From: Streptococcus salivarius
GTDB taxonomy: Bacteria; Bacillota; Bacilli; Lactobacillales; Streptococcaceae
Reading direction: 5' to 3'
DNA length: 64,000 bases
Assembly (NCBI RefSeq): GCF_009738225.1
Contig: NZ_CP018187.1
Location: 1,374,501 to 1,438,500 of the forward strand
Under the pieces are notes generated by a model. That model did not search any database, was not told the DNA's origin, and worked only from the letters and a program-made list of their open reading frames with translations. Numbering within the stretch: the stretch's first letter is position 1; each line of letters starts with the position of its first letter. Positions 1 to 64,000 of this stretch are shown here, in pieces. The translations under genes and the position numbers were made by a program.

Positions 1-2647
1 CACTTTTACCTAAGAGATTAGCTGATTCAGCCATTTGTTCTGTTGATGTGCATTTTAGAAGGTTATGAGCTTCTTCAAGCACAGTGATGTGTTTTAATTC
101 GGCATTCATATCTCCACTAGTCATGCGATACTCTTGCAATTTCAAAACCAAAATCCCCATTAGCAAAGATTTAGTCTCAGTGGAACCAACTCTACTGAGG
201 TCAACGATGACATTTGAATCAAATAGATGCTCATTGGTGAGTTCATCATTTGAAAAGATTAGGCCATTAATTCCATTTGTCAGAGATTCGATTCGAGTTA
301 ATAAAGCTCCCTTGTAAGCACCTTTATTCTCATCATCATATTCACTGGAATCAATTATCGTCTTAATATTATCTGCTATATCATTGAAATTTGGATACAG
401 TCTACCATAAGGGTTGGTTGATTCAAGGAGATTCCATCCACAATCCTGATAAGATTGTTCTACAGCTTTTTTTAAAACCGCTGGCATAGCCGCATACATC
501 GGCCAGCACACATTGAAAATTTCGACTAGCCTATCTAGATGCTCTAAGATATGAATTTCTTTAGGGAAACTAAAAGGATTCAACCTCAACAAAGGTGTTA
601 ACTGAGGATTCGTTCCATAAACTGAAACATCGTCGTGATTACCAAAGACATGCTTATATTCTCCTTTTGCAGGTTCAACAACTAGGAATTTCAAGCCATT
701 CTTTCTACCTTCATTGAGGAGTTGATAAATCGTATTACTCTTACCAGAACCCGTACTTCCTGTTACAAAAACATGCGAAGCCAAAGAGTTTTGTCTAAGG
801 TTAACAGGTACATCTTCCTTATGATACATATGGAAAATATCTCCTAAATGAAGCATCTTATTAGTAACATCTTCTTCATCAAATTTAGCAATATTTCGTC
901 CGAACTCTGCACACTCTAAAATCGGTAGTCCTGGAATAGATTTTCTAGGGAAGTTCAATGAAAAGGCCAATTCTTGACCAGTAAGAGGTACTGTTGGAGT
1001 CACAATAGATGGATAGACATTAAAGGTTGAATCAGCTAATAGCAGATTAGGATTCAGTCCAAATAAGGGATGGCGTAATTCTCTTAGATAAGCAACTATT
1101 TCTTCTGCATCACCACTGCTCTCACCCAAATCTCCTCTCCATAAATTAACTGAAGACTGACTCATAAATGACTCTTCTCCTTGGGTCAAGGCTAAGTATG
1201 TATGAGCAACATTATTCGCAATATTCTGGTCTTCACTGAGTACATAGGCAGCGAACTCCCACATACCCATAGCTGTTCCTTTTTCAAAACGTTTCATCTG
1301 TTCTTCAAGGACCTTAAGGGCGTGGGAAATATTATGATTGGTAAAGGACTGGGTAATGCCCTCGTTCTTACCAATAGTAGCAGTCACATTTGAGGCACGC
1401 GCAAAATTAGCACCGATATTAGAACCTAAGTTAACACCACTTGAAGAGCCCAAGGTTTGTCCAACCGTTTGAGATAAGGCACGACTAGCGGTTTTAGCGA
1501 GGGCACGGCTAACAGTTTTTGTAGTCGATTGACCAATAGAGTCTGCAGTACTTGTTCCATGATTTTTAGAGTAATGATAGTCAACAGTTGCTCCCACTCC
1601 AAATGGCGTCCCTTCAAGACTGCCACCAGTAGTATGTGATGATCCTTTATTTGTTCCATCTGTATGAGATGTATTGGTACCATCCGTTTGTCCAGACGAA
1701 TCCGTTTGAGATTGACCACTAGTTTGCGTATCACCAGCAGATTGGTTAACTGATTGATTCTTACCATGTTGGATACCAGCACTGGCTCCAACATTGACTC
1801 CAAAAGTAGCCATGGAGGTCGTTGCATCTGAAGCTGTGAAAGTATAGTTGGTTTGCCATTTTTCATAAGGCGCTAAGGCTGAAAATAGCTCAGATAAACG
1901 TAACTTTCTATTTTCTATATCCTGAATAGGACTTGCTAAAAGGATTAAGGTATAGTTTTCGGATGGTTCTGACGGAATGATGCCATCTATCAATTTTTCA
2001 ATGGTTTGACTGATAAATTTTTCAGATTTGGCAGTTGGTAAATTAGACACCGTTGCCACCGAATAAGGCTTAGAGTTTGCTAGACAAGGAATCCTACCAA
2101 TTCCCTTTTCATTCTGGACTGTAGATCCAGGAAAGTTACCTTTAATGGCTTCTAACAATCGCTTGCGATAATTTTCGACATTGACATTATCAGAATCATT
2201 CTTAGTATTTACTACAGCCAGAAAAACTTCTGTATTGGTCTCAGTTCGATTGAAGACGAGAGCAATATTACAGTCTTCGTTAGAAAGTACTTCATAGACA
2301 TTAACTAGTTTTTCTAAACTATTTTCTTTTTTGTCAACGACCCATTTTGTGATATTGAAATACCTGATATTATATGATTCCTGAAAGTCTGTACCAAATT
2401 CTACCTTATTTTCGATAGGAACATAGAGTTCTTTTATCTGTTCCAAATACGAATTGAAAATCTCTACTCCACATGAAGCTAATAAGCGATTCGTTAATTC
2501 CTCATCACTAATATTAGGTTGATCAGCTAGATATTTCTCTCTTTGCTCCTCAACTTGTTTAAGTTGCTCTGGGCTCAAAGCTGAAAGTTTCGCAACCTTG
2601 TCTGCAGCCTTAGCTCCTGCCTTATTAATAATGTTTTTTATTCCCAT
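1..2647 (-). CDS. HerA/FtsK-type P-loop ATPase, 3' end outside window
   Basis: The frame is open from an ATG at 2647 to the window edge, giving at least 882 residues without a stop. A Walker A (TGSTGSGKSNT, about residue 630) and a Walker B-like acidic motif (ITVLEEAHNLL, about residue 855) are visible, with VVEPAKGEYK and IVDLSRVGS between them. This pattern is that of the HerA/DUF87/VirB4-like ATPase group, DNA or protein pumping motors that work as hexamers. The N-terminal 290 residues are not recognised. Residues about 290-420 are a Gly/Ser/Thr/Gln-rich stretch. The start follows the dynamin-like gene stop by 19 bases with a GTGGGTG ribosome site, so the two are almost certainly cotranscribed. 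The exact role is unknown; nuclease, NurA or SIR2 partners, if any, would lie beyond position 1. Confidence 0.85.
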   Translation of the reverse strand, partial: MGIKNIINKAGAKAADKVAKLSALSPEQLKQVEEQREKYLADQPNISDEELTNRLLASCGVEIFNSYLEQIKELYVPIENKVEFGTDFQESYNIRYFNITKWVVDKKENSLEKLVNVYEVLSNEDCNIALVFNRTETNTEVFLAVVNTKNDSDNVNVENYRKRLLEAIKGNFPGSTVQNEKGIGRIPCLANSKPYSVATVSNLPTAKSEKFISQTIEKLIDGIIPSEPSENYTLILLASPIQDIENRKLRLSELFSALAPYEKWQTNYTFTASDATTSMATFGVNVGASAGIQHGKNQSVNQSAGDTQTSGQSQTDSSGQTDGTNTSHTDGTNKGSSHTTGGSLEGTPFGVGATVDYHYSKNHGTSTADSIGQSTTKTVSRALAKTASRALSQTVGQTLGSSSGVNLGSNIGANFARASNVTATIGKNEGITQSFTNHNISHALKVLEEQMKRFEKGTAMGMWEFAAYVLSEDQNIANNVAHTYLALTQGEESFMSQSSVNLWRGDLGESSGDAEEIVAYLRELRHPLFGLNPNLLLADSTFNVYPSIVTPTVPLTGQELAFSLNFPRKSIPGLPILECAEFGRNIAKFDEEDVTNKMLHLGDIFHMYHKEDVPVNLRQNSLASHVFVTGSTGSGKSNTIYQLLNEGRKNGLKFLVVEPAKGEYKHVFGNHDDVSVYGTNPQLTPLLRLNPFSFPKEIHILEHLDRLVEIFNVCWPMYAAMPAVLKKAVEQSYQDCGWNLLESTNPYGRLYPNFNDIADNIKTIIDSSEYDDENKGAYKGALLTRIESLTNGINGLIFSNDELTNEHLFDSNVIVDLSRVGSTETKSLLMGILVLKLQEYRMTSGDMNAELKHITVLEEAHNLLKCTSTEQMAESANLLGKS

Positions 2648-2666
2648 ACGATTCACCCACAAAAAG

Positions 2667-5141
2667 CTATTTCCAAGTAATCATTTGTTTAATCTGGTTA
2701 GTATAATTTTCAATCTGTTGCTGCTGCTCCTCTAAGCTTGCAACTTCGTTTCTTGTTCTCTGAATTTTCGTATTTAAAGCACTCAATTCTGGACTAAATT
2801 CAATTATATTTTGAACAATTATACTTGTAAGATTTACTAGCCAAATTTTAAAAGCTTTCTCGTGTTCCGAACAAATACTTCCTGCAAATTCTGTCATCTT
2901 TGATTTAAATAAATCATTATAGGTCTTCTTAAGGCCAGATGCGTTAACTTTACTTGATTTCAAAGTAAAGTCTCCCAATCTAAAGACATAACTAAGTTCT
3001 TCTTTACTAAACTTTTCAAGATTTAATTGAGTAAAATCTACCTCTTCATAAGATAAAATCAATTGAGAAAGCTTTTGACGTTTTTCTGGTTCAAGTCCCA
3101 TATCACCTGAAATAATACGCTCAAAATGAGATTTTATCTCAGAAGCATGATTAGACCAAAAACTGCTAGAAATACGTTCAAAGTCTACCCTTGAAAAATA
3201 AAGTTCTTCTACAAATTTATTTCTAAAATAATCAACTGTTTGTGCAGAAGCTAGATTCTCTAAATTGATTTTCTTTGTCTTGTTCTCACGTGTAACACTG
3301 AGATAGTTACTAAACTCATTACTGATATTTCCTAATTTTAGATTACTAATATCAATTTGTTGATGCTCAGTTAAATTTAAAGTTGGATTTAATGAGAGTA
3401 TCTCTTTGTGTATTTCATTATAACGATCTAAAACATCATCTTTTTCAATGTGTTTCATGAGTTGCTCTTGAAAAATTTTCATTTCCTTTGGATACTTGAT
3501 CAAAAGGTCATTTTTTTGGGATAATGAAATGGATTTCAATCTTTCAACAATGACAGATTTTTGGCCATCAAGATTAGCCTCTAATTCTGCCTCTCTAATA
3601 CGTAAATCTTCGTTTTTCTCTGTAATTACTGCATTTGTTCTCAATAGTAGTTTGTCTAATAGAGCTTTTGCCTGTTGACACTTGTCATAGTGTGAGTAGC
3701 GGTCAACAAAGGTTTTAATAGAATCTTCAATGGTTAATAAACCACTATTTGCATAAATAAGGTCGGAACTTTTTTCAGCAGTTGCTCGAACGGTACTAGA
3801 CATTTGTCTTGGAAGAATGTCAAACTCATACAACTTCTTATAGTATTTTGTTTCAGGATTTGAGTATTTTTCTCTATAAGTATCAAATTGCTCAGAGTAG
3901 AATTCTCCCTCTAAATGCCCATTTAACTTCGCTCCAAGTCCTAAAATTGATGAAACGTAATAAATGCCTTGAGCATACAACTCTCTAGGAACGGCTTGAT
4001 TCATAATCTTATTTCTAAATGAATCACGTTTAAAATTTGTCAAGCTCAAATCTGCTGCCTCGGCCTTATTAACCACAATCATTGTGAACCGTTCATCTAA
4101 ACCTTCTACTGAAATAAGCTTTTCTTTTAAATTACTATTATCAGTGCTGTCTAAGGAACTACTATCAGTAACAAAGACTGGCAAGCCATTTGACATACCA
4201 GCCATGGCATTAGCTAGGACTTCTGAATGTTTACTATTAGTTGATGAATTAGAACCTGGAGTGTCGAATATCGTAATTTTTGAACCTACATCTCCTAAAA
4301 TACCTTTTGAAAATGGGACAAGTATTTCGATTAAATCTCCAACACCTTCGTCAGCAAAATCATTGATTACTTCTAAAACTGCACGTAGCTTTGAAATGAT
4401 TGAATCAAAAGAATCATTCAATATTTCATTTATTTCCTTACCAAATGCATCAGTCTCATTTAGTCCATCATAAAACACTTGATCATCATGGAAAGTAAGA
4501 ACAACTCTATCATCTTTAAATATAAAAGAGATTTTAGCACGATCTTCATAAGGACTAGCTGTGACCTTATAAATTTTAGCAGTCACAGGAATCTCAGCAC
4601 TTGGAAGTAATTCCTGTCCAATCAAGGCATTAATAAAGGTCGACTTTCCTGCACTATAAGTTCCGAGCACACAGATAGGAACTGTATCTCCCGAAGCATC
4701 CGAAAAGCGTTTTAACTGTGCTTCAATTTCCTTGTTGCTCTCACCAATATTCTTTATAATCAGTGGCTCAAGATTTCTAAAAATACGATTAATTTCTGGC
4801 AGAACATCACGTGCATTCTCTAAATAGTTTGTTGATGATGACAAAATAATATTTGAAAACCGCTCATCTTTTAAAGCCTCTTCTAACTGTTGCTTCTCAT
4901 CATTAGGCCCTTCAAAAATTAATTCTAGTTTTTCATCAGGAATAGAATATTCATTTTCAATTTCTTTTAAAATATCATATACCTTAAAGGGAAAAAAGCC
5001 ACGTTGAAAAACGGCTGAAACTAGCTTGCTATTTGAGTTATTATCACTATTTATTGTCACCCAATTATCACTAGATAAGTCGTAGCGACTGAAAGTTACT
5101 GTCTTTTCGTAAGGATTACTTACTACTTTAATTTTATTCAT
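2667..5141 (-). CDS. Dynamin-like large GTPase, 824 aa
   Basis: The GTPase motifs are in order: G1 GTYSAGKST (about residues 160-168), a G2-type threonine in PVTAK, G3 DTPGSNSS (about 293), and G4 VNKAEA (about 357), which departs from the usual NKxD/TKxD. Residues 1-145 form an N-terminal region that is not recognised. After the GTPase domain, long helical segments continue to a C-terminal coiled coil rich in Gln and Glu. No signal peptide or clear transmembrane segment is visible. The length and layout fit bacterial dynamin-like proteins, which remodel or tether membranes and in some cases act in phage defence or toxin secretion. It is the first gene of an operon with the downstream HerA-type ATPase. 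The start is supported by GGAGTAA 7 bases upstream. Function here is inferred only. Confidence 0.85.
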   Translation of the reverse strand: MNKIKVVSNPYEKTVTFSRYDLSSDNWVTINSDNNSNSKLVSAVFQRGFFPFKVYDILKEIENEYSIPDEKLELIFEGPNDEKQQLEEALKDERFSNIILSSSTNYLENARDVLPEINRIFRNLEPLIIKNIGESNKEIEAQLKRFSDASGDTVPICVLGTYSAGKSTFINALIGQELLPSAEIPVTAKIYKVTASPYEDRAKISFIFKDDRVVLTFHDDQVFYDGLNETDAFGKEINEILNDSFDSIISKLRAVLEVINDFADEGVGDLIEILVPFSKGILGDVGSKITIFDTPGSNSSTNSKHSEVLANAMAGMSNGLPVFVTDSSSLDSTDNSNLKEKLISVEGLDERFTMIVVNKAEAADLSLTNFKRDSFRNKIMNQAVPRELYAQGIYYVSSILGLGAKLNGHLEGEFYSEQFDTYREKYSNPETKYYKKLYEFDILPRQMSSTVRATAEKSSDLIYANSGLLTIEDSIKTFVDRYSHYDKCQQAKALLDKLLLRTNAVITEKNEDLRIREAELEANLDGQKSVIVERLKSISLSQKNDLLIKYPKEMKIFQEQLMKHIEKDDVLDRYNEIHKEILSLNPTLNLTEHQQIDISNLKLGNISNEFSNYLSVTRENKTKKINLENLASAQTVDYFRNKFVEELYFSRVDFERISSSFWSNHASEIKSHFERIISGDMGLEPEKRQKLSQLILSYEEVDFTQLNLEKFSKEELSYVFRLGDFTLKSSKVNASGLKKTYNDLFKSKMTEFAGSICSEHEKAFKIWLVNLTSIIVQNIIEFSPELSALNTKIQRTRNEVASLEEQQQQIENYTNQIKQMITWK

Positions 5142-5172
5142 AATTACTCCGATTATTTAAAAATACAAGTGT

Positions 5173-5178
5173 ATTATA
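5173..5178 (-). promoter_or_regulatory. Extended -10 promoter of dynamin/HerA operon
   Basis: Reading the minus strand, TGATATAAT gives a perfect -10 hexamer with a TGn extension, about 30 bases upstream of the dynamin-like start. No good -35 is seen, as is common for extended -10 promoters. Confidence 0.6.
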
Positions 5179-5262
5179 TCACAGCAAATGGTTTTCTGTA
5201 TGCGCTTTCTATAAAATCTAACTATTTTTATTTATCTAATGTTTAACTCATTTTCTACCCCA

Positions 5263-5296
5263 CATAAAAATCCCACCACATATTATGTGATAGGAT
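5263..5296 (-). terminator. Rho-independent terminator after brnQ
   Basis: A 13-bp stem with two G-U pairs (ATCCTATCACATA on the minus strand) is followed by five T residues. It closes the brnQ transcript and insulates the dynamin/HerA operon. Confidence 0.7.
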
Positions 5297-5303
5297 ATTA
5301 TTT

Positions 5304-6632
5304 TTATTCCATTTCGAAGCTTTCGCTCTTAATCTTATCAGGTAAGATGAGAGACAAAAGAATACACAAGATGGCTGGTATCAACCATGGCAGTGATGCT
5401 CCCGACAATGGGAGGAAGTTAATGAGGGCATTGAGTCCCGCAAGTTTAAACTGGCTTCCAATTACACTAAGCAAGGCAATCAGCGTGACTACTGCAACTG
5501 TCACTTGCATGCCAGGTTTAGACAAGGCCACGAACTTATTGGCAATCACAATCATAACAATCGTGATAGTAATTGGGTAGAGAATCAAAAGCACTGGTAC
5601 TGAGAAAGCAATGATATTGTTAAGTCCCAAGTTGGCAATCGCAAACCCAATCAAGGTAAAGATAATGGCGTAAGCCTTGTAAGATACTTTCGGAAATGCC
5701 TTGTGGAAGAATTCCCCAGTCGCAACAATAAGCCCTGCGGTTGTTGTGAAGCAAGTCACTGTCACCATGATAGCTAAGAAAATCTGAGCCGCTGGTCCAA
5801 AGATGGCTTGTGTGGCTTGTGACAAGACACTTGCACCAATATTGGCATCTTTTGGTAATCCCGCTACTTGGAGTGGGAAATGATTCCCCAAAAAGGCTAA
5901 TCCCAAATACAGAGCACCAAAGAGGATAGTAACTACGAAACCAACGACCCAAATCGTTGAGATATACTCTTTTTTAGACTTGAAGCCTAATTGGTTGAGT
6001 GTGACTACTGCTACTACACTGAAGGCCACAGAAGCCAAGGCATCCAAGGTGTTGTATCCTTCCAAGAAGCCTTTACCAAAAGCAGAAGCCTGATAGGCTT
6101 GACTTGCATCCTGAGGATTGTGACCAACATATTTAAATGCTCCTGCCACGATAACGACAACAATCATGATGGCAAAGATAGGCGTCAATATACGTCCAAT
6201 ACTATCTAGAATTTTAGATGGATTCATGGCAATCCAAAGTGCTAGAGCAAAGTAGATTACGGTAAAGACAAAGAGCCAAAGGCTAGTATGTCCACTTCCA
6301 ATCAAAGGAGAGAAGCCAATTGAAAAGGCGGTGGCGGCCGTTCTAGGAATGGCAAAGAAAGGACCAATGGACAGATAAAGTACTGCCAAATAGACTAGAG
6401 CAAACTTAGGCGAGATTTTTTGAGAAATCTCATGAATGTAACCCTTAGGATTTAAAGTCCCGATAACCAGTGTTAGGATGGCAATACCAACACCTGATAG
6501 GACAAAGCCGGCAATGGCTGGCCAAAAATGACCTCCAGATTCAAAGCCTAACTGAGGGGGAAAGGTCAGGTTTCCCGCTCCAAAGAACATACCAAACAAC
6601 AATAAAGCTGTAAGGCTTCCCTTTTTTAACAT
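5304..6632 (-). CDS. brnQ: Branched-chain amino acid Na+/H+-coupled carrier BrnQ
   Basis: The 442-residue product is hydrophobic throughout, with about 12 membrane spans. It opens with LLLFGMFFGAGNLTFPP, the signature opening of the LIVCS (BrnQ) family, which imports leucine, isoleucine and valine with a cation. The family length is about 440 residues, so the gene is complete. The ATG at 6632 is chosen because GGAG lies 8 bases upstream; an in-frame TTG at 6644 would overlap that ribosome site. The gene is monocistronic, with its own terminator downstream. No T-box or other riboswitch is visible in the short leader. Confidence 0.92.
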   Translation of the reverse strand: MLKKGSLTALLLFGMFFGAGNLTFPPQLGFESGGHFWPAIAGFVLSGVGIAILTLVIGTLNPKGYIHEISQKISPKFALVYLAVLYLSIGPFFAIPRTAATAFSIGFSPLIGSGHTSLWLFVFTVIYFALALWIAMNPSKILDSIGRILTPIFAIMIVVVIVAGAFKYVGHNPQDASQAYQASAFGKGFLEGYNTLDALASVAFSVVAVVTLNQLGFKSKKEYISTIWVVGFVVTILFGALYLGLAFLGNHFPLQVAGLPKDANIGASVLSQATQAIFGPAAQIFLAIMVTVTCFTTTAGLIVATGEFFHKAFPKVSYKAYAIIFTLIGFAIANLGLNNIIAFSVPVLLILYPITITIVMIVIANKFVALSKPGMQVTVAVVTLIALLSVIGSQFKLAGLNALINFLPLSGASLPWLIPAILCILLSLILPDKIKSESFEME

Positions 6633-6802
6633 AAGTTTCTCCAATCTAAAACAAACAAGATCTTATGCCCCAAATAGACACAACTTGTTTATTATAATTT
6701 TAGTCAACTTATTTAGTATGACATGATTAGTTTGGAACTTCAAGCTATTGAAACGTATTTACAAAGGTTTTTAAAATTGCAAATTTTCTGTATCCTTGTA
6801 CG

Positions 6803-6836
6803 AAAAAACTAGACAAGATTCTCATCTCGTCTAGTT
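6803..6836 (-). terminator. Terminator after manA
   Basis: An 11-bp stem (CTAGACGAGAT paired with ATCTTGTCTAG, one G-U) has a four-base loop and six T residues on the minus strand. Confidence 0.85.
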
Positions 6837-6847
6837 TGATATTTTGA

Positions 6848-7789
6848 TTATGGGTGACTGACAATCAGTTCAAGCTCTCCCTTAATTTGCCATGTTTCAA
6901 CATCGCTAGGAAGAATAAAGTGGCTGCCTTTTGCAATTGGGTATTCTTGATCATCGACTAAGAGGCTTCCTTGACCGTCAAGTACACTAAACAAACTGTA
7001 ATCAGCAGTCTTTTCAAAATCAGCCTTACCTGAGATTTCCCATTTGTAAACGGCGAAGAAATCACTTGCTACTAAGAGCGTTGATTTGAGGTCATCTACT
7101 TTTGTTGTGACTGGTCGACTGTTGGCTGGCTCACCGATAGTAAGCACGTCGATAGATTTTTCAAGATGGAGTTCACGCAGGTTACCTTGATCATCTTTAC
7201 GGTCAAAATCATAAACACGGTAGGTCGTATCACTAGATTGTTGCGTTTCAAGAACCATGATACCTGCACCAATAGCATGCATGGTACCACTTGGCACATA
7301 GAAGAAATCACCTGCTTTAACTGGAACCTTAGTCAAAAGATTTTCCCAATCCTTACTTTCAATTTGCTGACGCAGTTCTTCTTTTGATTTGGCATTGTGG
7401 CCATAAATAATTTCAGCACCTGGTTCAGCAGCAATGATATACCAACACTCTGTTTTACCAAGCTCACCTTCATGTTCAAGTCCATAAGCATCATCTGGAT
7501 GGACCTGCACACTAAGCCAATCATTGGCATCCAAAATCTTAGTCAAAAGTGGGAAGACAGGTTCTTGACGATTGCCAAATAACTCACGGTGCTCTGCATA
7601 AAGAACATCTAAAGTTTGACCGGCATAACGACCATTCTTAATGGTAGAAACACCATTTGGGTGAGCAGAAATAGCCCAGTACTCTCCGACATGGTCGCTT
7701 GGAATGTCGTTGCCAAAGACATCACGCAAATGCGTACCGCCCCAGATTTTTTCTTGCATAACAGATTGTAAAAATAATGGTTCAGACAT
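6848..7789 (-). CDS. manA: Mannose-6-phosphate isomerase, class I
   Basis: This 313-residue cupin enzyme interconverts mannose-6-phosphate and fructose-6-phosphate in the cytoplasm. The zinc site is visible: QVHPDD (residues 95-100), the glutamate of GKTECWYI (114) and the histidine of PSGTMHAIG (171). A second, C-terminal cupin follows. The length matches the short Firmicute form of the family. The start is fixed by AAGGAG 8 bases upstream. The gene stands alone between a terminator and the divergent DUF3290 promoter. It would feed mannose imported by a PTS into glycolysis and supply mannose-6-phosphate for glycans. Confidence 0.95.
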   Translation of the reverse strand: MSEPLFLQSVMQEKIWGGTHLRDVFGNDIPSDHVGEYWAISAHPNGVSTIKNGRYAGQTLDVLYAEHRELFGNRQEPVFPLLTKILDANDWLSVQVHPDDAYGLEHEGELGKTECWYIIAAEPGAEIIYGHNAKSKEELRQQIESKDWENLLTKVPVKAGDFFYVPSGTMHAIGAGIMVLETQQSSDTTYRVYDFDRKDDQGNLRELHLEKSIDVLTIGEPANSRPVTTKVDDLKSTLLVASDFFAVYKWEISGKADFEKTADYSLFSVLDGQGSLLVDDQEYPIAKGSHFILPSDVETWQIKGELELIVSHP

Positions 7790-8101
7790 AATTACTCCTT
7801 TTTCTAGGAACGAGAGGCCTTAACATTTTTTGGAATTCAAGAAAAGGTGTTGACTCTCTTAGAGATTAACAGTGAAGTCTTACATAAAATAACCAATCTC
7901 TTTAAGTTACCAGACTTCTGATTCTCGAAAAATTTAGGCAAGTTCTGATTGTTGATTACCTCAATTATAAGCATAATTTGTGAAAATATCAACAGAGTCC
8001 TTAAAGAAATCATAAGATTTTGGCTTAATGGCTGCAAGTCATTTCAATAGCAAATTTCCTTTAAGAATCCTACTTATTCCTTCATTTTTCGGATAGTTTG
8101 A
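7790..8101. other. Intergenic gap, AT-rich, no gene supported
   Basis: This is the 5' region between manA (leftward) and the DUF3290 gene (rightward). A 66-codon minus-strand frame at 7837-8037 has no family resemblance and no ribosome site. Nothing else is called. Confidence 0.5.
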
Positions 8102-8130
8102 TTGAATTTAAAGACTTTTTAATCTATAAT
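8102..8130 (+). promoter_or_regulatory. Promoter of DUF3290-DUF421 operon
   Basis: TTGAAT, a 17-base spacer, then TATAAT. Transcription would begin near 8137, which rules out the in-frame ATG at 8098 and supports the start at 8161. Confidence 0.8.
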
Positions 8131-8160
8131 GTTAGTGATATTATGAAAGGAAATCTCTCA

Positions 8161-8613
8161 ATGAAATTCTATTCCTACGACTATGTGCTAAGTCAGATTA
8201 GCCAACAAAACTGGGTTATGGTTGCCATTACTGCAGGACTTATTTTAGTGACCGGCGTATTTGCTTTTAAGGCCTTCAAAGAACGCCATGATACTAAGTT
8301 TCGTGAACTCTCTATTATTTCTATTTTAACCTTAGTTGCCGTGGTTCTAATTGCTATCAGTAATTTCCAAAGCAATCAATCAAACGATAACCAATTTAGA
8401 GCATCTCTTCACTTTATCGAGATTGTGTCTAAAAATCTCGACGTTGATAAGAGTAAAGTTTATGTCAATACTTCTACTACTACAGATGGTGCTATCCTCA
8501 AAGTTGGAAACAAATACTATCGTGCCATCTCAGGTTCAGAACCTGACAGCTACTTGCTAGAACAAATAAAAATTTACAAGTCTGATGTTGAACTCGTGGA
8601 GGTTAAAAAATGA
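8161..8613 (+). CDS. DUF3290 family membrane protein
   Basis: The 150-residue product has two N-terminal membrane spans (about residues 19-37 and 50-67) and a C-terminal soluble part carrying a GAILKVGNKYYRA segment. This is the DUF3290 layout, a family of unknown function found in lactobacilli and streptococci and usually encoded directly before a DUF421 protein, as here. The ATG at 8161 has GAAAGG upstream and lies downstream of the promoter, whereas the longer frame from 8098 would start before it. The stop overlaps the next start by four bases (ATGA), indicating translational coupling. A role in envelope stress is inferred from context only. Confidence 0.85.
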   Translation: MKFYSYDYVLSQISQQNWVMVAITAGLILVTGVFAFKAFKERHDTKFRELSIISILTLVAVVLIAISNFQSNQSNDNQFRASLHFIEIVSKNLDVDKSKVYVNTSTTTDGAILKVGNKYYRAISGSEPDSYLLEQIKIYKSDVELVEVKK

Positions 8614-9242
8614 CATCTTTTTATCTTACTGTTGCAATTAAACTAGCTTTGGGGCTTATTTCACTCGTCTTTGTTATCAATTTAACAGGTAAAGGAAACC
8701 TAGCACCTAGCTCAGCTACTGACCAAGTACAGAACTTTGTTCTTGGTGCAATCCTCGGTGGTACAATTTATAGTAGTACCGTTTCAATCCTCCAATATAT
8801 CGTGATTTTGATTATTTGGACGATTTTGATTTTACTTCTAAAATGGCTAATTACCAATATTCTCTTTATCAAACATTTGATTGACGGTAAACCAACTGTC
8901 ATCATCAAACATGGTCAACTAGATCCTGAAGCTTGTCGCTCTAAAGGACTTTCAGCCTCTGATGTCGCTTTAAAATTACGTTCCCAAGGAATTTTTCAAC
9001 TTAAAGAGGTTAAACGTGCAGTTATTGAACAGAACGGCCAATTGATTGTGGTTCGTGCGGGTGATGAAAATCCGAAATACCCAATCGTTACTGATGGGGT
9101 CATTCAAACAGAAATTCTTGATACTATTGGTAAAACGGAGGATTGGTTAAATGAAGAGCTTCAAAAAATGGGATATGACAACATTTCAGATATCTTCATC
9201 GCTGAATATGATAAAGGAAAGATTAATGTTGTCACTTATTAA
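8610..9242 (+). CDS. DUF421 (YetF-type) membrane protein
   Basis: The 210-residue protein has three N-terminal hydrophobic spans (to about residue 92), then a cytosolic module with DGKPTVIIKHGQLD and LKLRSQGIFQLKEVKRAVIEQNG. These are the hallmarks of DUF421/YetF-like proteins. The gene is translationally coupled to the DUF3290 gene. Members are linked to spore or general stress physiology in bacilli, and the biochemical function is unknown. The downstream CsbD gene has its own promoter but continues the stress theme. Confidence 0.88.
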   Translation: MTSFYLTVAIKLALGLISLVFVINLTGKGNLAPSSATDQVQNFVLGAILGGTIYSSTVSILQYIVILIIWTILILLLKWLITNILFIKHLIDGKPTVIIKHGQLDPEACRSKGLSASDVALKLRSQGIFQLKEVKRAVIEQNGQLIVVRAGDENPKYPIVTDGVIQTEILDTIGKTEDWLNEELQKMGYDNISDIFIAEYDKGKINVVTY

Positions 9243-9251
9243 ACAAAATAC

Positions 9252-9280
9252 TTGCATTACCGTTTAATATTGTCTACAAT
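9252..9280 (+). promoter_or_regulatory. Promoter of csbD-like gene
   Basis: TTGCAT, a 17-base spacer and TACAAT lie just after the DUF421 stop, followed by AAAAAGGAGG before the ATG. Confidence 0.75.
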
Positions 9281-9308
9281 GGTCTCATCATAAAAAGGAG
9301 GTTCTATC

Positions 9309-9506
9309 ATGGGAATCGAAGATAAATTGAATCAAGCTAAAGGCGCTCTTAAAGAGGGTGCTGGTAAACTGACTGGCGACAAAAAGACTGAAGTCGAAGG
9401 TGCTGTCGAAAAAGTGGTAGCAAAAGCAAAAGACGGTATCGAAGATGTTAAAGAAGGCGTTGAAGGTGCTGTTGAAGGCCTTAAAAATGCTTTTTCTAAA
9501 AAATAA
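9309..9506 (+). CDS. CsbD family stress-response protein
   Basis: The 65-residue, highly charged helical protein begins [24 protein letters not shown], which is the CsbD signature (partially quoted: [16 protein letters not shown]). CsbD-like proteins are small, abundant and induced by general stress; their molecular function is unknown. A strong AAGGAGG lies 8 bases upstream. An ideal promoter and terminator frame the gene, so it forms a separate, probably highly expressed, transcript after the DUF3290-DUF421 pair. Confidence 0.93.
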
Positions 9507-9514
9507 TAATAAAT

Positions 9515-9557
9515 AAACAGAAGCTCTTTTCCTTTTTTGAAGAGGGCTTCTGTTTTT
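9515..9557 (+). terminator. Terminator after csbD-like gene
   Basis: AAACAGAAGC pairs with the GCTTCTGTTT arm, extended by AAGAG/CTCTT pairing, and ends in five T residues. It may also serve the convergent surface-protein gene. Confidence 0.85.
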
Positions 9558-9577
9558 CTTTATGTTCTTAACTAGAA

Positions 9578-12124
9578 TTACTTACGAGAATGCTTGCTTC
9601 CTTTTAAGGCAAATGAGGTTGTCATCATAACTGCTCCTAATGCGCCTAGTCCCAAACTGCTCACATCACCAGTATTTGGTAGACTTGATTTACTTGTTTG
9701 ATTGCTTTGTGAACTTTTAGATGACTGATTAGCCTTAGAACTTGTTTGGGTATTTTGTTTCTGAGCAAGATTAGTTTGTACGACTGAGCTTACATTTTCC
9801 TTTTGACTCACGCCTACATGACCTTTTGATGCTTCAGAAGTTTGTTTTTGAGTAAGAATATTATCCAATTTCTCAGCAGTCTCTTGAGCTTGTTGTTGGG
9901 CACTGCTTGTCGCATTAGTCATTGTTTGTGTCGGTTGCTCTTTTGTAGGCTGGTTAGCAAGAGAGGTATTTGATTTAAGAGACGCTCCTTCAGAGCTTGA
10001 AGAATTTGATGTTGGCGTATTTTGATTTGATAAAGCTGTGTTTGTCGCTGTCATTGCTGGAGCATTGGTAGCTGAACTTGTACTACTTGTGCTATTTGTA
10101 TTCTCAGAACTTGTCGAAGCAGATTGGCCCCACGGTGTGTTTACGCTTCCGGTATTGGTAGAGCTTCCCCCATAGCTAGTCGGTCCACCGTAGCCTCCGA
10201 AGTTATCAGACATTGAGCTATTGCCAAAGCCACCGCCTGGGAAGCCGCCCATGCCACCAGCACCAGGACCATTGTTTGTGCCTTCTTCAGTAGCTGTTGC
10301 AGTCACACTAGCACCACTTGATGTCGTAATGGTATAGGTTTCACCCGAAGTTAGACTCTCGGTACTAAAGACCACATTTCCAAATGAAGTTGTTGCTGTT
10401 GTGGTCGCTACAACATTTCCAGAACTATCTGTAACTGTGATGGTATCTCCAGCACTACCAGAGATGTTGGCCATGATATAAGACTGGCTTGAACCCGTTG
10501 TAAAGGCCTGAGCCATTCCTTGGTTACCTATGGCCCAAACGGTACCGCCAGAAATAATACCTGTTCCATCGTAGTCGATAGCAGCATTATCTGCACTTGT
10601 CTGAGCGACGTAGAGAGAACCACTTTTCACTGTCACATTGCCGTTACTGTCGATACCATCACCGTCTGCCAGAATAGTTACCGTTGCACCGTCAATATTG
10701 ATGCCCACTTCATTTTCCAAGTCAGAAGTCGAATTGGTTAAGCTTGAAGTATCAGCGCTGTCCTTGGTCGTCCACTCAGTGGCGTTAATACCATCATCAC
10801 CAGCAGTGATATCAACGGTTCCACCTGTCAAATTGATATAACGCCCTTCAAGGCCTTCGTCACCTGCTACAACTGTTACTTTAGAATTGCCTTCGACAGT
10901 CAATTCATCTGTAACCGTGATACCTTTATCAGTTGCATTAATGGTTACCGTTGAGTCGGTAATCGTCAAATCACCACTGTTCACATCTGTTTCGTCTTCG
11001 ACCTGAATACCGTCATCAGTTGCCGTGATGTTGACTGTGGCATTTTTAATAGTTACAGCTTTCGTCGCATTGATACCATCCTTTGCCTCAGAAGTCAAAT
11101 CAAGTGTTACAGAGTCAACCGTTACACTGTCAGCCTTGATGGCGTGCTTTTCAGTGCTTGAAAGGGTCAAGTTACTTCCAGTACCACTGGTAATGGTCAA
11201 GGCTCCCGCTGCTTCAATCGCATTAGCAGACGTCGAAGAAATAGAACTGTCTGAAAGGACATTAACAGTCAATTCTGCTGAAGAATTGGAAGTAATAGAC
11301 GAATCCGTTAAGGTCACACCATCCAAGTAGATTGTAACTGGATCTGTCACGCTACCTGACACAATAATGGTATAGCTTGAACCATTTCCGGTCAAAGTGT
11401 ATGATCCTGCTTGATTGATGGTAATTGTCGTTCCATCAACTGTGACAGTACCGCTATCACTTGTTACCACGGTTGTTCCATTGAAAGTAATCGTTGTCGT
11501 TGAGCTTTCTGAATCACTATCTTCAGACTCAGTTGTCGTCGTTTCAGTAGCTGAATCTGAGGCGCTGTTGGTTAACACTGAAGCTGTTTCAGATGCAGTG
11601 GCTTCAGTGGTGCTTGAGCTTGTATTAGAGCTAGTGTTTTCGTCTGCATTGTTCGTTTCAGATGCTGAGGTTTCACTAGTTGTGCTTTCAGCAGTTTCAG
11701 AAGAACTTGCTTCTGGAGTTGCGGAAGTACTTGAATGATCAGATGTTTCACTGCTTGTTGATGTAGCAGTCGTGTCCTCTGTCGTACTTGTTGTACTTAT
11801 TGTACTTGTTGATGATGAATCAGTGTCTGAAGTTGAAGCCGCAGTTGAAGTACTTGTAGCCGATTCTGTGCTTGTTTCAGTAGTTTCTGATGTATTGTCG
11901 GTCTGAGTACTTTCTTCAATTAAATCAGCAGTGGTTTCACCTGTTGAAACCGTTGAGAGTGTTGATTCAGTGTTTGTCTCGTCTGCTGAAACCTTGCTGT
12001 CATTTAAGACAACTGAGCTACCAAAGATTAAGCTTGCTACCAGGACTGAACCTGCTGTTTTCCATTTTGATGATTTCTTAATGGCATAACGTTCTTGTGT
12101 TTGTTTGCTATGTTTGTATGTCAT
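9578..12124 (-). CDS. LPXTG-anchored DUF4353-type carbohydrate-binding-domain surface protein
   Basis: The 848-residue protein has a signal peptide (cleavage likely after VSA, residue 47). A Ser/Thr/Glu-rich stalk runs to about residue 215. A long repetitive beta-rich region with GDDGINA, DDGIQVED and DGDGIDSNG motifs (about 215-560) marks the DUF4353 carbohydrate-binding domain. A Gly-rich segment (GGMGGFPGGGFG), a second low-complexity stalk and a C-terminal sortase signal LPNTG (815-819) with hydrophobic and basic tail follow. It should be covalently attached to peptidoglycan by sortase A. Its ligand is unknown. The ATG is preceded by GAGGTAG. Upstream lie 11-bp-spaced TTTAAG-like hexamers suggesting CiaR control. 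Confidence 0.9.
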   Translation of the reverse strand: MTYKHSKQTQERYAIKKSSKWKTAGSVLVASLIFGSSVVLNDSKVSADETNTESTLSTVSTGETTADLIEESTQTDNTSETTETSTESATSTSTAASTSDTDSSSTSTISTTSTTEDTTATSTSSETSDHSSTSATPEASSSETAESTTSETSASETNNADENTSSNTSSSTTEATASETASVLTNSASDSATETTTTESEDSDSESSTTTITFNGTTVVTSDSGTVTVDGTTITINQAGSYTLTGNGSSYTIIVSGSVTDPVTIYLDGVTLTDSSITSNSSAELTVNVLSDSSISSTSANAIEAAGALTITSGTGSNLTLSSTEKHAIKADSVTVDSVTLDLTSEAKDGINATKAVTIKNATVNITATDDGIQVEDETDVNSGDLTITDSTVTINATDKGITVTDELTVEGNSKVTVVAGDEGLEGRYINLTGGTVDITAGDDGINATEWTTKDSADTSSLTNSTSDLENEVGINIDGATVTILADGDGIDSNGNVTVKSGSLYVAQTSADNAAIDYDGTGIISGGTVWAIGNQGMAQAFTTGSSQSYIMANISGSAGDTITVTDSSGNVVATTTATTSFGNVVFSTESLTSGETYTITTSSGASVTATATEEGTNNGPGAGGMGGFPGGGFGNSSMSDNFGGYGGPTSYGGSSTNTGSVNTPWGQSASTSSENTNSTSSTSSATNAPAMTATNTALSNQNTPTSNSSSSEGASLKSNTSLANQPTKEQPTQTMTNATSSAQQQAQETAEKLDNILTQKQTSEASKGHVGVSQKENVSSVVQTNLAQKQNTQTSSKANQSSKSSQSNQTSKSSLPNTGDVSSLGLGALGAVMMTTSFALKGSKHSRK

Positions 12125-12186
12125 ATGTTCTACCTCTTACTTACTTTTGAGATGCCTCTATTAAACACAAGAAACCTAAGACAAGA

Positions 12187-12214
12187 CTTAAAGAAAGGTT
12201 AATCTTTCCTTAAA
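12187..12214 (-). promoter_or_regulatory. CiaR-like direct-repeat operator upstream of LPXTG gene
   Basis: On the minus strand TTTAAG, N5, ATTAAC, N5, TTTAAG occur at exact 11-base intervals, with a weaker TCTTAG one interval further on. The CiaR consensus in streptococci is NTTAAG-N5-WTTAAG. A TTTAAT -10-like box follows downstream. CiaR binding is inference. Confidence 0.5.
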
Positions 12215-12246
12215 GTAAAAAAAGTCCCCAAGATATTGGGAACTTT
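12215..12246 (-). terminator. Terminator after ASCH gene
   Basis: AAAGTTCCCAA pairs with TTGGGGACTTT (one G-U), followed by a T run on the minus strand. The hairpin touches the stop codon of the ASCH frame. Confidence 0.75.
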
Positions 12247-12689
12247 CAATCTCTAGGATAGACTACTCTAAATTCTTCTAAAACAACTAGACTGTCCTGA
12301 CTAAAATGTAATCCAACCTCTTCCAACCAATTGCTAAAGAGATTCTCATGAATCTCTTGCCAATAGGTTAGCCCACGGTCTCCTTCACCTTCCTTGTAGG
12401 CATGGTCTTTAGAAACCTCTTTAAATGGGATGACCTCAACTTTCGTCGTTTCAATAATACAAATAGCATTCTCCTTACTATCAAGAATGACGCTCAGTTC
12501 ATTTTCCTTGGGCAATGGTTCATTCCCCACTGCATACAAGTCAAAAGCTGAACTGGTTGCTGTCTTTTGCCCCATCAATACGAGTTCTGCCAAATAATCT
12601 GCTTCCACGCCAAAGGCCCAGGCATCAATCTTATCTCCGATTGTCTGATTTAAAATCTTATAGGCTTGCTACATCTGGTCTGATTTCAT
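12246..12689 (-). pseudogene. ASCH domain protein with amber codon at position 7
   Basis: From the ATG at 12689, which has a good AGGAG ribosome site, the frame reads MKSDQM, a TAG stop (12669-12671), then QAYKILNQTIGDKIDAWAFG and on through a complete ASCH domain to 12246. In relatives known to me the residue at this place is tryptophan in an MWQAYK context, so a TGG to TAG change is the simplest cause. Without the stop the product would be 147 residues, the usual family size. The ASCH fold resembles PUA and is thought to bind RNA or modified nucleosides. A shorter product could start at GTG 12608, but that lacks a ribosome site and the first helix. Likely a recent nonsense allele. Confidence 0.75.
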
Positions 12690-12726
12690 CAATCTACTCC
12701 TGCTTTTACTCTCCTTCCATTATATC

Positions 12727-12757
12727 AAAAAACGCTAGATTATCAGACCTAACGTTT
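12727..12757 (-). terminator. Terminator after APC permease
   Basis: AACGTTAG pairs with CTAGCGTT (one G-U), followed by six T residues on the minus strand. Confidence 0.75.
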
Positions 12758-12762
12758 TCATC

Positions 12763-14148
12763 TTAATACTTAGAATGTTTGTAACCGTAAAAGGCATAGA
12801 TCGCTGACCCAATTAGCACTGCCAAACCAAAGGTTAACCATGTCTGCCAACTGTACTGACTCATAAAGGAGAGGCAGACGATAATTGAAATAATGGGCAA
12901 GACAGGAACAAATGGAACCTTAAACTCATCCTTCTGTGGCAAACCCTTGTCCTTACGAAGAATAATGAGGGCAATAGCCAAGAGGACCAAGTAAGCCAAG
13001 GTCGCAATGTTAACCAAGGATGCCATATTGGCCAAAGAGAAGATACCTGCTGAGATAGCTGACAAAACGCCTGTCAAAAGCGTCGCATGATGTGGAACCT
13101 TATTAGTCTTTGAAACCTTTTGGAAGGTTTGAGGAAGGAAACCATCACGCGCCAGGCTATAAACCATACGGCTAAGGGCATAGGCCATTGAGATACATAC
13201 CGTAATCAAGGTCATAATAGCAACCACTGATACGTAGTTGGCTGCCCAAGAAATACCGATATAGCGAAGGGCATAAGCCACAGCATCATCAACATTCAAC
13301 TTGGTATAGTGAACCACTCCTGTCAAGACGAGAGAAACCACTGCATAAAGTGAAGCCACAATAATCAAGGCAAGAACGATACCTCGAGGAACGTTCTTTT
13401 GCGGCTCTTTAATCTCGTCTACGGTCATAGAGATAGACTCGAAACCAAGAAATCCAAAGAACATGAGAGAGGCTCCTGCCATAATCCCAGTTTTTCCTCC
13501 ATAAATCTGACCAAAGCCAAATGGTGCAAAATCTGCCCAGTTGCTAGGATTCAAATGGAAGAGCCCCACTAAGATGAAGACCGCCAAGGCTGAAAACTTG
13601 AGCACTACCAATAGGGAGTTCAAACGTAAAGCCTGCTTGGAATTCATGAGAAGAAGAGCCGTCACCAAGACTAAGACCAAGACTGGCAAGAGGTCTATGT
13701 AAGTACCTTGACTGGGATTGAAAGGTCCACTGATGGCTTGAGGCAACTTAAGACCAAAGCTAGCCAGCAGCCCCTTGAGGTAAGCACCCCAACCAGAGGC
13801 AACACTGGATACGGCATTCATAAAGACAATCATGGTCAACCAGCCACCCATCCAGGCAGGATACTCCCCCCAGACAGCATAGAGGTAACCATAGACACCA
13901 CCGGCTGATGGGTAACGTGAGGCAAACTCGGCAAAGAAAATCGCTGACATCCCAACACACACGGCTGAAATCAAGACTGAAATAATCAGGGCAGGACCAG
14001 CCAGAGTCGATGCCGCGGTACCAGTAATCGTAAAGATTCCTGTACCAACCATGGCACCGATTCCCAGAAGGACCACATCCCTAAGGGTCAGATGCCGTTT
14101 CATCTCAGTCTGAGCGAGACCGACATCCTTTTTACGAAAAATACTCAT
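12763..14148 (-). CDS. APC-superfamily amino acid permease (CAT type)
   Basis: The 461-residue protein has about 12 membrane spans. The family motif GIGAMVGTGIFTITG occurs in span 1 (about residues 30-44). FFGFLGFESISMTVDEIKEPQKNVPRGI around residue 230 (quoted in part: FLGFESISMTVDEIKEP) is typical of cationic or branched-chain amino acid transporters of the YfnA/BcaP group. The substrate cannot be fixed from sequence. The start is supported by GGAGTAT 8 bases upstream. The gene has its own terminator. A short stretch homologous to its central part survives on the minus strand at 20483-20692. Confidence 0.88.
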   Translation of the reverse strand: MSIFRKKDVGLAQTEMKRHLTLRDVVLLGIGAMVGTGIFTITGTAASTLAGPALIISVLISAVCVGMSAIFFAEFASRYPSAGGVYGYLYAVWGEYPAWMGGWLTMIVFMNAVSSVASGWGAYLKGLLASFGLKLPQAISGPFNPSQGTYIDLLPVLVLVLVTALLLMNSKQALRLNSLLVVLKFSALAVFILVGLFHLNPSNWADFAPFGFGQIYGGKTGIMAGASLMFFGFLGFESISMTVDEIKEPQKNVPRGIVLALIIVASLYAVVSLVLTGVVHYTKLNVDDAVAYALRYIGISWAANYVSVVAIMTLITVCISMAYALSRMVYSLARDGFLPQTFQKVSKTNKVPHHATLLTGVLSAISAGIFSLANMASLVNIATLAYLVLLAIALIILRKDKGLPQKDEFKVPFVPVLPIISIIVCLSFMSQYSWQTWLTFGLAVLIGSAIYAFYGYKHSKY

Positions 14149-14414
14149 TTTTATACTCCATTTTTTGCGAAATACCGAACTATTATACCATATTTCTTGG
14201 TCTAAATGGGCCTTTTTCTGTATTTTTATACTTTTATTGGTGAATGCTATGTTGAAAATGGGGACTTCCAGTGCTTACTTTTTAATTTTCCATACATCTC
14301 GATTAAAAGGAGCTTGCTAAAGTGGTCATTTATCATTCTTTTTTGTTTCTCAAATCCTTACCTAGAAAGAATTTTCAATTTTTAGAAAAAAACATGAAAA
14401 TCTTATGAATGCGT
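14149..14414. other. AT-rich intergenic region upstream of glucan-binding protein gene
   Basis: This stretch separates the divergent permease and glucan-binding genes. No ORF, hairpin terminator or recognised RNA is visible; the promoter proper starts at 14415. Confidence 0.4.
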
Positions 14415-14443
14415 TTGATTCTTCTAATGAAAGATGTTAGAAT
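14415..14443 (+). promoter_or_regulatory. Promoter of first glucan-binding protein gene
   Basis: TTGATT, a 17-base spacer ending in ATGT, and TAGAAT. The paralogous gene downstream has the same architecture (TTGAAT, 17 bases ending ATGT, TAAAAT). Confidence 0.75.
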
Positions 14444-14474
14444 GGGGTCATTAAAAAGGAAAAGGGGAACTTTT

Positions 14475-17400
14475 ATGGAAAATAAAGTTCATTTTAAACT
14501 TCATAAAGTGAAAAAACAATGGGTTACCATTGCCGTATCTGGTTTGGCACTTGGTGCCTCATTGATTGGAGTTGGTGTCTCTGCCGACGAAGAAGCTGCG
14601 AATCAAGTCACCTCAGCAAGCACACCTGAGAGCGTCAGCCAAGATCCTGATTTTGTCGTCACAGAAACAACTGTAGATACGACAAAAGCTGATCTAGTCG
14701 CAACTAATAATGCAGCTGATACAACTGCTACTGTTACAACGGAAAAGCAGCCAGTCCTTAAAGAAGATCAAGCAAGTAGCACTTACAATTTGGCTAGTGG
14801 CGAAACGAGAACTTCTACTTCAGAAACAGCTAGCACAGTCACTGAAGTAAACAGTCAAGCACCAGAATCTGTTGAAACTACTGTCGTTTCTGGCGGTCAA
14901 TTCAAGAGTGATGCTGAAGGCAACTGGTACTACCTTAAAGACGGGAAAAATCTGACAGGTGCCCAAAACGTTGACCATTTCGACCTTTATTTCCACGAGG
15001 ATGGAAAGCAAGCCAAAGGTGAGATTATCACTGAAAATGGACAATCTTTCTACTATGACAAAGCCAATGGACGTAAGGTAACCAATACCTCTATCAACAT
15101 CGATGGTCAAGCCTACAATGCTGATGCCCAAGGTCGTTTGACAGCAGTTCTCCCTGAAACGAACAAACGCAACCAGTTTATCGAAGATAATAACCACAAC
15201 TGGTATTACCTCGGCAAAGATGGCAAACCCGTCACTGGTGCTCAGACCATTGATACATTTAACCTCTACTTCCACGAAGACGGTCGACAAGCTAAAAACG
15301 AAATCGTTACTATTAATGGTGATAGCTACTATTTCGATAAAGACAATGGACGTCGTGTGACAGGTCTCTACTACGTTGATGGTGCTAATCACAAATACTC
15401 AGGCTATTACTACTTCGACAAAGATGGCAAGATGGTTAAAGATGATTTTGTCACTGAAAATGGCAACACCTACTATTTTGATGCTACTGGCTATCAACCT
15501 AATTTTGTCTTTGTTTCGGATAAAGCTGGGAATTGGTATTACATGAGTGACTTCAAGGCAACTAAAGGCTTCTCAGCCCCATTTGGTTTCCAAACCGAAT
15601 TCCTAGATCGTAGCCAAGCTGACTACAAGACAAGTGTTCAAAACCTAAACGGTCAACAGTATTACTTTGATCCTAAGACTGGTATCATGGTAACCAATCG
15701 TTATATTTCTGACGACAAGGGTAATTGGTATTACTTTGGTAAAGATGGTAAAGCACTTCACGGTTTTCAAACGGTAGACGGTAGCCTTCACTACTTCAAT
15801 GACAATGGTCAACAAATCAAAGGAGACTTCCTTTACTACTATAACGATATCTATTATTTCGATAAAGACAATGGAAATCCCGTAACTAACCAATTCGTTA
15901 ATAGAGATAACTCTTGGTACTACTTCGGAGCTGATGGTAAAGCCGTATCTGGTTTCCAAACCATTAACGGACAGAACCTATATTTCCACGAATATGGTGT
16001 CCAAGCCAAGGGACAACTGGTTACCGTTGACGGCAAAACCTACTATTTCGACCCAAATACAGGTGACAAGTGGGTTAATCGTTCACTTACCTTAAACGGT
16101 ACGGTCTATAATTTTGACAATAATGGTGTGGCGACGACTAAAGCTGACCAAACAACAAATCGAAACCAATTTGTTAAAGGTACTGATCAAGAATGGTACT
16201 ACTATGATGATAATGGTAAAAAGGTCACTGGTTTCCAAACCATTAACAAGGACCTCTACTACTTTAACGATAAGGGCCAACAAGTTCGAGGAGGTATTTT
16301 CAACCTAGGTGATAACTACTACGTCGCCAACAAAGATACTGGTGCTATCCTTCGCAATGCCTTCTACCATGATAAATCTACTGGTCGTTACGGTGACTTC
16401 TCTGAAAACATCTACTACGCTGGCAATGATGGTGCCTTCAAGACAGGCTGGTTAGAAGTCAACGGTAACCGTTACTACGCTAGCGACTATTCTGATGACG
16501 ACACCCCTAAAGGAAACCTCTACACAGGAGTTATCAACTCTCAACTCTTTAGCCCAGATGGGAAACTCTTGACAAATGGTCTCTATCCTGAGTTTAAGCG
16601 TACTGGTGAAAATGCTTATGACCTTGAAGGTGTCTATGTCACAGATACCGACGGTAATATCAAAGAAGGTCCTTATCAGTATGATGGCAAGATTCTTGGA
16701 TCAAAATATAGTAGCGTTCGCCAATCACAATGGTCAACTTTTGACGAATGGGACATTCTTAACGGACACCTCTACCATTTCGACTCTACACCAATGACCT
16801 TCACAGCACCAAATGGCCAAAAAGTAACCACAAACGTTGCCATTGCAACAACTAACAAGGCCCTTACATATCGTGGTGTAACCTTTAATTTTGATGCCAA
16901 GGGTATTGACGAGACAAAAGAAAAAGCCATCCACTTTGACCAATTGAAGACGGATCGTAACGGTACAAGTTATCTCTATGAAAATGGCCAAAAAGTCACT
17001 GGTTTGAAGACCTTTGATGGCGTTAGTTACTATTTCTATGACGATGGCCACCAAGCTAAAGGTACTGAGGTCGCAATCAACAATAATATTTACCAATTTG
17101 ACCAACTGACTGGTATCATGACACGCAACGCCTTTTCAAAATCATATAATTACGAAGGTTCTCCACGTTTTCCATACTACCCAACACGCTACTATGGCAA
17201 TGACGGAGCTGCTCTGACAGGTTGGCAAACCATCAACGGCAAGGACTACTACTTCCGAGCTAGCGGAAACCTTGAAACAGGACGTTTTGTCATCGGAGAT
17301 AGAGCCTATAACGCTGATGACAATGGCGTGGTTGCTGACCGCAAGGGTGAACCTGCCTACCGCAATCGTATCGTCTACGATAAGGGCGACAACTATTATT

Positions 17401-17618
17401 ACAATGATAAAGGTGAGAAAGTGACTGGCTTCCAAGAAGTTGATGGCAAGGTCCTCTACTTCGACGCTGAAGGCAAACAAGTCCTAGGACGCTTTGTCAC
17501 AGTTGATAATTACACCTACTATTTCGACCCTAAAACAGGTGAAAGATACACTAACCGCTCTGTCCTCATCGACGGTAAACTCTATACCTTCGATAAAGAT
17601 GGACATGTGGTGTCTTAA
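14475..17618 (+). CDS. Secreted glucan-binding repeat protein, no catalytic domain
   Basis: The 1047-residue product begins with KLHKVKKQW (residues 8-16), a variant of the KxYKxGKxW signal used by streptococcal glucosyltransferases and glycosylated adhesins, then a hydrophobic span and a VSA cleavage site (37). After a Thr/Ser-rich segment, residues from about 149 to the end are tandem cell-wall/glucan-binding repeats (YYF-D-NG, GFQTI, YFxxxGxQxKG patterns), interrupted by a less regular block around 630-800. No GH70 catalytic domain and no LPXTG are present. It resembles a free-standing glucosyltransferase C-terminal domain, as in GbpA-like proteins of other streptococci, and should tether glucan. 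The start at 14475 has AAAAGGGGAA upstream and follows the promoter. Confidence 0.85.
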   Translation: MENKVHFKLHKVKKQWVTIAVSGLALGASLIGVGVSADEEAANQVTSASTPESVSQDPDFVVTETTVDTTKADLVATNNAADTTATVTTEKQPVLKEDQASSTYNLASGETRTSTSETASTVTEVNSQAPESVETTVVSGGQFKSDAEGNWYYLKDGKNLTGAQNVDHFDLYFHEDGKQAKGEIITENGQSFYYDKANGRKVTNTSINIDGQAYNADAQGRLTAVLPETNKRNQFIEDNNHNWYYLGKDGKPVTGAQTIDTFNLYFHEDGRQAKNEIVTINGDSYYFDKDNGRRVTGLYYVDGANHKYSGYYYFDKDGKMVKDDFVTENGNTYYFDATGYQPNFVFVSDKAGNWYYMSDFKATKGFSAPFGFQTEFLDRSQADYKTSVQNLNGQQYYFDPKTGIMVTNRYISDDKGNWYYFGKDGKALHGFQTVDGSLHYFNDNGQQIKGDFLYYYNDIYYFDKDNGNPVTNQFVNRDNSWYYFGADGKAVSGFQTINGQNLYFHEYGVQAKGQLVTVDGKTYYFDPNTGDKWVNRSLTLNGTVYNFDNNGVATTKADQTTNRNQFVKGTDQEWYYYDDNGKKVTGFQTINKDLYYFNDKGQQVRGGIFNLGDNYYVANKDTGAILRNAFYHDKSTGRYGDFSENIYYAGNDGAFKTGWLEVNGNRYYASDYSDDDTPKGNLYTGVINSQLFSPDGKLLTNGLYPEFKRTGENAYDLEGVYVTDTDGNIKEGPYQYDGKILGSKYSSVRQSQWSTFDEWDILNGHLYHFDSTPMTFTAPNGQKVTTNVAIATTNKALTYRGVTFNFDAKGIDETKEKAIHFDQLKTDRNGTSYLYENGQKVTGLKTFDGVSYYFYDDGHQAKGTEVAINNNIYQFDQLTGIMTRNAFSKSYNYEGSPRFPYYPTRYYGNDGAALTGWQTINGKDYYFRASGNLETGRFVIGDRAYNADDNGVVADRKGEPAYRNRIVYDKGDNYYYNDKGEKVTGFQEVDGKVLYFDAEGKQVLGRFVTVDNYTYYFDPKTGERYTNRSVLIDGKLYTFDKDGHVVS

Positions 17619-17634
17619 GATGAGATGAAACCTG

Positions 17635-17662
17635 AAACCGAGACGAAAGTCTTGGTTTTTTT
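17635..17662 (+). terminator. Terminator between the two glucan-binding genes
   Basis: AAACCGAGAC, GAAA tetraloop, GTCTTGGTTT and a seven-T run. The two paralogues are therefore separate transcripts. Confidence 0.9.
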
Positions 17663-17830
17663 GTGGGTTCTTTTAAAATTAAATTTTTCGAACTTTCTTC
17701 CATAAAAACTGAAAAATTGTAATTTATACTTGAGTTTTTCAAGAATTAATTGATAAAATTTGCAATACTTTTACTATTTTTTTCACAATATAACAGCTTC
17801 CGAATAATTAAAAAATTATTATAGAAATAT

Positions 17831-17859
17831 TTGAATATATAAAAATCAAATGTTAAAAT
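17831..17859 (+). promoter_or_regulatory. Promoter of second glucan-binding protein gene
   Basis: TTGAAT, a 17-base spacer ending ATGT, and TAAAAT, followed by a 33-base leader with GGAGGA before the start. Confidence 0.75.
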
Positions 17860-17892
17860 TAAGGTGAAAAGTGAGAAACGGAGGATAGAATT

Positions 17893-20349
17893 ATGGAACA
17901 CAAAACTCATTTCAAGCTTCACAAAGTGAAGAAACATTGGATTACCATTGCTATTTCAAGCTTAACACTTGGAATCATCGCTTCTACCGGAAATATCGCT
18001 TATGCTGAGCAATCGGAATTACCTCTTACTAATCAAACAATAGAAAATTCCATAGTTTTTGAAGAATCAGCTATCAACACATCGAATACTTTCATTGATG
18101 AAAAGACTACTAGCCAGTCCGAATCGTCTCTTGAAACATCAACAAATCATTCTACGACAACCGATACTTATACAGTCGACAACAACTCGAAAGTATCGCT
18201 TCCTGAAGATAGTACCGTACCATCTTCAAGTGAAGCATCTTTGGAAGGAGCTACTAATGTTTCTGAAGCTTCAAGTATTGAAACACAAGAAGATAACTCA
18301 ATTACAGGAGGCAACTTCATAACTGATGAATATGGTAATTGGTACTATATTAAAGATAATCAAAAGTTAACTGGCTTTCAAACAGTGGATGGTGTTCCTC
18401 TTTACTTTGACCAGGATGGTATCCAAGCAAAGGGTAACTTTGTAACTGTGGATAATGAAACATACTACTTTGACAAAGATTCTGGTAGAAAGTTAACGAA
18501 CCAATTTGTTACTGATGGTGGCTATGGATGGTACTATCTCGGAGCTGATGGTAAGGCTGTAAAAGGAGCGCAAACTATTGATAACTTTGATCTCTATTTT
18601 GATGATAGAGGATATCAAATTAAAGGTTCGCTAGTTAATATCGGAGAACAGACTTACTATTTTGATCCATACAACGGAAGAAAGGTTAAGGACAAAAAGA
18701 TTTATGTCCATGGAGGTACATTCTATTTTGATGAATCTGGCGCTGCAGTAAAAAATCGTTTTATTTCTGATAATGAAGGTTTTTGGTATTACTTTGATAA
18801 AGATGGACATATGGTTACCTTCAGTCAAATCATCGATGGCTACTCTCTTTATTTTCATTCTGATGGAAAACAAGCTAAAGGTCAACTAATATCAATTTGG
18901 GGGAACCATACAGGAACACATTATTTCGATAAGGATAATGGTAGAGAGGTTAAGAATGCCATCTTCGAGCTTGATGGTAAGTCTTATGAAGCTGATGAAA
19001 ACGGTATTGTTAAAGAACTCCCTCCATATCGTAACCAATACATTTCTGAAAATGGAAATGATTGGTCCTATTACGATGGTTTTGGACACAAACTTATTGG
19101 ACTTCATAATATAGATGGTGTAAATGTTTATTTTGATGATAACGGAATCCAAGCGAAAGGAAAAATAACAACTATAGGTACAGACACTTATTTCTTCGAA
19201 AAGGATAATGGAGCAATGCGTACAAATCAGCTTTCTGTCATTCCTACCAGAGTGAAGAAAACCGTAAATGTTTATGGTACTGATATTGACATAGATGAGT
19301 ACGTCAATATCACTTACTATTTTGGCCCAGATGGAAAGGCTATAAAAGGATTCCACACGATAGATGGACAAACCTACTACTTCAACGAGAAGGGTTGGGC
19401 ACTCGATGGCATTATCCATGAAAAAGATGGCGACTACTTCCTCCAAAACTATCATTTAATTTACAATCAGTTTGTAAACACATACTCTGATAATCAAGAT
19501 GATAAAACAATTACTGGTACCTACTATGTAAACGGTGAAGGAAAGGTTCAAGTAGGATGGCTTAACAAAGACAATAATCGTTATTATCTAGATCCTGAAG
19601 CAGGTGGAAAAGTCACTTACGGTTGGAAAGAAATTGATAATAAATTCTATCATTTCACTGAGAAAGATAATCAAGATTCTGCTGGTCAACTTATTCGCAA
19701 TCAAACTTATCAAGATGGCGACATCTTAGTAACTATTGACCAAGAAGGAATCGTAACTCGTAGCACTGAGAAGCGTCAAACATTTGTTAAAGATGCTCTA
19801 GGAAATAGTTATTATGTCACTAATGATGGGACATTTTTAACAGGTCCTCAAGTGGTTGATGGTATCTCTCTTTATTTTGATAAAGATGGCAAACAAGTAA
19901 AAGGTCAATTACGTAAGATTGATGGACACATCCATTATTACGATAAACTCACGGGAGAAATGATGACAAATCGTTTCGTCACATTATTACTCGGAGAATA
20001 TGTTCCAGAAGAAGATTATGAAAAAGTTATCCATTTTGGAATGCCCGCAGCTCCTGGAAGCGGTAGTGGCGACGGAGGGGCTTCTAGAGTCGCTAGATAC
20101 TACTTTGACAAAGATGGCAAAGCAATAACTGGGCGTCAAACTATTAATGGTAAAGATTACAATTTCCAACAAGATGGGCGTGCCATCCTGAATAAAATGG
20201 TTGATTTTGGCGGTCAAAGCTACTTCTATGGCGATGATGGAGCCATGGTTAAAAATCAAACTGTTATGTTTAAATTTTTAGCTATAATGAGACAATTTAC
20301 GGTTAGCTATCACTTTGATGAAAATGGTGTTGGCCACTACGTCCACTAG
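17893..20349 (+). CDS. Second secreted glucan-binding repeat protein (paralogue)
   Basis: The 818-residue product shares its signal region (KLHKVKKHW, residues 8-16; cleavage after AYA, 38) and repeat type with the upstream protein, so the pair arose by duplication. A Ser/Thr-rich segment of about 100 residues precedes glucan-binding repeats from about residue 147 to the end. A short Pro/Gly/Ser insert (PAAPGSGSGDGG) interrupts the repeats near residue 720. No glycosyl hydrolase domain and no sortase motif are seen. Codon use is more AT-rich than in the first copy, suggesting different age or origin. The expected role is binding of extracellular glucan or cell wall; the ligand is not provable from sequence. 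Confidence 0.85.
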   Translation: MEHKTHFKLHKVKKHWITIAISSLTLGIIASTGNIAYAEQSELPLTNQTIENSIVFEESAINTSNTFIDEKTTSQSESSLETSTNHSTTTDTYTVDNNSKVSLPEDSTVPSSSEASLEGATNVSEASSIETQEDNSITGGNFITDEYGNWYYIKDNQKLTGFQTVDGVPLYFDQDGIQAKGNFVTVDNETYYFDKDSGRKLTNQFVTDGGYGWYYLGADGKAVKGAQTIDNFDLYFDDRGYQIKGSLVNIGEQTYYFDPYNGRKVKDKKIYVHGGTFYFDESGAAVKNRFISDNEGFWYYFDKDGHMVTFSQIIDGYSLYFHSDGKQAKGQLISIWGNHTGTHYFDKDNGREVKNAIFELDGKSYEADENGIVKELPPYRNQYISENGNDWSYYDGFGHKLIGLHNIDGVNVYFDDNGIQAKGKITTIGTDTYFFEKDNGAMRTNQLSVIPTRVKKTVNVYGTDIDIDEYVNITYYFGPDGKAIKGFHTIDGQTYYFNEKGWALDGIIHEKDGDYFLQNYHLIYNQFVNTYSDNQDDKTITGTYYVNGEGKVQVGWLNKDNNRYYLDPEAGGKVTYGWKEIDNKFYHFTEKDNQDSAGQLIRNQTYQDGDILVTIDQEGIVTRSTEKRQTFVKDALGNSYYVTNDGTFLTGPQVVDGISLYFDKDGKQVKGQLRKIDGHIHYYDKLTGEMMTNRFVTLLLGEYVPEEDYEKVIHFGMPAAPGSGSGDGGASRVARYYFDKDGKAITGRQTINGKDYNFQQDGRAILNKMVDFGGQSYFYGDDGAMVKNQTVMFKFLAIMRQFTVSYHFDENGVGHYVH

Positions 20350-20451
20350 CATTAGTTGTATTTCTTTACCTCAATAACGTCTAATTTAGGAATACTACAT
20401 CTAGGAGAGTCAAAACCACCTGTGAGAATGATAGTGTCTGTTTTTTAAAGT

Positions 20452-20484
20452 CAGTCGTACAAAATAAATGTACGGCTGTTTTTT
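20452..20484 (+). terminator. Terminator after second glucan-binding gene
   Basis: CAGTCGTAC pairs with GTACGGCTG, followed by six T residues. Confidence 0.85.
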
Positions 20485-20692
20485 ATGCATACCGCTTAGA
20501 CTTGTACTTCTCTATTTTCTTCTTAGCGATTGGGTATAACAAAGGATATCTGAAATTAAGGTAGCGTTTCTCACTTCCAAAGCCAGTTTCATGATCAATA
20601 TTCAACATGGTATAGTGGATAAGGTTCGTCAAGACCAGAGTAACTAGAGAATAGAGAACTGCTACAATTATCAGGGATATGACAATAAATGT
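20483..20692 (-). pseudogene. Remnant of an APC-type amino acid permease
   Basis: On the minus strand a frame without a proper start reads IVISLIIVAVLYSLVTLVLT, then NLIHYTMLNIDHE. It aligns closely with ALIIVASLYAVVSLVLTGVVHYTKLNVDD of the intact permease at 12763-14148. After that the sequence diverges to an unrelated basic tail ending KYKSKRYA. An upstream TGA lies at 20693-20695. Only about 30 residues are permease-like, so this is a decayed fragment. It overlaps the terminator of the second glucan-binding gene at its 3' end. Confidence 0.6.
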
Positions 20693-20893
20693 TCATATAT
20701 TATTGATTAAAGTTTTTGAAATATAAGTTTTTTATTAAACATAAATCACTTTTATGAATCCTCTAGAAAATCATAAAAAGCCCTAATTTTTGAATGAAAT
20801 TTTACATTAACACTCGTAATGTACTATTACTATCATGTTTTAAATCATTTTAAGTATCAAACAAATTTTTTCAATTTACATATTTTTAATTTT

Positions 20894-20922
20894 TTGACTT
20901 TTATAATCACCTCTGTTATAAT
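20894..20922 (+). promoter_or_regulatory. Strong promoter of MucBP-like secreted protein gene
   Basis: TTGACT, a 17-base spacer and perfect TATAAT, followed by AAGGAGG close to the start codon. Confidence 0.88.
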
Positions 20923-20945
20923 CATCATATATCAAGGAGGAATTA

Positions 20946-22091
20946 ATGAACATGAATAAGAAATTACATGCTACTATTGGTCTTAGTGCTGCAATTTTAG
21001 CACTTGGTCTATCATCTTCTGCACTTGCAGATGAACAAGAATTGCCAGTAAGTCTTCCCGCTACAGAGGCTCTTGATAACACTTCTTTTGAAAACCTAGT
21101 TGTTGAAAACATCCCTGCTTCAGCCGTTGATGTTAATCTAGCTAACGAATCAGTAAGCACAACAACTACTACTAATCCTGCAACTGAGGTTAGCTCAGCG
21201 AGCACTGCTATCCTTAGTGAGGAAGTAACTGCACCTGCACCAACAATTGAAAATACAAGCCCTGTAAATCTTGAAGAACCAAGTCCAGTTGTAAACACAC
21301 CAACGGTTGATGAACGTGTGTCAGAAGTTCGTATTCATCATATTCGTCGTACAACTGAAGCAAGTTATTCACAATTTAGCTCTCAAAAAGATGTGCTTTA
21401 CACAACGATTAAAGTACCTGCATTCACTGAATACGACACATCTGCTTTTGCGCCAGCAACAGTAACAGATGAAAACGGAAAAACATGGTATTTCGCTAAA
21501 TACGACGACATAGTGCTTAACAATAAGAGTAATTACGGCGCTCCTAAAAAAGGAATTGCTTCAAGTCCTATGATTGATGTTACCTACTTCTATGATGATG
21601 TTGACCTTGCTCCAACTGTCGCACAACAAGCCCGTTTTGTCGATGAGAAGGGACAGGAAATTGCTCCAATCAAAGTCAACATGGTTAGACGCGATATTGA
21701 TTTAGCTTACTATGCCTATTTCCCGACTGCGCCTGAAACGATCCAAGCTAATGGTAAAACATATAAGCTACAATCAACTGATGATCAAGAAATTAAGTCA
21801 CACAAAATTCGTATTTCAAATACTGTGACAATCACTTATATTTACAAGGAAGTTACTGAAGGAACAGCTGAAAAACCTGTAACACCTGTTACACCAACAA
21901 GTGCTAAAAAACTTCGTCTTCCTAAAGGCAATAACGGTGTGAAAACGCGTATCCCTGTTAACTACAAACACCAAACAAATTCTTCAAACCAAGGAACTAC
22001 AAAATTACGTCTCCCTAAAGGGAATAATGGTGTGAAAACACGTGTACCGGCTAAAAAGAACACTCCTATTCTTGCAGTAGACTACTTATAA
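20946..22091 (+). CDS. Secreted protein with MucBP-like modules and duplicated C-terminal motif
   Basis: The 381-residue product has a classical signal peptide (cleavage after ALA, residue 28) and a Thr/Ser/Pro-rich linker to about 120. Two beta-rich modules follow, about 125-215 and 220-305. The second has the MucBP-like frame ARFVDEKGQEIAP ... TVTITYIYKE. The C terminus carries two copies of KLRLPKGNNGVKTR followed by IP or VP (322-337 and 353-368), separated by a Gln/Asn-rich linker. There is no LPXTG motif or membrane anchor, so it is probably released or held by charge. Strong promoter and ribosome site suggest high expression. Start could be ATG 20946 or 20952. Function is not known. 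Confidence 0.75.
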   Translation: MNMNKKLHATIGLSAAILALGLSSSALADEQELPVSLPATEALDNTSFENLVVENIPASAVDVNLANESVSTTTTTNPATEVSSASTAILSEEVTAPAPTIENTSPVNLEEPSPVVNTPTVDERVSEVRIHHIRRTTEASYSQFSSQKDVLYTTIKVPAFTEYDTSAFAPATVTDENGKTWYFAKYDDIVLNNKSNYGAPKKGIASSPMIDVTYFYDDVDLAPTVAQQARFVDEKGQEIAPIKVNMVRRDIDLAYYAYFPTAPETIQANGKTYKLQSTDDQEIKSHKIRISNTVTITYIYKEVTEGTAEKPVTPVTPTSAKKLRLPKGNNGVKTRIPVNYKHQTNSSNQGTTKLRLPKGNNGVKTRVPAKKNTPILAVDYL

Positions 22092-22101
22092 GCAAAAAAA
22101 A

Positions 22102-22136
22102 AAACAAAGACAAACTAAACTCGTCTTTGTTTTTTT
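22102..22136 (+). terminator. Bidirectional terminator
   Basis: AAACAAAGAC pairs with GTCTTTGTTT, with T runs on both strands; it serves the secreted-protein gene and the convergent ABC operon. Confidence 0.85.
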
Positions 22137-22162
22137 CATTCTTAATTAAAACAGCAGATTTT

Positions 22163-22927
22163 TTAAATCATATATTCCAAATCATAACTAGCATCAGAAA
22201 GAATACGTGCCAAAAATTGTTGTGTACGTTTTTCTTTTGGTCTGTAAAAAATGTCTTTTGGACTCCCCTCTTCGATGACATGACCACCATCCATGAAAAC
22301 GACATGATTAGCTACATCTCGTGCAAACCCCATTTCATGAGTCACAACTACCATTGTTGTTCCTTCATGAGCAAGTTGTTTCATAACATCCAGAACATCC
22401 CCAACTAGTTCTGGATCAAGGGCTGATGTTGGTTCATCTAATAAGATAACCTCCGGCTTAACTGCTATAGCCCTGGCTAAACCAATACGTTGTTGTTGTC
22501 CACCTGAAAGTTGTGATGGGTAGTAATCTTTAAAATCCAGAAGACCAACTTTTTTAAGTGCTTCTTCAGCAATCTGTTGCGCTTCACTTTTAGGAACTTT
22601 CCTAGCAATCACTAAACCTTCCAAGATATTCTCGATGGCAGTCTTGTTTGCAAATAAATTGTAGTGTTGGAATACAAAAGCTGTCTTCTTTCGGATATCT
22701 AAAATATCTTTCTTTGATAACTTATCCAAAGAGTAGTCCTTACCCGAAATTGTTAATTGACCTCCATCTGCTTTCTCCAAGTGATTAAGGCAACGTAAGA
22801 AAGTTGTTTTTCCTGAACCTGATGGTCCCAAGATGACAACCACGTCTCCCTGTTTCACTTGTAGATTAACATCAACAAGAACCTGACGATCTCCAAATGT
22901 TTTTGATATATGTTTAGCTTCTAGCAT
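22163..22927 (-). CDS. Polar amino acid ABC transporter, ATP-binding subunit
   Basis: The 254-residue ATPase has Walker [10 protein letters not shown] (about 34-42), Q-loop FQHYNLF, signature LSGGQQQR, Walker [15 protein letters not shown] and H-loop VVTHEMG. This is the typical GlnQ/TcyN-type layout of importers for polar amino acids. It is the last gene of an operon after a methyltransferase, a binding protein and two permeases. Substrate is not fixed by this subunit; sulfur-containing amino acids are suggested by the neighbouring methyltransferase and by resemblance of the binding protein to cystine-type importers. Confidence 0.9.
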
Positions 22928-22938
22928 AGTGACTCCCT

Positions 22939-23625
22939 CTATGTAAATTGCAATTTTCTTTCTCCAAGGTTAAAGAGAACTTGAATAATACCACAAATGA
23001 TTAAATATAAAATGAAGATGACAAAATAAGATTCAAAATATTGATATCCATATGCTGCTTCAACTCGTGCAATTGCGGTAATATCTTTTATCGTCATAAC
23101 AAAGACAAGTGACGTTCCTTTCACAATATTGATAACTAAGTTACACAAATTGGGAAGAGCAGACTTAAGTGCCTGAGGAAAAACGATTCTCAGATAAGCT
23201 TGTCTTGTTGTTAAACCTATGGCTTGTGCAGCTTCTAGTTGACCTTTATCAACAGTTTGTAATGCTGATCGAATGATTTCCGATAAACTTCCTGTCGTCA
23301 TCAAGCTATAGATAATAAAAGCATAGTAAAGCGGATTAACTTTGAAGACATCTATGTGACTCCCAATTCCTTTAAAAAATTGATTTAACAAACTAGGGAA
23401 CAAACTATAAAAAAATAAAATTAACAGAATTGGAGGTGTTGCACGAATAAACGCAAGATAAACAATTGAAAAAGTCTTAACACCTCGTACCTTATAAATT
23501 TGACCCAAAGCGAGAAATAAAGCAGGTAGAAAACTCAATAGAATAGCCACAACCATGATCCCCAGTGTTACCGGAACACCATATAAAGCCTTGATAAAGG
23601 TATCTATTATAAAAGTAATATTCAT
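22939..23625 (-). CDS. Polar amino acid ABC transporter, permease subunit 2
   Basis: The 228-residue membrane protein belongs to the HisM/GlnP-like permeases. The coupling-helix signature [29 protein letters not shown] is present near residues 133-160 (key part [18 protein letters not shown]). About five spans are expected. It sits 11 bases before the ATPase gene and 3 bases after the first permease, so the three are cotranscribed. Together with permease 1 it should form a heterodimer. Confidence 0.88.
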
Positions 23626-23628
23626 TTT

Positions 23629-24321
23629 TTACCTCTCTTTTACACTCAATTGTTGCTCTGCTATCCTAGAAATCAACGATAGAATTAATGCTATTCCCCA
23701 ATAAACAAAGGCAACAGCTGTATAAGTCTCCAAAGAATAATTTCCTAAATGGCGACTAATCAAAAGGTTCCCTTTGCCCATTACATCAATAAAACCAATC
23801 GTATAAGCCAAAGCTGCATCGCGCATAAGGTTAAGTATAGCTGTTGTAATATTTGGTAAAGCAACCTTAAATGCTTGAGGGGCAATAATTCTTACAAAGG
23901 TTTGTTCAGAAGTAAGCCCAATACTAAGCCCAGCTTCTAATTGTCCTTTAGGGATTGCTTGATAAGCTGCTTTAAATACTTCTGATATCATTGCTGAAAA
24001 TAGGAGAACCATAGTCACAAGAACAAATATCAATTTAGACCAATCATTTATATCCAATCCTAACCACCAATTAAGAAATTCTGGAACTCCGTAAAATACC
24101 AAGAATAATAGCACAATAGGTGGGGTACAGCGTAAGATAAAAACATATCCCTTAGCTAAATTCTCTAAAGCTTTATCCTTAGAAAGGCTTGCCCAAGCAA
24201 TTAATCCTCCTAATAACGACCCAAGTAAAGTCGTTAATAAGATAACCAATAATGTCATCGGTAAGCCCTTTATGATTTCAGGTAATGCTCCAAAAACTTT
24301 TGAAATGTCATAATTGACCAT
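23629..24321 (-). CDS. Polar amino acid ABC transporter, permease subunit 1
   Basis: The 230-residue protein is homologous to its neighbour, with the coupling motif EAGLSIGLTSEQTFVRIIAP near residue 132 and about five membrane spans. ATG at 24321 has AGGAGAA just upstream. Heterodimeric permeases are usual for histidine, arginine or cystine importers, while single ones are usual for glutamine, which slightly favours the former here. Confidence 0.88.
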   Translation of the reverse strand: MVNYDISKVFGALPEIIKGLPMTLLVILLTTLLGSLLGGLIAWASLSKDKALENLAKGYVFILRCTPPIVLLFLVFYGVPEFLNWWLGLDINDWSKLIFVLVTMVLLFSAMISEVFKAAYQAIPKGQLEAGLSIGLTSEQTFVRIIAPQAFKVALPNITTAILNLMRDAALAYTIGFIDVMGKGNLLISRHLGNYSLETYTAVAFVYWGIALILSLISRIAEQQLSVKER

Positions 24322-24390
24322 AATTTCTCCTAACTAAACTCACTTCAGAAGCTTATCAAAACATCCTACTTTTACGACGTTACAATTTAC

Positions 24391-25257
24391 TTATTTGTCT
24401 ACGTATGAGAAGACATCCTCACCAAAGTATTTTTTAGATAACTTTTCAAGTGTACCGTCTTCTTTTAGTTCCTTAATTGCCTTAGTATATTCTTTTGAAA
24501 ACTCTTCATTCTTACTATCACGATGCAAAAGTGGATATGTTGGAATTCCTTTATAAGGGAACCAAGTCAATTTATCTGCATATTGATGATACGCACCGTC
24601 TTTATCAGTTACAGCCTTTTCAAAAGATAATTTAATATCAAAGTAAGCATCATAACGATTTTCCAAAACCCATGCATAGGCATCTGAAACTTGGAAAGAT
24701 TCCGCAGATGTTAACTCAATTGGTTGATCTTTATGCTCATCGTTGTAGTCTTTGATAACATTCCACTGAGCATTTTGTGGTGAGATTGGCACCAAGCGAC
24801 CATTTTGTTTTGCAAAATCAGAGATATTTTTATATTTATCTTTATCATCCTTACGAATGGTAAATCCAATAATACTTGCTCCAATTGGATCTTTAGGAAT
24901 AATAAACTTTTTAGCACGTTCATCTGTGTACCACGCGCCCTTCGTACCAATGTCATATTTACCTGACTCTAAACCAATCAAAAGATCATCATCACTTGTT
25001 CCAGTATATTCAAATTTGTACTGTGGAAGCTTTTTATCAATTTCCTTTAATACAGCTACCTCATAGCCATCAGAATTACCATCCTTATCAACAAAATCAT
25101 AAGGAACATAGTTTTGAGTATGGGCAACTTTTAATGTTGTTACCTTTCCAGAATCTGATTTTGCTTTTTTATCTCCTGTTAAGCTACGTCCAATAACTGT
25201 AGCCCCAATAAGTGCTACAACAACTGCTCCACCAATAATCCATGTCTTTTTACTCAT
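24391..25257 (-). CDS. Amino acid ABC transporter substrate-binding protein, membrane-anchored
   Basis: The 288-residue protein has one N-terminal hydrophobic segment (about residues 5-26) and an SBP family-3 fold, with LKVAHTQNYVPYDFVDKDG and DLLIGLESGKYDI motifs. No cysteine occurs near the end of the hydrophobic segment, so there is no lipobox. The protein is probably anchored by an uncleaved helix rather than by lipid, which is less usual for Gram-positive binding proteins. It resembles cystine or thioether-binding proteins in general layout, but the ligand is uncertain. GGAG lies 9 bases upstream of the ATG. It sits 18 bases after the methyltransferase gene. Confidence 0.85.
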   Translation of the reverse strand: MSKKTWIIGGAVVVALIGATVIGRSLTGDKKAKSDSGKVTTLKVAHTQNYVPYDFVDKDGNSDGYEVAVLKEIDKKLPQYKFEYTGTSDDDLLIGLESGKYDIGTKGAWYTDERAKKFIIPKDPIGASIIGFTIRKDDKDKYKNISDFAKQNGRLVPISPQNAQWNVIKDYNDEHKDQPIELTSAESFQVSDAYAWVLENRYDAYFDIKLSFEKAVTDKDGAYHQYADKLTWFPYKGIPTYPLLHRDSKNEEFSKEYTKAIKELKEDGTLEKLSKKYFGEDVFSYVDK

Positions 25258-25275
25258 ATTAATCTCTCCTTTTTC

Positions 25276-26274
25276 TTACAAAATTGCTGCTTCACGTACC
25301 CATTCAATACGCTCATGGTTAATATCACTTGGAATCGTGCAATCAGCACCAATGATTAACCCTTGGGTTCCAGTATCAGCAATAATCTCCCTAACCTTTT
25401 CTTGAATAGCTTTTTTAGTTCCAGTATATAGAAGACCGTCTTTTCCATTTTCAAATCCTCCAAGAACTGTGCGACCTCTAAAAATGTTAAGACCTTTTGC
25501 CAAACTAATTCCTTCAGGACCGACCGCCCAATTAACTACCTGAGCAGGATAATCTTTAAAGAGTTCGATGTTATTACGGGCTCCTTCGTAACCGCAAATA
25601 TGTAGAATATTATGTCCTTTGGCTCCATTAGCTGCTTCTAAAACCTTTAATTCACTTGGAGCAATAATTTCTTTATAAATTTCAGTGCTAACTCGCTCAT
25701 CTTGAATACTTTGAACACTTAGGTAAATACCATCAGCACCTGCTTCTTCAATCACCCTCTGACTAAGACTCGCAATGTCTTCGCCAATAACATCTAAAAC
25801 ATGCTTCAAAGCTTTTCGGTTTTCCACAATGTAATCTGCGATAAGATCATCGCCACCTGAAACTTTTCCAACTAACCATTTTAAATAAGTAACCGGAGCG
25901 AAGATATTGTAAATTGCAACAATATCTTCAGGAAAATCAGCAATCAGACTTTTTACAAGTTCGACTTGTGCAGAAATCCAAGGATGATTTGCACCTAAAG
26001 GTTCAATCGTTTGCAAATCACTGATTGACTTAAAATCTTTAAAAGCAGGTTGTGGGTATGCGAAGAAACCATCACTCATCAATTTAACAAAATCAGGTTT
26101 GACTTCTTCAATAAATTTTTTATGACCAGCTTTATTTTTATCAATAATTTCTGGATTTTCAAAACCATGTAACCACTCGTCTTCAGTAGTAAAATGATGC
26201 CAAAATCCTACTGGGACACGATCAACACTTTCTCCACGAAATGCTTTCAAAACTAACTCTCTTTTTTCTGACAT
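25276..26274 (-). CDS. UroD/MtaA-family zinc methyltransferase
   Basis: The 332-residue TIM-barrel protein belongs to the uroporphyrinogen decarboxylase superfamily. It carries H225-I-C227 (LHICGYEG) and a downstream C312 (GADCT), the H-x-C...C zinc ligand set of MtaA/CmuA/MtbA methyltransferases rather than true HemE. Such enzymes move methyl groups between a corrinoid or methyl donor and a thiol. No corrinoid protein is encoded nearby. It is the first gene of the amino acid ABC operon, suggesting that the imported compound is its substrate, for instance a methylated sulfur amino acid donating to homocysteine. That is inference. AAAGGAG lies 8 bases upstream. Confidence 0.82.
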   Translation of the reverse strand: MSEKRELVLKAFRGESVDRVPVGFWHHFTTEDEWLHGFENPEIIDKNKAGHKKFIEEVKPDFVKLMSDGFFAYPQPAFKDFKSISDLQTIEPLGANHPWISAQVELVKSLIADFPEDIVAIYNIFAPVTYLKWLVGKVSGGDDLIADYIVENRKALKHVLDVIGEDIASLSQRVIEEAGADGIYLSVQSIQDERVSTEIYKEIIAPSELKVLEAANGAKGHNILHICGYEGARNNIELFKDYPAQVVNWAVGPEGISLAKGLNIFRGRTVLGGFENGKDGLLYTGTKKAIQEKVREIIADTGTQGLIIGADCTIPSDINHERIEWVREAAIL

Positions 26275-26332
26275 AAGAAACTCCTTTTCTTTTATCCTAA
26301 AATCAACAACTCAATGAATTCACCTAAAATAC

Positions 26333-26395
26333 TATAATCTCTTATTATCATTGGTTGCTTCAAAACTGAATGACATTATCTTATCAGAGATTATA
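26333..26395 (-). promoter_or_regulatory. Promoter/inverted-repeat region of methyltransferase-ABC operon
   Basis: TATAATCTCT (26333-26342) and its exact complement AGAGATTATA (26386-26395) are 43 bases apart. On the minus strand the distal arm forms an extended -10, TGTTATAAT, so one arm overlaps the promoter and the other lies in the leader. This could be a looping operator or an RNA fold. Confidence 0.5.
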
Positions 26396-26529
26396 ACATC
26401 CGAAAAATAAAGAAATGTTATCCCTAGCCATAAATAAAATTTATGATATAGTAATCTAAATTACGTTAAATCCTATTGTTACTTCTTTTAAGCATATATA
26501 CCTACATAGTATTATTACCATCAGCTATA

Positions 26530-26561
26530 AGTAATTCTTAACACCAAGATAGAGAATTACT
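26530..26561. repeat. 9-bp-arm inverted repeat between divergent promoters
   Basis: AGTAATTCT and AGAATTACT, perfect complements with a 14-base loop and no T run. Possibly an operator for the divergent operon or gpx gene. Confidence 0.4.
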
Positions 26562-26621
26562 ATCACAAACATAATTTAGTCTCTAGTCTTCCTGGAGAAT
26601 CACTTCTCTGACTAACTTTGC

Positions 26622-26627
26622 TATAAT
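26622..26627 (+). promoter_or_regulatory. Extended -10 promoter of glutathione peroxidase gene
   Basis: TGCTATAAT, 30 bases upstream of the start codon, with AAAGGAGA as ribosome site. Confidence 0.65.
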
Positions 26628-26656
26628 AGTCTCAAACAAATAAAAGGAGATTTTCT

Positions 26657-27139
26657 ATGACATCCTTATACGATTTTACAGTTTCAGATCAAGCTGACCG
26701 ACCCGTGTCTCTCCAGGACTATAAGGGCAAGGTCGTCTTAATCGTCAATACAGCAACAGGATGTGGTTTGACGCCACAATATCAGGGCTTGCAGGAACTT
26801 TATGACAAATACAAAGACCAAGGATTCGAGATTCTTGATTTTCCTTGTAATCAGTTTATGGGACAGGCACCTGGTAGTGCTGAAGAAATCAATAGCTTTT
26901 GCACCCTCAATTACCATACGACCTTCCCTCGTTTTGCCAAAATCAAGGTCAATGGTAAGGAAGCAGAGCCACTTTTTGATTGGCTTAAAAAAGAAAAATC
27001 CGGACCCCTTGGGGCTAGAATTGAGTGGAACTTTGCAAAGTTTCTGATTAACCGTGAAGGACAAGTTGTCGAACGCTTTTCTTCCAAAACTGATCCACTA
27101 AAAATGGAAGATGCTATCAAAGTTCTTCTTAATAACTAA
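26657..27139 (+). CDS. Glutathione peroxidase family protein
   Basis: The 160-residue thioredoxin-fold protein has the redox cysteine C36 in NTATGCGLTPQ, a second cysteine C64 and glutamine Q66 in FPCNQF, and a WNFAKFLI motif near the C terminus. Together these give the GPx active site. Family members reduce hydrogen or lipid peroxides with thioredoxin or glutathione. The usual NVASKCG text is changed to NTATGCG, but the catalytic residues remain. The length is normal (about 160). The gene is monocistronic between an extended -10 promoter and a strong terminator. Confidence 0.93.
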   Translation: MTSLYDFTVSDQADRPVSLQDYKGKVVLIVNTATGCGLTPQYQGLQELYDKYKDQGFEILDFPCNQFMGQAPGSAEEINSFCTLNYHTTFPRFAKIKVNGKEAEPLFDWLKKEKSGPLGARIEWNFAKFLINREGQVVERFSSKTDPLKMEDAIKVLLNN

Positions 27140-27143
27140 AAAT

Positions 27144-27203
27144 AAAACGAGAGTAAAACTAGAACGACAATCTCTGACTGTCGCTAGTTCTGCTCTCGTT
27201 TTC
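27144..27203 (+). terminator. Long terminator after glutathione peroxidase gene
   Basis: AAAACGAGAG pairs with CTCTCGTTTT, with inner ACTAG/CTAGT and CGACA/TGTCG helices. Symmetric A and T runs suggest action in both directions, also ending the convergent SemiSWEET transcript. Confidence 0.9.
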
Positions 27204-27244
27204 TGCGTTAAGAAAAATAGTATAGAAAGAAATTTCGCTTTATT

Positions 27245-27505
27245 TTAGAACAAAGCTGTCAATGCTGTAATTAAACCAAAGACGATACCTGGCGCATTTG
27301 CAGCAGCAAGGGGAAGGTCACGTTCTTTTTTAAAGAGACCATAGTAAACCCAAAGGCTACAGTTGATAGCCGCTACCAAAGGTTGGATAAAGTTTCCTTT
27401 ATGACCAGACAGATTGTCCATGATTTGTGGTACGTAAGATACGTACATCATCACTGACATAAAGGTTGCTACCCAACCAAGGGTTTTCATTTGTTTATCA
27501 GACAT
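27245..27505 (-). CDS. SemiSWEET sugar transporter (PQ-loop)
   Basis: The 86-residue protein has three membrane spans and the YVPQI motif of the MtN3/PQ-loop family (about residues 25-29). It also has a conserved NCSLWVYYG segment. SemiSWEETs are 85-95 residues long and work as homodimers to move sugars by facilitated diffusion. The ATG at 27505 is chosen because GAGGAG lies 8 bases upstream; the longer in-frame start at 27559 adds a basic, non-conserved leader. A promoter is visible at 27596-27624 and a large palindrome further upstream may regulate it. Confidence 0.88.
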   Translation of the reverse strand: MSDKQMKTLGWVATFMSVMMYVSYVPQIMDNLSGHKGNFIQPLVAAINCSLWVYYGLFKKERDLPLAAANAPGIVFGLITALTALF

Positions 27506-27595
27506 TCGAGACTCCTCTTTTATAAATTTTTTCTTTGTACATCTTAAAAAATAGTACAAGGCATGTTTTAATGCACTAGAATTAAAACAGTGTCT

Positions 27596-27624
27596 ATCTT
27601 ACACTTTTACAATAGAGAATTCAA
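27596..27624 (-). promoter_or_regulatory. Probable promoter of SemiSWEET gene
   Basis: On the minus strand TTGAAT, 17 bases, TAAGAT. An 8-bp inverted repeat (GTTTTAAT/ATTAAAAC) lies in the leader. Confidence 0.5.
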
Positions 27625-27655
27625 GAATTTTGGGGCAATGTTAAAAACATGTAAA

Positions 27656-27693
27656 CTATCACAAGATTGTGATTGGTCACAATCTTGTGATAG
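27656..27693. repeat. Perfect 17-bp-arm palindrome without T run
   Basis: CTATCACAAGATTGTGA, four bases, then its exact complement. Each arm is itself a near palindrome (TCACAA, two bases, TTGTGA). The absence of a T tract on either strand argues for tandem operators rather than a terminator. Confidence 0.7.
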
Positions 27694-27779
27694 TGAATTT
27701 AGTCTCTTATCTAGCGTTTTCATAATATTATCTTTTAATCCTTAGAATAATAGACTCTTTATGATTGATTATAACGAAA

Positions 27780-28925
27780 TCATTCTGCTAAGAGTACTTC
27801 TTTGATGGTTTGTTTTTGGAGTTTTCTGTTGGATAGATAAAAGAGGCTTTCATAAACCACAGCAAAACCGAGCAGGGTCCAGAAGCAAACGTTCCAATCA
27901 AAGTTATGCTCAATCTTTTCAGGAACGGTGTCTTTGATCACACCAATCAAAATTTCCATGATGCCGTATTGATAAGCCGTCCCAAGGGCAAATCCTAGAT
28001 AAGCCCAGAAACGATAAGGAGCGAGAATATGACTTTGGCATTCACAATCGGTGTAGCCAAAAGCCTTCATCAAGGCTAAGGTTTCGCGACTTTCTGAAAC
28101 GACAATCCCCAATGACAAAAAGAGAATGGAAAAAGACAAGATCAAGCCAATCATGATCATCATGGTTTGGATGATATCATCTGTGTAATCCCTTAGGCCA
28201 AAGGACAATTGAATCATGGCCGCAAAACACATGGAACCAAAGACCACAAAAAACAGGATCGATTTTCTTCCCCAAATCAGCGACGAGGACAGCTCTTTTA
28301 GGAAGGATTTCTCTTTCTTGGGGGCCCTCTTTCTCCTTTTGACCTTAATCGGTGTTGGAGATTTTTTCAATAAGCGAAGGGCCGGCGTTTGTAGTTGTCT
28401 TCTAGCATAGCCAATAGCAAGGACCATAAAGAAAGTCGTTGGCAGCATCACCAAAGCAAGCAAGAGCTGCCAGTGAAAATGAATGGTAATTTCTGGCAGA
28501 ATTCCCTTTTCATTTCGAAAGTCATAAAAATGTCCCATCATAAGAAAAGAAGCGAAATAGCCAAGAAGAGCCCCAACTCCAAAACTGAGTCCAAAAGCCC
28601 AAAATCGTTTCGCCAACTGGCCATTGCTATAGCCTAAAGCCTTTAAAATCCCTAATTGTTCCTTGTGGTCATCGACAAATTGTTTGATATAAAAACACAT
28701 GAGAAGGATCGACGTCAAGGACAAGACAACCCCACTGACCATGGCCACCATCCAAGATAGCGAAACCTGGGCATCATAGTAGGTCTGAATCATGGGATTG
28801 GTTTTAGAAATCTCCAACTGCTCGATATCAAGATAAAAATTCAAGAAGAGATTGGCCACAAATACCGCACAAGCCCCAATGATACTGACGACAACTAATT
28901 TTCGAATATCTTTTACTGAAAACAT
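27780..28925 (-). CDS. FtsX-type ABC transporter permease
   Basis: The 381-residue membrane protein begins with a span (about 10-30), then a short extracellular loop, three spans (about 58-180), a second half with three spans, and a KAFGYTDCECQSHILAPYR coupling-type segment. GILKALGYSNGQLAKRFW in the first half is the FtsX/MacB-family coupling motif. This family exports or senses peptides and lipids. The gene is four bases downstream of its ATPase and third in a TetR-led operon, so substrates probably induce it through that regulator. The protein is shorter than MacB, with only a small extracellular domain. Confidence 0.82.
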   Translation of the reverse strand: MFSVKDIRKLVVVSIIGACAVFVANLFLNFYLDIEQLEISKTNPMIQTYYDAQVSLSWMVAMVSGVVLSLTSILLMCFYIKQFVDDHKEQLGILKALGYSNGQLAKRFWAFGLSFGVGALLGYFASFLMMGHFYDFRNEKGILPEITIHFHWQLLLALVMLPTTFFMVLAIGYARRQLQTPALRLLKKSPTPIKVKRRKRAPKKEKSFLKELSSSLIWGRKSILFFVVFGSMCFAAMIQLSFGLRDYTDDIIQTMMIMIGLILSFSILFLSLGIVVSESRETLALMKAFGYTDCECQSHILAPYRFWAYLGFALGTAYQYGIMEILIGVIKDTVPEKIEHNFDWNVCFWTLLGFAVVYESLFYLSNRKLQKQTIKEVLLAE

Positions 28926-28928
28926 GGC

Positions 28929-29609
28929 TTACCATCCAATCTCATAGGCAGTCTGAGGCTGATCATTGGTCACAACTTGGGTAATCTTGCCACTATTGAC
29001 ACGAATGATGGTTCTGCCCATATCCGCAATATTTTGGTTGTGCGTCACCATAATCAAGGTAAAGCCAAGCTTTTCCTTCAGTTTCCAGATATAGTCAAGA
29101 ATCTTGCGCCCTGTTTCTTCATCGAGGGCTCCCGTCGGCTCATCTAAGAAAAGAATCTCTGGCTTTTTGGCCAAGGCCCGAGCAATAGACACTCTCTGCT
29201 GTTCCCCACCAGACAATTCACTCGGATACTTGTCCAGCTTATCACCAAGCCCCAAATCTTCGATGATCTGCAAATAATCATGACTGCTTGCTAGGTCAGC
29301 TCCCATCTTAACATTTTGTCTAACCGTGAGATTCGGTAATAAATAATACTGCTGAAAAATAAAGGCAATCTTCTCACGTCTAAAGGCTGTCAATTGAGCA
29401 TCCGTGAGCTGAGACAAATCCTGCCCTTGAATGAGAATATGCCCCTCATCTACCTTTTCTAATCCGGATAATACGTTTAAGAGGGTTGACTTTCCTGATC
29501 CAGAAGGACCTAGGATAACCACATCATCCTGGTCTTGAATCTGCAAGTCAATCCCTTTTAAAACCTTGGTTTGGCCATAACTTTTGTGAACATTTTCTAG
29601 TTGAATCAT
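28929..29609 (-). CDS. ABC transporter ATP-binding protein (LolD/MacB type)
   Basis: The 226-residue ATPase carries Walker [10 protein letters not shown] (about 35-43), signature LSGGEQQRV, Walker [17 protein letters not shown] and H-loop VTHNQ. EPTGALD is typical of MacB/LolD-type exporters paired with FtsX-like permeases. The start at 29609 is chosen because it lies within the usual distance of AGGAAAG and overlaps the end of the TetR gene by four bases; a longer frame from 29645 would run deep into that gene. Translational coupling with the regulator is likely. Confidence 0.87.
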
Positions 29610-30181
29610 TTCTTTCCTACCATTTCTTTGATGAGAGATTGACAAACTTCTGTCAATAAACCAATCACTTCTTCCATGCTGAACTGATAAATGCCAGAAG
29701 CAACCATAGAGGCCATCCCGTGTGAGTAGATAAATAAATGCTGGTACAAGCGACTAGCCTCCTCTAACGTCAATGGATAGTCTGCTACAATCGATTCCAG
29801 AACCAATTGGTAACTATGATCCTTCATGGGAAGAAAATCTTGAAAGCGACGAATCGGATCTGTGCTAGGATTTTGGAAAAGCAATTGAAAGAGTTTGGGC
29901 TCTTTTGAGGCGAACAGGATATAAGCAACCCCGACAGATCGAAAAGGCTTCTCATCTTCTAAAGCCTTTCTTATATACTCCACCACTACCATTTCCGCAG
30001 CAACAATAACTTCTGCTTGTAACTCAGACATATTAGCAAATTGCCCAAAAATGACTCTTGGTGTGGCTCCCAGTTTTTCGGCTAATGCTCGAGCCGTCAA
30101 ACTAGCCAGGCCCTCTTCTCTCACCAATTGTAAAGCTGTCCCAATCATAGTCTCTTTACTAAATTTAACCTTGGGTGGCAT
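29606..30181 (-). CDS. TetR/AcrR family transcriptional regulator
   Basis: The 191-residue regulator has an N-terminal helix-turn-helix (TALQLVREEGLASLTARALAEKLGATPRVIF, residues about 13-43; core ARALAEKLGATPRVIF) and a ligand-binding C-terminal half. It starts at ATG 30181, with AAGGAG 7 bases upstream. It is the first gene of the operon with the FtsX-type exporter. A promoter followed by two GCAACA/TGTTGC-type dyads lies just upstream, so autorepression and control of the exporter are likely. The inducer is unknown. Confidence 0.87.
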   Translation of the reverse strand: MPPKVKFSKETMIGTALQLVREEGLASLTARALAEKLGATPRVIFGQFANMSELQAEVIVAAEMVVVEYIRKALEDEKPFRSVGVAYILFASKEPKLFQLLFQNPSTDPIRRFQDFLPMKDHSYQLVLESIVADYPLTLEEASRLYQHLFIYSHGMASMVASGIYQFSMEEVIGLLTEVCQSLIKEMVGKK

Positions 30182-30190
30182 AAGACTCCT

Positions 30191-30257
30191 TTCGCGCAAC
30201 AGTTGTTACGCAACATGTGTTGCATAAAGAATACCATAACAAAGTAAGACTTGTCAA
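30191..30257 (-). promoter_or_regulatory. TetR-exporter promoter with tandem operator dyads
   Basis: Minus strand: TTGACA (30252-30257), 18 bases, TATTCT (30228-30233). Immediately downstream come GCAACA-CA-TGTTGC and a second CAACTGTTG dyad, positioned to block the transcription start. Confidence 0.75.
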
Positions 30258-30274
30258 GAAAAATTCGTAAAGTA

Positions 30275-30317
30275 TAAAACAAAAGACCAGCCCGCTAATA
30301 CAAGTGAGGGCTGGTCT
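30275..30317 (-). terminator. Terminator after aldo/keto reductase
   Basis: AGACCAGCCC pairs perfectly with GGGCTGGTCT, followed by TTTTGTTTT on the minus strand. Confidence 0.88.
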
Positions 30318-30329
30318 ACTAATAAGATT

Positions 30330-31253
30330 CTAAGGCAAATCATTGCCTGCAGCAAGGTAGATTTGGTACCATTCCTTGCGCGTTAGGGTCACTGTTGCTG
30401 CTTTCCCTGCTTCAAGAACATGCTGGGGTTTGGTTGTGCCAATGACGGCCTGCATCTTTCCCGGATAGCGGAGAACCCAAGCAAGGGCAATCGCTGTCGG
30501 AGTGACCTGGTATTTTTTCGCCAAGTCATTGAGGACGTGATTGAGGGCCGCAAACTCTTCCTTGCCAACAAAATTCCCCTTGAAATAACCATGCTGAAGG
30601 ACAGACCAAGCTTGAATCACCGTATCGGTTAAGCGACAATACTCAAAGACACTGCCATCTCGCACGGCTGCTTTTGGTCCTTCCATATTGACATGAAAAC
30701 CAGCTTCAAAGCTTGGTGTAAAGGCGGCACTCAACTGCAACTGGTTGACCTTGAGTGGTTGTTTGATAGCCGTTTTGAGCAATTCTATCATCATAGGATT
30801 TTGATTGGACACCCCAAAATGACGGACCTTGCCCACTTGCTCCAAGTGATCAAAAGCTACCGCCACTTCTTCCGGCTCCATGAGGGCATCCGGTCGGTGA
30901 AGGAGGAGACTATCTAAGCGCTCGATCTGCAGACGCTCGAGGATGCCATCGACAGAGTCCAAAATATAGTCCTTAGAAAAATCAAAATAGGTAAAACCGT
31001 CTTTGCGAATCCCACACTTAGACTGGATCCACATCTGATCCCGAAGTTCCGGACGGCGCTTGAGAACCTTCCCCAGCAGGACCTCACACTGGCCATCGCC
31101 ATAGATATCCGCTAGGTCAAAGGTGTTAATCCCAATCGACAAGGCCGCCTCCACCAAGGCCTCCACCTCATCTTCACTCATCTGACTGATTCGCATCATC
31201 CCAAGGACAATCGTGGACAGACGCTCATTTTCAGCAAAATCAATATACTTCAT
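30330..31253 (-). CDS. Aldo/keto reductase (YdhF-like)
   Basis: The 307-residue TIM-barrel oxidoreductase shows the AKR tetrad region (FDLADIYGDGQCE with Tyr, then IQSKCG), LDSLLLHRPD and the NADPH-binding end IALAWVLRYPGKMQAVIGTT. It probably reduces an aldehyde or ketone with NADPH; the substrate is unknown. GGAGG lies 6 bases upstream of the ATG. Local base composition is higher in G+C than most of the window (34 of 60 at 30841-30900), which hints at recent transfer from a streptococcus with higher GC. Confidence 0.88.
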   Translation of the reverse strand: MKYIDFAENERLSTIVLGMMRISQMSEDEVEALVEAALSIGINTFDLADIYGDGQCEVLLGKVLKRRPELRDQMWIQSKCGIRKDGFTYFDFSKDYILDSVDGILERLQIERLDSLLLHRPDALMEPEEVAVAFDHLEQVGKVRHFGVSNQNPMMIELLKTAIKQPLKVNQLQLSAAFTPSFEAGFHVNMEGPKAAVRDGSVFEYCRLTDTVIQAWSVLQHGYFKGNFVGKEEFAALNHVLNDLAKKYQVTPTAIALAWVLRYPGKMQAVIGTTKPQHVLEAGKAATVTLTRKEWYQIYLAAGNDLP

Positions 31254-31314
31254 CTCTGCCTCCTTTTCTGTATCTCTATTGTAGTGAAAAGGGTTGCAAA
31301 AATCAATTTGAAAT

Positions 31315-31343
31315 CAAAAAGCCCTCAGCTGTAACTGAGAGCT
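31315..31343 (-). terminator. Terminator after NatB-like permease
   Basis: AGCTCTCAG pairs with CTGAGGGCT (one G-U), followed by five T residues on the minus strand. Confidence 0.82.
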
Positions 31344-31350
31344 TGTTTGA

Positions 31351-32565
31351 TTAGCGATAGCTAAGAGCACGTTTGATGGTCTTCCATGGTCCGAGATCAT
31401 CGGTCTGGAGGATTAAACTCGCATAGATACGGGCAATAAGCACTGTTCCCACGATGGTAAAGAGGACCGCAATTCCCAATGAAGCCCAAGATTCAAGACC
31501 AGTCGCATAGCCATTGATGGTACGGAAAGGCATGAAGAAGGTTGAGAAGAAAGGAATGTACGAACCAATCTTCAATAAGAAGACATCACCGGCACTTCCC
31601 AAGGTGGTTACCCCAAGGAAGCTAAAGATAACTAACATCATTAGTGGCGAAATCGCTTTCCCTGAATCTTCAGGTCGTGCAACTGTGGAACCTAAGAAGG
31701 CAGAGAGCACCACATACATAAAGATCCCAAGGATAATGAAGAAGACCGTATTGAGCGAGATTGACTCTGCTAGGTGCTGGGTAATTGGAGAGTTTGGAGC
31801 GAGAAAATCCTTGACAACAGGGATATCTGCTCTAAAGATCCAAACAGCTACTAAACCAATCACATAGACAAAAATATGAGTAAAGATCACTCCGAAGAGT
31901 CCGAGCATGCGTGCGAAGAAATAGTCGGTTGCTTTGATACTAGAGAAGACCACTTCCATGATCTTGGTTCCCTTTTCACTGGCCACTTCTTGGGCTGTGA
32001 TACTAGAGTAGAAGATCAAAATCATATAAAGCAACATTCCTAGACCACCTGCAACCATGGTCTGCACCATTTTCAAGCCTTCTTTTTTCTCATCAATTTT
32101 TTCTTTGAGAGAGACCTGTTGAGACAAGGCTGTAACTTGCTCTTTACTTAGATTGGCACGCGCTAGATTAATCCCTTGTTGAACTTGGCTTAATTTTGCG
32201 GCGACAAGGGTTTTCAATTCTGTTTTCATGGCTTGGTCGCCCACATAAGTGGCTTCTAGCTGGCCATCTTTTTCATCGACTGTCAAGTAAGCAGCTGCTT
32301 TCTCATCCTTGATGGCTTTTTTAGCTGCAGCTTCATCTTTGTAGTCTAAGGTCAAGCGATCGGTTCCTTTGAGACCTTCTTTGACAGCTGGCACTTCGGT
32401 CACCAAGACCACCTGATTCTTCGCATCTGTAGAAGAATCCGTTAGATAACCGATTCCAATGCCCAACCCTAAAATGATGAAAGGGCCCAAGACCATGAAG
32501 AGAAAACTCCATGATTTCACTTGTCTGATATAGGTTTCTTTCATTACGACAAACATCTGTTTCAT
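31351..32565 (-). CDS. ABC-2 type permease (NatB-like)
   Basis: The 404-residue protein has an N-terminal span (about 22-42), a large extracellular domain to about 175 with Lys/Ala-rich helices, and five to six C-terminal spans. VASEKGTKIMEVVFSSIKATDYFFARMLG (key part EKGTKIMEVVFSS) is the YhaP/NatB signature. With its ATPase it should export ions or a small molecule such as an antimicrobial. Its start overlaps the ATPase stop by four bases. It is the last gene of a five-gene operon headed by a small membrane protein and an XRE regulator. Confidence 0.87.
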   Translation of the reverse strand: MKQMFVVMKETYIRQVKSWSFLFMVLGPFIILGLGIGIGYLTDSSTDAKNQVVLVTEVPAVKEGLKGTDRLTLDYKDEAAAKKAIKDEKAAAYLTVDEKDGQLEATYVGDQAMKTELKTLVAAKLSQVQQGINLARANLSKEQVTALSQQVSLKEKIDEKKEGLKMVQTMVAGGLGMLLYMILIFYSSITAQEVASEKGTKIMEVVFSSIKATDYFFARMLGLFGVIFTHIFVYVIGLVAVWIFRADIPVVKDFLAPNSPITQHLAESISLNTVFFIILGIFMYVVLSAFLGSTVARPEDSGKAISPLMMLVIFSFLGVTTLGSAGDVFLLKIGSYIPFFSTFFMPFRTINGYATGLESWASLGIAVLFTIVGTVLIARIYASLILQTDDLGPWKTIKRALSYR

Positions 32566-33455
32566 ACTTCTACTCCTGATTCAAGTTTAAAGATCTCATC
32601 AATAGTTGGAGCTTGGTGGTCAAAGGTCGCAAGGTAGTGGCCCTTGGTCAAGCGATCAAATAATTCTGGACCCGCTGACGCGTCATCCAAGATCAACTTC
32701 CAAGTTCCTTGCTTGGTCATGCTGACCTTGGTCACGTGTGGCAGAGCTTCTAGCTCTTCTTTGCTAAAGTCGTTAGAGACAAAGAGGCGAGTCCTGCCAT
32801 AGCTATTCCGGACCTCTTGGACAGGCCCTGAAAGGACCACCGAACCATCACGGATCATCAGGATATCATCACACAACTCTTCGACGTTGGTCATGACGTG
32901 GTCAGAAAAGATAATGGTGGCCCCACGCTCTTTTTCTTCAAAGATGACCTGCTTGAGCACTTCTGTGTTGACCGGATCCAGCCCACTAAAGGGTTCATCT
33001 AAAATGATCAATTTAGGCTCATGGATCAAAGTGATGATCAGTTGCACCTTCTGTTGGTTCCCTTTTGAGAGGCTCTTGATTTTATCAGTCAATTTCCCTT
33101 TTACTTGGAGTTTTTCCATCCAGGTCGGTAATTTTTCCTTGACCTCGGCAGTGCTCATTCCTTTTAAGGCAGCCAAATAACGGACCTGCTCAAAAATCGT
33201 GAGTTTTGGCATGAGACTACGCTCTTCCGGCAAATAACCAATTTCTTTGTAAGTTTCTTGCGTAATCGCTTTGCCATCTAGGCGGATCTCACCGCTGTAG
33301 TCCAAAAAGCGCAGGATGCTGTGGAAAATGGTGGTTTTCCCAGCCCCATTTTTCCCAACCAAACCAAGGATATGCCCTTGTTGAGCAGTCAGATCCACTC
33401 CAAAGAGGACCTGATTATTGCCAAAGCTTTTTTCTAAATTTCTAATTTCTAACAT
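32562..33455 (-). CDS. ABC transporter ATP-binding protein (NatA-like)
   Basis: The 297-residue ATPase shows Walker A GKNGAGKTT (about 35-43), signature LSKGNQQKVQL, Walker B LIILDEPFSGLDPVN and H-loop SDHVM. A C-terminal accessory domain after residue 220 is typical of YhaQ/NatA proteins. It pairs with the downstream ABC-2 permease. It lies 11 bases after the DUF3169 gene in the XRE-led operon. Confidence 0.9.
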   Translation of the reverse strand: MLEIRNLEKSFGNNQVLFGVDLTAQQGHILGLVGKNGAGKTTIFHSILRFLDYSGEIRLDGKAITQETYKEIGYLPEERSLMPKLTIFEQVRYLAALKGMSTAEVKEKLPTWMEKLQVKGKLTDKIKSLSKGNQQKVQLIITLIHEPKLIILDEPFSGLDPVNTEVLKQVIFEEKERGATIIFSDHVMTNVEELCDDILMIRDGSVVLSGPVQEVRNSYGRTRLFVSNDFSKEELEALPHVTKVSMTKQGTWKLILDDASAGPELFDRLTKGHYLATFDHQAPTIDEIFKLESGVEV

Positions 33456-33466
33456 GAATGACTCCT

Positions 33467-34267
33467 TTACTCTTTATAATAACGTTTGGTAATCTTGTAT
33501 TGTGAAATAAGGATATAAATATAGAGAATGGATACGACCAACAAAGCCAATAGGATATCCGTCTGGAAGGCAATTCCAATGATTAAGAGAGCAATGAGAA
33601 GGCTCGGCAAGATATAATTGCTTAACTTGACGACCACTTCGAAATTTTCCTCGTAGCTAATCTGTTTTTCAGCTTCATCCATCCTACTCATCATAAATTC
33701 CCGCACTTCCTTGGCATTGGCATTGCGAGGGATTTCCATACCATAAATCAATTTAAAAGTCTTACGATAGAGTTGGTCAGCCACGACAAACATAGCAAAT
33801 AGGCTAACAAAAATATAAAACATGGTGTAGCTTCCAAAGATATGCATATACGTTCCTGTCATCTTATCATCAAGAGAGTACTGTTGAGTATAAAAGATAA
33901 TCACAAACATATAAGGTATCAGCAGAATCCCTTTGAAAATCGTAGCCAAGTCGTAACATTTTTTCATCTGACTTTCAAATATATAAGCCTCCTCATCTTC
34001 TGTTTCACTCATCTTGTAATAAGATTTTCGTGACATCAAAAGTAAGGACAATACAATCGCAAAAATGATTAGAAAAAGAATGAAACTCCCTACATACAAG
34101 TCCTCTTTATCAAAAAGATTTTGCAATTCAATACTTGTTTTCGATCCAAACATGCCTGTCAAAACTCCGATGACTCCTCCGATCAAACCAGAAACTGTAA
34201 TGATCCCTACATTTCTCCAAAAACGGTAACGTGGAGATCGTTCTTGTTGTTGCTTTTTCATAATCAT
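33467..34267 (-). CDS. DUF3169 family membrane protein
   Basis: The 266-residue protein has about six membrane spans, the first two at about 20-40 and 58-78. A central soluble loop with RNANAKEVREFMMSRMDEAEKQISYE precedes the last two spans. This is the DUF3169 layout, a Firmicute family of unknown function commonly located between a small XRE regulator and a NatAB-type exporter. The start overlaps the XRE stop (ATGA); a second ATG six bases on is equally possible. It may assist or be protected by the exporter, which is inference. Confidence 0.78.
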   Translation of the reverse strand: MIMKKQQQERSPRYRFWRNVGIITVSGLIGGVIGVLTGMFGSKTSIELQNLFDKEDLYVGSFILFLIIFAIVLSLLLMSRKSYYKMSETEDEEAYIFESQMKKCYDLATIFKGILLIPYMFVIIFYTQQYSLDDKMTGTYMHIFGSYTMFYIFVSLFAMFVVADQLYRKTFKLIYGMEIPRNANAKEVREFMMSRMDEAEKQISYEENFEVVVKLSNYILPSLLIALLIIGIAFQTDILLALLVVSILYIYILISQYKITKRYYKE

Positions 34268-34473
34268 TCCTCTTCCTCTACAAGACTAAAAACATTTTCC
34301 ACAGGCTCTTTAAAAACCTGGGCGATGGTGATGGCAATAATTACAGAAGGGGTATATTCCCCTCGCTCCAAGAGACTGATGGACTGGCGCGAAACCCCTG
34401 CTAGCTTAGCTAGCTCGGATTGGTTGAGCCCATCACGCGCCCTCAGCTCTTTCAGTCGATTTTTTAAAATCAT
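34264..34473 (-). CDS. Small XRE-family (YozG/Cro-like) regulator
   Basis: The 69-residue protein is essentially one helix-turn-helix: LKELRARDGLNQSELAKLAGVSRQSISLLERG (core QSELAKLAGVSRQSISLLE, residues about 19-37) followed by YTPSVIIAITIAQVF. Such minimal Cro-like regulators typically autorepress operons with DUF3169 and ABC exporter genes. A 19-bp-arm dyad on the operon promoter is the probable binding site. It lies 13 bases after the small membrane protein gene. Confidence 0.9.
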   Translation of the reverse strand: MILKNRLKELRARDGLNQSELAKLAGVSRQSISLLERGEYTPSVIIAITIAQVFKEPVENVFSLVEEEE

Positions 34474-34486
34474 GGCTTTCGCCCCC

Positions 34487-34795
34487 TTATAGTTGAATAC
34501 CTTGAATATCTTCGATGCGGACTAATTTGGTTTCCCTCTGTTGTTTATGATTCACACGAGTCAGTTTGACCCAATCTTCATCGATATCTATAATTTCATA
34601 CTCAAATCCAACACCATCTACTGTAACAGTGGCCGTTTGGCCTTTCAATTCTTCTAAAAGTCTAGACATGTCTTGATTTCCTTTCACTTGTTTTTCTAAT
34701 CGTCTGATGCGTTTGTTCAACCTTTTTATCTTCTTTTCTGAGCTTGCATAAAATATAACTATAAAAGGGATAAAAAGAATCCATATGGCTCCCAT
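34487..34795 (-). CDS. Small membrane protein with coiled coil, first gene of XRE operon
   Basis: The 102-residue product has one N-terminal span (about residues 2-19), a basic coiled-coil stretch (KKIKRLNKRIRRLEKQVKG) and a small C-terminal beta domain (TATVTVDGVGFEYEIIDID). No known family is recognised with certainty. The ATG at 34795 is chosen because GGAGAGG lies upstream and because the promoter -10 is at 34827-34832, downstream of the alternative start at 34855. Membership in the operon suggests a role beside the exporter. Confidence 0.72.
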   Translation of the reverse strand: MGAIWILFIPFIVIFYASSEKKIKRLNKRIRRLEKQVKGNQDMSRLLEELKGQTATVTVDGVGFEYEIIDIDEDWVKLTRVNHKQQRETKLVRIEDIQGIQL

Positions 34796-34826
34796 AAGAA
34801 TACCTCTCCTTCTTTCGTCTAAAACT

Positions 34827-34880
34827 ATTGTAACGCTTCTTTTTATTTTTGACAACTATCTTTGTCAAAAATAAAAAGAA
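34827..34880 (-). promoter_or_regulatory. Operon promoter overlapped by 19-bp-arm operator
   Basis: Minus strand: TTGTCA (34850-34855), 17 bases, TACAAT (34827-34832). A perfect inverted repeat of 19-base arms (34837-34855 and 34862-34880) with a six-base centre covers the -35 box. It is the likely target of the operon XRE regulator. Confidence 0.8.
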
Positions 34881-35297
34881 TATTGTCAAAATCATTGGAA
34901 ATATGATATAAATAACACAACTTTTCTAACATCTTATATCACTTCTCCTTCAAAAAAATGACTTAGAAAAATTGATATGCAAGATGCCCTTACGCAAGCG
35001 CCTGAAACCAAATAGTTTCAGATACTCGGAAGTTGGGAGAATTGTCTTAGCCCGAGCCTAAAAATTAAAAATCGAGGATTCAAACTTTACTCATAGAATT
35101 TCTTAGAAGGCCGCTGATATTTGCTATCACCTAAGGGAAGTTTTAAAATTCAAGCTATAACTTTCCTTGGGTATTACTATTTTTAAGATAAAAAAATAAC
35201 AAGATTTCTCAACCCTGCTACTTTTTTGTCTTATCATTATGATTTTGTTCAGTCAGTATGTAGCCTACTGGCAAGCTGACTGACTAAATTAAAGTGA
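34881..35297. other. Gene-free region with several helices, possible structured RNA
   Basis: No ORF fits. Three base-paired elements are visible: CTGAAAC/GTTTCAG (35002-35021), CTCGG/CCGAG (35025-35056) and CCTAAGGGAAGTT with AACTTTCCTTGG (35130-35170). A further CAGTCAG/CTGACTG hairpin follows the nitroreductase gene near 35250. The core is richer in G+C than its flanks. No Rfam family is recognised; it may be an RNA or a decayed gene. Confidence 0.3.
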
Positions 35298-35900
35298 TTA
35301 TTTGTCGCCAAAAACTTTGAAGCGACCTTCTGTTTGAATGTCTTTATCTCCTGCTGGTGCAACGATTTGACCAAATGGCGCTTGAGCACGGAGTTTCCAG
35401 TTAGCTGGAATGTCGTATTTTTCAGCCAATTGGGCATCCACAAGTGGATTGTAGTGTTGTACGTTCATGCCGATATTCTTCTCAGCCAAAGCCAACCACG
35501 TCGCATAAAGGGCGATTCCGTGACCTTGCTCTGACCAAATTGGGAAGTTTTCAGCGTAAAGTGGGAATTGCTCTTGAAGGCCTTTCACTACATCTTGATC
35601 TTCGTAAAAGAGGATTGTTCCCTTAGCTTGAGTAAAACCTGCCAAACGTTCTTTTGTTGCCTCAAAAGCTTCTGCTGGCGTTACTTTTTCAAGCTCTGAA
35701 TAAGCGATTTCATTCCAGAAAACATCTGACTCTTCATCCAGCAAGATCACCACACGTGATGTTTGTGAGTTAAAGGCTGTCGGTGTGTTAAGAACAGCTC
35801 CTTGAATGGTTTCAATCAATTCTTGGTTAGAGAGCTCAAGGTCTTTTCCCAAAGCATAAATTGAACGACGTTTTGTTTGTAAGTCTGTAAAGTAGGTCAT
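35298..35900 (-). CDS. Nitroreductase family protein (Frm2-like)
   Basis: The 200-residue flavoprotein starts with TKRRSIYALG, has TPTAFNSQTSRVVIL (FMN and phosphate contact region), and SEQGHGIALYATWLALAEKNIGMNVQHYNP towards the C terminus (core GHGIALYATWLA). This is the short Frm2/HBN1-like nitroreductase group, which reduces nitroaromatics or quinone-like electrophiles with NAD(P)H. Length is normal. The promoter (TTGACA, 16 bases, TATAAT) carries two copies of the TGTAA-N9-TTACA operator shared with the VOC and Rrf2 genes, so it is probably induced by electrophilic or nitrosative stress. Confidence 0.88.
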   Translation of the reverse strand: MTYFTDLQTKRRSIYALGKDLELSNQELIETIQGAVLNTPTAFNSQTSRVVILLDEESDVFWNEIAYSELEKVTPAEAFEATKERLAGFTQAKGTILFYEDQDVVKGLQEQFPLYAENFPIWSEQGHGIALYATWLALAEKNIGMNVQHYNPLVDAQLAEKYDIPANWKLRAQAPFGQIVAPAGDKDIQTEGRFKVFGDK

Positions 35901-35956
35901 AGTTATTCCCTCTTTCTTTGTGATGAATGTTAATTGTTAAAATTGTTAAGCTTATT

Positions 35957-36017
35957 TGTAATAACTTTGATTACAATAACCATTATAGACCTTTCAAATG
36001 TAATGTCAATAGTTACG
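35957..36017 (-). promoter_or_regulatory. Nitroreductase promoter with two Rrf2-type operators
   Basis: TGTAATAACTTTGATTACA (35957-35975) covers the transcription start and TGTAATGTCAATAGTTACG (35999-36017) contains the -35 TTGACA of the minus-strand promoter; -10 TATAAT is at 35982-35987. Sites are 42 bases apart, four helical turns. Confidence 0.8.
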
Positions 36018-36029
36018 ACTCGAAAATCA

Positions 36030-36890
36030 CTAATTATTAATATTTTTTCTTACCCGTGTCAAAATACCATCATTATCCTCGAAGATTAACGCATTAGAAG
36101 ATAACCATTTGACCTCTGCTCCACGATTCTTAGCACGTTCTGCTATGGTAATCAAATCTTCTTTGTCTTCTACTTCAAGGACGTAGTAGGCAAGACCAAT
36201 CATCCCTTTGTCACGTTTGGCTAAGTTTTTGCCACCCCATTCATTGACAGCCAAGTGGTGATGGTAATCACCTGAAGCAATCCAACTAGCACTTGAAATG
36301 GTAAACTTATCTGCCAGCTCCAAAACATCCTGATAGAAAGCCGTTGCTAGCTGACTATCTTTGACCGATAAATGAATATGCCCCATACGAGTATCCTTAG
36401 CTATCACAAAAGGCTCAACTTTGCGTCCCATCTCGTAAATTTCTTGAGCTGATAGTTCTTCTGTTACACCAACGATGCGACCATCCTCACGAATATCCCA
36501 TTCAGCAACAGGCTTGTCTCTATAGAGCTCAATACCATTGCCTTCAAGGTCTTCCAAATAAAGGGCTTCACTATAACCGTGGTCAGCTGCACCGACAAAT
36601 GGATAATCTAGCTCAGCAATATGTTTGAAAACATCTGCCAGATCCTCGCGAGACGGCAACAAAATCGCCATATGGTAAAGACCATAACTAGACTTGACCG
36701 CTTCCTCACGATTGGTTTCAATCAAGTGAACTAGCGGCTTGTTTCCAGCACCCAAAACAACTTCTGTTGCAGTTTGAGATAGGATTTCAAGTCCTATAAC
36801 CTGTGTATAAAAGGCTGTCTGACGTACCAAGTCCTTCACATTGAGTACCGCTTCTGCGAGGTAAATCTTACTATTGTAGTCGTATGTCAT
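36030..36890 (-). CDS. VOC family protein, catechol-2,3-dioxygenase-like
   Basis: The 286-residue protein contains two vicinal-oxygen-chelate modules (about residues 8-125 and 165-280). Possible metal ligands are His of LYHMAILLPSR, His of MGHIHLSVKD and Glu of EDNDGILTR. This matches CatE-like proteins of bacilli, which open or detoxify catechols and quinones. Pairing with a nitroreductase mirrors the catDE arrangement, although here an Rrf2 rather than a MarR/YodB-type regulator is adjacent. Two TGTAA-N9-TTACA operators sit on its promoter. The start is backed by AAAGGAG. Confidence 0.85.
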   Translation of the reverse strand: MTYDYNSKIYLAEAVLNVKDLVRQTAFYTQVIGLEILSQTATEVVLGAGNKPLVHLIETNREEAVKSSYGLYHMAILLPSREDLADVFKHIAELDYPFVGAADHGYSEALYLEDLEGNGIELYRDKPVAEWDIREDGRIVGVTEELSAQEIYEMGRKVEPFVIAKDTRMGHIHLSVKDSQLATAFYQDVLELADKFTISSASWIASGDYHHHLAVNEWGGKNLAKRDKGMIGLAYYVLEVEDKEDLITIAERAKNRGAEVKWLSSNALIFEDNDGILTRVRKNINN

Positions 36891-36907
36891 ATGATTTTCT
36901 CCTTTGT

Positions 36908-36962
36908 TGTAACTATATGAATTACATTATAACTTTTTTCTATTGTCACGTCAATCATTACA
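36908..36962 (-). promoter_or_regulatory. VOC gene promoter with two Rrf2-type operators
   Basis: TGTAACTATATGAATTACA (36908-36926) abuts the -10 TATAAT (36926-36931) and TGTCACGTCAATCATTACA (36944-36962) contains the -35 TTGACG; spacer 17. The geometry repeats that of the nitroreductase promoter. Confidence 0.8.
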
Positions 36963-36973
36963 ACTTGGAAATT

Positions 36974-37002
36974 AAAAAAGAAACCGAAAAACTTTCGATT
37001 TC
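36974..37002 (-). terminator. Terminator after Rrf2 regulator gene
   Basis: GAAATCGAAA pairs with TTTCGGTTTC, followed by six T residues on the minus strand. Confidence 0.75.
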
Positions 37003-37023
37003 TTATAGTTTAAAATCTAAAAA

Positions 37024-37473
37024 TCAAACTCCAGCTTCTTTCCAGTTGGCCTTAGCATCCTTTAAAATACCAGCCAAAGTTTTCTTTTCGAGTTCTTTTT
37101 CCATTGCCATTTGAACGTCTTCTAGGCTCTGATCCAAAATCCCATGGATATTACGTCCTACTGGACACGCTGGATTAGGATTGTCATGAAAACTAAAGAG
37201 TTTGCCACTTGGACCGATGCTATCCACCGCACGATAAACCTGCAAAAGGTTAATCTCCTCTGATGCCTTGGCTAATGTGGCTCCTCCACTTCCCCTTTGA
37301 ACTGAAATCAAGTCTGCTTTCTTCAGTTGCGACAAGGTTTTACGGATAATAACTGGATTAACCCCAACACTACCTGCCATTAAATCACTGGTTAGCTTAG
37401 TTTCATTTCCCTTATTTTGTGCTATAAGGGTCAAAATATGAACAGCAATGGTAAAGCGACTTGGTATTTGCAT
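37024..37473 (-). CDS. Rrf2 family transcriptional regulator (YwnA-like)
   Basis: The 149-residue regulator has an N-terminal winged helix: RFTIAVHILTLIAQN, then AGSVGVNPVIIRKTLSQLKKADLISVQRGSGG (core VNPVIIRKTLSQLKKA). The wing GSGGATLAK and one cysteine in NPACPVGRNIH (about residue 107) follow. The three-cysteine Fe-S cluster set of IscR/NsrR is absent, so sensing may use that single cysteine. Start at 37473 has GAGAGG upstream; the six-residue longer start lacks one. It carries its own operator, consistent with autorepression. Confidence 0.88.
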   Translation of the reverse strand: MQIPSRFTIAVHILTLIAQNKGNETKLTSDLMAGSVGVNPVIIRKTLSQLKKADLISVQRGSGGATLAKASEEINLLQVYRAVDSIGPSGKLFSFHDNPNPACPVGRNIHGILDQSLEDVQMAMEKELEKKTLAGILKDAKANWKEAGV

Positions 37474-37509
37474 ATCAGAACCTCTCATTCATCTTTTTCT
37501 TTTCAATCA

Positions 37510-37547
37510 ATTATAACAAAACTAACGTTGTAAAACAAGGAGTTACA
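37510..37547 (-). promoter_or_regulatory. Rrf2 gene promoter with operator
   Basis: -10 TATAAT (37510-37515), 17-base spacer, -35 TTGTTT inside TGTAA-N9-TTACA (37529-37547), extended to seven-base arms GTTGTAA/TTACAAC. Confidence 0.78.
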
Positions 37548-37572
37548 ACAACTTAAAGAGTTAGTCTTACAC

Positions 37573-37602
37573 AAAAAAATAGAGTCATCGTAGACTCTAT
37601 TC
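37573..37602 (-). terminator. Terminator after DUF915 hydrolase
   Basis: AATAGAGTC pairs with GACTCTATT around a six-base loop, followed by seven T residues on the minus strand. Confidence 0.85.
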
Positions 37603-37652
37603 TTTTGTATTTGATAATAACTAACTAGACCAATAATACATAGTATTCTAGC

Positions 37653-38516
37653 CTATTGAGGTTCTAGATTGGTCTTTTGCTTCTTACGAACACCTTGTCC
37701 TTCGATATGTTGTTTGATTAGTTCCACTACTTCATCATTGGTTGGTAAATCCGAGTGTTGGGCATCTTCACCTGTAACAGTGATTTCAGTATAACTTTTT
37801 GCCTGATTCTGATAGATATATTTCCCAGCGGACACACTAGCATCGGGAACCAATTCGTCCGAATCATAGGTGATGGTTCCCGCTACCGAATAGACATGTA
37901 GGGTAGACGGAATATTCTCCTTAGCAGCTATAAAGTCTGCTAGCATGACCGATTTATTTTTAATATTGGTTTCAGTGAAATTATAGGGCGTTCCGATAGT
38001 CATCAAAGAATTTATTTTGACATCGTAGTCGCTAAGATAATTTTCAATAAAAGCCGTATAAATCAAGCCACCATTTGAATGCCCCAACCCTTTAAAATTA
38101 TTGAAATTGTATTTATTCTGCAAGGCTTCAAATGCCTGATTCATCATCTTGGTTTGTTTCTTGATATTGTAATAGCCATCTTTGTTATTCTCAAATCCAA
38201 TAACAATGACTGGCTCGTTATCCTTATCCTTGATTTTACCCTCAAAGGTAATCCGTCCATTGTTCCAGACCTTGACTTTGAGAAGGCTATGCTTGACACC
38301 ACGACGGTCTTGATTGAGTTTACGTACTAGGCCATCGAATCTATTTTCCGTAGCGGAGCTCCCTGGAATCATGATAATGGGAGACAATTTTGAATTATAG
38401 AAAGTCTCTATTTCCTTGATATTTTTCCTAGTCCAACTATAGGATGGGACGGCTAGCCCAATGAGAAAGAAAGCAACAAGGATAAAGACCAACTTAGTTT
38501 TTTTATTTAGTTTCAA
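37653..38516 (-). CDS. DUF915 alpha/beta hydrolase, secreted or anchored
   Basis: The 287-residue protein begins with a membrane span or signal (about residues 9-27). It then shows the hydrolase layout: PIIMIPGSSATENRFDGLV (oxyanion region), nucleophile GLGHSNGG (serine in G-H-S-N-G), an acid in YDSDELVPDASVSAG and a histidine in AQHSDLP. This is the DUF915 group of lactic acid bacteria, serine hydrolases of unknown substrate. The start overlaps the end of the upstream EIIC gene by 14 bases, indicating a single operon. No lipobox cysteine is seen. Confidence 0.87.
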   Translation of the reverse strand: MKLNKKTKLVFILVAFFLIGLAVPSYSWTRKNIKEIETFYNSKLSPIIMIPGSSATENRFDGLVRKLNQDRRGVKHSLLKVKVWNNGRITFEGKIKDKDNEPVIVIGFENNKDGYYNIKKQTKMMNQAFEALQNKYNFNNFKGLGHSNGGLIYTAFIENYLSDYDVKINSLMTIGTPYNFTETNIKNKSVMLADFIAAKENIPSTLHVYSVAGTITYDSDELVPDASVSAGKYIYQNQAKSYTEITVTGEDAQHSDLPTNDEVVELIKQHIEGQGVRKKQKTNLEPQ

Positions 38517-39795
38517 TGCTCTCTCCTTCCTCTTTTAGACCGTGTTGTACTTTATTAGACAGACGCACAAATGGAATAAAGATAACAATGTCGACTGCAA
38601 AACAGAGCAGACTAACAGCAAGAGCTCGTAAACTACCCCCAGTTCCGATAAAGGCGAAAAGAAGACTTGGTGTACCATCTGGAACTGGATAAACCGCAGC
38701 TGGCATAAGATGAATAGCCAAGGCCACCGCAGCAATGGCCATATTGATCATAGGTGCCAATAGGAAAGGAAGCAGATAAACTAAATTAAGCAAGACTGGT
38801 ATCCCCACCATAAATGGAGCCCCATTGTTAAAGAGACTAGGAAAGACACTTAGAAGACTCACCTTCTTATCCTTATAACTGGTTGATGCTAAAAGCAGAG
38901 CCACCAAGAGGGCTAGCCCTGAGCCAATGCCAGCAACCAAGCCATAACTATGATAAAGATTTGTTAGTGTGTAAAGGTGGGGAAGCCCAGTCGTCGTATG
39001 ATGGGAAACAGCATAGGTCAAATTTTCCAAGGCAAAACTATCCTCGGCAATTGAATTTAGGGCAAAAGCCTGACTATTTCCAATCCAAGCAGAAAAAGTG
39101 TTCAAAAGTCCCATCATAAAGGTTGAGAACAGGTGATTATCAGTTACAGTAAAGGTAGAGGTAACCTGCCTAATCGTCAGAAAAACATTATCTTGCTCTC
39201 CAATCACAAAGAGAATGTTAAGTCCAATAGCTAAAATGAGTGACAAAAAAATGGGACGGACGGTCTTTGGTTGATAAATATAGTCCTTGTCCACAATCTG
39301 ATCATCACTAGCTCTTGAAAAGCGAAAAATCTGGCCAACCAGATAGCCAACAAAGATAGCCAACATAATGTTGATTGAAGCCGGTAAATTGATACGAGTC
39401 AAAACACCATCGTTTAGTGGTGACAGCAACAGCTCCTGCGATCCTATAATTAAGCTAACCAAAAGGGATGTCACACCAGCTGTACCAGTACTTCTACCAT
39501 AGTGACCAGCTGTGTATTTTCCTGCAAAGTAGGTTGATAAGGGCCCGGCTAAGCCACCAAGAAAGTTGGAAAGATTAATGAGCACCTGCCCAGTTATCTT
39601 AAAGGCCGGTAACCAGTCAGAAACTGAAAACAATTGGTTAATATAACCAAGCTCCGAAAAGACAGATAGTGAAATCACCCGAATAATTCCTGAAAACAGA
39701 AAGAAGGGGAAGAGCGAAACCAAGGTTTTCTGCGTAATTTGGACGAAGCCTCGCTCACGAAACCAGAGAAACCTCTGGACCAAATAGTTTGTCAT
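38503..39795 (-). CDS. PTS EIIC-type sugar permease, stand-alone
   Basis: The 430-residue membrane protein has about ten spans and the layout of lactose/cellobiose-type EIIC domains, including FNNGAPFMVGIPVLLN and MPAAVYPVPDGTPS. No EIIA or EIIB is fused or adjacent, so it would rely on partners elsewhere, or may have changed role. It is the promoter-proximal gene in an operon with the DUF915 hydrolase. The substrate is probably a beta-glucoside or other oligosaccharide, but this is weak inference. Confidence 0.83.
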   Translation of the reverse strand: MTNYLVQRFLWFRERGFVQITQKTLVSLFPFFLFSGIIRVISLSVFSELGYINQLFSVSDWLPAFKITGQVLINLSNFLGGLAGPLSTYFAGKYTAGHYGRSTGTAGVTSLLVSLIIGSQELLLSPLNDGVLTRINLPASINIMLAIFVGYLVGQIFRFSRASDDQIVDKDYIYQPKTVRPIFLSLILAIGLNILFVIGEQDNVFLTIRQVTSTFTVTDNHLFSTFMMGLLNTFSAWIGNSQAFALNSIAEDSFALENLTYAVSHHTTTGLPHLYTLTNLYHSYGLVAGIGSGLALLVALLLASTSYKDKKVSLLSVFPSLFNNGAPFMVGIPVLLNLVYLLPFLLAPMINMAIAAVALAIHLMPAAVYPVPDGTPSLLFAFIGTGGSLRALAVSLLCFAVDIVIFIPFVRLSNKVQHGLKEEGESIETK

Positions 39796-39929
39796 AAAAG
39801 ACTCCTAGTAAAAGGCAAAATAAACTTTACATTCAACGTTTTTCTTCATTATAGCACAAAGAGAGAGGCCTTACCTTAATCGTGAGTTAAAGCACATACT
39901 ATCAGAATTTAGTCACCACCATTTTCATG

Positions 39930-39952
39930 ATTTCTTGAAAAATTTAAGAAAT
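39930..39952. promoter_or_regulatory. Dyad upstream of peptide-resistance-type ABC genes
   Basis: ATTTCTT, nine bases, AAGAAAT, in the divergent intergenic region between the EIIC gene and the ABC pair. A third TTTCTTGA copy follows at about 39962. Possibly bound by the nearby response regulator. Confidence 0.4.
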
Positions 39953-40043
39953 ATTTGAGAATTTCTTGATGTTTATTTAATGACTTTATACTACAATAAA
40001 GATGAAAAGAAAGCGGTATCAAATAAGCGAAAGGAGGCTTATC

Positions 40044-40964
40044 ATGAAAAAGGTACTTGAGGTCAGACATCTGACTAAACGTTACGGCCAACACCTAGCA
40101 CTCGACAATGTAAACCTGACCTTAGAAAAGGGTGAGGTCTATGGCCTTATCGGAAGAAACGGGGCAGGTAAGACAACACTGATTAAAGTCATCACTAAAC
40201 TCATCCGCCCTAGCCAAGGCAGTGTTTCCCTCTTCCACTCTACCTCCAAATCAGAGTGGACTCACGCACTGAAACGTGTTGGTTCTGTGATTGAAACACC
40301 AGTTGCCCTGAATCATCTCAATGCATGTCAAAACCTACGTTACTACTGCAAGATTCATCACGTTCCAAATCCTGACAAGGTCATTAATGAAATCCTTGAT
40401 ACAGTTGGACTTGGACACACTGGCAAGAAAAAATTTCGTAGTTTCTCACTGGGTATGAAGCAACGTCTAGGTATCGCTATTGCACTGATTGCAAAACCAG
40501 ACCTACTTATTTTAGATGAACCGATTAATGGTCTCGACCCAGTTGCTATCAAAGAATTCCGCCAAATGATTAAAAAATTGAGCGAAGAGCAAGGTATGAC
40601 AGTTCTCATCTCTAGCCATATCTTGTCTGAACTCTATCAAGTTTCAACCCGCTTTGGCATTATTGATCACGGTCACATCATCCGTGAAATCACTAAGGAC
40701 GAATTCGAACATCTCAGCGAAGACTATATCGTTCTTAAAACTAACCAATTAGCCCTGGCTAGTCGCATTCTCCAAGACCAACTCCATCAACACTTCAAAG
40801 TGGTTAACAGCGACAATGAAATTCATATTTTTGACAAATCCCATGTTATAAAGGCAATTGTCAAAGAGCTGGTTAAACAAGAAGTTGACATCGATGAAAT
40901 TTACTACAAACGTCAAGACTTAGAAAACTACTTCACACAACTAGTAGATTCAGAAAGGAGGTAG
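40044..40964 (+). CDS. ABC transporter ATP-binding protein (BcrA/lantibiotic-immunity type)
   Basis: The 306-residue ATPase has Walker A GRNGAGKTT (about 39-47), signature FSLGMKQRLGIAIAL, Walker B LLILDEPINGLDPVA and H-loop SSHIL. A C-terminal extension follows residue 215. The GLIGRNGAGKTT and SLGMKQR text is typical of BcrA-like ATPases that confer bacitracin or lantibiotic resistance. The start at 40044 has an ideal AAAGGAGG 8 bases upstream; an in-frame ATG at 40002 would lie before it. It is followed four bases later by the permease. Confidence 0.9.
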   Translation: MKKVLEVRHLTKRYGQHLALDNVNLTLEKGEVYGLIGRNGAGKTTLIKVITKLIRPSQGSVSLFHSTSKSEWTHALKRVGSVIETPVALNHLNACQNLRYYCKIHHVPNPDKVINEILDTVGLGHTGKKKFRSFSLGMKQRLGIAIALIAKPDLLILDEPINGLDPVAIKEFRQMIKKLSEEQGMTVLISSHILSELYQVSTRFGIIDHGHIIREITKDEFEHLSEDYIVLKTNQLALASRILQDQLHQHFKVVNSDNEIHIFDKSHVIKAIVKELVKQEVDIDEIYYKRQDLENYFTQLVDSERR

Positions 40965-40968
40965 AGCC

Positions 40969-41724
40969 ATGTTACACACTATTCACGCCGATTTCTATCG
41001 ACTCTTCCGTTCTAAAGGATTTTGGATTTCTGAAATTATCCTAGCCCTAAACATTATTTCTGGTGTCCTATTGGGAGGCACAGGGCATGTAGGCGTAGAA
41101 ACTGGGGCAAAACAAGCCGTTAAAAGCGCCTCTTCGTGGACTGGTGTCGGATCACTGATTAATTACTCTAGTAGTATCTCCATGACAGTCCTATTCACTT
41201 TAATTGTGGTCTCTATCATTTTGGGTGTTGATTTAGCACAAAAATTGTACAAGAATAATCTCACCTCTGGCATTTCACGGAGCGGGTTCTTCTTCGCCAA
41301 GGCAACCGTCATTGTAGCTATCACTTTAGGACAACTCCTCCTGTCTTACGGCCTTGCCTTTGTTCTAGGTACTCTTTGCCACGGTCTTGGAACTGTACCT
41401 GATCACTTTGTTAGAAACTTTGCCTTAACTTTCCTTCTCCAATTCTTGTGTAATCTAGCTTGGGTAAGTCTGACCACGGTTACCCTCTACCTCACACATT
41501 CTATCGTGACAACCTTTGTGACTTACACCCTTGGTTTAGTAGCTTTAACCGTACCAGCAGCAATCTTCCCTAAAGTAGAAATTTTGAAATACTTGTCACT
41601 CAACTTTAATTACGGCATGACTGCAGATAAAACTATCATTCAAAATACTGCAATCGTGACAGTAGGATTTATCCTAGCATTTACAGCTTTGGGCTTGATT
41701 ACCTTTGAAAAACAAGATTTATGA
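40969..41724 (+). CDS. ABC-2 permease, lantibiotic-immunity (MutE/BcrB) type
   Basis: The 251-residue protein has six predicted spans, the first near residues 16-36 and a long pair near 60-85 and 112-140. Size and layout match MutE/EpiE/BcrB permeases. It is cotranscribed with the ATPase (AAAGGAGG overlaps the end of that gene). The two-component system at 42504-44062 probably regulates or is served by it. No lantibiotic biosynthesis gene is visible, so the pair likely protects against foreign peptides. Confidence 0.82.
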   Translation: MLHTIHADFYRLFRSKGFWISEIILALNIISGVLLGGTGHVGVETGAKQAVKSASSWTGVGSLINYSSSISMTVLFTLIVVSIILGVDLAQKLYKNNLTSGISRSGFFFAKATVIVAITLGQLLLSYGLAFVLGTLCHGLGTVPDHFVRNFALTFLLQFLCNLAWVSLTTVTLYLTHSIVTTFVTYTLGLVALTVPAAIFPKVEILKYLSLNFNYGMTADKTIIQNTAIVTVGFILAFTALGLITFEKQDL

Positions 41725-41729
41725 TAACA

Positions 41730-41763
41730 AAAATAACATCGCGCGCGTGCACGATGTTATTTT
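41730..41763. terminator. Bidirectional terminator
   Basis: A perfect 12-bp stem AAAATAACATCG/CGATGTTATTTT around a GC-rich ten-base loop, symmetric on both strands, between convergent genes. Confidence 0.88.
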
Positions 41764-41775
41764 GATTTCTTGTTA

Positions 41776-42357
41776 TTATTCGTTAATTGTCACAAATGCT
41801 TTATTTGAATTTCCAAATCCAGCATCAACTTTTAATTTCAAATTAGTATCAGAGATTGTATCTGGATTCAAATCAAAAACAACATTACCAGTTACTTCAT
41901 TTTCTGGATTAACACTAGTAAAGAAAAGATTTGCATCATCATTTGCATAGATTCCTGCTGTTGAATCAGTTTCATACTCTGTTTTATCTTTGACTAGCTT
42001 AAAGTCAGAATCAGAAACTGTAATAGCCTTAGTACCGTTATTTTTTACAGTTACGTTTAGAATAAGATATGAACCTTTTGCATTCATACCAAATTCGCCA
42101 CCTACATTTTGTACGACTTCTTTAGAATGAATTGTGTATTCTACATCTGCAATTTTAAAAGTTTCTGACATCTTATAAGTAGGAATGTCCTTACTTTTTT
42201 TATTTTTCTTATTTTTAAATCCAAAAATAACATTGCTATATTGATAATCGTTATCGGTTTTTGCAGAAGCACTTGTTTGGTTCATTAGAGAAATAATAAC
42301 TGCACCGACTAAAAATCCAGATAGAACGATAAATTCTAAAAATTTTACTTTTTTCAT
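41776..42357 (-). CDS. Exported DUF4352 domain protein
   Basis: The 193-residue protein has a hydrophobic N-terminal segment (about residues 7-25) with a possible signal peptidase site after TSASA (32). After a Lys-rich linker comes a telokin-like immunoglobulin-fold domain: YLILNVTVKNNGTKAITVSDSDFKLV (core ILNVTVKNNGTKAIT), the DUF4352 pattern. Such domains occur in exported proteins of Firmicutes without defined activity. There is no lipobox cysteine. It lies between the ABC pair and the two-component genes, convergent with the former, and is probably monocistronic. Confidence 0.82.
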   Translation of the reverse strand: MKKVKFLEFIVLSGFLVGAVIISLMNQTSASAKTDNDYQYSNVIFGFKNKKNKKSKDIPTYKMSETFKIADVEYTIHSKEVVQNVGGEFGMNAKGSYLILNVTVKNNGTKAITVSDSDFKLVKDKTEYETDSTAGIYANDDANLFFTSVNPENEVTGNVVFDLNPDTISDTNLKLKVDAGFGNSNKAFVTINE

Positions 42358-42503
42358 TAATAATTACCTCCGTATATTAATTATATCAGATAAATTAAAG
42401 ATTTTATAGTAAAAATTAAATTATCTTTACATTGTAATTCTCTAATCGTTATTATTTTCTAAAAGTTACAAAAAAAGATTATAAAAACATAAAGTTTATG
42501 CTT

Positions 42504-43379
42504 TCATAACCTCACTGTTAAATAAAACCATTCATTCTCATAGGACAAATGCAACTCACCCGCTAAGACTTGGACTAAGTGTTCGGTAATATAAAGTCCA
42601 AGTCCAGAGGAATCCTCGGTATCTGACAGGTTTTCAGAATAAAAGCGGGTCGTTAGTTGGTCCAGATGCTGTATCGGCTGTTGGACCATATTACTAACTG
42701 ACAAATAAATGCCATCGTCCTTTTTCTGCAATGTCAGTTGAGCTTGAGTCTTACCATGTTTTAGAACGTTACTGATAATATTCTGAAATAGACGTTCAAA
42801 AATATCAGCATCCATTTCGCATTGGATATCAGGGGTTACTTGAATATCTAGTGTAATCCCTGTCTCCTGAAACATGTCATAGTAAGGCAGGATAGACTTA
42901 ACCACAAGTTGAGAAAAGTCCACATCTTGAAATTGTGGTTGGATGGCCCCCTCTGTTAATCGTCGATATTCCAACAAGGCTTCCAAACGCTTTGAAACAG
43001 TCAGTAGATTTTTAGAAATCTTCTCCATAGCCATGTCATCTTCACTACTACTTCGAAGACTTTGCTGAGCATAGCCTCTCGCTACTGTCAATGGTGTTCG
43101 TATATCATGGGCAATATTACTGATAGCCATATCCATGGTTTTCTTTTCTTGGAGAGCGACAAGCTTAGTCTTTTCAATTTGGGTAAAGAGAGACTCAATC
43201 CGATTCGTTAGAGTAACCAATGATTTTGGCTGGTTTTTCAGAGTAATTCGTCGATGGCTTTCTTCAACTAGCTTTTCTTCAATCTGCTTTGAGAGAGATT
43301 TTACAGCCAAATAGTAACGAATTAGACAGGTAGTCGCTCCCAGAAGAAGTCCTATCAATACAATAAGCAGTCCTTCCAT
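42504..43379 (-). CDS. Sensor histidine kinase, intramembrane type
   Basis: The 291-residue kinase has one or two short N-terminal spans (about residues 3-25) with practically no extracellular loop. The DHp box is SNIAHDIRTPLTV (phospho-acceptor H91). The ATP-binding domain has an N box (FQNIISNVLKHG) and G box (DSSGLGLYI). The HD rather than HE after the histidine is the form found in lantibiotic-linked kinases. Such small sensors usually take their signal from a partner ABC transporter, here perhaps 40044-41724. Its start codon overlaps the response regulator stop. Confidence 0.87.
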   Translation of the reverse strand: MEGLLIVLIGLLLGATTCLIRYYLAVKSLSKQIEEKLVEESHRRITLKNQPKSLVTLTNRIESLFTQIEKTKLVALQEKKTMDMAISNIAHDIRTPLTVARGYAQQSLRSSSEDDMAMEKISKNLLTVSKRLEALLEYRRLTEGAIQPQFQDVDFSQLVVKSILPYYDMFQETGITLDIQVTPDIQCEMDADIFERLFQNIISNVLKHGKTQAQLTLQKKDDGIYLSVSNMVQQPIQHLDQLTTRFYSENLSDTEDSSGLGLYITEHLVQVLAGELHLSYENEWFYLTVRL

Positions 43380-44062
43380 CAGTCTTCTCCTTTAAGTCGC
43401 ACACCTAAGCCCCAAATCGTTTCGATATACTCCGTACCCGCATCCACTTGGGCTAGTTTCTTACGTAGATTACTCAACTGTGCATTCAATGTATTATCAC
43501 CTGATAGATAAGGGGCTGCCCAAACCGTCTCATAAAGGTCCTCTTTAGTAAAAATTTTCTTTGGATTTTGAAGGAGTGTGTGAAAAATTTGAAACTCTTT
43601 CTTACCTAAACGAATGACTTTTCCCTGACAGGAGACTTCAAAACTGTCTGGGTTTATCGTGATATTTTTGACTTGATAGATGTTATCAGGCTTACTCCTT
43701 CCCTTGCTGTGTTCACGTAGTTGAACTGAGACACGCGCATAAACTTCTTCAAGATCAAAGGGCTTAACGATATAATCATTTGCACCATCAAGTAAGTACT
43801 GGCTAATCAAGTGCTTGTCACCCAAGGCTGTCAGCATAATGACAGGAACAGAGCTTCTTTGCCTGATAAACTTAAGCACTTCTTCGCCACCCTTACCCGG
43901 TAACATGATATCTAGGAGAACTAAATCAATCTCTTGACTTTGAAACAAAAGCTCTCCTTCGGTTCCAGAGTAGGCTTGGATAATATCATGTTCTTCAGAA
44001 AACAAGTTAAAAAGAATATTCTGGATATCCTCATTGTCTTCAATCTGTAAAATACGTGCCAT
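43379..44062 (-). CDS. OmpR-family response regulator
   Basis: The 227-residue protein has a receiver domain (acidic E8-D9, phospho-acceptor D51 in VLLDIMLPG, K at about 101 in YIVKPFD) and a C-terminal winged helix (RLGKKEFQIFHTLLQNPKKIFTKEDL; core KEFQIFHTLLQ). It is paired with the intramembrane-type kinase. GGAGG lies 8 bases before the ATG. Likely targets are the peptide-resistance ABC genes 3 kb away. Confidence 0.9.
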   Translation of the reverse strand: MARILQIEDNEDIQNILFNLFSEEHDIIQAYSGTEGELLFQSQEIDLVLLDIMLPGKGGEEVLKFIRQRSSVPVIMLTALGDKHLISQYLLDGANDYIVKPFDLEEVYARVSVQLREHSKGRSKPDNIYQVKNITINPDSFEVSCQGKVIRLGKKEFQIFHTLLQNPKKIFTKEDLYETVWAAPYLSGDNTLNAQLSNLRKKLAQVDAGTEYIETIWGLGVRLKGED

Positions 44063-44175
44063 GTCTTAATCCTCCAATGATACTACCAATTGTATACGCT
44101 CACTTTTTCTTTCATCTTAACAAAAAGCCAAATTAATGACAAGGTGCATTATGAGTTATTGATAGCATAAAAGGA

Positions 44176-44215
44176 AAAATAAAAACCGTAAGCCTCCACT
44201 TCCGAGACTTACGGT
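44176..44215 (-). terminator. Terminator after second nitroreductase
   Basis: ACCGTAAG and CTTACGGT pair around a 15-base loop, followed by a T-rich tract on the minus strand. Confidence 0.82.
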
Positions 44216-44225
44216 CAATTATTTA

Positions 44226-44858
44226 TTAAGCAAAAGTCGTCACATCAGAAGCATCCAGACGAACAGACTCAAAGCCTTCTTCATTGGCTTTCCCAAGAGC
44301 AATGAGCAAAACTGGTACATGACGGTCTTCATCAAGTCCAAAGGCTTTGGCAAGCCCATCTTTTTTATAACCACCGATGGCGTTGGTATCATAACCATAA
44401 GAACGAGCAACCAACATCAACTGCATAGCAGCAAGGCTAGCATCAATGTGGACAATTTCATTCATCATTTCTCGAGGAGCATTTTCATACATTGGTACAA
44501 TGCTTGACAGTTGTTTTTCTTTGACTTCTTCAGGCATTTTTCCTTGAGCAACAGCCTTGCCGTAGATTTCTTCAGCTCTTTCTTGGCTCTTCAAATCGGC
44601 AAAAATAAGGACCATGGCTGATGATGTTTCATTTTGCACCCCATTGTAGCTGACAAAAGGTGTCAATTTTTCCTTGCCTTCTGCGCTATCAACGACGACA
44701 AAACGCCAAGGTTGCATGTTGACTGATGATGGTGCTGTAACAGTTTTATCTAAGATTTCCAACAGTTCTTCTCGCGGAATCTTAACAGATGGATCAAAGT
44801 TACGAATGGAACGACGGTTATATACAATATCTGAAAAATCATTACTTACTACAGGCAT
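44226..44858 (-). CDS. Nitroreductase family protein (NfsA/FRP-like fold)
   Basis: The 210-residue flavoprotein starts with NRRSIRNFDP (FMN phosphate contact), has APSSVNMQPWRFVVV, and GYDTNAIGGYKKDGLAKAFGL near the C terminus (core TNAIGGY). These are classic oxygen-insensitive nitroreductase features. It differs from the first nitroreductase at 35298 and lacks the shared operator. GGAG lies 8 bases before the ATG, and a terminator follows the gene. Confidence 0.92.
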   Translation of the reverse strand: MPVVSNDFSDIVYNRRSIRNFDPSVKIPREELLEILDKTVTAPSSVNMQPWRFVVVDSAEGKEKLTPFVSYNGVQNETSSAMVLIFADLKSQERAEEIYGKAVAQGKMPEEVKEKQLSSIVPMYENAPREMMNEIVHIDASLAAMQLMLVARSYGYDTNAIGGYKKDGLAKAFGLDEDRHVPVLLIALGKANEEGFESVRLDASDVTTFA

Positions 44859-44948
44859 CTTATGTCTCCTTTTTATGATTAAATGAAAATAATATAATCA
44901 AGATTATAACATAAGACAATTGTTATCAAAAATATTTGCTACAGACGA

Positions 44949-45635
44949 CTAAAGATTAGTCTCCTTGAGTCCTAGGCGTTTCACTTCAGAGGAATAGTAA
45001 ACCATGATGGTAATGAGACTGAGTGTGATTATCCAGATTGACCAAATCTGGATATAATGCATTAGAAGGGCTGAGATAATAGCACCAACGACAAAACTTC
45101 CTACGACAAAGCTATAATTGACAGCCTGACGACGATATTCTTTCTGATCACCGCTTCCCTGAATGGCATAATAGAGAGCCGTTAACATCCTTCGATAATT
45201 TCCTGAGGTCATAAAAATCACGAAAGGATGATTCTCAATCTGACTGCCAGTAAAGGTCTTCATCATGATACCTGCAGAAAAAGCGATAATTGGAAGCTCA
45301 ATCAAGGGATTTGAAGGTAGGAAAGGCAGGATGGCTGTCATTACACAAAGTGGAAGCAGACCATAAACTCGCCAATAGGCATTCTTACGTTGGTCTTTAA
45401 ACCACATGCCAAAAAGAAAGCCTAAAGAAAAGAAAAAGATTGAAAAGCAACGCAATAAGTTATAGTAGATACTACTGTTTCGCCAGTCAGCGACCAACAA
45501 AAGGATATTCCCAGTCTGTGTAGCAACTAAACTATGGTAGTACATATGACAAAAGACATCCAAAGCTCCTCCTGAAAAACTCAACAAATTAGCCATCAGA
45601 CGCGTATTTTGAGGAAGAAGGTTTCGCGATTCCAT
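44949..45635 (-). CDS. YoaK-type DUF1275 membrane protein
   Basis: The 228-residue protein has about six spans. It opens with LLSFSGGALDVFCHMYYHSLVATQTGN (core GGALDVFCHM ... TQTGN), the DUF1275 hallmark (G-x-x-D and TGN). The family is widespread and of unknown transport function. It appears monocistronic, with its end beyond the copy of the reductase terminator found at 45706-45778. Confidence 0.85.
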   Translation of the reverse strand: MESRNLLPQNTRLMANLLSFSGGALDVFCHMYYHSLVATQTGNILLLVADWRNSSIYYNLLRCFSIFFFSLGFLFGMWFKDQRKNAYWRVYGLLPLCVMTAILPFLPSNPLIELPIIAFSAGIMMKTFTGSQIENHPFVIFMTSGNYRRMLTALYYAIQGSGDQKEYRRQAVNYSFVVGSFVVGAIISALLMHYIQIWSIWIITLSLITIMVYYSSEVKRLGLKETNL

Positions 45636-45705
45636 AGCATAACTTCCCTTCTAATAGTGATTGATAGGATAGCCTTATTATAGCAAATTCGAGCACACAG
45701 AGTAG

Positions 45706-45778
45706 AAAAAAACAACCCTCACGAGTTGCTTCTATCCTATTAAAAATTAACTGTGTCAGGATTATCCTGAGTCTTGAT
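45706..45778 (-). repeat. Left 73-bp copy of AKR gene 3' end plus terminator
   Basis: This copy is identical, except one base, to 46337-46409. It encodes the last residues IKTQDNPDTVNF of the aldo/keto reductase, its stop, and the GCAACTC-GTGA-GGGTTGT terminator with T run. It starts two bases after the RelE stop. Confidence 0.9.
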
Positions 45779-45779
45779 A

Positions 45780-46034
45780 CTAATAGATATCACGTCTATG
45801 ACCAACTTCGAGGGCAAGTATGATTAGTTCATCGTCCTGAATATTGACAATAACACGATAGGCACCAATACGATAGCGCCATTGTCCAGTTCGATTGGCA
45901 ACTAAGGCCTTACCCTTAGCTCTTGGATTATCTGTGACACGATTGAGATAAGACTTAATTTGTTTCCTGACAAAAGGGTCCAACTTTTTAAAACTTTTGG
46001 CAAATTTAGGGGTTGGTACTATCTTATAGGTCAT
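45780..46034 (-). CDS. RelE/ParE-type toxin
   Basis: The 84-residue protein has the RelE fold: FAKSFKKLDPFVRKQIKSYL, ANRTGQWRYRIGAYRVIV and a terminal VGHRRDIY. Conserved basic residues for mRNA contact (Arg in RYRIGAYR, His-Arg-Arg near the end) are present, so it appears active. It overlaps the antitoxin gene by 11 bases. The toxin should cleave ribosome-bound mRNA. The stop codon is two bases from a 73-bp repeat of the neighbouring reductase gene end. Confidence 0.92.
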   Translation of the reverse strand: MTYKIVPTPKFAKSFKKLDPFVRKQIKSYLNRVTDNPRAKGKALVANRTGQWRYRIGAYRVIVNIQDDELIILALEVGHRRDIY

Positions 46035-46239
46035 CCCAATTTAGCACCTCCCCACCGTTTTCAAGATAGTCTTCATATTCTGCTAATGCCAAATCGGCTA
46101 CTCTAGCATCGTATTCATCCTCAATGGCGTCTAAAGTCTTGGTACGAATTAATTCTGACAAAGATACGCCTTCAAATTTCGCAATTGCCTGCATGAACTT
46201 CTTATCTGCTTCTGAAACCTTCAATGTAATTGTTGTCAT
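46024..46239 (-). CDS. RelB/DUF6290-type antitoxin
   Basis: The 71-residue protein has an N-terminal ribbon-helix-helix (MTTITLKVSEADKKFMQAIA with GVSLSELIR) and an acidic C-terminal tail (YEDYLENGGEVLNWDDL) that would wrap the toxin. It is transcribed first, as usual, from a promoter with a dyad on the -10 box, indicating autorepression. GGTTAAGG provides the ribosome site. Confidence 0.92.
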   Translation of the reverse strand: MTTITLKVSEADKKFMQAIAKFEGVSLSELIRTKTLDAIEDEYDARVADLALAEYEDYLENGGEVLNWDDL

Positions 46240-46261
46240 ATCCTTAACCTCGTTCTCTTTT

Positions 46262-46298
46262 GTAACACCATTGTATTACCTCTCCTCCTTCTTGTCAA
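46262..46298 (-). promoter_or_regulatory. RelBE promoter and operator
   Basis: Minus strand TTGACA (46293-46298), 17 bases, TACAAT (46270-46275). The dyad GTAATAC...GTGTTAC (46262-46279) covers the -10. Confidence 0.8.
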
Positions 46299-46336
46299 TT
46301 TTGATAATAGGTTCATACTCTTATTCGTAAAACAAT

Positions 46337-46409
46337 AAAAAAACAACCCTCACGAGTTGCTTCTATTCTATTAAAAATTAACTGTGTCAGGATTATCCTG
46401 AGTCTTGAT
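46337..46409 (-). repeat. Right 73-bp copy, native AKR gene end and terminator
   Basis: This is the genuine 3' end of the aldo/keto reductase (stop at 46371) with its terminator; 72 of 73 bases match the left copy 631 bases away. Confidence 0.9.
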
Positions 46410-47213
46410 GCCTTGAATCTTATCCAAGACTGCCATATCTTCCTCCGACAAATCAAAGTCAAAGATATCCAAGTTGGCTTCGATATTTTTTGGTGTCACT
46501 GACTTAGGTAGTGGCAAGAAACCTTTTTGAAGGCTCCAACGTAGGGCGACTTGTGCAACAGATTTCCCGTTACGTTCAGCCACTGCTTCAACCTCTTCAT
46601 TTCCAAAAATGCTACCAGTACCCAGTGGGCTGTATGCTTCAAGAAGAATGTCACGCTCTTGGCAATAAGCAACCAAATCTTCTTGAGCACAACCTGGAGC
46701 CAAGAGAATTTGGTTAACATGTGGCACAATTTCAGCCGTTTCAAGGAGAGCTTCGAGGTGATGTTGCATAAAGTTAGATACACCAATGGCACGAACTTTA
46801 CCATCTTTATAGGCTTCTTCCATTGCCTTCCAAGTGCCTGCATTCCCAGCCTTCCAAGCATCATTCTCACGAAGAGCCTTAGGATTTGGCCAGTGGATGA
46901 GCAAAAGATCCAAATAATCCACACCTAATCTTTCGAGTGACTCGTCGATAGAGGCTTTAGCCAATTCGTAATCGTGCTTGTCATTCCAAAGTTTTGTTGT
47001 TAGGAAAATATCCTCACGCGCCACATCACTATCAGCAATCGCCTTACCTACAGAAACCTCGTTACCGTAGATTTGCGCTGTATCAATATGTGTGTAACCC
47101 GCCTTAAGTGCGAAACTAACGCTGTTATAGGCTTCTTCCCCTTCTGGAATCTGCCAAGTCCCAAAACCGATTTTAGGAATCGTAACGCCATTTGAAAGTG
47201 TATATGTTTCCAT
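46371..47213 (-). CDS. Aldo/keto reductase, 2,5-diketo-gluconate reductase type
   Basis: The 280-residue oxidoreductase shows GFGTWQIPEGEEAYNSV, the catalytic FALKAGYTHIDTAQIYGNE (Asp and Tyr), LLLIHWPNP (His) and PLPKSVTPKNIEAN (NADPH site). The start at 47213 has AAGGAGA upstream, while the longer frame from 47306 has a hydrophobic, non-conserved leader. It should reduce small aldehydes or keto sugars, for example methylglyoxal, with NADPH. The end of the gene, including the terminator, is duplicated beyond the RelBE module. Confidence 0.92.
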   Translation of the reverse strand: METYTLSNGVTIPKIGFGTWQIPEGEEAYNSVSFALKAGYTHIDTAQIYGNEVSVGKAIADSDVAREDIFLTTKLWNDKHDYELAKASIDESLERLGVDYLDLLLIHWPNPKALRENDAWKAGNAGTWKAMEEAYKDGKVRAIGVSNFMQHHLEALLETAEIVPHVNQILLAPGCAQEDLVAYCQERDILLEAYSPLGTGSIFGNEEVEAVAERNGKSVAQVALRWSLQKGFLPLPKSVTPKNIEANLDIFDFDLSEEDMAVLDKIQGIKTQDNPDTVNF

Positions 47214-47293
47214 CCTGTTCTCCTTTTCAATTTGTAACAGAATTATCTTAAAAAATATAAGATAAAAATGCAAAGATTTGCTACGATGTGTAG

Positions 47294-47330
47294 GAAAAAA
47301 CTCCAAATGGTAGCTTGTGACCAGATGGAG
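47294..47330 (-). terminator. Terminator after galE
   Basis: CTCCA...TGG pairs with CCA...TGGAG with a two-base internal loop, followed by six T residues on the minus strand. Confidence 0.7.
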
Positions 47331-47346
47331 CTTCTATCCCTTATAA

Positions 47347-48348
47347 TTAATCTCTATCATCATAGCCTTTTGGATGGCTTGAATGCCATGCCCAGGCACT
47401 TTCGATGATTTTTTCGATGTTGTCAAATTGTGGTTTCCAGCCTAGTACCGTACGGGCCTTTTCAGAGGATGCAATCAACGTATCTGGATCACCAGGACGA
47501 CGATCAGCTTTCTCAGCTGGGATCTCCTTACCTGTTACCTTGCGAGCTGCTTCAAGGATTTGGAGGTTTGAAAATCCAGTTGAAGAACCGAGGTTGAAGG
47601 CTGTTGACTCATTACCTTTGCGGAGATACTCCACTGCTAAAAGATGGGCATCTGCCAAGTCAAATGGATGCACGTAGTCACGAACATTAGTTCCGTCTGG
47701 AGTATTGTAGTCGTCACCAAAAATCATGATTTTCTCACGAACACCTTGAGCCACTTGGAGAATAATTGGCAAGAGGTGGGTTTCAGGACCATGGTCCTCA
47801 CCGATAGAACCGTCAGGCTTAGCCCCCGCCACATTAAAGTAACGAAGAGGGACATACTTGATGCCGTAGGCTTGGTCTGACCACTTCATGATGGTTTCCA
47901 TCATGAGCTTGCTTTCACCGTAAGGATTGATTGGCTTTTGTGGTGTGGTTTCAAGGATTGGAATTTCCTCAGGAATACCATAAGTCGCAGCTGTTGATGA
48001 GAAGACAATGTATTTGACACCACATTCGTTCATGACCTCAAGCAACTTCACCATACCAGCAGTGTTATTGTCGAAATACTTGAGTGGCTTTTCCATAGAC
48101 TCAGCCACAAGTGAGTAAGCCGCAAAGTGAATAACCGCATCGACATCAGGATTTTCCTTAAAGACCTTACGCATAAAGTCCTGATCTGCCAAGTCCCCCT
48201 GGTAGAATACAGCGTCTGGATGGACTGCCGCACGGTGACCTGTCACCAAGTTATCCACGACAACGACTTTTTCTTGACCCGCTTCAACTAAACGGTCCAC
48301 CATGTGAGAACCGATGTAACCAGCCCCACCTAAAACTAAGATTGCCAT
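47347..48348 (-). CDS. galE: UDP-glucose 4-epimerase
   Basis: The 333-residue short-chain dehydrogenase-type enzyme has the NAD-binding GGAGYIGSH (residues 7-15), catalytic SSTAATYG (117-124) and Y143-x3-K147 (YGESK). It interconverts UDP-glucose and UDP-galactose for the Leloir pathway and for cell-surface polysaccharide precursors. The length is standard. No galK or galT is adjacent, so a biosynthetic role or a dispersed Leloir set is possible. It stands alone before dexB. Confidence 0.95.
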
Positions 48349-48437
48349 AAAATTTACCTTTTTCTTATTTTTCTATTATTATAACATAATTCTAGTCTAC
48401 AAGACTAACCTGAGTTAAGTAAGGGGAAAGAAGATAA

Positions 48438-48472
48438 AAAATGGTCATCAACAGTTAGTTGACAACCATTTT
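48438..48472 (-). terminator. Terminator after dexB
   Basis: AAATGGT and ACCATTT with GTCAAC/GTTGA(T)GAC pairing around TAACT, followed by six T residues on the minus strand. Confidence 0.8.
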
Positions 48473-48477
48473 TCTTT

Positions 48478-50136
<1,659 letters not shown>

Positions 50137-50156
50137 TTACGTTTTTCTAGAAGTTA

Positions 50157-50170
50157 TGCAAGCGTTTTCT
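50157..50170 (-). promoter_or_regulatory. CcpA cre-like site upstream of dexB
   Basis: TGCAAGCGTTTTCT agrees with TGNAANCGNTTNCA except at the last base. It lies about 70 bases upstream of the start. Confidence 0.65.
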
Positions 50171-50284
50171 CTCGTTGTTTAAAACATTTCAATGACCTAT
50201 ACTCCAGACTCCTTAAATTTTTGGTAATGTTGAAAAACAATAGAGTTGAAATGTAAGGTTAGCCTTTGATTATTTTAACAATAC

Positions 50285-50317
50285 AAAAAAACGATAGTTA
50301 ATACCTTAACCATCGCT
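50285..50317 (-). terminator. Terminator after vncS-like gene
   Basis: AGCGATGGTTAA pairs with TTAACTATCGT around GGTA, followed by seven T residues on the minus strand. Confidence 0.82.
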
Positions 50318-50319
50318 TT

Positions 50320-51624
50320 TTACTTTTTGGGCAAGACCATAACAAAGCGCCTCCCCGTAGAACTTTCCTCAAATCTATAGCTAAGTTCCTCATGTTCTAG
50401 AAGGTATTTGACCACAAAAAGCCCTAATCCTCCTTCTTTCTTAGCTTGAGCTTTAGTTGAAGAATTTTCTTTAGATACAATTGTATTTTCAATGACAAAA
50501 TCGGTTCCTCCATTTTCTAAACCTATTCGAACCACTCCACCCTTATCAGAATGCTTGACGGCATTACTGATAATATTTGAGAGAACCAATTTTAAAATAG
50601 CTAAATTCATGAAAATACTAGTTATCGGAAGATAATTTTCAATTGATAGGGAGCGAGTCTCAACCAACACTTGATTTTGAGTGAGTATGCGATTTACCAC
50701 ATCATCTAACTGGATCCACTCCTTTTCACCACCTAATTCTTGGATAGAAGATAGGGACAGGATTTCCAGGACGATCTGGTTCATCTCATCGACGATATCG
50801 AGGGAGACCGATAGGTAGCGGTCCCGATCCTTGTAGCGACCAATATTATCTCGCATATTTTCTAGGATAATTTTCAAGCTAGCTAGAGGCGTCTTGAGTT
50901 CATGCGAAGCCCCTCTTAGAAATTCGACCTTCATCTGCTCCAACTTCAGATTTTCCTGTTTCTGCTTCTCTAGATTGTCGATCACTTCTAAAAGGTGGTG
51001 ATAGAGGTCGTTGATGTGTTGCTTGAGAACGCCGATCTCATCCTGCGAGTCAATGGGGAGACTGGCTGTCCGATCCAGGCGCTTCATCCGCTTGGTCATC
51101 CGCTTGATCTCAAGGATTGGAGCAGAAATCATGCGGGCATAGAGATAGGATGCAATCAGCGACAGAACAAAAGAAGCAAGGAGTGTATAGGGAAGAAAGC
51201 CCAGACTGATATCTCGCGCTTCCTTTTGCGAATCGACGGTCGCTAAGAATTGCAAGGTTAAGTCGTTCCCTTCCTTGGTCTGAATCTTTCGCTCTTCAAT
51301 AACCACCGAATTATTTTGGCTATCAGGGTTCACGAGCAGGTCATCCTTTACCTCTATGGCATTTTGTTTTTGCTTTCCTTTGATAGACACCTTGATATCA
51401 TTGGTCTTGGAATAAAGGTCGATGACCGACTCAATGGTCCCTTCTTCCTGACCCTGGAAACTCTTGGCCAGTGCTTGCGATTTCTTCAAAATCGTCTGGC
51501 GCTGGGACTCGATATAGCTCGATGGAAAAATAAAGTAAACCGAAGCATGGAGAAGGATAACTAAGCTACTAAAAAGGGCAAAGGTGATCAGAAAGATTTT
51601 TGCAAAGATACTCCGTTTGGTCAT
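50320..51624 (-). CDS. vncS: Sensor histidine kinase, VncS-like
   Basis: The 434-residue kinase has a span at about 8-30, an extracellular domain to about 140, a second span (about 143-163), a HAMP linker and DHp box GASHELKTPLAS (H241). An N box (LSNIISNAVKHSD) and G box (EGGLGLFVVKYL) follow. Gene order vex1-vex2-vex3-vncR-vncS and the protein sizes are those of the pneumococcal vex/vnc locus, hence the symbol by synteny. Its start overlaps the vncR stop by four bases. Local G+C content is high compared with the exporter genes next to it. Confidence 0.8.
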   Translation of the reverse strand: MTKRSIFAKIFLITFALFSSLVILLHASVYFIFPSSYIESQRQTILKKSQALAKSFQGQEEGTIESVIDLYSKTNDIKVSIKGKQKQNAIEVKDDLLVNPDSQNNSVVIEERKIQTKEGNDLTLQFLATVDSQKEARDISLGFLPYTLLASFVLSLIASYLYARMISAPILEIKRMTKRMKRLDRTASLPIDSQDEIGVLKQHINDLYHHLLEVIDNLEKQKQENLKLEQMKVEFLRGASHELKTPLASLKIILENMRDNIGRYKDRDRYLSVSLDIVDEMNQIVLEILSLSSIQELGGEKEWIQLDDVVNRILTQNQVLVETRSLSIENYLPITSIFMNLAILKLVLSNIISNAVKHSDKGGVVRIGLENGGTDFVIENTIVSKENSSTKAQAKKEGGLGLFVVKYLLEHEELSYRFEESSTGRRFVMVLPKK

Positions 51625-52274
51625 GGTCTCTCCAATTTATAGCCGACATTGCGTACCGTAACAATACAGTCTAGCTCCAGTTTTTTTCGTAGTTCCTTGA
51701 TATAGACATCGATCACCCGGTCAAAAGGAATCTCTTCCGTCTCCTTCCAGACGGCATCGAGGATCTGAGAGCGGGTCCGGGCCTTGCCCTCATGCTGGAG
51801 CAAGTATTCCAAGATTTCCAACTCCTTGGCATTCATGGAAATAGCTTGCCCAGCTAGGCTGGCTGTATAACTCTCAAAATCCACCCGTGCCTCTCCATAG
51901 GTGAAGACCCGTGAAGGTTGAAGCTTTTTAAAAATAGCTTCGATACGGACCTTCAAGAGGGACAAGGAGAAGGGTTTTTCCAGGTAGCCATCTGCCAACT
52001 CTCCAAAGGCTGTCAACTTATAGTCCTCGTCATGGAAGGCCGTTAGCATGAGGACAGGGACTGAGCTGGTCTTGCGAATGGTCTTGAGGACTTCCAAGCC
52101 ATTGAGGATAGGAAGCTGGATGTCCAGCAAGACTAGATCCGGCGCTTCTTTGTGAAAGAGGTCCAGGGCCTCCTGCCCATCGCCTGCTTCAAAGACCTCA
52201 TAGCCACATTCCATGAGATAGTCGCTCATCCCTTCTCGAATCAGGACTTCATCTTCTACGATTAGTATCTTCAT
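51621..52274 (-). CDS. vncR: OmpR-family response regulator, VncR-like
   Basis: The 217-residue regulator has the receiver acidic pair E7-D8, phospho-acceptor D51 (LVLLDIQLPILNG) and lysine in LEKPFSLSLL, then a winged helix ending RNVGYKLERP. It is paired with the kinase downstream. A tandem TTTCA repeat spaced by 11 bases upstream of vex1 is a plausible target. Base composition is 34-35 G+C per 60 bases in sampled lines, against 17 per 60 in the neighbouring permease. Confidence 0.82.
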   Translation of the reverse strand: MKILIVEDEVLIREGMSDYLMECGYEVFEAGDGQEALDLFHKEAPDLVLLDIQLPILNGLEVLKTIRKTSSVPVLMLTAFHDEDYKLTAFGELADGYLEKPFSLSLLKVRIEAIFKKLQPSRVFTYGEARVDFESYTASLAGQAISMNAKELEILEYLLQHEGKARTRSQILDAVWKETEEIPFDRVIDVYIKELRKKLELDCIVTVRNVGYKLERP

Positions 52275-52345
52275 ACATTATCCTTTTCATCTATATATAG
52301 TCGCTTTCTTTCATTATACCGTTTTTTATAGGTGCAGCAAACTTA

Positions 52346-53722
52346 TCATTCAACATCAACTAAGAGGTCTTTGGGTTTCTTGTGAAGAAGCCAGCGAGAA
52401 GAAATTAAGGATACCAAGCTTAAGATAAAGCCACCGACTAGAATAACTACTAAAAGTTGCTTAGGTTGGACTGTCATATGAATCTGAGTCAGAGTCTTAC
52501 TGAAGCTCTCTGCCTCAGCCCCTCCACCGAGATTTGCAGCTAGAGATTCTTTTGTCATTTGCTTATTGATACCTTCCGTAACATTGGAAAGGACTGTTTT
52601 ACCAACTTTTTCGGCAAAGAAACTCGCTAAACCATATGATAAAAGAAAGGCTGGTAAGGCAATCATCAGTAATTCCATTAAAAATTGACCCGCAACCTGT
52701 GTCTTTTTAAGTCCCAAGGCCAAAAAGATACCAACTTCTCTACGACGAGCATTTAACCATAAAATCAACAGAAGGGTTAGCAATAAACTTGTAAAAATGA
52801 GACTTCCAATAAACATACGATTTGCCACACGATACATCCCAAGAATAGATTCCTGTAAAGCAGGGTAGTTTGATGAACTCTTAACAAGATCGTAGAGGGT
52901 CCAGTTAATGTCCAACTTTTGAATCTTTGCTATCAAGGAATCAATATTTTGATCACCTTTAGCAAAGAAAGTGGCATCCTCATAAGTGGTAGTTTCTACG
53001 GTATTACCATAGAGTTTTGCAGCTGTGTCTAAATCAGTGATGAGGGTGTTTTCATACAACTCCTGAGCATAGGTAACGGCAGCTTGATTTTGACCAGAAA
53101 ATAAACCTTTGATAGTCACTTCTACTGTTTCATCAGCCCTTTTTTCGTTATCAGCATCATAGAGATTAGATTTAAGCTTTACTTTATCTCCTACATTAAG
53201 ACCATTCTTTTTAGCTAAACCTTCGTGCATCAAGATTTGATTATGGTCCTTATCGGTTAGATGTTCTCCTTCAACTAGTTTATAAGCACCTGAAACAAAT
53301 TTATCTTCTTTTGATGAGTCATTGACTCCTGTCAACATCAAGGTAGACTTAAAATTTTTAGCACGTTCTGGCGATTGATTTTGTAGCGTTTGCTCTGTTT
53401 CAATAATCTCATAATCTAGTAAATCACCAATACCATTTATCCGTTTAATAGTCGAAACAATTCCTTTAGTCTCACTAATCTTTTTAATATCTTCTCCCTT
53501 AAGATTTCCAGCCCCTCGAGGAGTTCCAGGATTCGTGTTACGATTAATCTGCATTGAAAAACTATTGGTAATTGCCCCTAGACTCTTGGATGCAGCTTCT
53601 TGGGTTGCACTTCGCATAGCAAGTCCTAACAAACTAAGAGTACTCATCAAAAGAATAATAGTTAACAGTAATAGTGACTTTGACCATTTTCGTGTAATAT
53701 ATGCAAAAGCGTTTCGAAACAT
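52346..53722 (-). CDS. vex3: ABC transporter permease, Vex3-like
   Basis: The 458-residue FtsX-type permease has an N-terminal span (about 14-35), a large extracellular domain (about 40-310) with MacB-like text, and three C-terminal spans with LALGLKKTQVAGQFLMELL coupling motif (core ALGLKKTQVAGQFL). It should form a heterodimer with the first permease and use the middle ATPase. The locus in pneumococcus was linked to vancomycin tolerance and peptide export, a role that has been debated. 13 bases separate it from the ATPase gene. Confidence 0.82.
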   Translation of the reverse strand: MFRNAFAYITRKWSKSLLLLTIILLMSTLSLLGLAMRSATQEAASKSLGAITNSFSMQINRNTNPGTPRGAGNLKGEDIKKISETKGIVSTIKRINGIGDLLDYEIIETEQTLQNQSPERAKNFKSTLMLTGVNDSSKEDKFVSGAYKLVEGEHLTDKDHNQILMHEGLAKKNGLNVGDKVKLKSNLYDADNEKRADETVEVTIKGLFSGQNQAAVTYAQELYENTLITDLDTAAKLYGNTVETTTYEDATFFAKGDQNIDSLIAKIQKLDINWTLYDLVKSSSNYPALQESILGMYRVANRMFIGSLIFTSLLLTLLLILWLNARRREVGIFLALGLKKTQVAGQFLMELLMIALPAFLLSYGLASFFAEKVGKTVLSNVTEGINKQMTKESLAANLGGGAEAESFSKTLTQIHMTVQPKQLLVVILVGGFILSLVSLISSRWLLHKKPKDLLVDVE

Positions 53723-53735
53723 AAGAGCCCTTTCT

Positions 53736-54368
53736 TTATTTTTTCTTTTCTATGAGTTGTTTCTTCTTCAACTCTAAAACCACATCAGATGCCTGAGCAA
53801 CTTCCTTACTGTGCGTGACAACTATAACACATTTTTGGCGATCTAAGGCCATTCTTTTAAGGATAGCAATAATATCCTTGGCAGTTTCCTCGTCTAGATT
53901 TCCTGTCGGTTCATCTGCTAAGATAATTGGAGCCTCTGAAACCAAAGCCCGCGCAATAGCTACACGTTGTTGTTGCCCACCTGAAAGTTGCAGGACATTT
54001 CGATTAATTTGTTTTTCATCTAATCCCAATTCAGAAAGTATCTTCCTATCGGCATTTTTATTAACAAGTCGTACATTTTCTAAAGGTGTAAGATAATCAA
54101 TGAGATTGTAATTTTGAAAAACAAGCGCAACATGGTGTCTACGATGATAACTAGAGCCTTTTTTCTTGATATTTTCTCCATTAAACAAGACCTGCCCCTT
54201 CTTGGGATAATCAAGACCTGCCAAAAGGGAAAGTAAGGTCGTTTTTCCCGCTCCAGATTGCCCAATAATACTATAAAATTTACCTTTCTCGAAACGATAA
54301 TTCACCTTCGAGAAGATAGCTTCACTTTTATTTTGATAACTATACGTAACATCTTTGAGTTCTAACAT
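53736..54368 (-). CDS. vex2: ABC transporter ATP-binding protein, Vex2-like
   Basis: The 210-residue ATPase has Walker [10 protein letters not shown] (about 36-44), signature LSGGQQQRV, Walker [17 protein letters not shown] and H-loop VVTHSKE. EPTGNLD is the MacB/LolD-group form. It is flanked by the two FtsX-type permeases and lies 15 bases after the first of them, so all three are cotranscribed. Confidence 0.9.
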
Positions 54369-54383
54369 AGTGTTCCTTTCTCC

Positions 54384-55643
54384 TTAACTCATATTAGATA
54401 AGATTTCTTTTGGAGTTTTGCGCCAAATGAGACCTGTTGTCACACCGAGCGATAATATTACCAAGACTAGAAGACATAGATAAGATAGCCCTAAAGGTAG
54501 TCCCTGAGGAATTTGATCTAATAACTGAAGAGCCTGCTGCTGTCCTTGCTGTCCTATAAATTCTTGCAAAAACAGTCGACTTAGTAGTCGTCCAATAGCA
54601 AGGGCTGGTAGCAAAGACATAAGGGACACCAACAATATCTCCATAAGAAATTGAGCAAAAATGCGTCCCTTGCTCTTCCCAATTGCTAAAAGAATACCTA
54701 TCTCATGATTTCTCTCACGCGTCCATAGTGCCATTAAAAACGAGAGGATACCTGCTCCTGTAACAATTAAACTAATCATCATCGTTCTGACTATTTCTTG
54801 TAGCGCTTGAGACGATTCCTTCAAGGAGTCAAAAGCCTTTCGGTCCTCGTCCAAACGTAGACGATACCAATCGATATCTAATTGTTCCACTTGTTTAATG
54901 ACTTGGTCGATTCTATCTGGATTCTTAATACCAAAGGATAATTTTGTCACTAACTTATCAGTCAAATTAAGCAGCTGGCTAGAGTCCTCATAATGGAGGA
55001 AGACTTGATTTTCACTTAAATCTGAGGACATTCCAGTAAATGTCTCCTCCTTCTTGCCAGAAAAAATACCAACGATATCAAAGCTCATTTTCTTAGCTCT
55101 ATTTTCAGTCACCTGAAAATTGGACAAGGTCAGCTTGTCTCCGACGCTTAGCTTATTTTTTCTAGCAAGCGATTCATGAATCATAATTTGACCTTTAGCA
55201 GATAAGTGCTTTCCCTTAAGAAGTTGAAAAGCACCACTCCTAAAATCAACACTTTGTCCTGTTCCCTTAGTGAAAGTGGCTCCCAAGGCTTGATTAGCCT
55301 CATTATCAAGGTCATCACGTTTCACCGTTTGTTTTCCTGTAACGACCTTCTTATCGATTAGTCGTACTGGGCTTATATATTCAGGTATCGTTGTCATCAC
55401 ATCAGATAGATGACTAATCTTTTCCCCCTCTTTCCAGGAAAATGCACTGCCTCTTTCTTTACTTACCAGAGCAAAACTTGCCCCACTTGACTTCCTGATT
55501 TGTGCTTTCATTCCTCCACCAACTTGCATAAGAGAGAAACAAAAATACAAGCAAGATAATATCAAAAATAAAATGAGAAAAAGGATAAAATTCCGCGTTT
55601 TTTTGCGAAAAATATAAGCAGTTGCCTGTTGTAAGAGAACCAT
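54384..55643 (-). CDS. vex1: ABC transporter permease, Vex1-like
   Basis: The 419-residue permease shows an N-terminal span (about 17-37), an extracellular domain (to about 280) and three C-terminal spans with GILLAIGKSKGRIFAQFLMEIL coupling motif (core LLAIGKSKGRIFAQF). It is homologous to the third gene of the operon. GGAGG lies 8 bases before ATG 55643. A promoter and a candidate short peptide ORF precede it, as Pep27 precedes vex1 in pneumococcus. Confidence 0.82.
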   Translation of the reverse strand: MVLLQQATAYIFRKKTRNFILFLILFLILSCLYFCFSLMQVGGGMKAQIRKSSGASFALVSKERGSAFSWKEGEKISHLSDVMTTIPEYISPVRLIDKKVVTGKQTVKRDDLDNEANQALGATFTKGTGQSVDFRSGAFQLLKGKHLSAKGQIMIHESLARKNKLSVGDKLTLSNFQVTENRAKKMSFDIVGIFSGKKEETFTGMSSDLSENQVFLHYEDSSQLLNLTDKLVTKLSFGIKNPDRIDQVIKQVEQLDIDWYRLRLDEDRKAFDSLKESSQALQEIVRTMMISLIVTGAGILSFLMALWTRERNHEIGILLAIGKSKGRIFAQFLMEILLVSLMSLLPALAIGRLLSRLFLQEFIGQQGQQQALQLLDQIPQGLPLGLSYLCLLVLVILSLGVTTGLIWRKTPKEILSNMS

Positions 55644-55717
55644 CTTCCACCTCCATTTAAGACATTGGCCCTCAGCTATACCAAAGATAAGTGAGGATGC
55701 TTTAATTTCTTATTCTA

Positions 55718-55750
55718 ATTATAGACGACAAATGTGAAACCTTTATGAAA
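55718..55750 (-). promoter_or_regulatory. vex promoter with OmpR-type direct repeat
   Basis: Minus strand: -10 TATAAT (55718-55723). Upstream, TTTCA at 55746-55750 and again at 55735-55739 form an 11-base-period direct repeat in place of a -35 box, which is the usual geometry for an OmpR-type activator. Confidence 0.5.
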
Positions 55751-55759
55751 TTAAATATT

Positions 55760-55831
55760 CTAATCATGATTGACTTTAAACTCTTTTTCTCCAACAAATC
55801 GACTTTCGCTAATAGCATTTACCTCAGGCAT
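55760..55831 (-). CDS. Candidate 23-aa peptide upstream of vex1
   Basis: The frame reads MPEVNAISESRFVGEKEFK then VNHD and a stop. GAGGAAA lies about 10 bases before the ATG. It sits where pneumococcus has the 27-residue Pep27, but sequence similarity to Pep27 is not evident. It overlaps the divergent DUF1846 promoter region and may be chance. Confidence 0.25.
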   Translation of the reverse strand: MPEVNAISESRFVGEKEFKVNHD

Positions 55832-55835
55832 TTGA

Positions 55836-55841
55836 TATAAT
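55836..55841 (+). promoter_or_regulatory. Extended -10 promoter of DUF1846 gene
   Basis: TGATATAAT, 24 bases before the start codon, with AGAGG as ribosome site. Confidence 0.6.
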
Positions 55842-55864
55842 TTTCCTCAGAGGTATTTTTATTT

Positions 55865-57349
55865 ATGAAGAAACAAGCTTTTAGTTCTGAACAGTATTTG
55901 AATCTGCAACGCGACCATATTTTGGAGCGTATTAACCAGTTTGACGGGAAACTCTACTTGGAGTTTGGTGGTAAAATGTTGGAGGATTTCCACGCTGCTC
56001 GTGTCCTTCCCGGTTATGAGCCTGACAATAAAATCAAGCTCCTTCAAGAGCTCAAAGATCAGGTTGAAGTGGTCATCGCCATTAATGCTAGCAATATCGA
56101 GCACTCTAAGGCTCGTGGTGACCTTGGCATTTCTTACGATCAAGAGGTCCTTCGTCTGATTGATAAATTCAACGAACTCAATATCTATGTGGGTTCTGTT
56201 GTTATTACGCAGTATTCAGGTCAACCTGCAGCCGATGCTTTCCGTAACCAATTGGAAAAAAATGGCATCACATCTTACATCCACTACCCAATCAAGGGCT
56301 ATCCAACGGATATGAACCATATCATTTCTCCTGAAGGTATGGGAAAAAATGACTATATCAAGACTAGCCGTAACCTTATCGTCGTTACTGCTCCTGGTCC
56401 TGGTTCTGGTAAATTGGCGACATGTATGTCTAACATGTACCACGACCAAATCAATGGCATCAAATCAGGTTATGCAAAATTTGAAACCTTCCCAGTTTGG
56501 AATTTGCCACTTCATCACCCAGTCAACTTGGCCTATGAAGCTGCCACTGCCGACCTTGATGATGTCAATATGATTGACCCATTCCACTTGGAAACTTATG
56601 GCAAAACTACGGTAAACTACAACCGTGACATCGAGATTTTCCCAGTCCTCAAACGTATGCTTGAGCGCATCCTTGGTGAGTCACCTTACGCTTCACCTAC
56701 GGATATGGGTGTTAACATGGTTGGTTTTGCCATTACGGATGATGAGGCAGCCAAAGAAGCTTCTAAACAAGAAATCATCCGTCGCTACTATCAAACCGTC
56801 CTTGATTTCAAAAATGAACGTGTTCCTGAGACTGCTGTCAAGAAGATTGAGTTGCTCATGAATGACCTTGGTATTACTCCTGAAGATCGCCAAGTGGTTG
56901 TTGCAGCACGCACTAAGGCTGAAGAAACAGGTGGTTCTGCTCTTGCCCTCGAATTGCCAAATGGTCAAATCGTCACTGGTAAGAATTCAGAACTCTTTGG
57001 TCCAACTGCAGCTGCTTTGATTAATGCTATCAAGACTTCTGCAGGTATTGATAAGGATACTAAACTTATCGAGCCTGAAGTGGTTAAACCTATCCAAGGT
57101 CTGAAAATTGACCATCTGGGTAGCCGTAATCCTCGTCTCCACTCCAACGAAATCCTTATCGCCTTGGCCATTACTGCTGCCAACAATGCGGATGCGGCCC
57201 GTGCCATGGAGGAACTTGGTAACCTCAAAGGTTCTGAAGCTCACTCAACAATCATTCTTACCGATGAAGACAAAAATGTTCTTCGTAAGCTCGGTATCAA
57301 TGTGACCTTCGATCCTTACTATCAATACGACAAATTGTACCGTAAGTAA
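55865..57349 (+). CDS. DUF1846 family protein
   Basis: The 494-residue cytosolic protein has the DUF1846 pattern, with [26 protein letters not shown] near the start (core [18 protein letters not shown]) and [16 protein letters not shown] around residue 180, a possible nucleotide-binding loop. The family is widely conserved in Firmicutes at this length and has been structurally solved, but its function is unknown. Codon use is that of a highly expressed gene. It is monocistronic between a promoter and a good terminator. Confidence 0.93.
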
Positions 57350-57367
57350 TTCATGATTTAAAACAAG

Positions 57368-57399
57368 AAAGACCTCAGTTTTACCAACTGGGGTCTTTT
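57368..57399 (+). terminator. Terminator after DUF1846 gene
   Basis: AAAGACCTCAGTT pairs with AACTGGGGTCTTT (one G-U), followed by T residues. Confidence 0.88.
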
Positions 57400-57420
57400 C
57401 GAAATCACTTTAGCTGGAGA

Positions 57421-57453
57421 AAAAAAAGGGAAACTCTATCGAGTTCCCTTTTT
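57421..57453 (-). terminator. Second, bidirectional terminator
   Basis: AAAGGGAACTC and GAGTTTCCCTTT pair around GATA with T runs on both strands; probably ends the small membrane protein transcript from the right. Confidence 0.75.
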
Positions 57454-57493
57454 GATAACCCACTCTTTCGTCTCGACCCGTTCCCAATGAAAA

Positions 57494-57560
57494 GGGAGTG
57501 GCCTAGCATTATTATGAAAAAGTGAGTTAAAGGTATCAAACAGAGGGCTAAGCCACTCCC
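57494..57560. repeat. 14-bp-arm inverted repeat in intergenic region
   Basis: GGGAGTGGCCTAGC (57494-57507) and GCTAAGCCACTCCC (57547-57560) pair with one mismatch around a 39-base AT-rich interval. No T run follows. It may be an RNA element or the trace of a small mobile repeat. Confidence 0.5.
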
Positions 57561-57568
57561 GATTCTAA

Positions 57569-57913
57569 TCAGCCTACGATTTCTAACTTGAGAAAAGGTA
57601 AGCTAAAAAGCAAAATTATAGTAGATAGGACAGCAACAAGTGGAAGATAACGACCTCCAACAAGATAAAGTAACAATGGCGCTATCGCTATAAAGCGATT
57701 TAGAAAATTGCTAGTAACACGGACAATTTGCCCGTCCTCCACCGTAATAGTGTTAGACTTGTAACCCAATTTTCCGACACTCAAACGAGCTTTTGACGAT
57801 GGTAGGGAAACGCTCACGTCTTCCACTCCAGAAACTGTCCCCACAAGACTACTGTCTACGCGAATAGGACTCTTTCTAGCTACCTTGCTCGCTTCAATTG
57901 TAATACTAGCCAC
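57569..57913 (-). CDS. Small protein with beta domain and C-terminal membrane hairpin
   Basis: The 114-residue product has a soluble N-terminal part (residues 1-68, GVEDVSVSLPSSKARLSVGKLGYKSNTITVEDGQ; core VGKLGYKSNTITVEDGQ) resembling a PEGA-like beta module. Two C-terminal spans (about 74-90 and 92-110) follow. No known family is certain. The ATG is preceded by AGGAGA. A cre-like site lies about 45 bases upstream, suggesting carbon control. Confidence 0.65.
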   Translation of the reverse strand: MASITIEASKVARKSPIRVDSSLVGTVSGVEDVSVSLPSSKARLSVGKLGYKSNTITVEDGQIVRVTSNFLNRFIAIAPLLLYLVGGRYLPLVAVLSTIILLFSLPFLKLEIVG

Positions 57914-57957
57914 TAGTCATCTCCTTTTCCTATCTTTTCATTTATAGTATACACCTT

Positions 57958-57971
57958 TTGAAACGCTTACA
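57958..57971 (-). promoter_or_regulatory. cre-like site upstream of small membrane protein
   Basis: TTGAAACGCTTACA differs from TGNAANCGNTTNCA only at the second base. Confidence 0.5.
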
Positions 57972-58075
57972 CAAGGGAAATGACTGTTAAATCAAGATTT
58001 CTTGAAAATGTTTTATGTTTTCAAAAGTTCTTAAACCGCTTTGAGGGACTTTGGAAATATTGGTTTTTAAATAGT

Positions 58076-58116
58076 AAAAAGGGCTCAGTCCTATCTAATA
58101 CAGAACTGAACCCTTT
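58076..58116 (-). terminator. Terminator downstream of gldA
   Basis: AAAGGGTTCAGT pairs with ACTGAGCCCTTT (one G-U), followed by TTTT on the minus strand. Confidence 0.75.
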
Positions 58117-58146
58117 CCTATAACAATTTGTCTATCCTGTTGGGAT

Positions 58147-58192
58147 AAGTGCCTGAGGGGGATAGTATTCCTATACGGGAATAGAGGCACTT
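58147..58192. repeat. Hairpin just after gldA
   Basis: AAGTGCCT pairs with AGGCACTT, with an inner TATTCC/GGGAATA helix. It is too weak in T to be a terminator and could stabilise the gldA mRNA end. Confidence 0.45.
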
Positions 58193-58215
58193 TCCTTACA
58201 AAAGACCTCATTTAC

Positions 58216-59307
58216 TTAGTCCAATCCATTAACATAAGCATCTACTGCTACGATTGCTTGGGCAATATCAGAGGCTTTCACTTCAAATGGCATTTGATGG
58301 ATAGTTTCTCCTTCAATAGTCGCTTGTTGACCAACCTTGAGAAGATCTTCGTAGCTTGCATTTTCAAGATGCATTTCTTTAAGAGTAGTTGGCATGCCAA
58401 TTTGTTGATAGAAGCGAATGTATTTATCCAAAACTTCTTTTGGACGATTTTCTAAGAACAATTGCACAAGAGTTCCGTAGGCTACTTTTTCACCATGAGT
58501 CAAATGGTGAATATCGCCAGTGAGAGCTGTGAAACCATTATGGATGGCATGAGCAGCAGCCAAACCACCACTTTCAAATCCAATACCACTAAGAAGGGTA
58601 TTAGCTTCAATAATATTTTCCAGGGCAGGCGTTACCACTTTAGCTTCACAAGCGGCCATGGCTTGTAGACCATCTGCAAAAAGAATCTCTTCACAGCGTT
58701 CAGCAATGGCAACCCCTGCTAGAGTTTGGTGTTTACCTAGCATAGTTTTTCCGTTGGCTTGCATAACTGCTCGAGCTTCTACCCAAGTTGCTAAGCCATC
58801 TGCAATACCAGATGCTAACAAACGTTTTGGTGCTTGAGAGATCACTTTACTATCCACCAAAACCAACTCTGGGTTCTTAGAATAGAAGATATAGCGCTCA
58901 AAGGCACCCTCGTCAGTATAGATAACAGACAAAGCTGAAACTGGAGCATCTGTAGATGCGATAGTTGGGGCAATAACAACTGACGATTGTAGAAGGTCTG
59001 CAATAGCTTTAGCACTATCGATAGTCTTACCGCCACCGAGTCCAATAACTAAATCACAGCCTTCTTCTTTGGCTAGGCTGACCACACGATTAATTTCATT
59101 ATCCGATGCTTCTCCATTAAAGAAGACTGGTACAACTGTGAGTCCATTTTGAACAAGGTATTCTTCGAAACGTTTACCTACAATATCATAAACTACTGAG
59201 TCACATAGTAAAACAGGATGAGTTCCCAATTCTGAAATGGCTTTTGCATTTTCAAATAAGGCATTTTCACCTTGAATGTAACGTAACGGACTTGCAAAAT
59301 TTCTCAT
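58216..59307 (-). CDS. gldA: Glycerol dehydrogenase
   Basis: The 363-residue iron/zinc-type alcohol dehydrogenase has the NAD-binding GLGGGKTIDSAKA, and metal ligands Asp in GIADGLATW, His in AAAHAIHNG and His in LTHGEKVAYG. It oxidises glycerol to dihydroxyacetone in the cytoplasm, or works in reverse. The start at 59307 has AAAGGAG upstream; six extra codons in frame before it overlap that site. Its product would be phosphorylated by DhaKLM, encoded 1.2 kb upstream on the same strand. Confidence 0.93.
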   Translation of the reverse strand: MRNFASPLRYIQGENALFENAKAISELGTHPVLLCDSVVYDIVGKRFEEYLVQNGLTVVPVFFNGEASDNEINRVVSLAKEEGCDLVIGLGGGKTIDSAKAIADLLQSSVVIAPTIASTDAPVSALSVIYTDEGAFERYIFYSKNPELVLVDSKVISQAPKRLLASGIADGLATWVEARAVMQANGKTMLGKHQTLAGVAIAERCEEILFADGLQAMAACEAKVVTPALENIIEANTLLSGIGFESGGLAAAHAIHNGFTALTGDIHHLTHGEKVAYGTLVQLFLENRPKEVLDKYIRFYQQIGMPTTLKEMHLENASYEDLLKVGQQATIEGETIHQMPFEVKASDIAQAIVAVDAYVNGLD

Positions 59308-59450
59308 GTCTTTCTCCTTTGACATAAATGTATTTATATAGAATCGGTTAAATAGACCTATTCCTATCTTATGCAGGGCTAAATCCTTTTAAGAGACTGT
59401 CTATCTTTTGTAGTCAGTACATTATACTGGTCTTGTTTATCATCTAATCG

Positions 59451-60434
59451 CTACTCTTCTTCTGGGTAGACCAAGCCCCAGTCTTTGCGGAGTTGAGTCA
59501 TAAGTTCCATGACATCTCGGCTGTAATTGAGGTAGGTATGATCATCCTCGCCTGCAACAGTTGCTTCCATGTCTAGGACCTCATACTGGAGGGCTTTGGC
59601 GGTTTCTCCGGCCTCGATGACTTCTTGTGAGCCATCTTCCGTATAGGTGATGACTGCCTTTTGCCCACGTGGGTACTCGTAAAGTTCGATATAGCCCTTG
59701 TCATAAGCGATGGTGCCACGTTTAGGTTGTTTAGCATGAAGACTTAGCGTCACCGTCGCCATTTCCCCTTCTGCATTGGTAAGAAGAATGCCCGCTTGCT
59801 CATCAACGCCAGTCGGAGCTAATTTGACCTGTGAAACCATCTCTGTCGGTTGTGAGGTCATAAACCAACGCACGAAGGATAGGGCATAGACACCGATATC
59901 AAGTAGGGCACCACCAGCTAGATTACGATTGAAAAAGCGGTTGGTCATGTCATATTCTTTGTAAGAACCGAAGTTCATCTGGATGACCTTGAGAGGACCT
60001 AGCTTACCACTTTCCACGATTTCAGATAGTTTTCGATAGATAGGCATATGGAAAATGGTCATGGCTTCTGCCAGTTTGACATGATTTTCTTCGGCGAGTT
60101 GGATAGCTTCTGCCAATTCCTCACTATTTAAGGTGATAGATTTTTCACAGAGGACGTGTTTACCTGCTGCGAGTGCCTTGCGAAGAAAATTGATATGCGT
60201 ATTGTGAGGCGTTGAAATGTAGATAATATCCACTTCAGGATCTTTAAACACTTCATCAATCTCTTTATAAACCTTTTCAATACCGTATTTTTCAGCGAAG
60301 GCAACACCCTTATCATAGGTGCGATTAGCAACGGAATAGAGTTTACCACCTAGAGCCTCTAAAGCCTGTGCCAACTCATTGGCAATAACACCCGTCCCAA
60401 GACTAGCCCATTTATACTTAATTTGATTTGTCAT
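59451..60434 (-). CDS. Gfo/Idh/MocA family oxidoreductase
   Basis: The 327-residue enzyme has an N-terminal Rossmann fold (ASLGTGVIANELAQAL, residues about 10-25), DIIYISTPHNTH and the catalytic-type HVLCEKSITLN (Glu-Lys). A C-terminal alpha/beta domain with GGALLDIGVYALSFVRW follows. It probably oxidises or reduces a sugar or polyol with NAD(P). It lies 14 bases after dhaM, so it is probably in the dha operon and may act on a related triose or polyol; substrate is unknown. Confidence 0.87.
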   Translation of the reverse strand: MTNQIKYKWASLGTGVIANELAQALEALGGKLYSVANRTYDKGVAFAEKYGIEKVYKEIDEVFKDPEVDIIYISTPHNTHINFLRKALAAGKHVLCEKSITLNSEELAEAIQLAEENHVKLAEAMTIFHMPIYRKLSEIVESGKLGPLKVIQMNFGSYKEYDMTNRFFNRNLAGGALLDIGVYALSFVRWFMTSQPTEMVSQVKLAPTGVDEQAGILLTNAEGEMATVTLSLHAKQPKRGTIAYDKGYIELYEYPRGQKAVITYTEDGSQEVIEAGETAKALQYEVLDMEATVAGEDDHTYLNYSRDVMELMTQLRKDWGLVYPEEE

Positions 60435-60448
60435 AGTTTTCCTTTATT

Positions 60449-60823
60449 CTATTTTTGAATGGTTAATTCATTTATCTGTGATAAGATTTCAACTTCACTC
60501 GCTCCTGCCTGAAGCAAGGCTGATGCCGCATAGGCCCCCTCAATGAGAGGTACCTGCTGAATAAGGATTTCCTTGTCTGAAAATTCTTCAACCATCTCCA
60601 AATTCATGCGAGCACTGCCCAGATCATAAAAGGCCAAGAGACGTTTAGCAGGTTGACTATCCACTGCTACTTGAACATGGTCAAAACTAGATCCCAGTCC
60701 ACCATCTTCAAGACCGCCTGTAGCCGTTAAAGGAATATCTGGTGCAACTTCACGAATCAGACTCACCAAACCTTTAGCGATATCAGCAGAGTGGGATACA
60801 ATCACAATTCCAAGTTCTGGCAT
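60449..60823 (-). CDS. dhaM: Dihydroxyacetone kinase phosphotransfer subunit DhaM
   Basis: The 124-residue protein is a mannose-type EIIA domain with phospho-accepting His11 in GIVIVSHSADIAKGL. Only the EIIA domain is present, as in other Gram-positive DhaM, without the HPr and EI-like domains of enterics. It passes phosphate from HPr to the ADP bound by DhaL. It lies three bases after dhaL and 14 before the oxidoreductase gene. Confidence 0.93.
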   Translation of the reverse strand: MPELGIVIVSHSADIAKGLVSLIREVAPDIPLTATGGLEDGGLGSSFDHVQVAVDSQPAKRLLAFYDLGSARMNLEMVEEFSDKEILIQQVPLIEGAYAASALLQAGASEVEILSQINELTIQK

Positions 60824-60826
60824 GTC

Positions 60827-61402
60827 CTATTCCTCCGCTTCTAGCAAGGCTTTGAAGAGTAGACCAGACGAATAAGAGCCTGGATCAATGTGACCAATTG
60901 AACGCTCACCGACATAGGAGGCACGCCCCTTGGTAGCTGCAACATCCTTGGTTGAAAGAACAGCTTGGTCAATGACATCATTGGTTAGTTGACCTTGTTT
61001 GACAGCTTCAACAACCGGATGCCAAACATCCACCATGGTCTTTTCACCAGCTTGTGCATGACCACGTTTTTTAATCATCTCGAGACCCGCCTCAAGCACT
61101 CCTGCCAGATCTTGACCAGCTTGTTCAGCCTTCATCATGCCCATAAAGGCAGACCCATAAAGCGGACCTGACGCACCACCAACTTTACTAATCAAGGCCA
61201 TAGAAACCGCCTTGAACACTTCTGCTGCACTTTGTGGTTCAGTGCTGTTAATAGCCTCAATGGCTGCCGCCATACCACGCGCCAAGTTAGCACCATGATC
61301 ACCATCTCCAATAGGACCGTCTAATTCAGACAAGTGGTCTTTTTCTGCTTCAACTTTTTGGTTAAAGCCTTGCATCCATTTTACTGCAACTGTTTTATCC
61401 AT
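60827..61402 (-). CDS. dhaL: Dihydroxyacetone kinase ADP-binding subunit DhaL
   Basis: The 191-residue protein has the Mg-ADP-binding DGPIGDGDHGANLARGM (residues 28-44), SKVGGASGPLYGSAFM and GRASYVGERSIGHIDPG. These define DhaL, in which ADP serves as a permanent cofactor rephosphorylated by DhaM. It is the second gene of the dha operon, 31 bases after dhaK. Length is standard. Confidence 0.94.
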   Translation of the reverse strand: MDKTVAVKWMQGFNQKVEAEKDHLSELDGPIGDGDHGANLARGMAAAIEAINSTEPQSAAEVFKAVSMALISKVGGASGPLYGSAFMGMMKAEQAGQDLAGVLEAGLEMIKKRGHAQAGEKTMVDVWHPVVEAVKQGQLTNDVIDQAVLSTKDVAATKGRASYVGERSIGHIDPGSYSSGLLFKALLEAEE

Positions 61403-61433
61403 AATATACCTAATTTCTAGTTCTCACGTCAGA

Positions 61434-62423
61434 CTACCAAGCAATAGTCTTAACTGGACTCTCCAAAGCCTCAAGCCAAGCCTCATCTTCAATCTTCATC
61501 AGAGTCAATGAGAGGCCTGCCATATCAATAGATGTCATGTAATTACCTAATTTTTTATATGCCACATCTAGTCCGGCATCTCCAAGAATGCTTGCTACAT
61601 CATTAGCAAAGACATACTGCTCCATGAGAGGTGTCGCACCCATACCATTGATGAGAAGGGCATAGCGTTCGCCTGACTTAGCCTCAAAGGCTTCAAGGAG
61701 CTTCCCTGTCAATTCTTCAGCTAACTGTCGAGAAGGTTGCATAGACTCCTTGCGATAGCCTGGTTCACCATGGATACCAATACCGTACTCTATTTCATCC
61801 TCTGCTAGGACAAAACCAGGCTTGCCGACCTCAGGAACTGTCGCACCGCTAAGGGCCAAACCAATAGTGTGGATATTAGGAACAATCTTGTCAGCCAAGT
61901 CTTTGATTTCAGCCAGAGACTTACCTTCGCGAGCCGCATGACCTAGGATCTTATGCACGAAAATGGTACCTGCAACCCCACGACGACCTTGAGTATAGAG
62001 GCTATTTTCCACAGCAATATCGTCGTCCACAACGACACTGGCAACCTCGATACCTTCCATTTCAGCCAATTCTTGAGCCATCTCAAAATTCATGATGTCC
62101 CCAGAATAATTTTTAACAACCATGAAGACACCAGCCCCTTGATCTGCTTCCTTGATAGCTTCCAAAATTTGATCAGGCGTTGGTGACGTAAATACTGCAC
62201 CTGCGATGGCTGCTGAAAGCATACCATCACCTACAAAACCAGCGTGAGCTGGCTCATGACCACTTCCGCCACCAGAAATGAGACCAACTTGACCAGCAGC
62301 CTGCTCATTTCTTACAATGATGTCAAAGCCGTCAACACGATGCACCAAATCACTGTGAACATAAGCCAAACCATCTAGCATCTCTGTCACAACATTTTCA
62401 GGTTTATTGATAATTTTTTTCAT
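61434..62423 (-). CDS. dhaK: Dihydroxyacetone kinase substrate-binding subunit DhaK
   Basis: The 329-residue subunit binds dihydroxyacetone covalently through His218 (GIGIHGEPGYR). SGGGSGHEPAHAGFVGDGML (residues 50-69) forms the substrate loop. With DhaL and DhaM it makes DHAP using phosphoenolpyruvate. It leads the operon; AAAGGAGG lies upstream and a cre-like site about 125 bases upstream suggests CcpA repression. No DhaS/DhaQ-type activator is visible within the window. Confidence 0.95.
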   Translation of the reverse strand: MKKIINKPENVVTEMLDGLAYVHSDLVHRVDGFDIIVRNEQAAGQVGLISGGGSGHEPAHAGFVGDGMLSAAIAGAVFTSPTPDQILEAIKEADQGAGVFMVVKNYSGDIMNFEMAQELAEMEGIEVASVVVDDDIAVENSLYTQGRRGVAGTIFVHKILGHAAREGKSLAEIKDLADKIVPNIHTIGLALSGATVPEVGKPGFVLAEDEIEYGIGIHGEPGYRKESMQPSRQLAEELTGKLLEAFEAKSGERYALLINGMGATPLMEQYVFANDVASILGDAGLDVAYKKLGNYMTSIDMAGLSLTLMKIEDEAWLEALESPVKTIAW

Positions 62424-62544
62424 GGAATTGCCTCCTTTTCAAAGGTATCATCTATTTGCACTTACATTTGTTCCCTTCTTTAATTGCTAAGACCCCTATA
62501 AATAAAGGACTTAAACGCTTTTTGAGAAAGGTAGCGTAAAAATA

Positions 62545-62558
62545 TGTAAACGCATACA
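62545..62558 (-). promoter_or_regulatory. cre-like site upstream of dha operon
   Basis: TGTAAACGCATACA matches the TGWAANCGNTNWCA form of cre with one mismatch, in the AT-rich probable promoter region of dhaK. Confidence 0.6.
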
Positions 62559-62689
62559 TTTTATAATTTAATTGTAGCATTTGCCTCTACCAATAGCAAG
62601 GCAAAAGGCAAGCCCCCCCATTTTCCTGCCCCCTATCATTAAGTAGAAGAAAAATCTCATAGAAAGTCCTATTTTAGTCGTCAAAGCTA

Positions 62690-62718
62690 TTGAAAAACCA
62701 CCATTCAAGCCTTATAAT
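62690..62718 (+). promoter_or_regulatory. Promoter of thrE-like gene
   Basis: TTGAAA, 17 bases, TATAAT, followed by AAGGAGG five bases before the ATG at 62751. Confidence 0.85.
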
Positions 62719-62750
62719 GGAATGACGAATTAAGCGCTAAGGAGGTTCAA

Positions 62751-64000
62751 ATGACCATCGATTTTCCAAGAGAGACAGAAATAGAAACCAAAAATGAAAT
62801 GGATGCCGTCCTTCAGGCAGGCCGTGTCCTTATGGAGAGCGGTGCTGAGATTTACCGTATCGAGGACACCATGGGACACATGGCCAAGTCTCTTGGTATC
62901 AGAGACTTCTCCACTTATGTGGTCAATCGAGGAGTCATGATTTCTGGACTCAACCGCTCAGGTCTTAAAGAGTCTCGTGTCCTAGCTACCTCAGTCCCGT
63001 CTATCCATCTAGGTAAACTAGAGGAAGTAAACCGCCTGTCTCGAGAACTGGCAGAACAGCCAAATCAGCCTGTATCTAGCATTTTCCAAAAGCTGAAAAC
63101 CATTGAGCAGAAGACTTTCTATCGTCCTTTAGAGGATATTATAGCCTGTGTCATTGGTGCAGGGAGCTTCTCACTAGCCCTTGGAAGTAGCTGGATTGAT
63201 GGAACTGCTGCGGCTATATCGGAAGTTTTTGTAGGGATTGGCATGCAACTCTTTTCCCGTTTTATTCATACCAGTTTCTTGCAGATTATCCTTTCTAGTG
63301 CCATTGCCGCTTTATCAGCTAACATTCTCTATTATTTGGGTATCGGGCAACATCGTAGCGTGATTATTCTGGGCACCTTGATGATTTTGATTCCTGGGGC
63401 TTACTTTGTAAATGCCATTCGAGAATTCACCCAGAACAACTACTATAGCGGTCTGGCCCTGATGTTGTCAGGGGTCTCCACTTGTCTATCTATCTCTGTC
63501 GGTGTTCTTGCCATGATTTCCATCCTCCCCTTTGCGGAACAGTTATCAGGCATATTCTCAACACCGTCAACCTCATGGCTGGGGGTCTTGATTCAGACCT
63601 TCATGGCAGGACTAGGGACAGCAGCCTTCTCCGTGCTTTACCGAGTGCCTAAGAAATACTTCTTGGACCTCGGAACCCTAGGAGCGGGCTCATGGCTCCT
63701 CTACCTCTTGATTTGGAACAATACCCATCACGAGGTCTTAGCCATCCTCTTCCCTGCCCTATTAGTCACTATCACCTCACGCTTTTTGGCTCACTACCGT
63801 AGATGTCCAGCTACAGTCTTCCTAGCCTCAAGCATGTTCCCACTCATCCCAGGGATGAGCTTCTACCGTGCGGTCTACTTCCTCTTAATCGGAAATGCAG
63901 ACCTAGGCCTCAGCTTCCTACGAGCTTGTTTCCTGGCCTCCTTTACCATCGCCATCGCCGTCAGTTTGACACAACAAATCCCTAGCCGCTATTTTGTACT
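62751..64000 (+). CDS. ThrE-type threonine/serine exporter, 3' end outside window
   Basis: The frame is open from ATG 62751 to the window edge (416 codons). The N-terminal DUF1212/ThrE domain is seen in GRVLMESGAEIYRIEDTMGH and RGVMISG (about residues 24-70), followed by about ten spans. LMILIPGAYFVNAIRE (about 209-224) ends the first membrane half, and SSMFPLIPGMSFYRAVY (about 363) marks the DUF3815/ThrE C-terminal half. Both halves are in one chain, whereas many Firmicutes have two genes. Family members export threonine and serine. Likely only a few residues are missing. Confidence 0.85.
   Translation, partial: MTIDFPRETEIETKNEMDAVLQAGRVLMESGAEIYRIEDTMGHMAKSLGIRDFSTYVVNRGVMISGLNRSGLKESRVLATSVPSIHLGKLEEVNRLSRELAEQPNQPVSSIFQKLKTIEQKTFYRPLEDIIACVIGAGSFSLALGSSWIDGTAAAISEVFVGIGMQLFSRFIHTSFLQIILSSAIAALSANILYYLGIGQHRSVIILGTLMILIPGAYFVNAIREFTQNNYYSGLALMLSGVSTCLSISVGVLAMISILPFAEQLSGIFSTPSTSWLGVLIQTFMAGLGTAAFSVLYRVPKKYFLDLGTLGAGSWLLYLLIWNNTHHEVLAILFPALLVTITSRFLAHYRRCPATVFLASSMFPLIPGMSFYRAVYFLLIGNADLGLSFLRACFLASFTIAIAVSLTQQIPSRYFV

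Follow-up and report, generated by a model that had tools for sequence, protein, structure and literature searches.

HerA-type ATPases and dynamins are both known from phage defence. In Gram-positive bacteria, the FtsK/HerA-superfamily motor of the type VII (ESX) system exports polymorphic nuclease (LXG) toxins, and the bacterial dynamins LeoA and IniA are linked with vesicle or toxin output, LeoA being named for toxin output. Polymorphic toxin systems, according to PMC3482391 (Biol Direct 2012), combine a constant trafficking end with a variable C-terminal toxin and a matched immunity gene downstream, the toxins including nucleases and the immunity proteins including the SUKH type; their trafficking modes include T7SS (FtsK/HerA), T4SS, T6SS and PVC, and the word "dynamin" has a count of zero in that paper. 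Likewise, neither dynamin nor DUF87 occurs in the accessible parts of PMC7159879 (eLife 2020). The initial annotation of the locus studied here knew of no named system that combines a dynamin GTPase with a HerA ATPase; none was found in our searches of open-access literature either, and no paper turned up there that describes the two together. The combination brings phage defence to mind at first sight, but the genes around it in relatives speak for toxin warfare. Judged from sequence comparison, the GTPase and the ATPase probably form the invariant part of a polymorphic toxin system, in which they would serve to load and export toxins by way of a cargo receptor that can be swapped.

The window, i.e. 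the whole 64,000-nucleotide stretch of Streptococcus salivarius DNA analysed here, carries the pair on the minus strand at its left end (Table 1). The large GTPase with the motifs GTYSAGKST, DTPG and NKAE that the initial annotation had reported was confirmed, and the product of 2667-5141 matches Pfam Dynamin_N (E 6e-20). In the AF2 model (mean pLDDT 82), residues ~109-823 match the folds of SynDLP, mitofusin and BDLP, and the G1/G3/G4 motifs, the predicted dynamin G-domain and the predicted helical stalk clearly place the protein in the dynamin superfamily. SynDLP and BDLP lack both the extra N-terminal domain of the window GTPase, which is modelled as strands and helices, and its near-constant ATPase neighbour. 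The hydropathy maximum over 19 residues is 1.25 in the window GTPase (top value among relatives 1.91) and 1.41 in the window ATPase (2.22 among relatives), and by this measure a strong transmembrane stretch is absent from both window proteins. Split GTPase frames occur in six loci, L006, L012, L049 and L058 and also L098 and L136, whose genomes are single contigs; the GTPase is therefore perhaps dispensable, or some of the frames are errors.

Table 1. Features of the GTPase-ATPase operon, in window coordinates
Feature	Position	Strand	Basis
ATPase, HerA/VirB4-like, first 882 residues (C-terminal part left of the window)	2..2647	-	ORF and Pfam
Walker B region ITVLEEAHN, ATPase	62..88	-	51-sequence alignment
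Walker A GSTGSGKS, ATPase	737..760	-	51-sequence alignment
Ser/Thr/Gly/Gln-rich insert, ATPase residues 267-432, predicted disordered	1352..1849	-	pLDDT <50, mostly 20-35
GTPase ORF, 824 aa, dynamin superfamily, extra N-terminal NPY domain	2667..5141	-	ORF reading, Pfam, model
G4 motif NKAE	4059..4070	-	N358, K359 and A360 in at least 90% of 56 GTPases
G3 motif DTPG	4254..4265	-	invariant across 56 GTPases
G1 P-loop GTYSAGKST	4638..4664	-	G160, S163, G165, K166 and S167 invariant in 56 GTPases
GTPase N-terminal domain, residues 1-108, conserved NPY, FFPF and FEG motifs	4818..5141	-	16-sequence alignment
Extended -10 element TGATATAAT, upstream of GTPase	5173..5181	-	read from sequence
Terminator-like hairpin between neighbouring transporter gene and operon	5270..5296	-	hairpin scan

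The second gene lies in an open reading frame (2-2662, minus strand) that is open at the left end of the window, with an ATG (MGIKN) at 2647. Its description as a HerA/DUF87-like ATPase with Walker A and B holds, with a Pfam DUF87 match (E 1e-12) and both motifs present. Of the 120 relatives among the matches listed, most have 1133-1139 aa; the Ser/Thr/Gly/Gln-rich insert varies in length between them in the 51-sequence alignment, and the C-terminal domain is predicted to be all-helical, mostly with confidence. The ATPase model aligns with the type IV secretion ATPase VirB4 over residues 79-989, N-terminal region included, and with HerA mainly over the motor; HerA entries equal or beat full VirB4 by E-value and Z, and aligned length is the one measure that favours VirB4. 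The motor also matches the DNA translocases DndH-C, HerA and FtsK. Motor fold and N-terminal region are common to VirB4/TrwK ATPases (PDB 8rtd, 7o43, 4ag5) and the window-type ATPase, whereas the Ser/Thr/Gly-rich insert, the extra helical C-terminal domain with its cargo-linked classes and the dynamin partner belong to the latter. VirB3, VirB6, VirB8, VirB10 and relaxase were not found among 26 downstream proteins or among the best 25 of 83 Pfam families on 105 upstream genes, in flanks of up to 8 kb. The motor is likewise shared with the DUF87/HerA ATPases of SIR2-HerA, DUF4297-HerA and NurA-HerA defence, whose alignment is mostly limited to the motor and whose partners differ from the dynamin of the window type; SIR2, DUF4297 and NurA are absent from the 26 downstream cargo and partner proteins (Pfam, E 0.1).

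Measured from the GTPase stop to the ATPase ATG, the spacing is the 19 bases given in the initial annotation. Of its two further statements on transcription, the insulating terminator is supported by a hairpin scan, with two terminator-like sites in 351 bases vs 0.1 in shuffles; on the far side of the hairpin from the operon lies a transporter-like gene (5304-6644), which we take to be of the BrnQ type. The extended -10 promoter stands in part: the element itself is readable, but a strict two-hexamer scan upstream of the GTPase found no promoter.

A GTPase alignment scan of one genome per species gave 70 loci, and a viral collection gave two more (L071 and L072, with identical GTPases). Far from being almost never adjacent, the homologues are neighbours in 68 of these 72 loci, the ATPase following the GTPase at a median gap of 12 nt, so that the adjacency is not due to chance and the two genes form one conserved unit. 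The four remaining loci end in or just after the GTPase (L051, L052, L063) or consist of a fragment only (L067). A gene intervenes in only four of the 68 (L060, L064, L066, L068), where a gap of 356-912 nt encodes a small protein with a strongly hydrophobic (transmembrane) stretch. The pair is present in Bacillota, Actinomycetota and Spirochaetota as the records name them, i.e. in Streptococcus, Carnobacterium, Lachnospiraceae, Oscillospiraceae, Erysipelotrichaceae, Coriobacteriia, Bifidobacterium, a Spirochaetia assembly and others. The ATPase is nonetheless rare: of 284 Streptococcus species genomes only 15 carry it, in two cases as a distant variant, and a search of 398 phylum-level genomes at E 1e-40 gave 8 with a match, which is partial and distant in five. 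A housekeeping role as core genes of all strains was therefore rejected.

The suspicion that further genes lie left of position 1 is borne out in relatives, where toxin and immunity-type genes follow the ATPase. Among the 63 loci with at least 700 nt beyond the ATPase, 61 carry a cargo ORF of 165-300 aa after it (exceptions L005 and L069), and in 54 of the 61 it starts between -30 and +5 nt from the ATPase end, which suggests translational coupling. The cargo is in turn followed by an ORF of 80-190 aa in 59 of the 61 (exceptions L016 and L035). The operon order read in relatives is GTPase, ATPase, toxin and immunity gene, at times with a second toxin/immunity pair. A Pfam scan of 15 cargo proteins (one from the distant locus L103) and 11 partners assigned cargo to the nuclease families LHH, WHH/Colicin-DNase, Endonuclea_NS_2 and Ntox15 or to the DUF6782 metallopeptidase, the cargo of L004, L007, L018 and L068 having no match above the cut-off, and most of the partners to SUKH, YezG-like and DUF6985 families, those of L004, L010 and L068 having no match and that of L007 a weak one. 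The type VII (ESX) system is similar in its FtsK/HerA-superfamily motor and polymorphic nuclease toxins, but its cargo has WXG100/LXG domains, and none was found in the 15 cargo scanned (Pfam, E 0.1).

Partner family was predicted by toxin-domain family regardless of ATPase class. EndoNS cargo is paired with partner cluster c6 in 11 of 11 cases, fam3 with c8 in 8 of 8, metallopeptidase with c5 in 17 of 18, LHH with c13 in 5 of 6 and c28 with c29 in 3 of 3. For WHH cargo, 21 of 29 cases have c3 as the partner, while c31 (three), other clusters (three) or no later plus-strand ORF in the locus (two) account for the remainder. Together with the cassettes, this pairing bears the marks of polymorphic toxin cassettes. 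Moreover, one trafficking region is found on varied toxin domains: in relatives, a K leader (FKEIKPE type, often followed by an FWD motif) stands at the N terminus of WHH, EndoNS, fam3 and metallopeptidase cargo, and an R leader (FDPDKRI type, in up to three copies) at that of WHH, EndoNS and LHH cargo. By hydropathy, 89 of 92 cargo-size ORFs lack a strongly hydrophobic stretch in their first 100 residues, the remaining three being later ORFs.

The leaders seem to follow the class of the helical C-terminal domain of the ATPase, even when a single toxin-domain family is considered. Three classes emerged when the final 115 ATPase residues were grouped by average linkage: I (34 loci), II (25) and III (3), plus one S. 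salivarius-type allele each in classes I and II; the classes hinge on the choice of linkage, since single-linkage BLAST merged I and II. Leaders were scored in all ORFs of at least 150 aa within 2 kb at a BLOSUM score cut-off of 20. Class I loci have a K leader in 26 cases, an R leader in none, both in one (L044, from its second cargo) and neither in seven, including L005, which is without cargo; class II loci have an R leader in 20, a K leader in one (L014) and neither in four; the three class III loci have neither, and LPE-type repeats were noted by eye at their cargo N termini. Fisher's test of K vs R by class gave 2e-12, a value that ignores relatedness in a set with several near-identical locus pairs (L071 equals L072). 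Because the leader seeds were picked from the same loci on which they were scored, many of them close relatives, two controls were examined. With WHH cargo alone, the K leader occurs in 9 of the 15 class I cases and the R leader in 10 of the 14 class II cases, neither leader being present in the other class; with EndoNS cargo alone, all 9 class I cases have K and both class II cases have R. Cargo c28, which occurs once per class, has the class-matched leader in I and II and weakly in III, and among the second-cargo metallopeptidases of class I, only 8 of 17 reach the cut-off for the K leader. The rule is broken by L014 and the second cargo of L044.

Fourteen further loci comprised seven new ones (L077, L100, L098, L079, L101, L135, L136), four repeats (L099, L102, L133, L134) and three too distant to class (L103, L124, L137). 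Class predicted leader in all seven new loci, five of which had been inspected beforehand and which amount to about four independent cases, since L077/L100 and L079/L101/L135 are close relatives. On a GTPase tree built by a quick method, the class changes at least nine times, four or five of the changes being forced by well-supported branches; a tree-based pair test, underpowered with two independent pairs on supported branches (none opposite) and five on all branches, was not significant. Compared with polymorphic toxin systems as PMC3482391 describes them, the relatives' loci share the constant trafficking end, the variable C-terminal toxin with matched downstream immunity, the nucleases and the SUKH-type immunity, whereas their trafficking part would be a short linear leader matched to the class of a dynamin-paired VirB4-like ATPase. 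The locus is best classed as a polymorphic toxin system whose trafficking module is apparently undescribed.

The C-terminal domain is also exchanged between alleles. Among the 120 S. salivarius-type ATPases listed, at least 31 have a class I tail and at least 81 a class II tail. Between P0127 and P0148, only one of the 976 positions before a boundary differs (975 identical), whereas identity beyond it drops to 25.9%; shuffled sequences average 21.8% and reach at most 29.8%. The putative receptor domain is thus exchanged wholesale on an unchanged motor, and the toxin and immunity genes are predicted to move together with it. R-leader toxins are predicted for class II S. salivarius strains; the homology search turned up none named for this species.

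From these patterns we infer the following working. A small toxin would be made beside the ATPase, often from an overlapping start, and the helical C-terminal domain of the ATPase would bind the short leader motifs at the N-terminal end of the toxin. Presumably assembled as a ring, the VirB4/HerA-type motor would then pull the toxin off its immunity partner and thread it through or to the membrane, at a site that the dynamin GTPase would shape, tether or seal; the models make membrane action and a hexamer plausible. The toxin would reach a competing cell, siblings being protected by the immunity protein. Three observations count against export: no channel or wall hydrolase was found conserved with the pair, first cargo have no strongly hydrophobic leader by hydropathy, and GTPase frames are split in six loci. 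The bolder claim, that the pair is a new type of protein secretion in which a dynamin acts with a VirB4-like ATPase whose C-terminal receptor, swappable by recombination, reads short leaders (FKEIKPE-, FDPDKRI- or LPE-type) and which exports small nuclease toxins against competitors, is tentative and falls just short of evenly balanced in our judgement. If the toxins are exported, Gram-positive bacteria, common commensals of mouth and gut among them, would own a competition machine distinct from type VII. A dynamin would then power or guard membrane passage, one swappable ATPase domain would set cargo identity, a class of bacterial dynamins would gain a clear physiological role, and cargo recognition would become testable with short peptides.

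The chief rival, which we consider unlikely, puts these parts to work in abortive infection inside the cell: the pair would sense phage, e.g. at the membrane, and strip the immunity protein through the leader, and the nuclease would kill the infected cell. Besides the place of both protein families in phage defence, PADLOC on the window proteins fits it, with mad8 (E 2e-9), many HerA models and a weak match to LeoA (E 2e-6, profile positions 11-89 of 559). The likeness to Eleos is in the bacterial dynamin GTPases; Eleos has LeoA and LeoBC side by side, whereas the window has one dynamin with a partial LeoA match and a LeoBC match at E 0.0018, and relatives add the ATPase and the toxin cassette. 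Upstream, where 105 of 119 candidate genes were scanned, Pfam matched BrxL once, WYL proteins four times and kinases four times, and the leading PADLOC families are apparently kinases and WYL regulators, but no PADLOC family (E 1e-15) had more than three matches among the best 25 of the 85 families matched. The phage-defence role to which the initial annotation had pointed was set aside because of this weak defence neighbourhood and the toxin/immunity cassettes. Toxins that diversify in step with partners of the SUKH, YezG-like and DUF6985 families are typical of competition between cells (PMC3482391); export is preferred to intracellular abortive infection because of this diversification and the VirB4-like aligned length of the ATPase.

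Release by vesicles or lysis, with the ATPase loading toxins or keeping them unfolded and the dynamin budding vesicles or managing rupture, appears improbable. It would suit the clear dynamin fold, the output linked with LeoA and IniA, the hydropathy of the window proteins and the relatives' loci, in which no conserved envelope channel or wall hydrolase was found alongside the pair, but a cargo-class domain on a VirB4-like motor suits threading better than bulk packaging. Very improbable is a nucleic-acid mover (a HerA/VirB4 DNA translocase) or membrane-repair unit whose locus is kept by the toxin/immunity genes as an addiction cassette, which the DNA-translocase matches of the motor and the unrelated genes at the corresponding chromosomal site of another species would allow, but which has no need for a leader that follows ATPase class or for a second cargo with a K leader.

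Under the preferred reading, that of toxin export, the window strain presumably has a cassette of its own. The first 8 kb of the window match genome G001 at 93.6%, and both G001 (L077) and G107 (L100) have the transporter, GTPase, ATPase, a 197-aa toxin-like protein and a 125-aa protein, followed by a gene that we take to be msrAB. In L100, the 197-aa protein has matches to both WHH (E 1e-7) and Colicin-DNase (E 4e-7), and the 125-aa protein is borderline for DUF6985 (24.4 bits vs a cut-off of 24.5), which the related L099 protein passes. The window ATPase fragment differs at 2-3 of 882 residues from the class I alleles P0121-P0123 and, with only six differences from the class II allele P0125, a class I domain with a K-leader toxin is likely but not certain for this strain. 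The site is variable: in G166 (L118), of another species, it is occupied by ~9 kb of genes that are unrelated and look metabolic.

The wider family retains parts of this layout. L122 and L123 consist of a dynamin, an ATPase, an LHH toxin and a SUKH protein. In the distant L124, two dynamins and a small protein whose tail is hydrophobic precede the ATPase, and a WHH-like toxin and a SUKH-like protein were recognized by eye. The distant L103 combines a 558-aa partner, without Pfam match or visible P-loop, with a 505-aa EndoNS_2 protein, and L137 resembles L103 in layout.

Diverged operons composed of a dynamin gene, an ATPase gene, an LHH toxin gene and a SUKH-type gene were found at the loci L122 and L123, and that of L124 combines a tandem pair of dynamins with an ATPase, a toxin judged WHH-like by eye and a SUKH-type gene. 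A further set of LHH toxins (P0278-P0338, two of them named Treponema denticola) carries different short repeats at the N terminus, such as DDDLAPE, DSYIE and DISELDKPL, and these may represent further leader classes.

A distant variant of the locus is present in two streptococci (L103, 4279-10473, and L137). The 558-aa partner protein of L103 resembles the NPY domain at its N terminus and has no visible P-loop, and the ATPase carries a glycine-rich hydrophobic stretch at the place of the Ser/Thr-rich insert. The EndoNS_2 protein of L103 (505 aa) shows Gly-zipper matches.

In L119, L121 and L023 (2437-7686), the nuclease and immunity genes downstream of the ATPase relative are replaced by those for a glycine-rich amphipathic protein (235-316 aa) and a 175-247 aa protein. 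The protein encoded upstream at L119 had no Pfam match but contains a DFGGGTTDF motif of the Hsp70/actin-like type.

In another species (L118, about 3859-12969), unrelated metabolic-looking genes lie between the msrAB-like gene and the transporter, which marks this chromosomal position as a variable-gene site. The window also encodes a protein ending in a cell-wall anchor motif.

Protein with a cell-wall anchor motif encoded in the window
Feature	Position	Strand	Source
Ser/Thr-rich protein, 848 aa, LPNTG at end	9578-12124	-	Sequence of window
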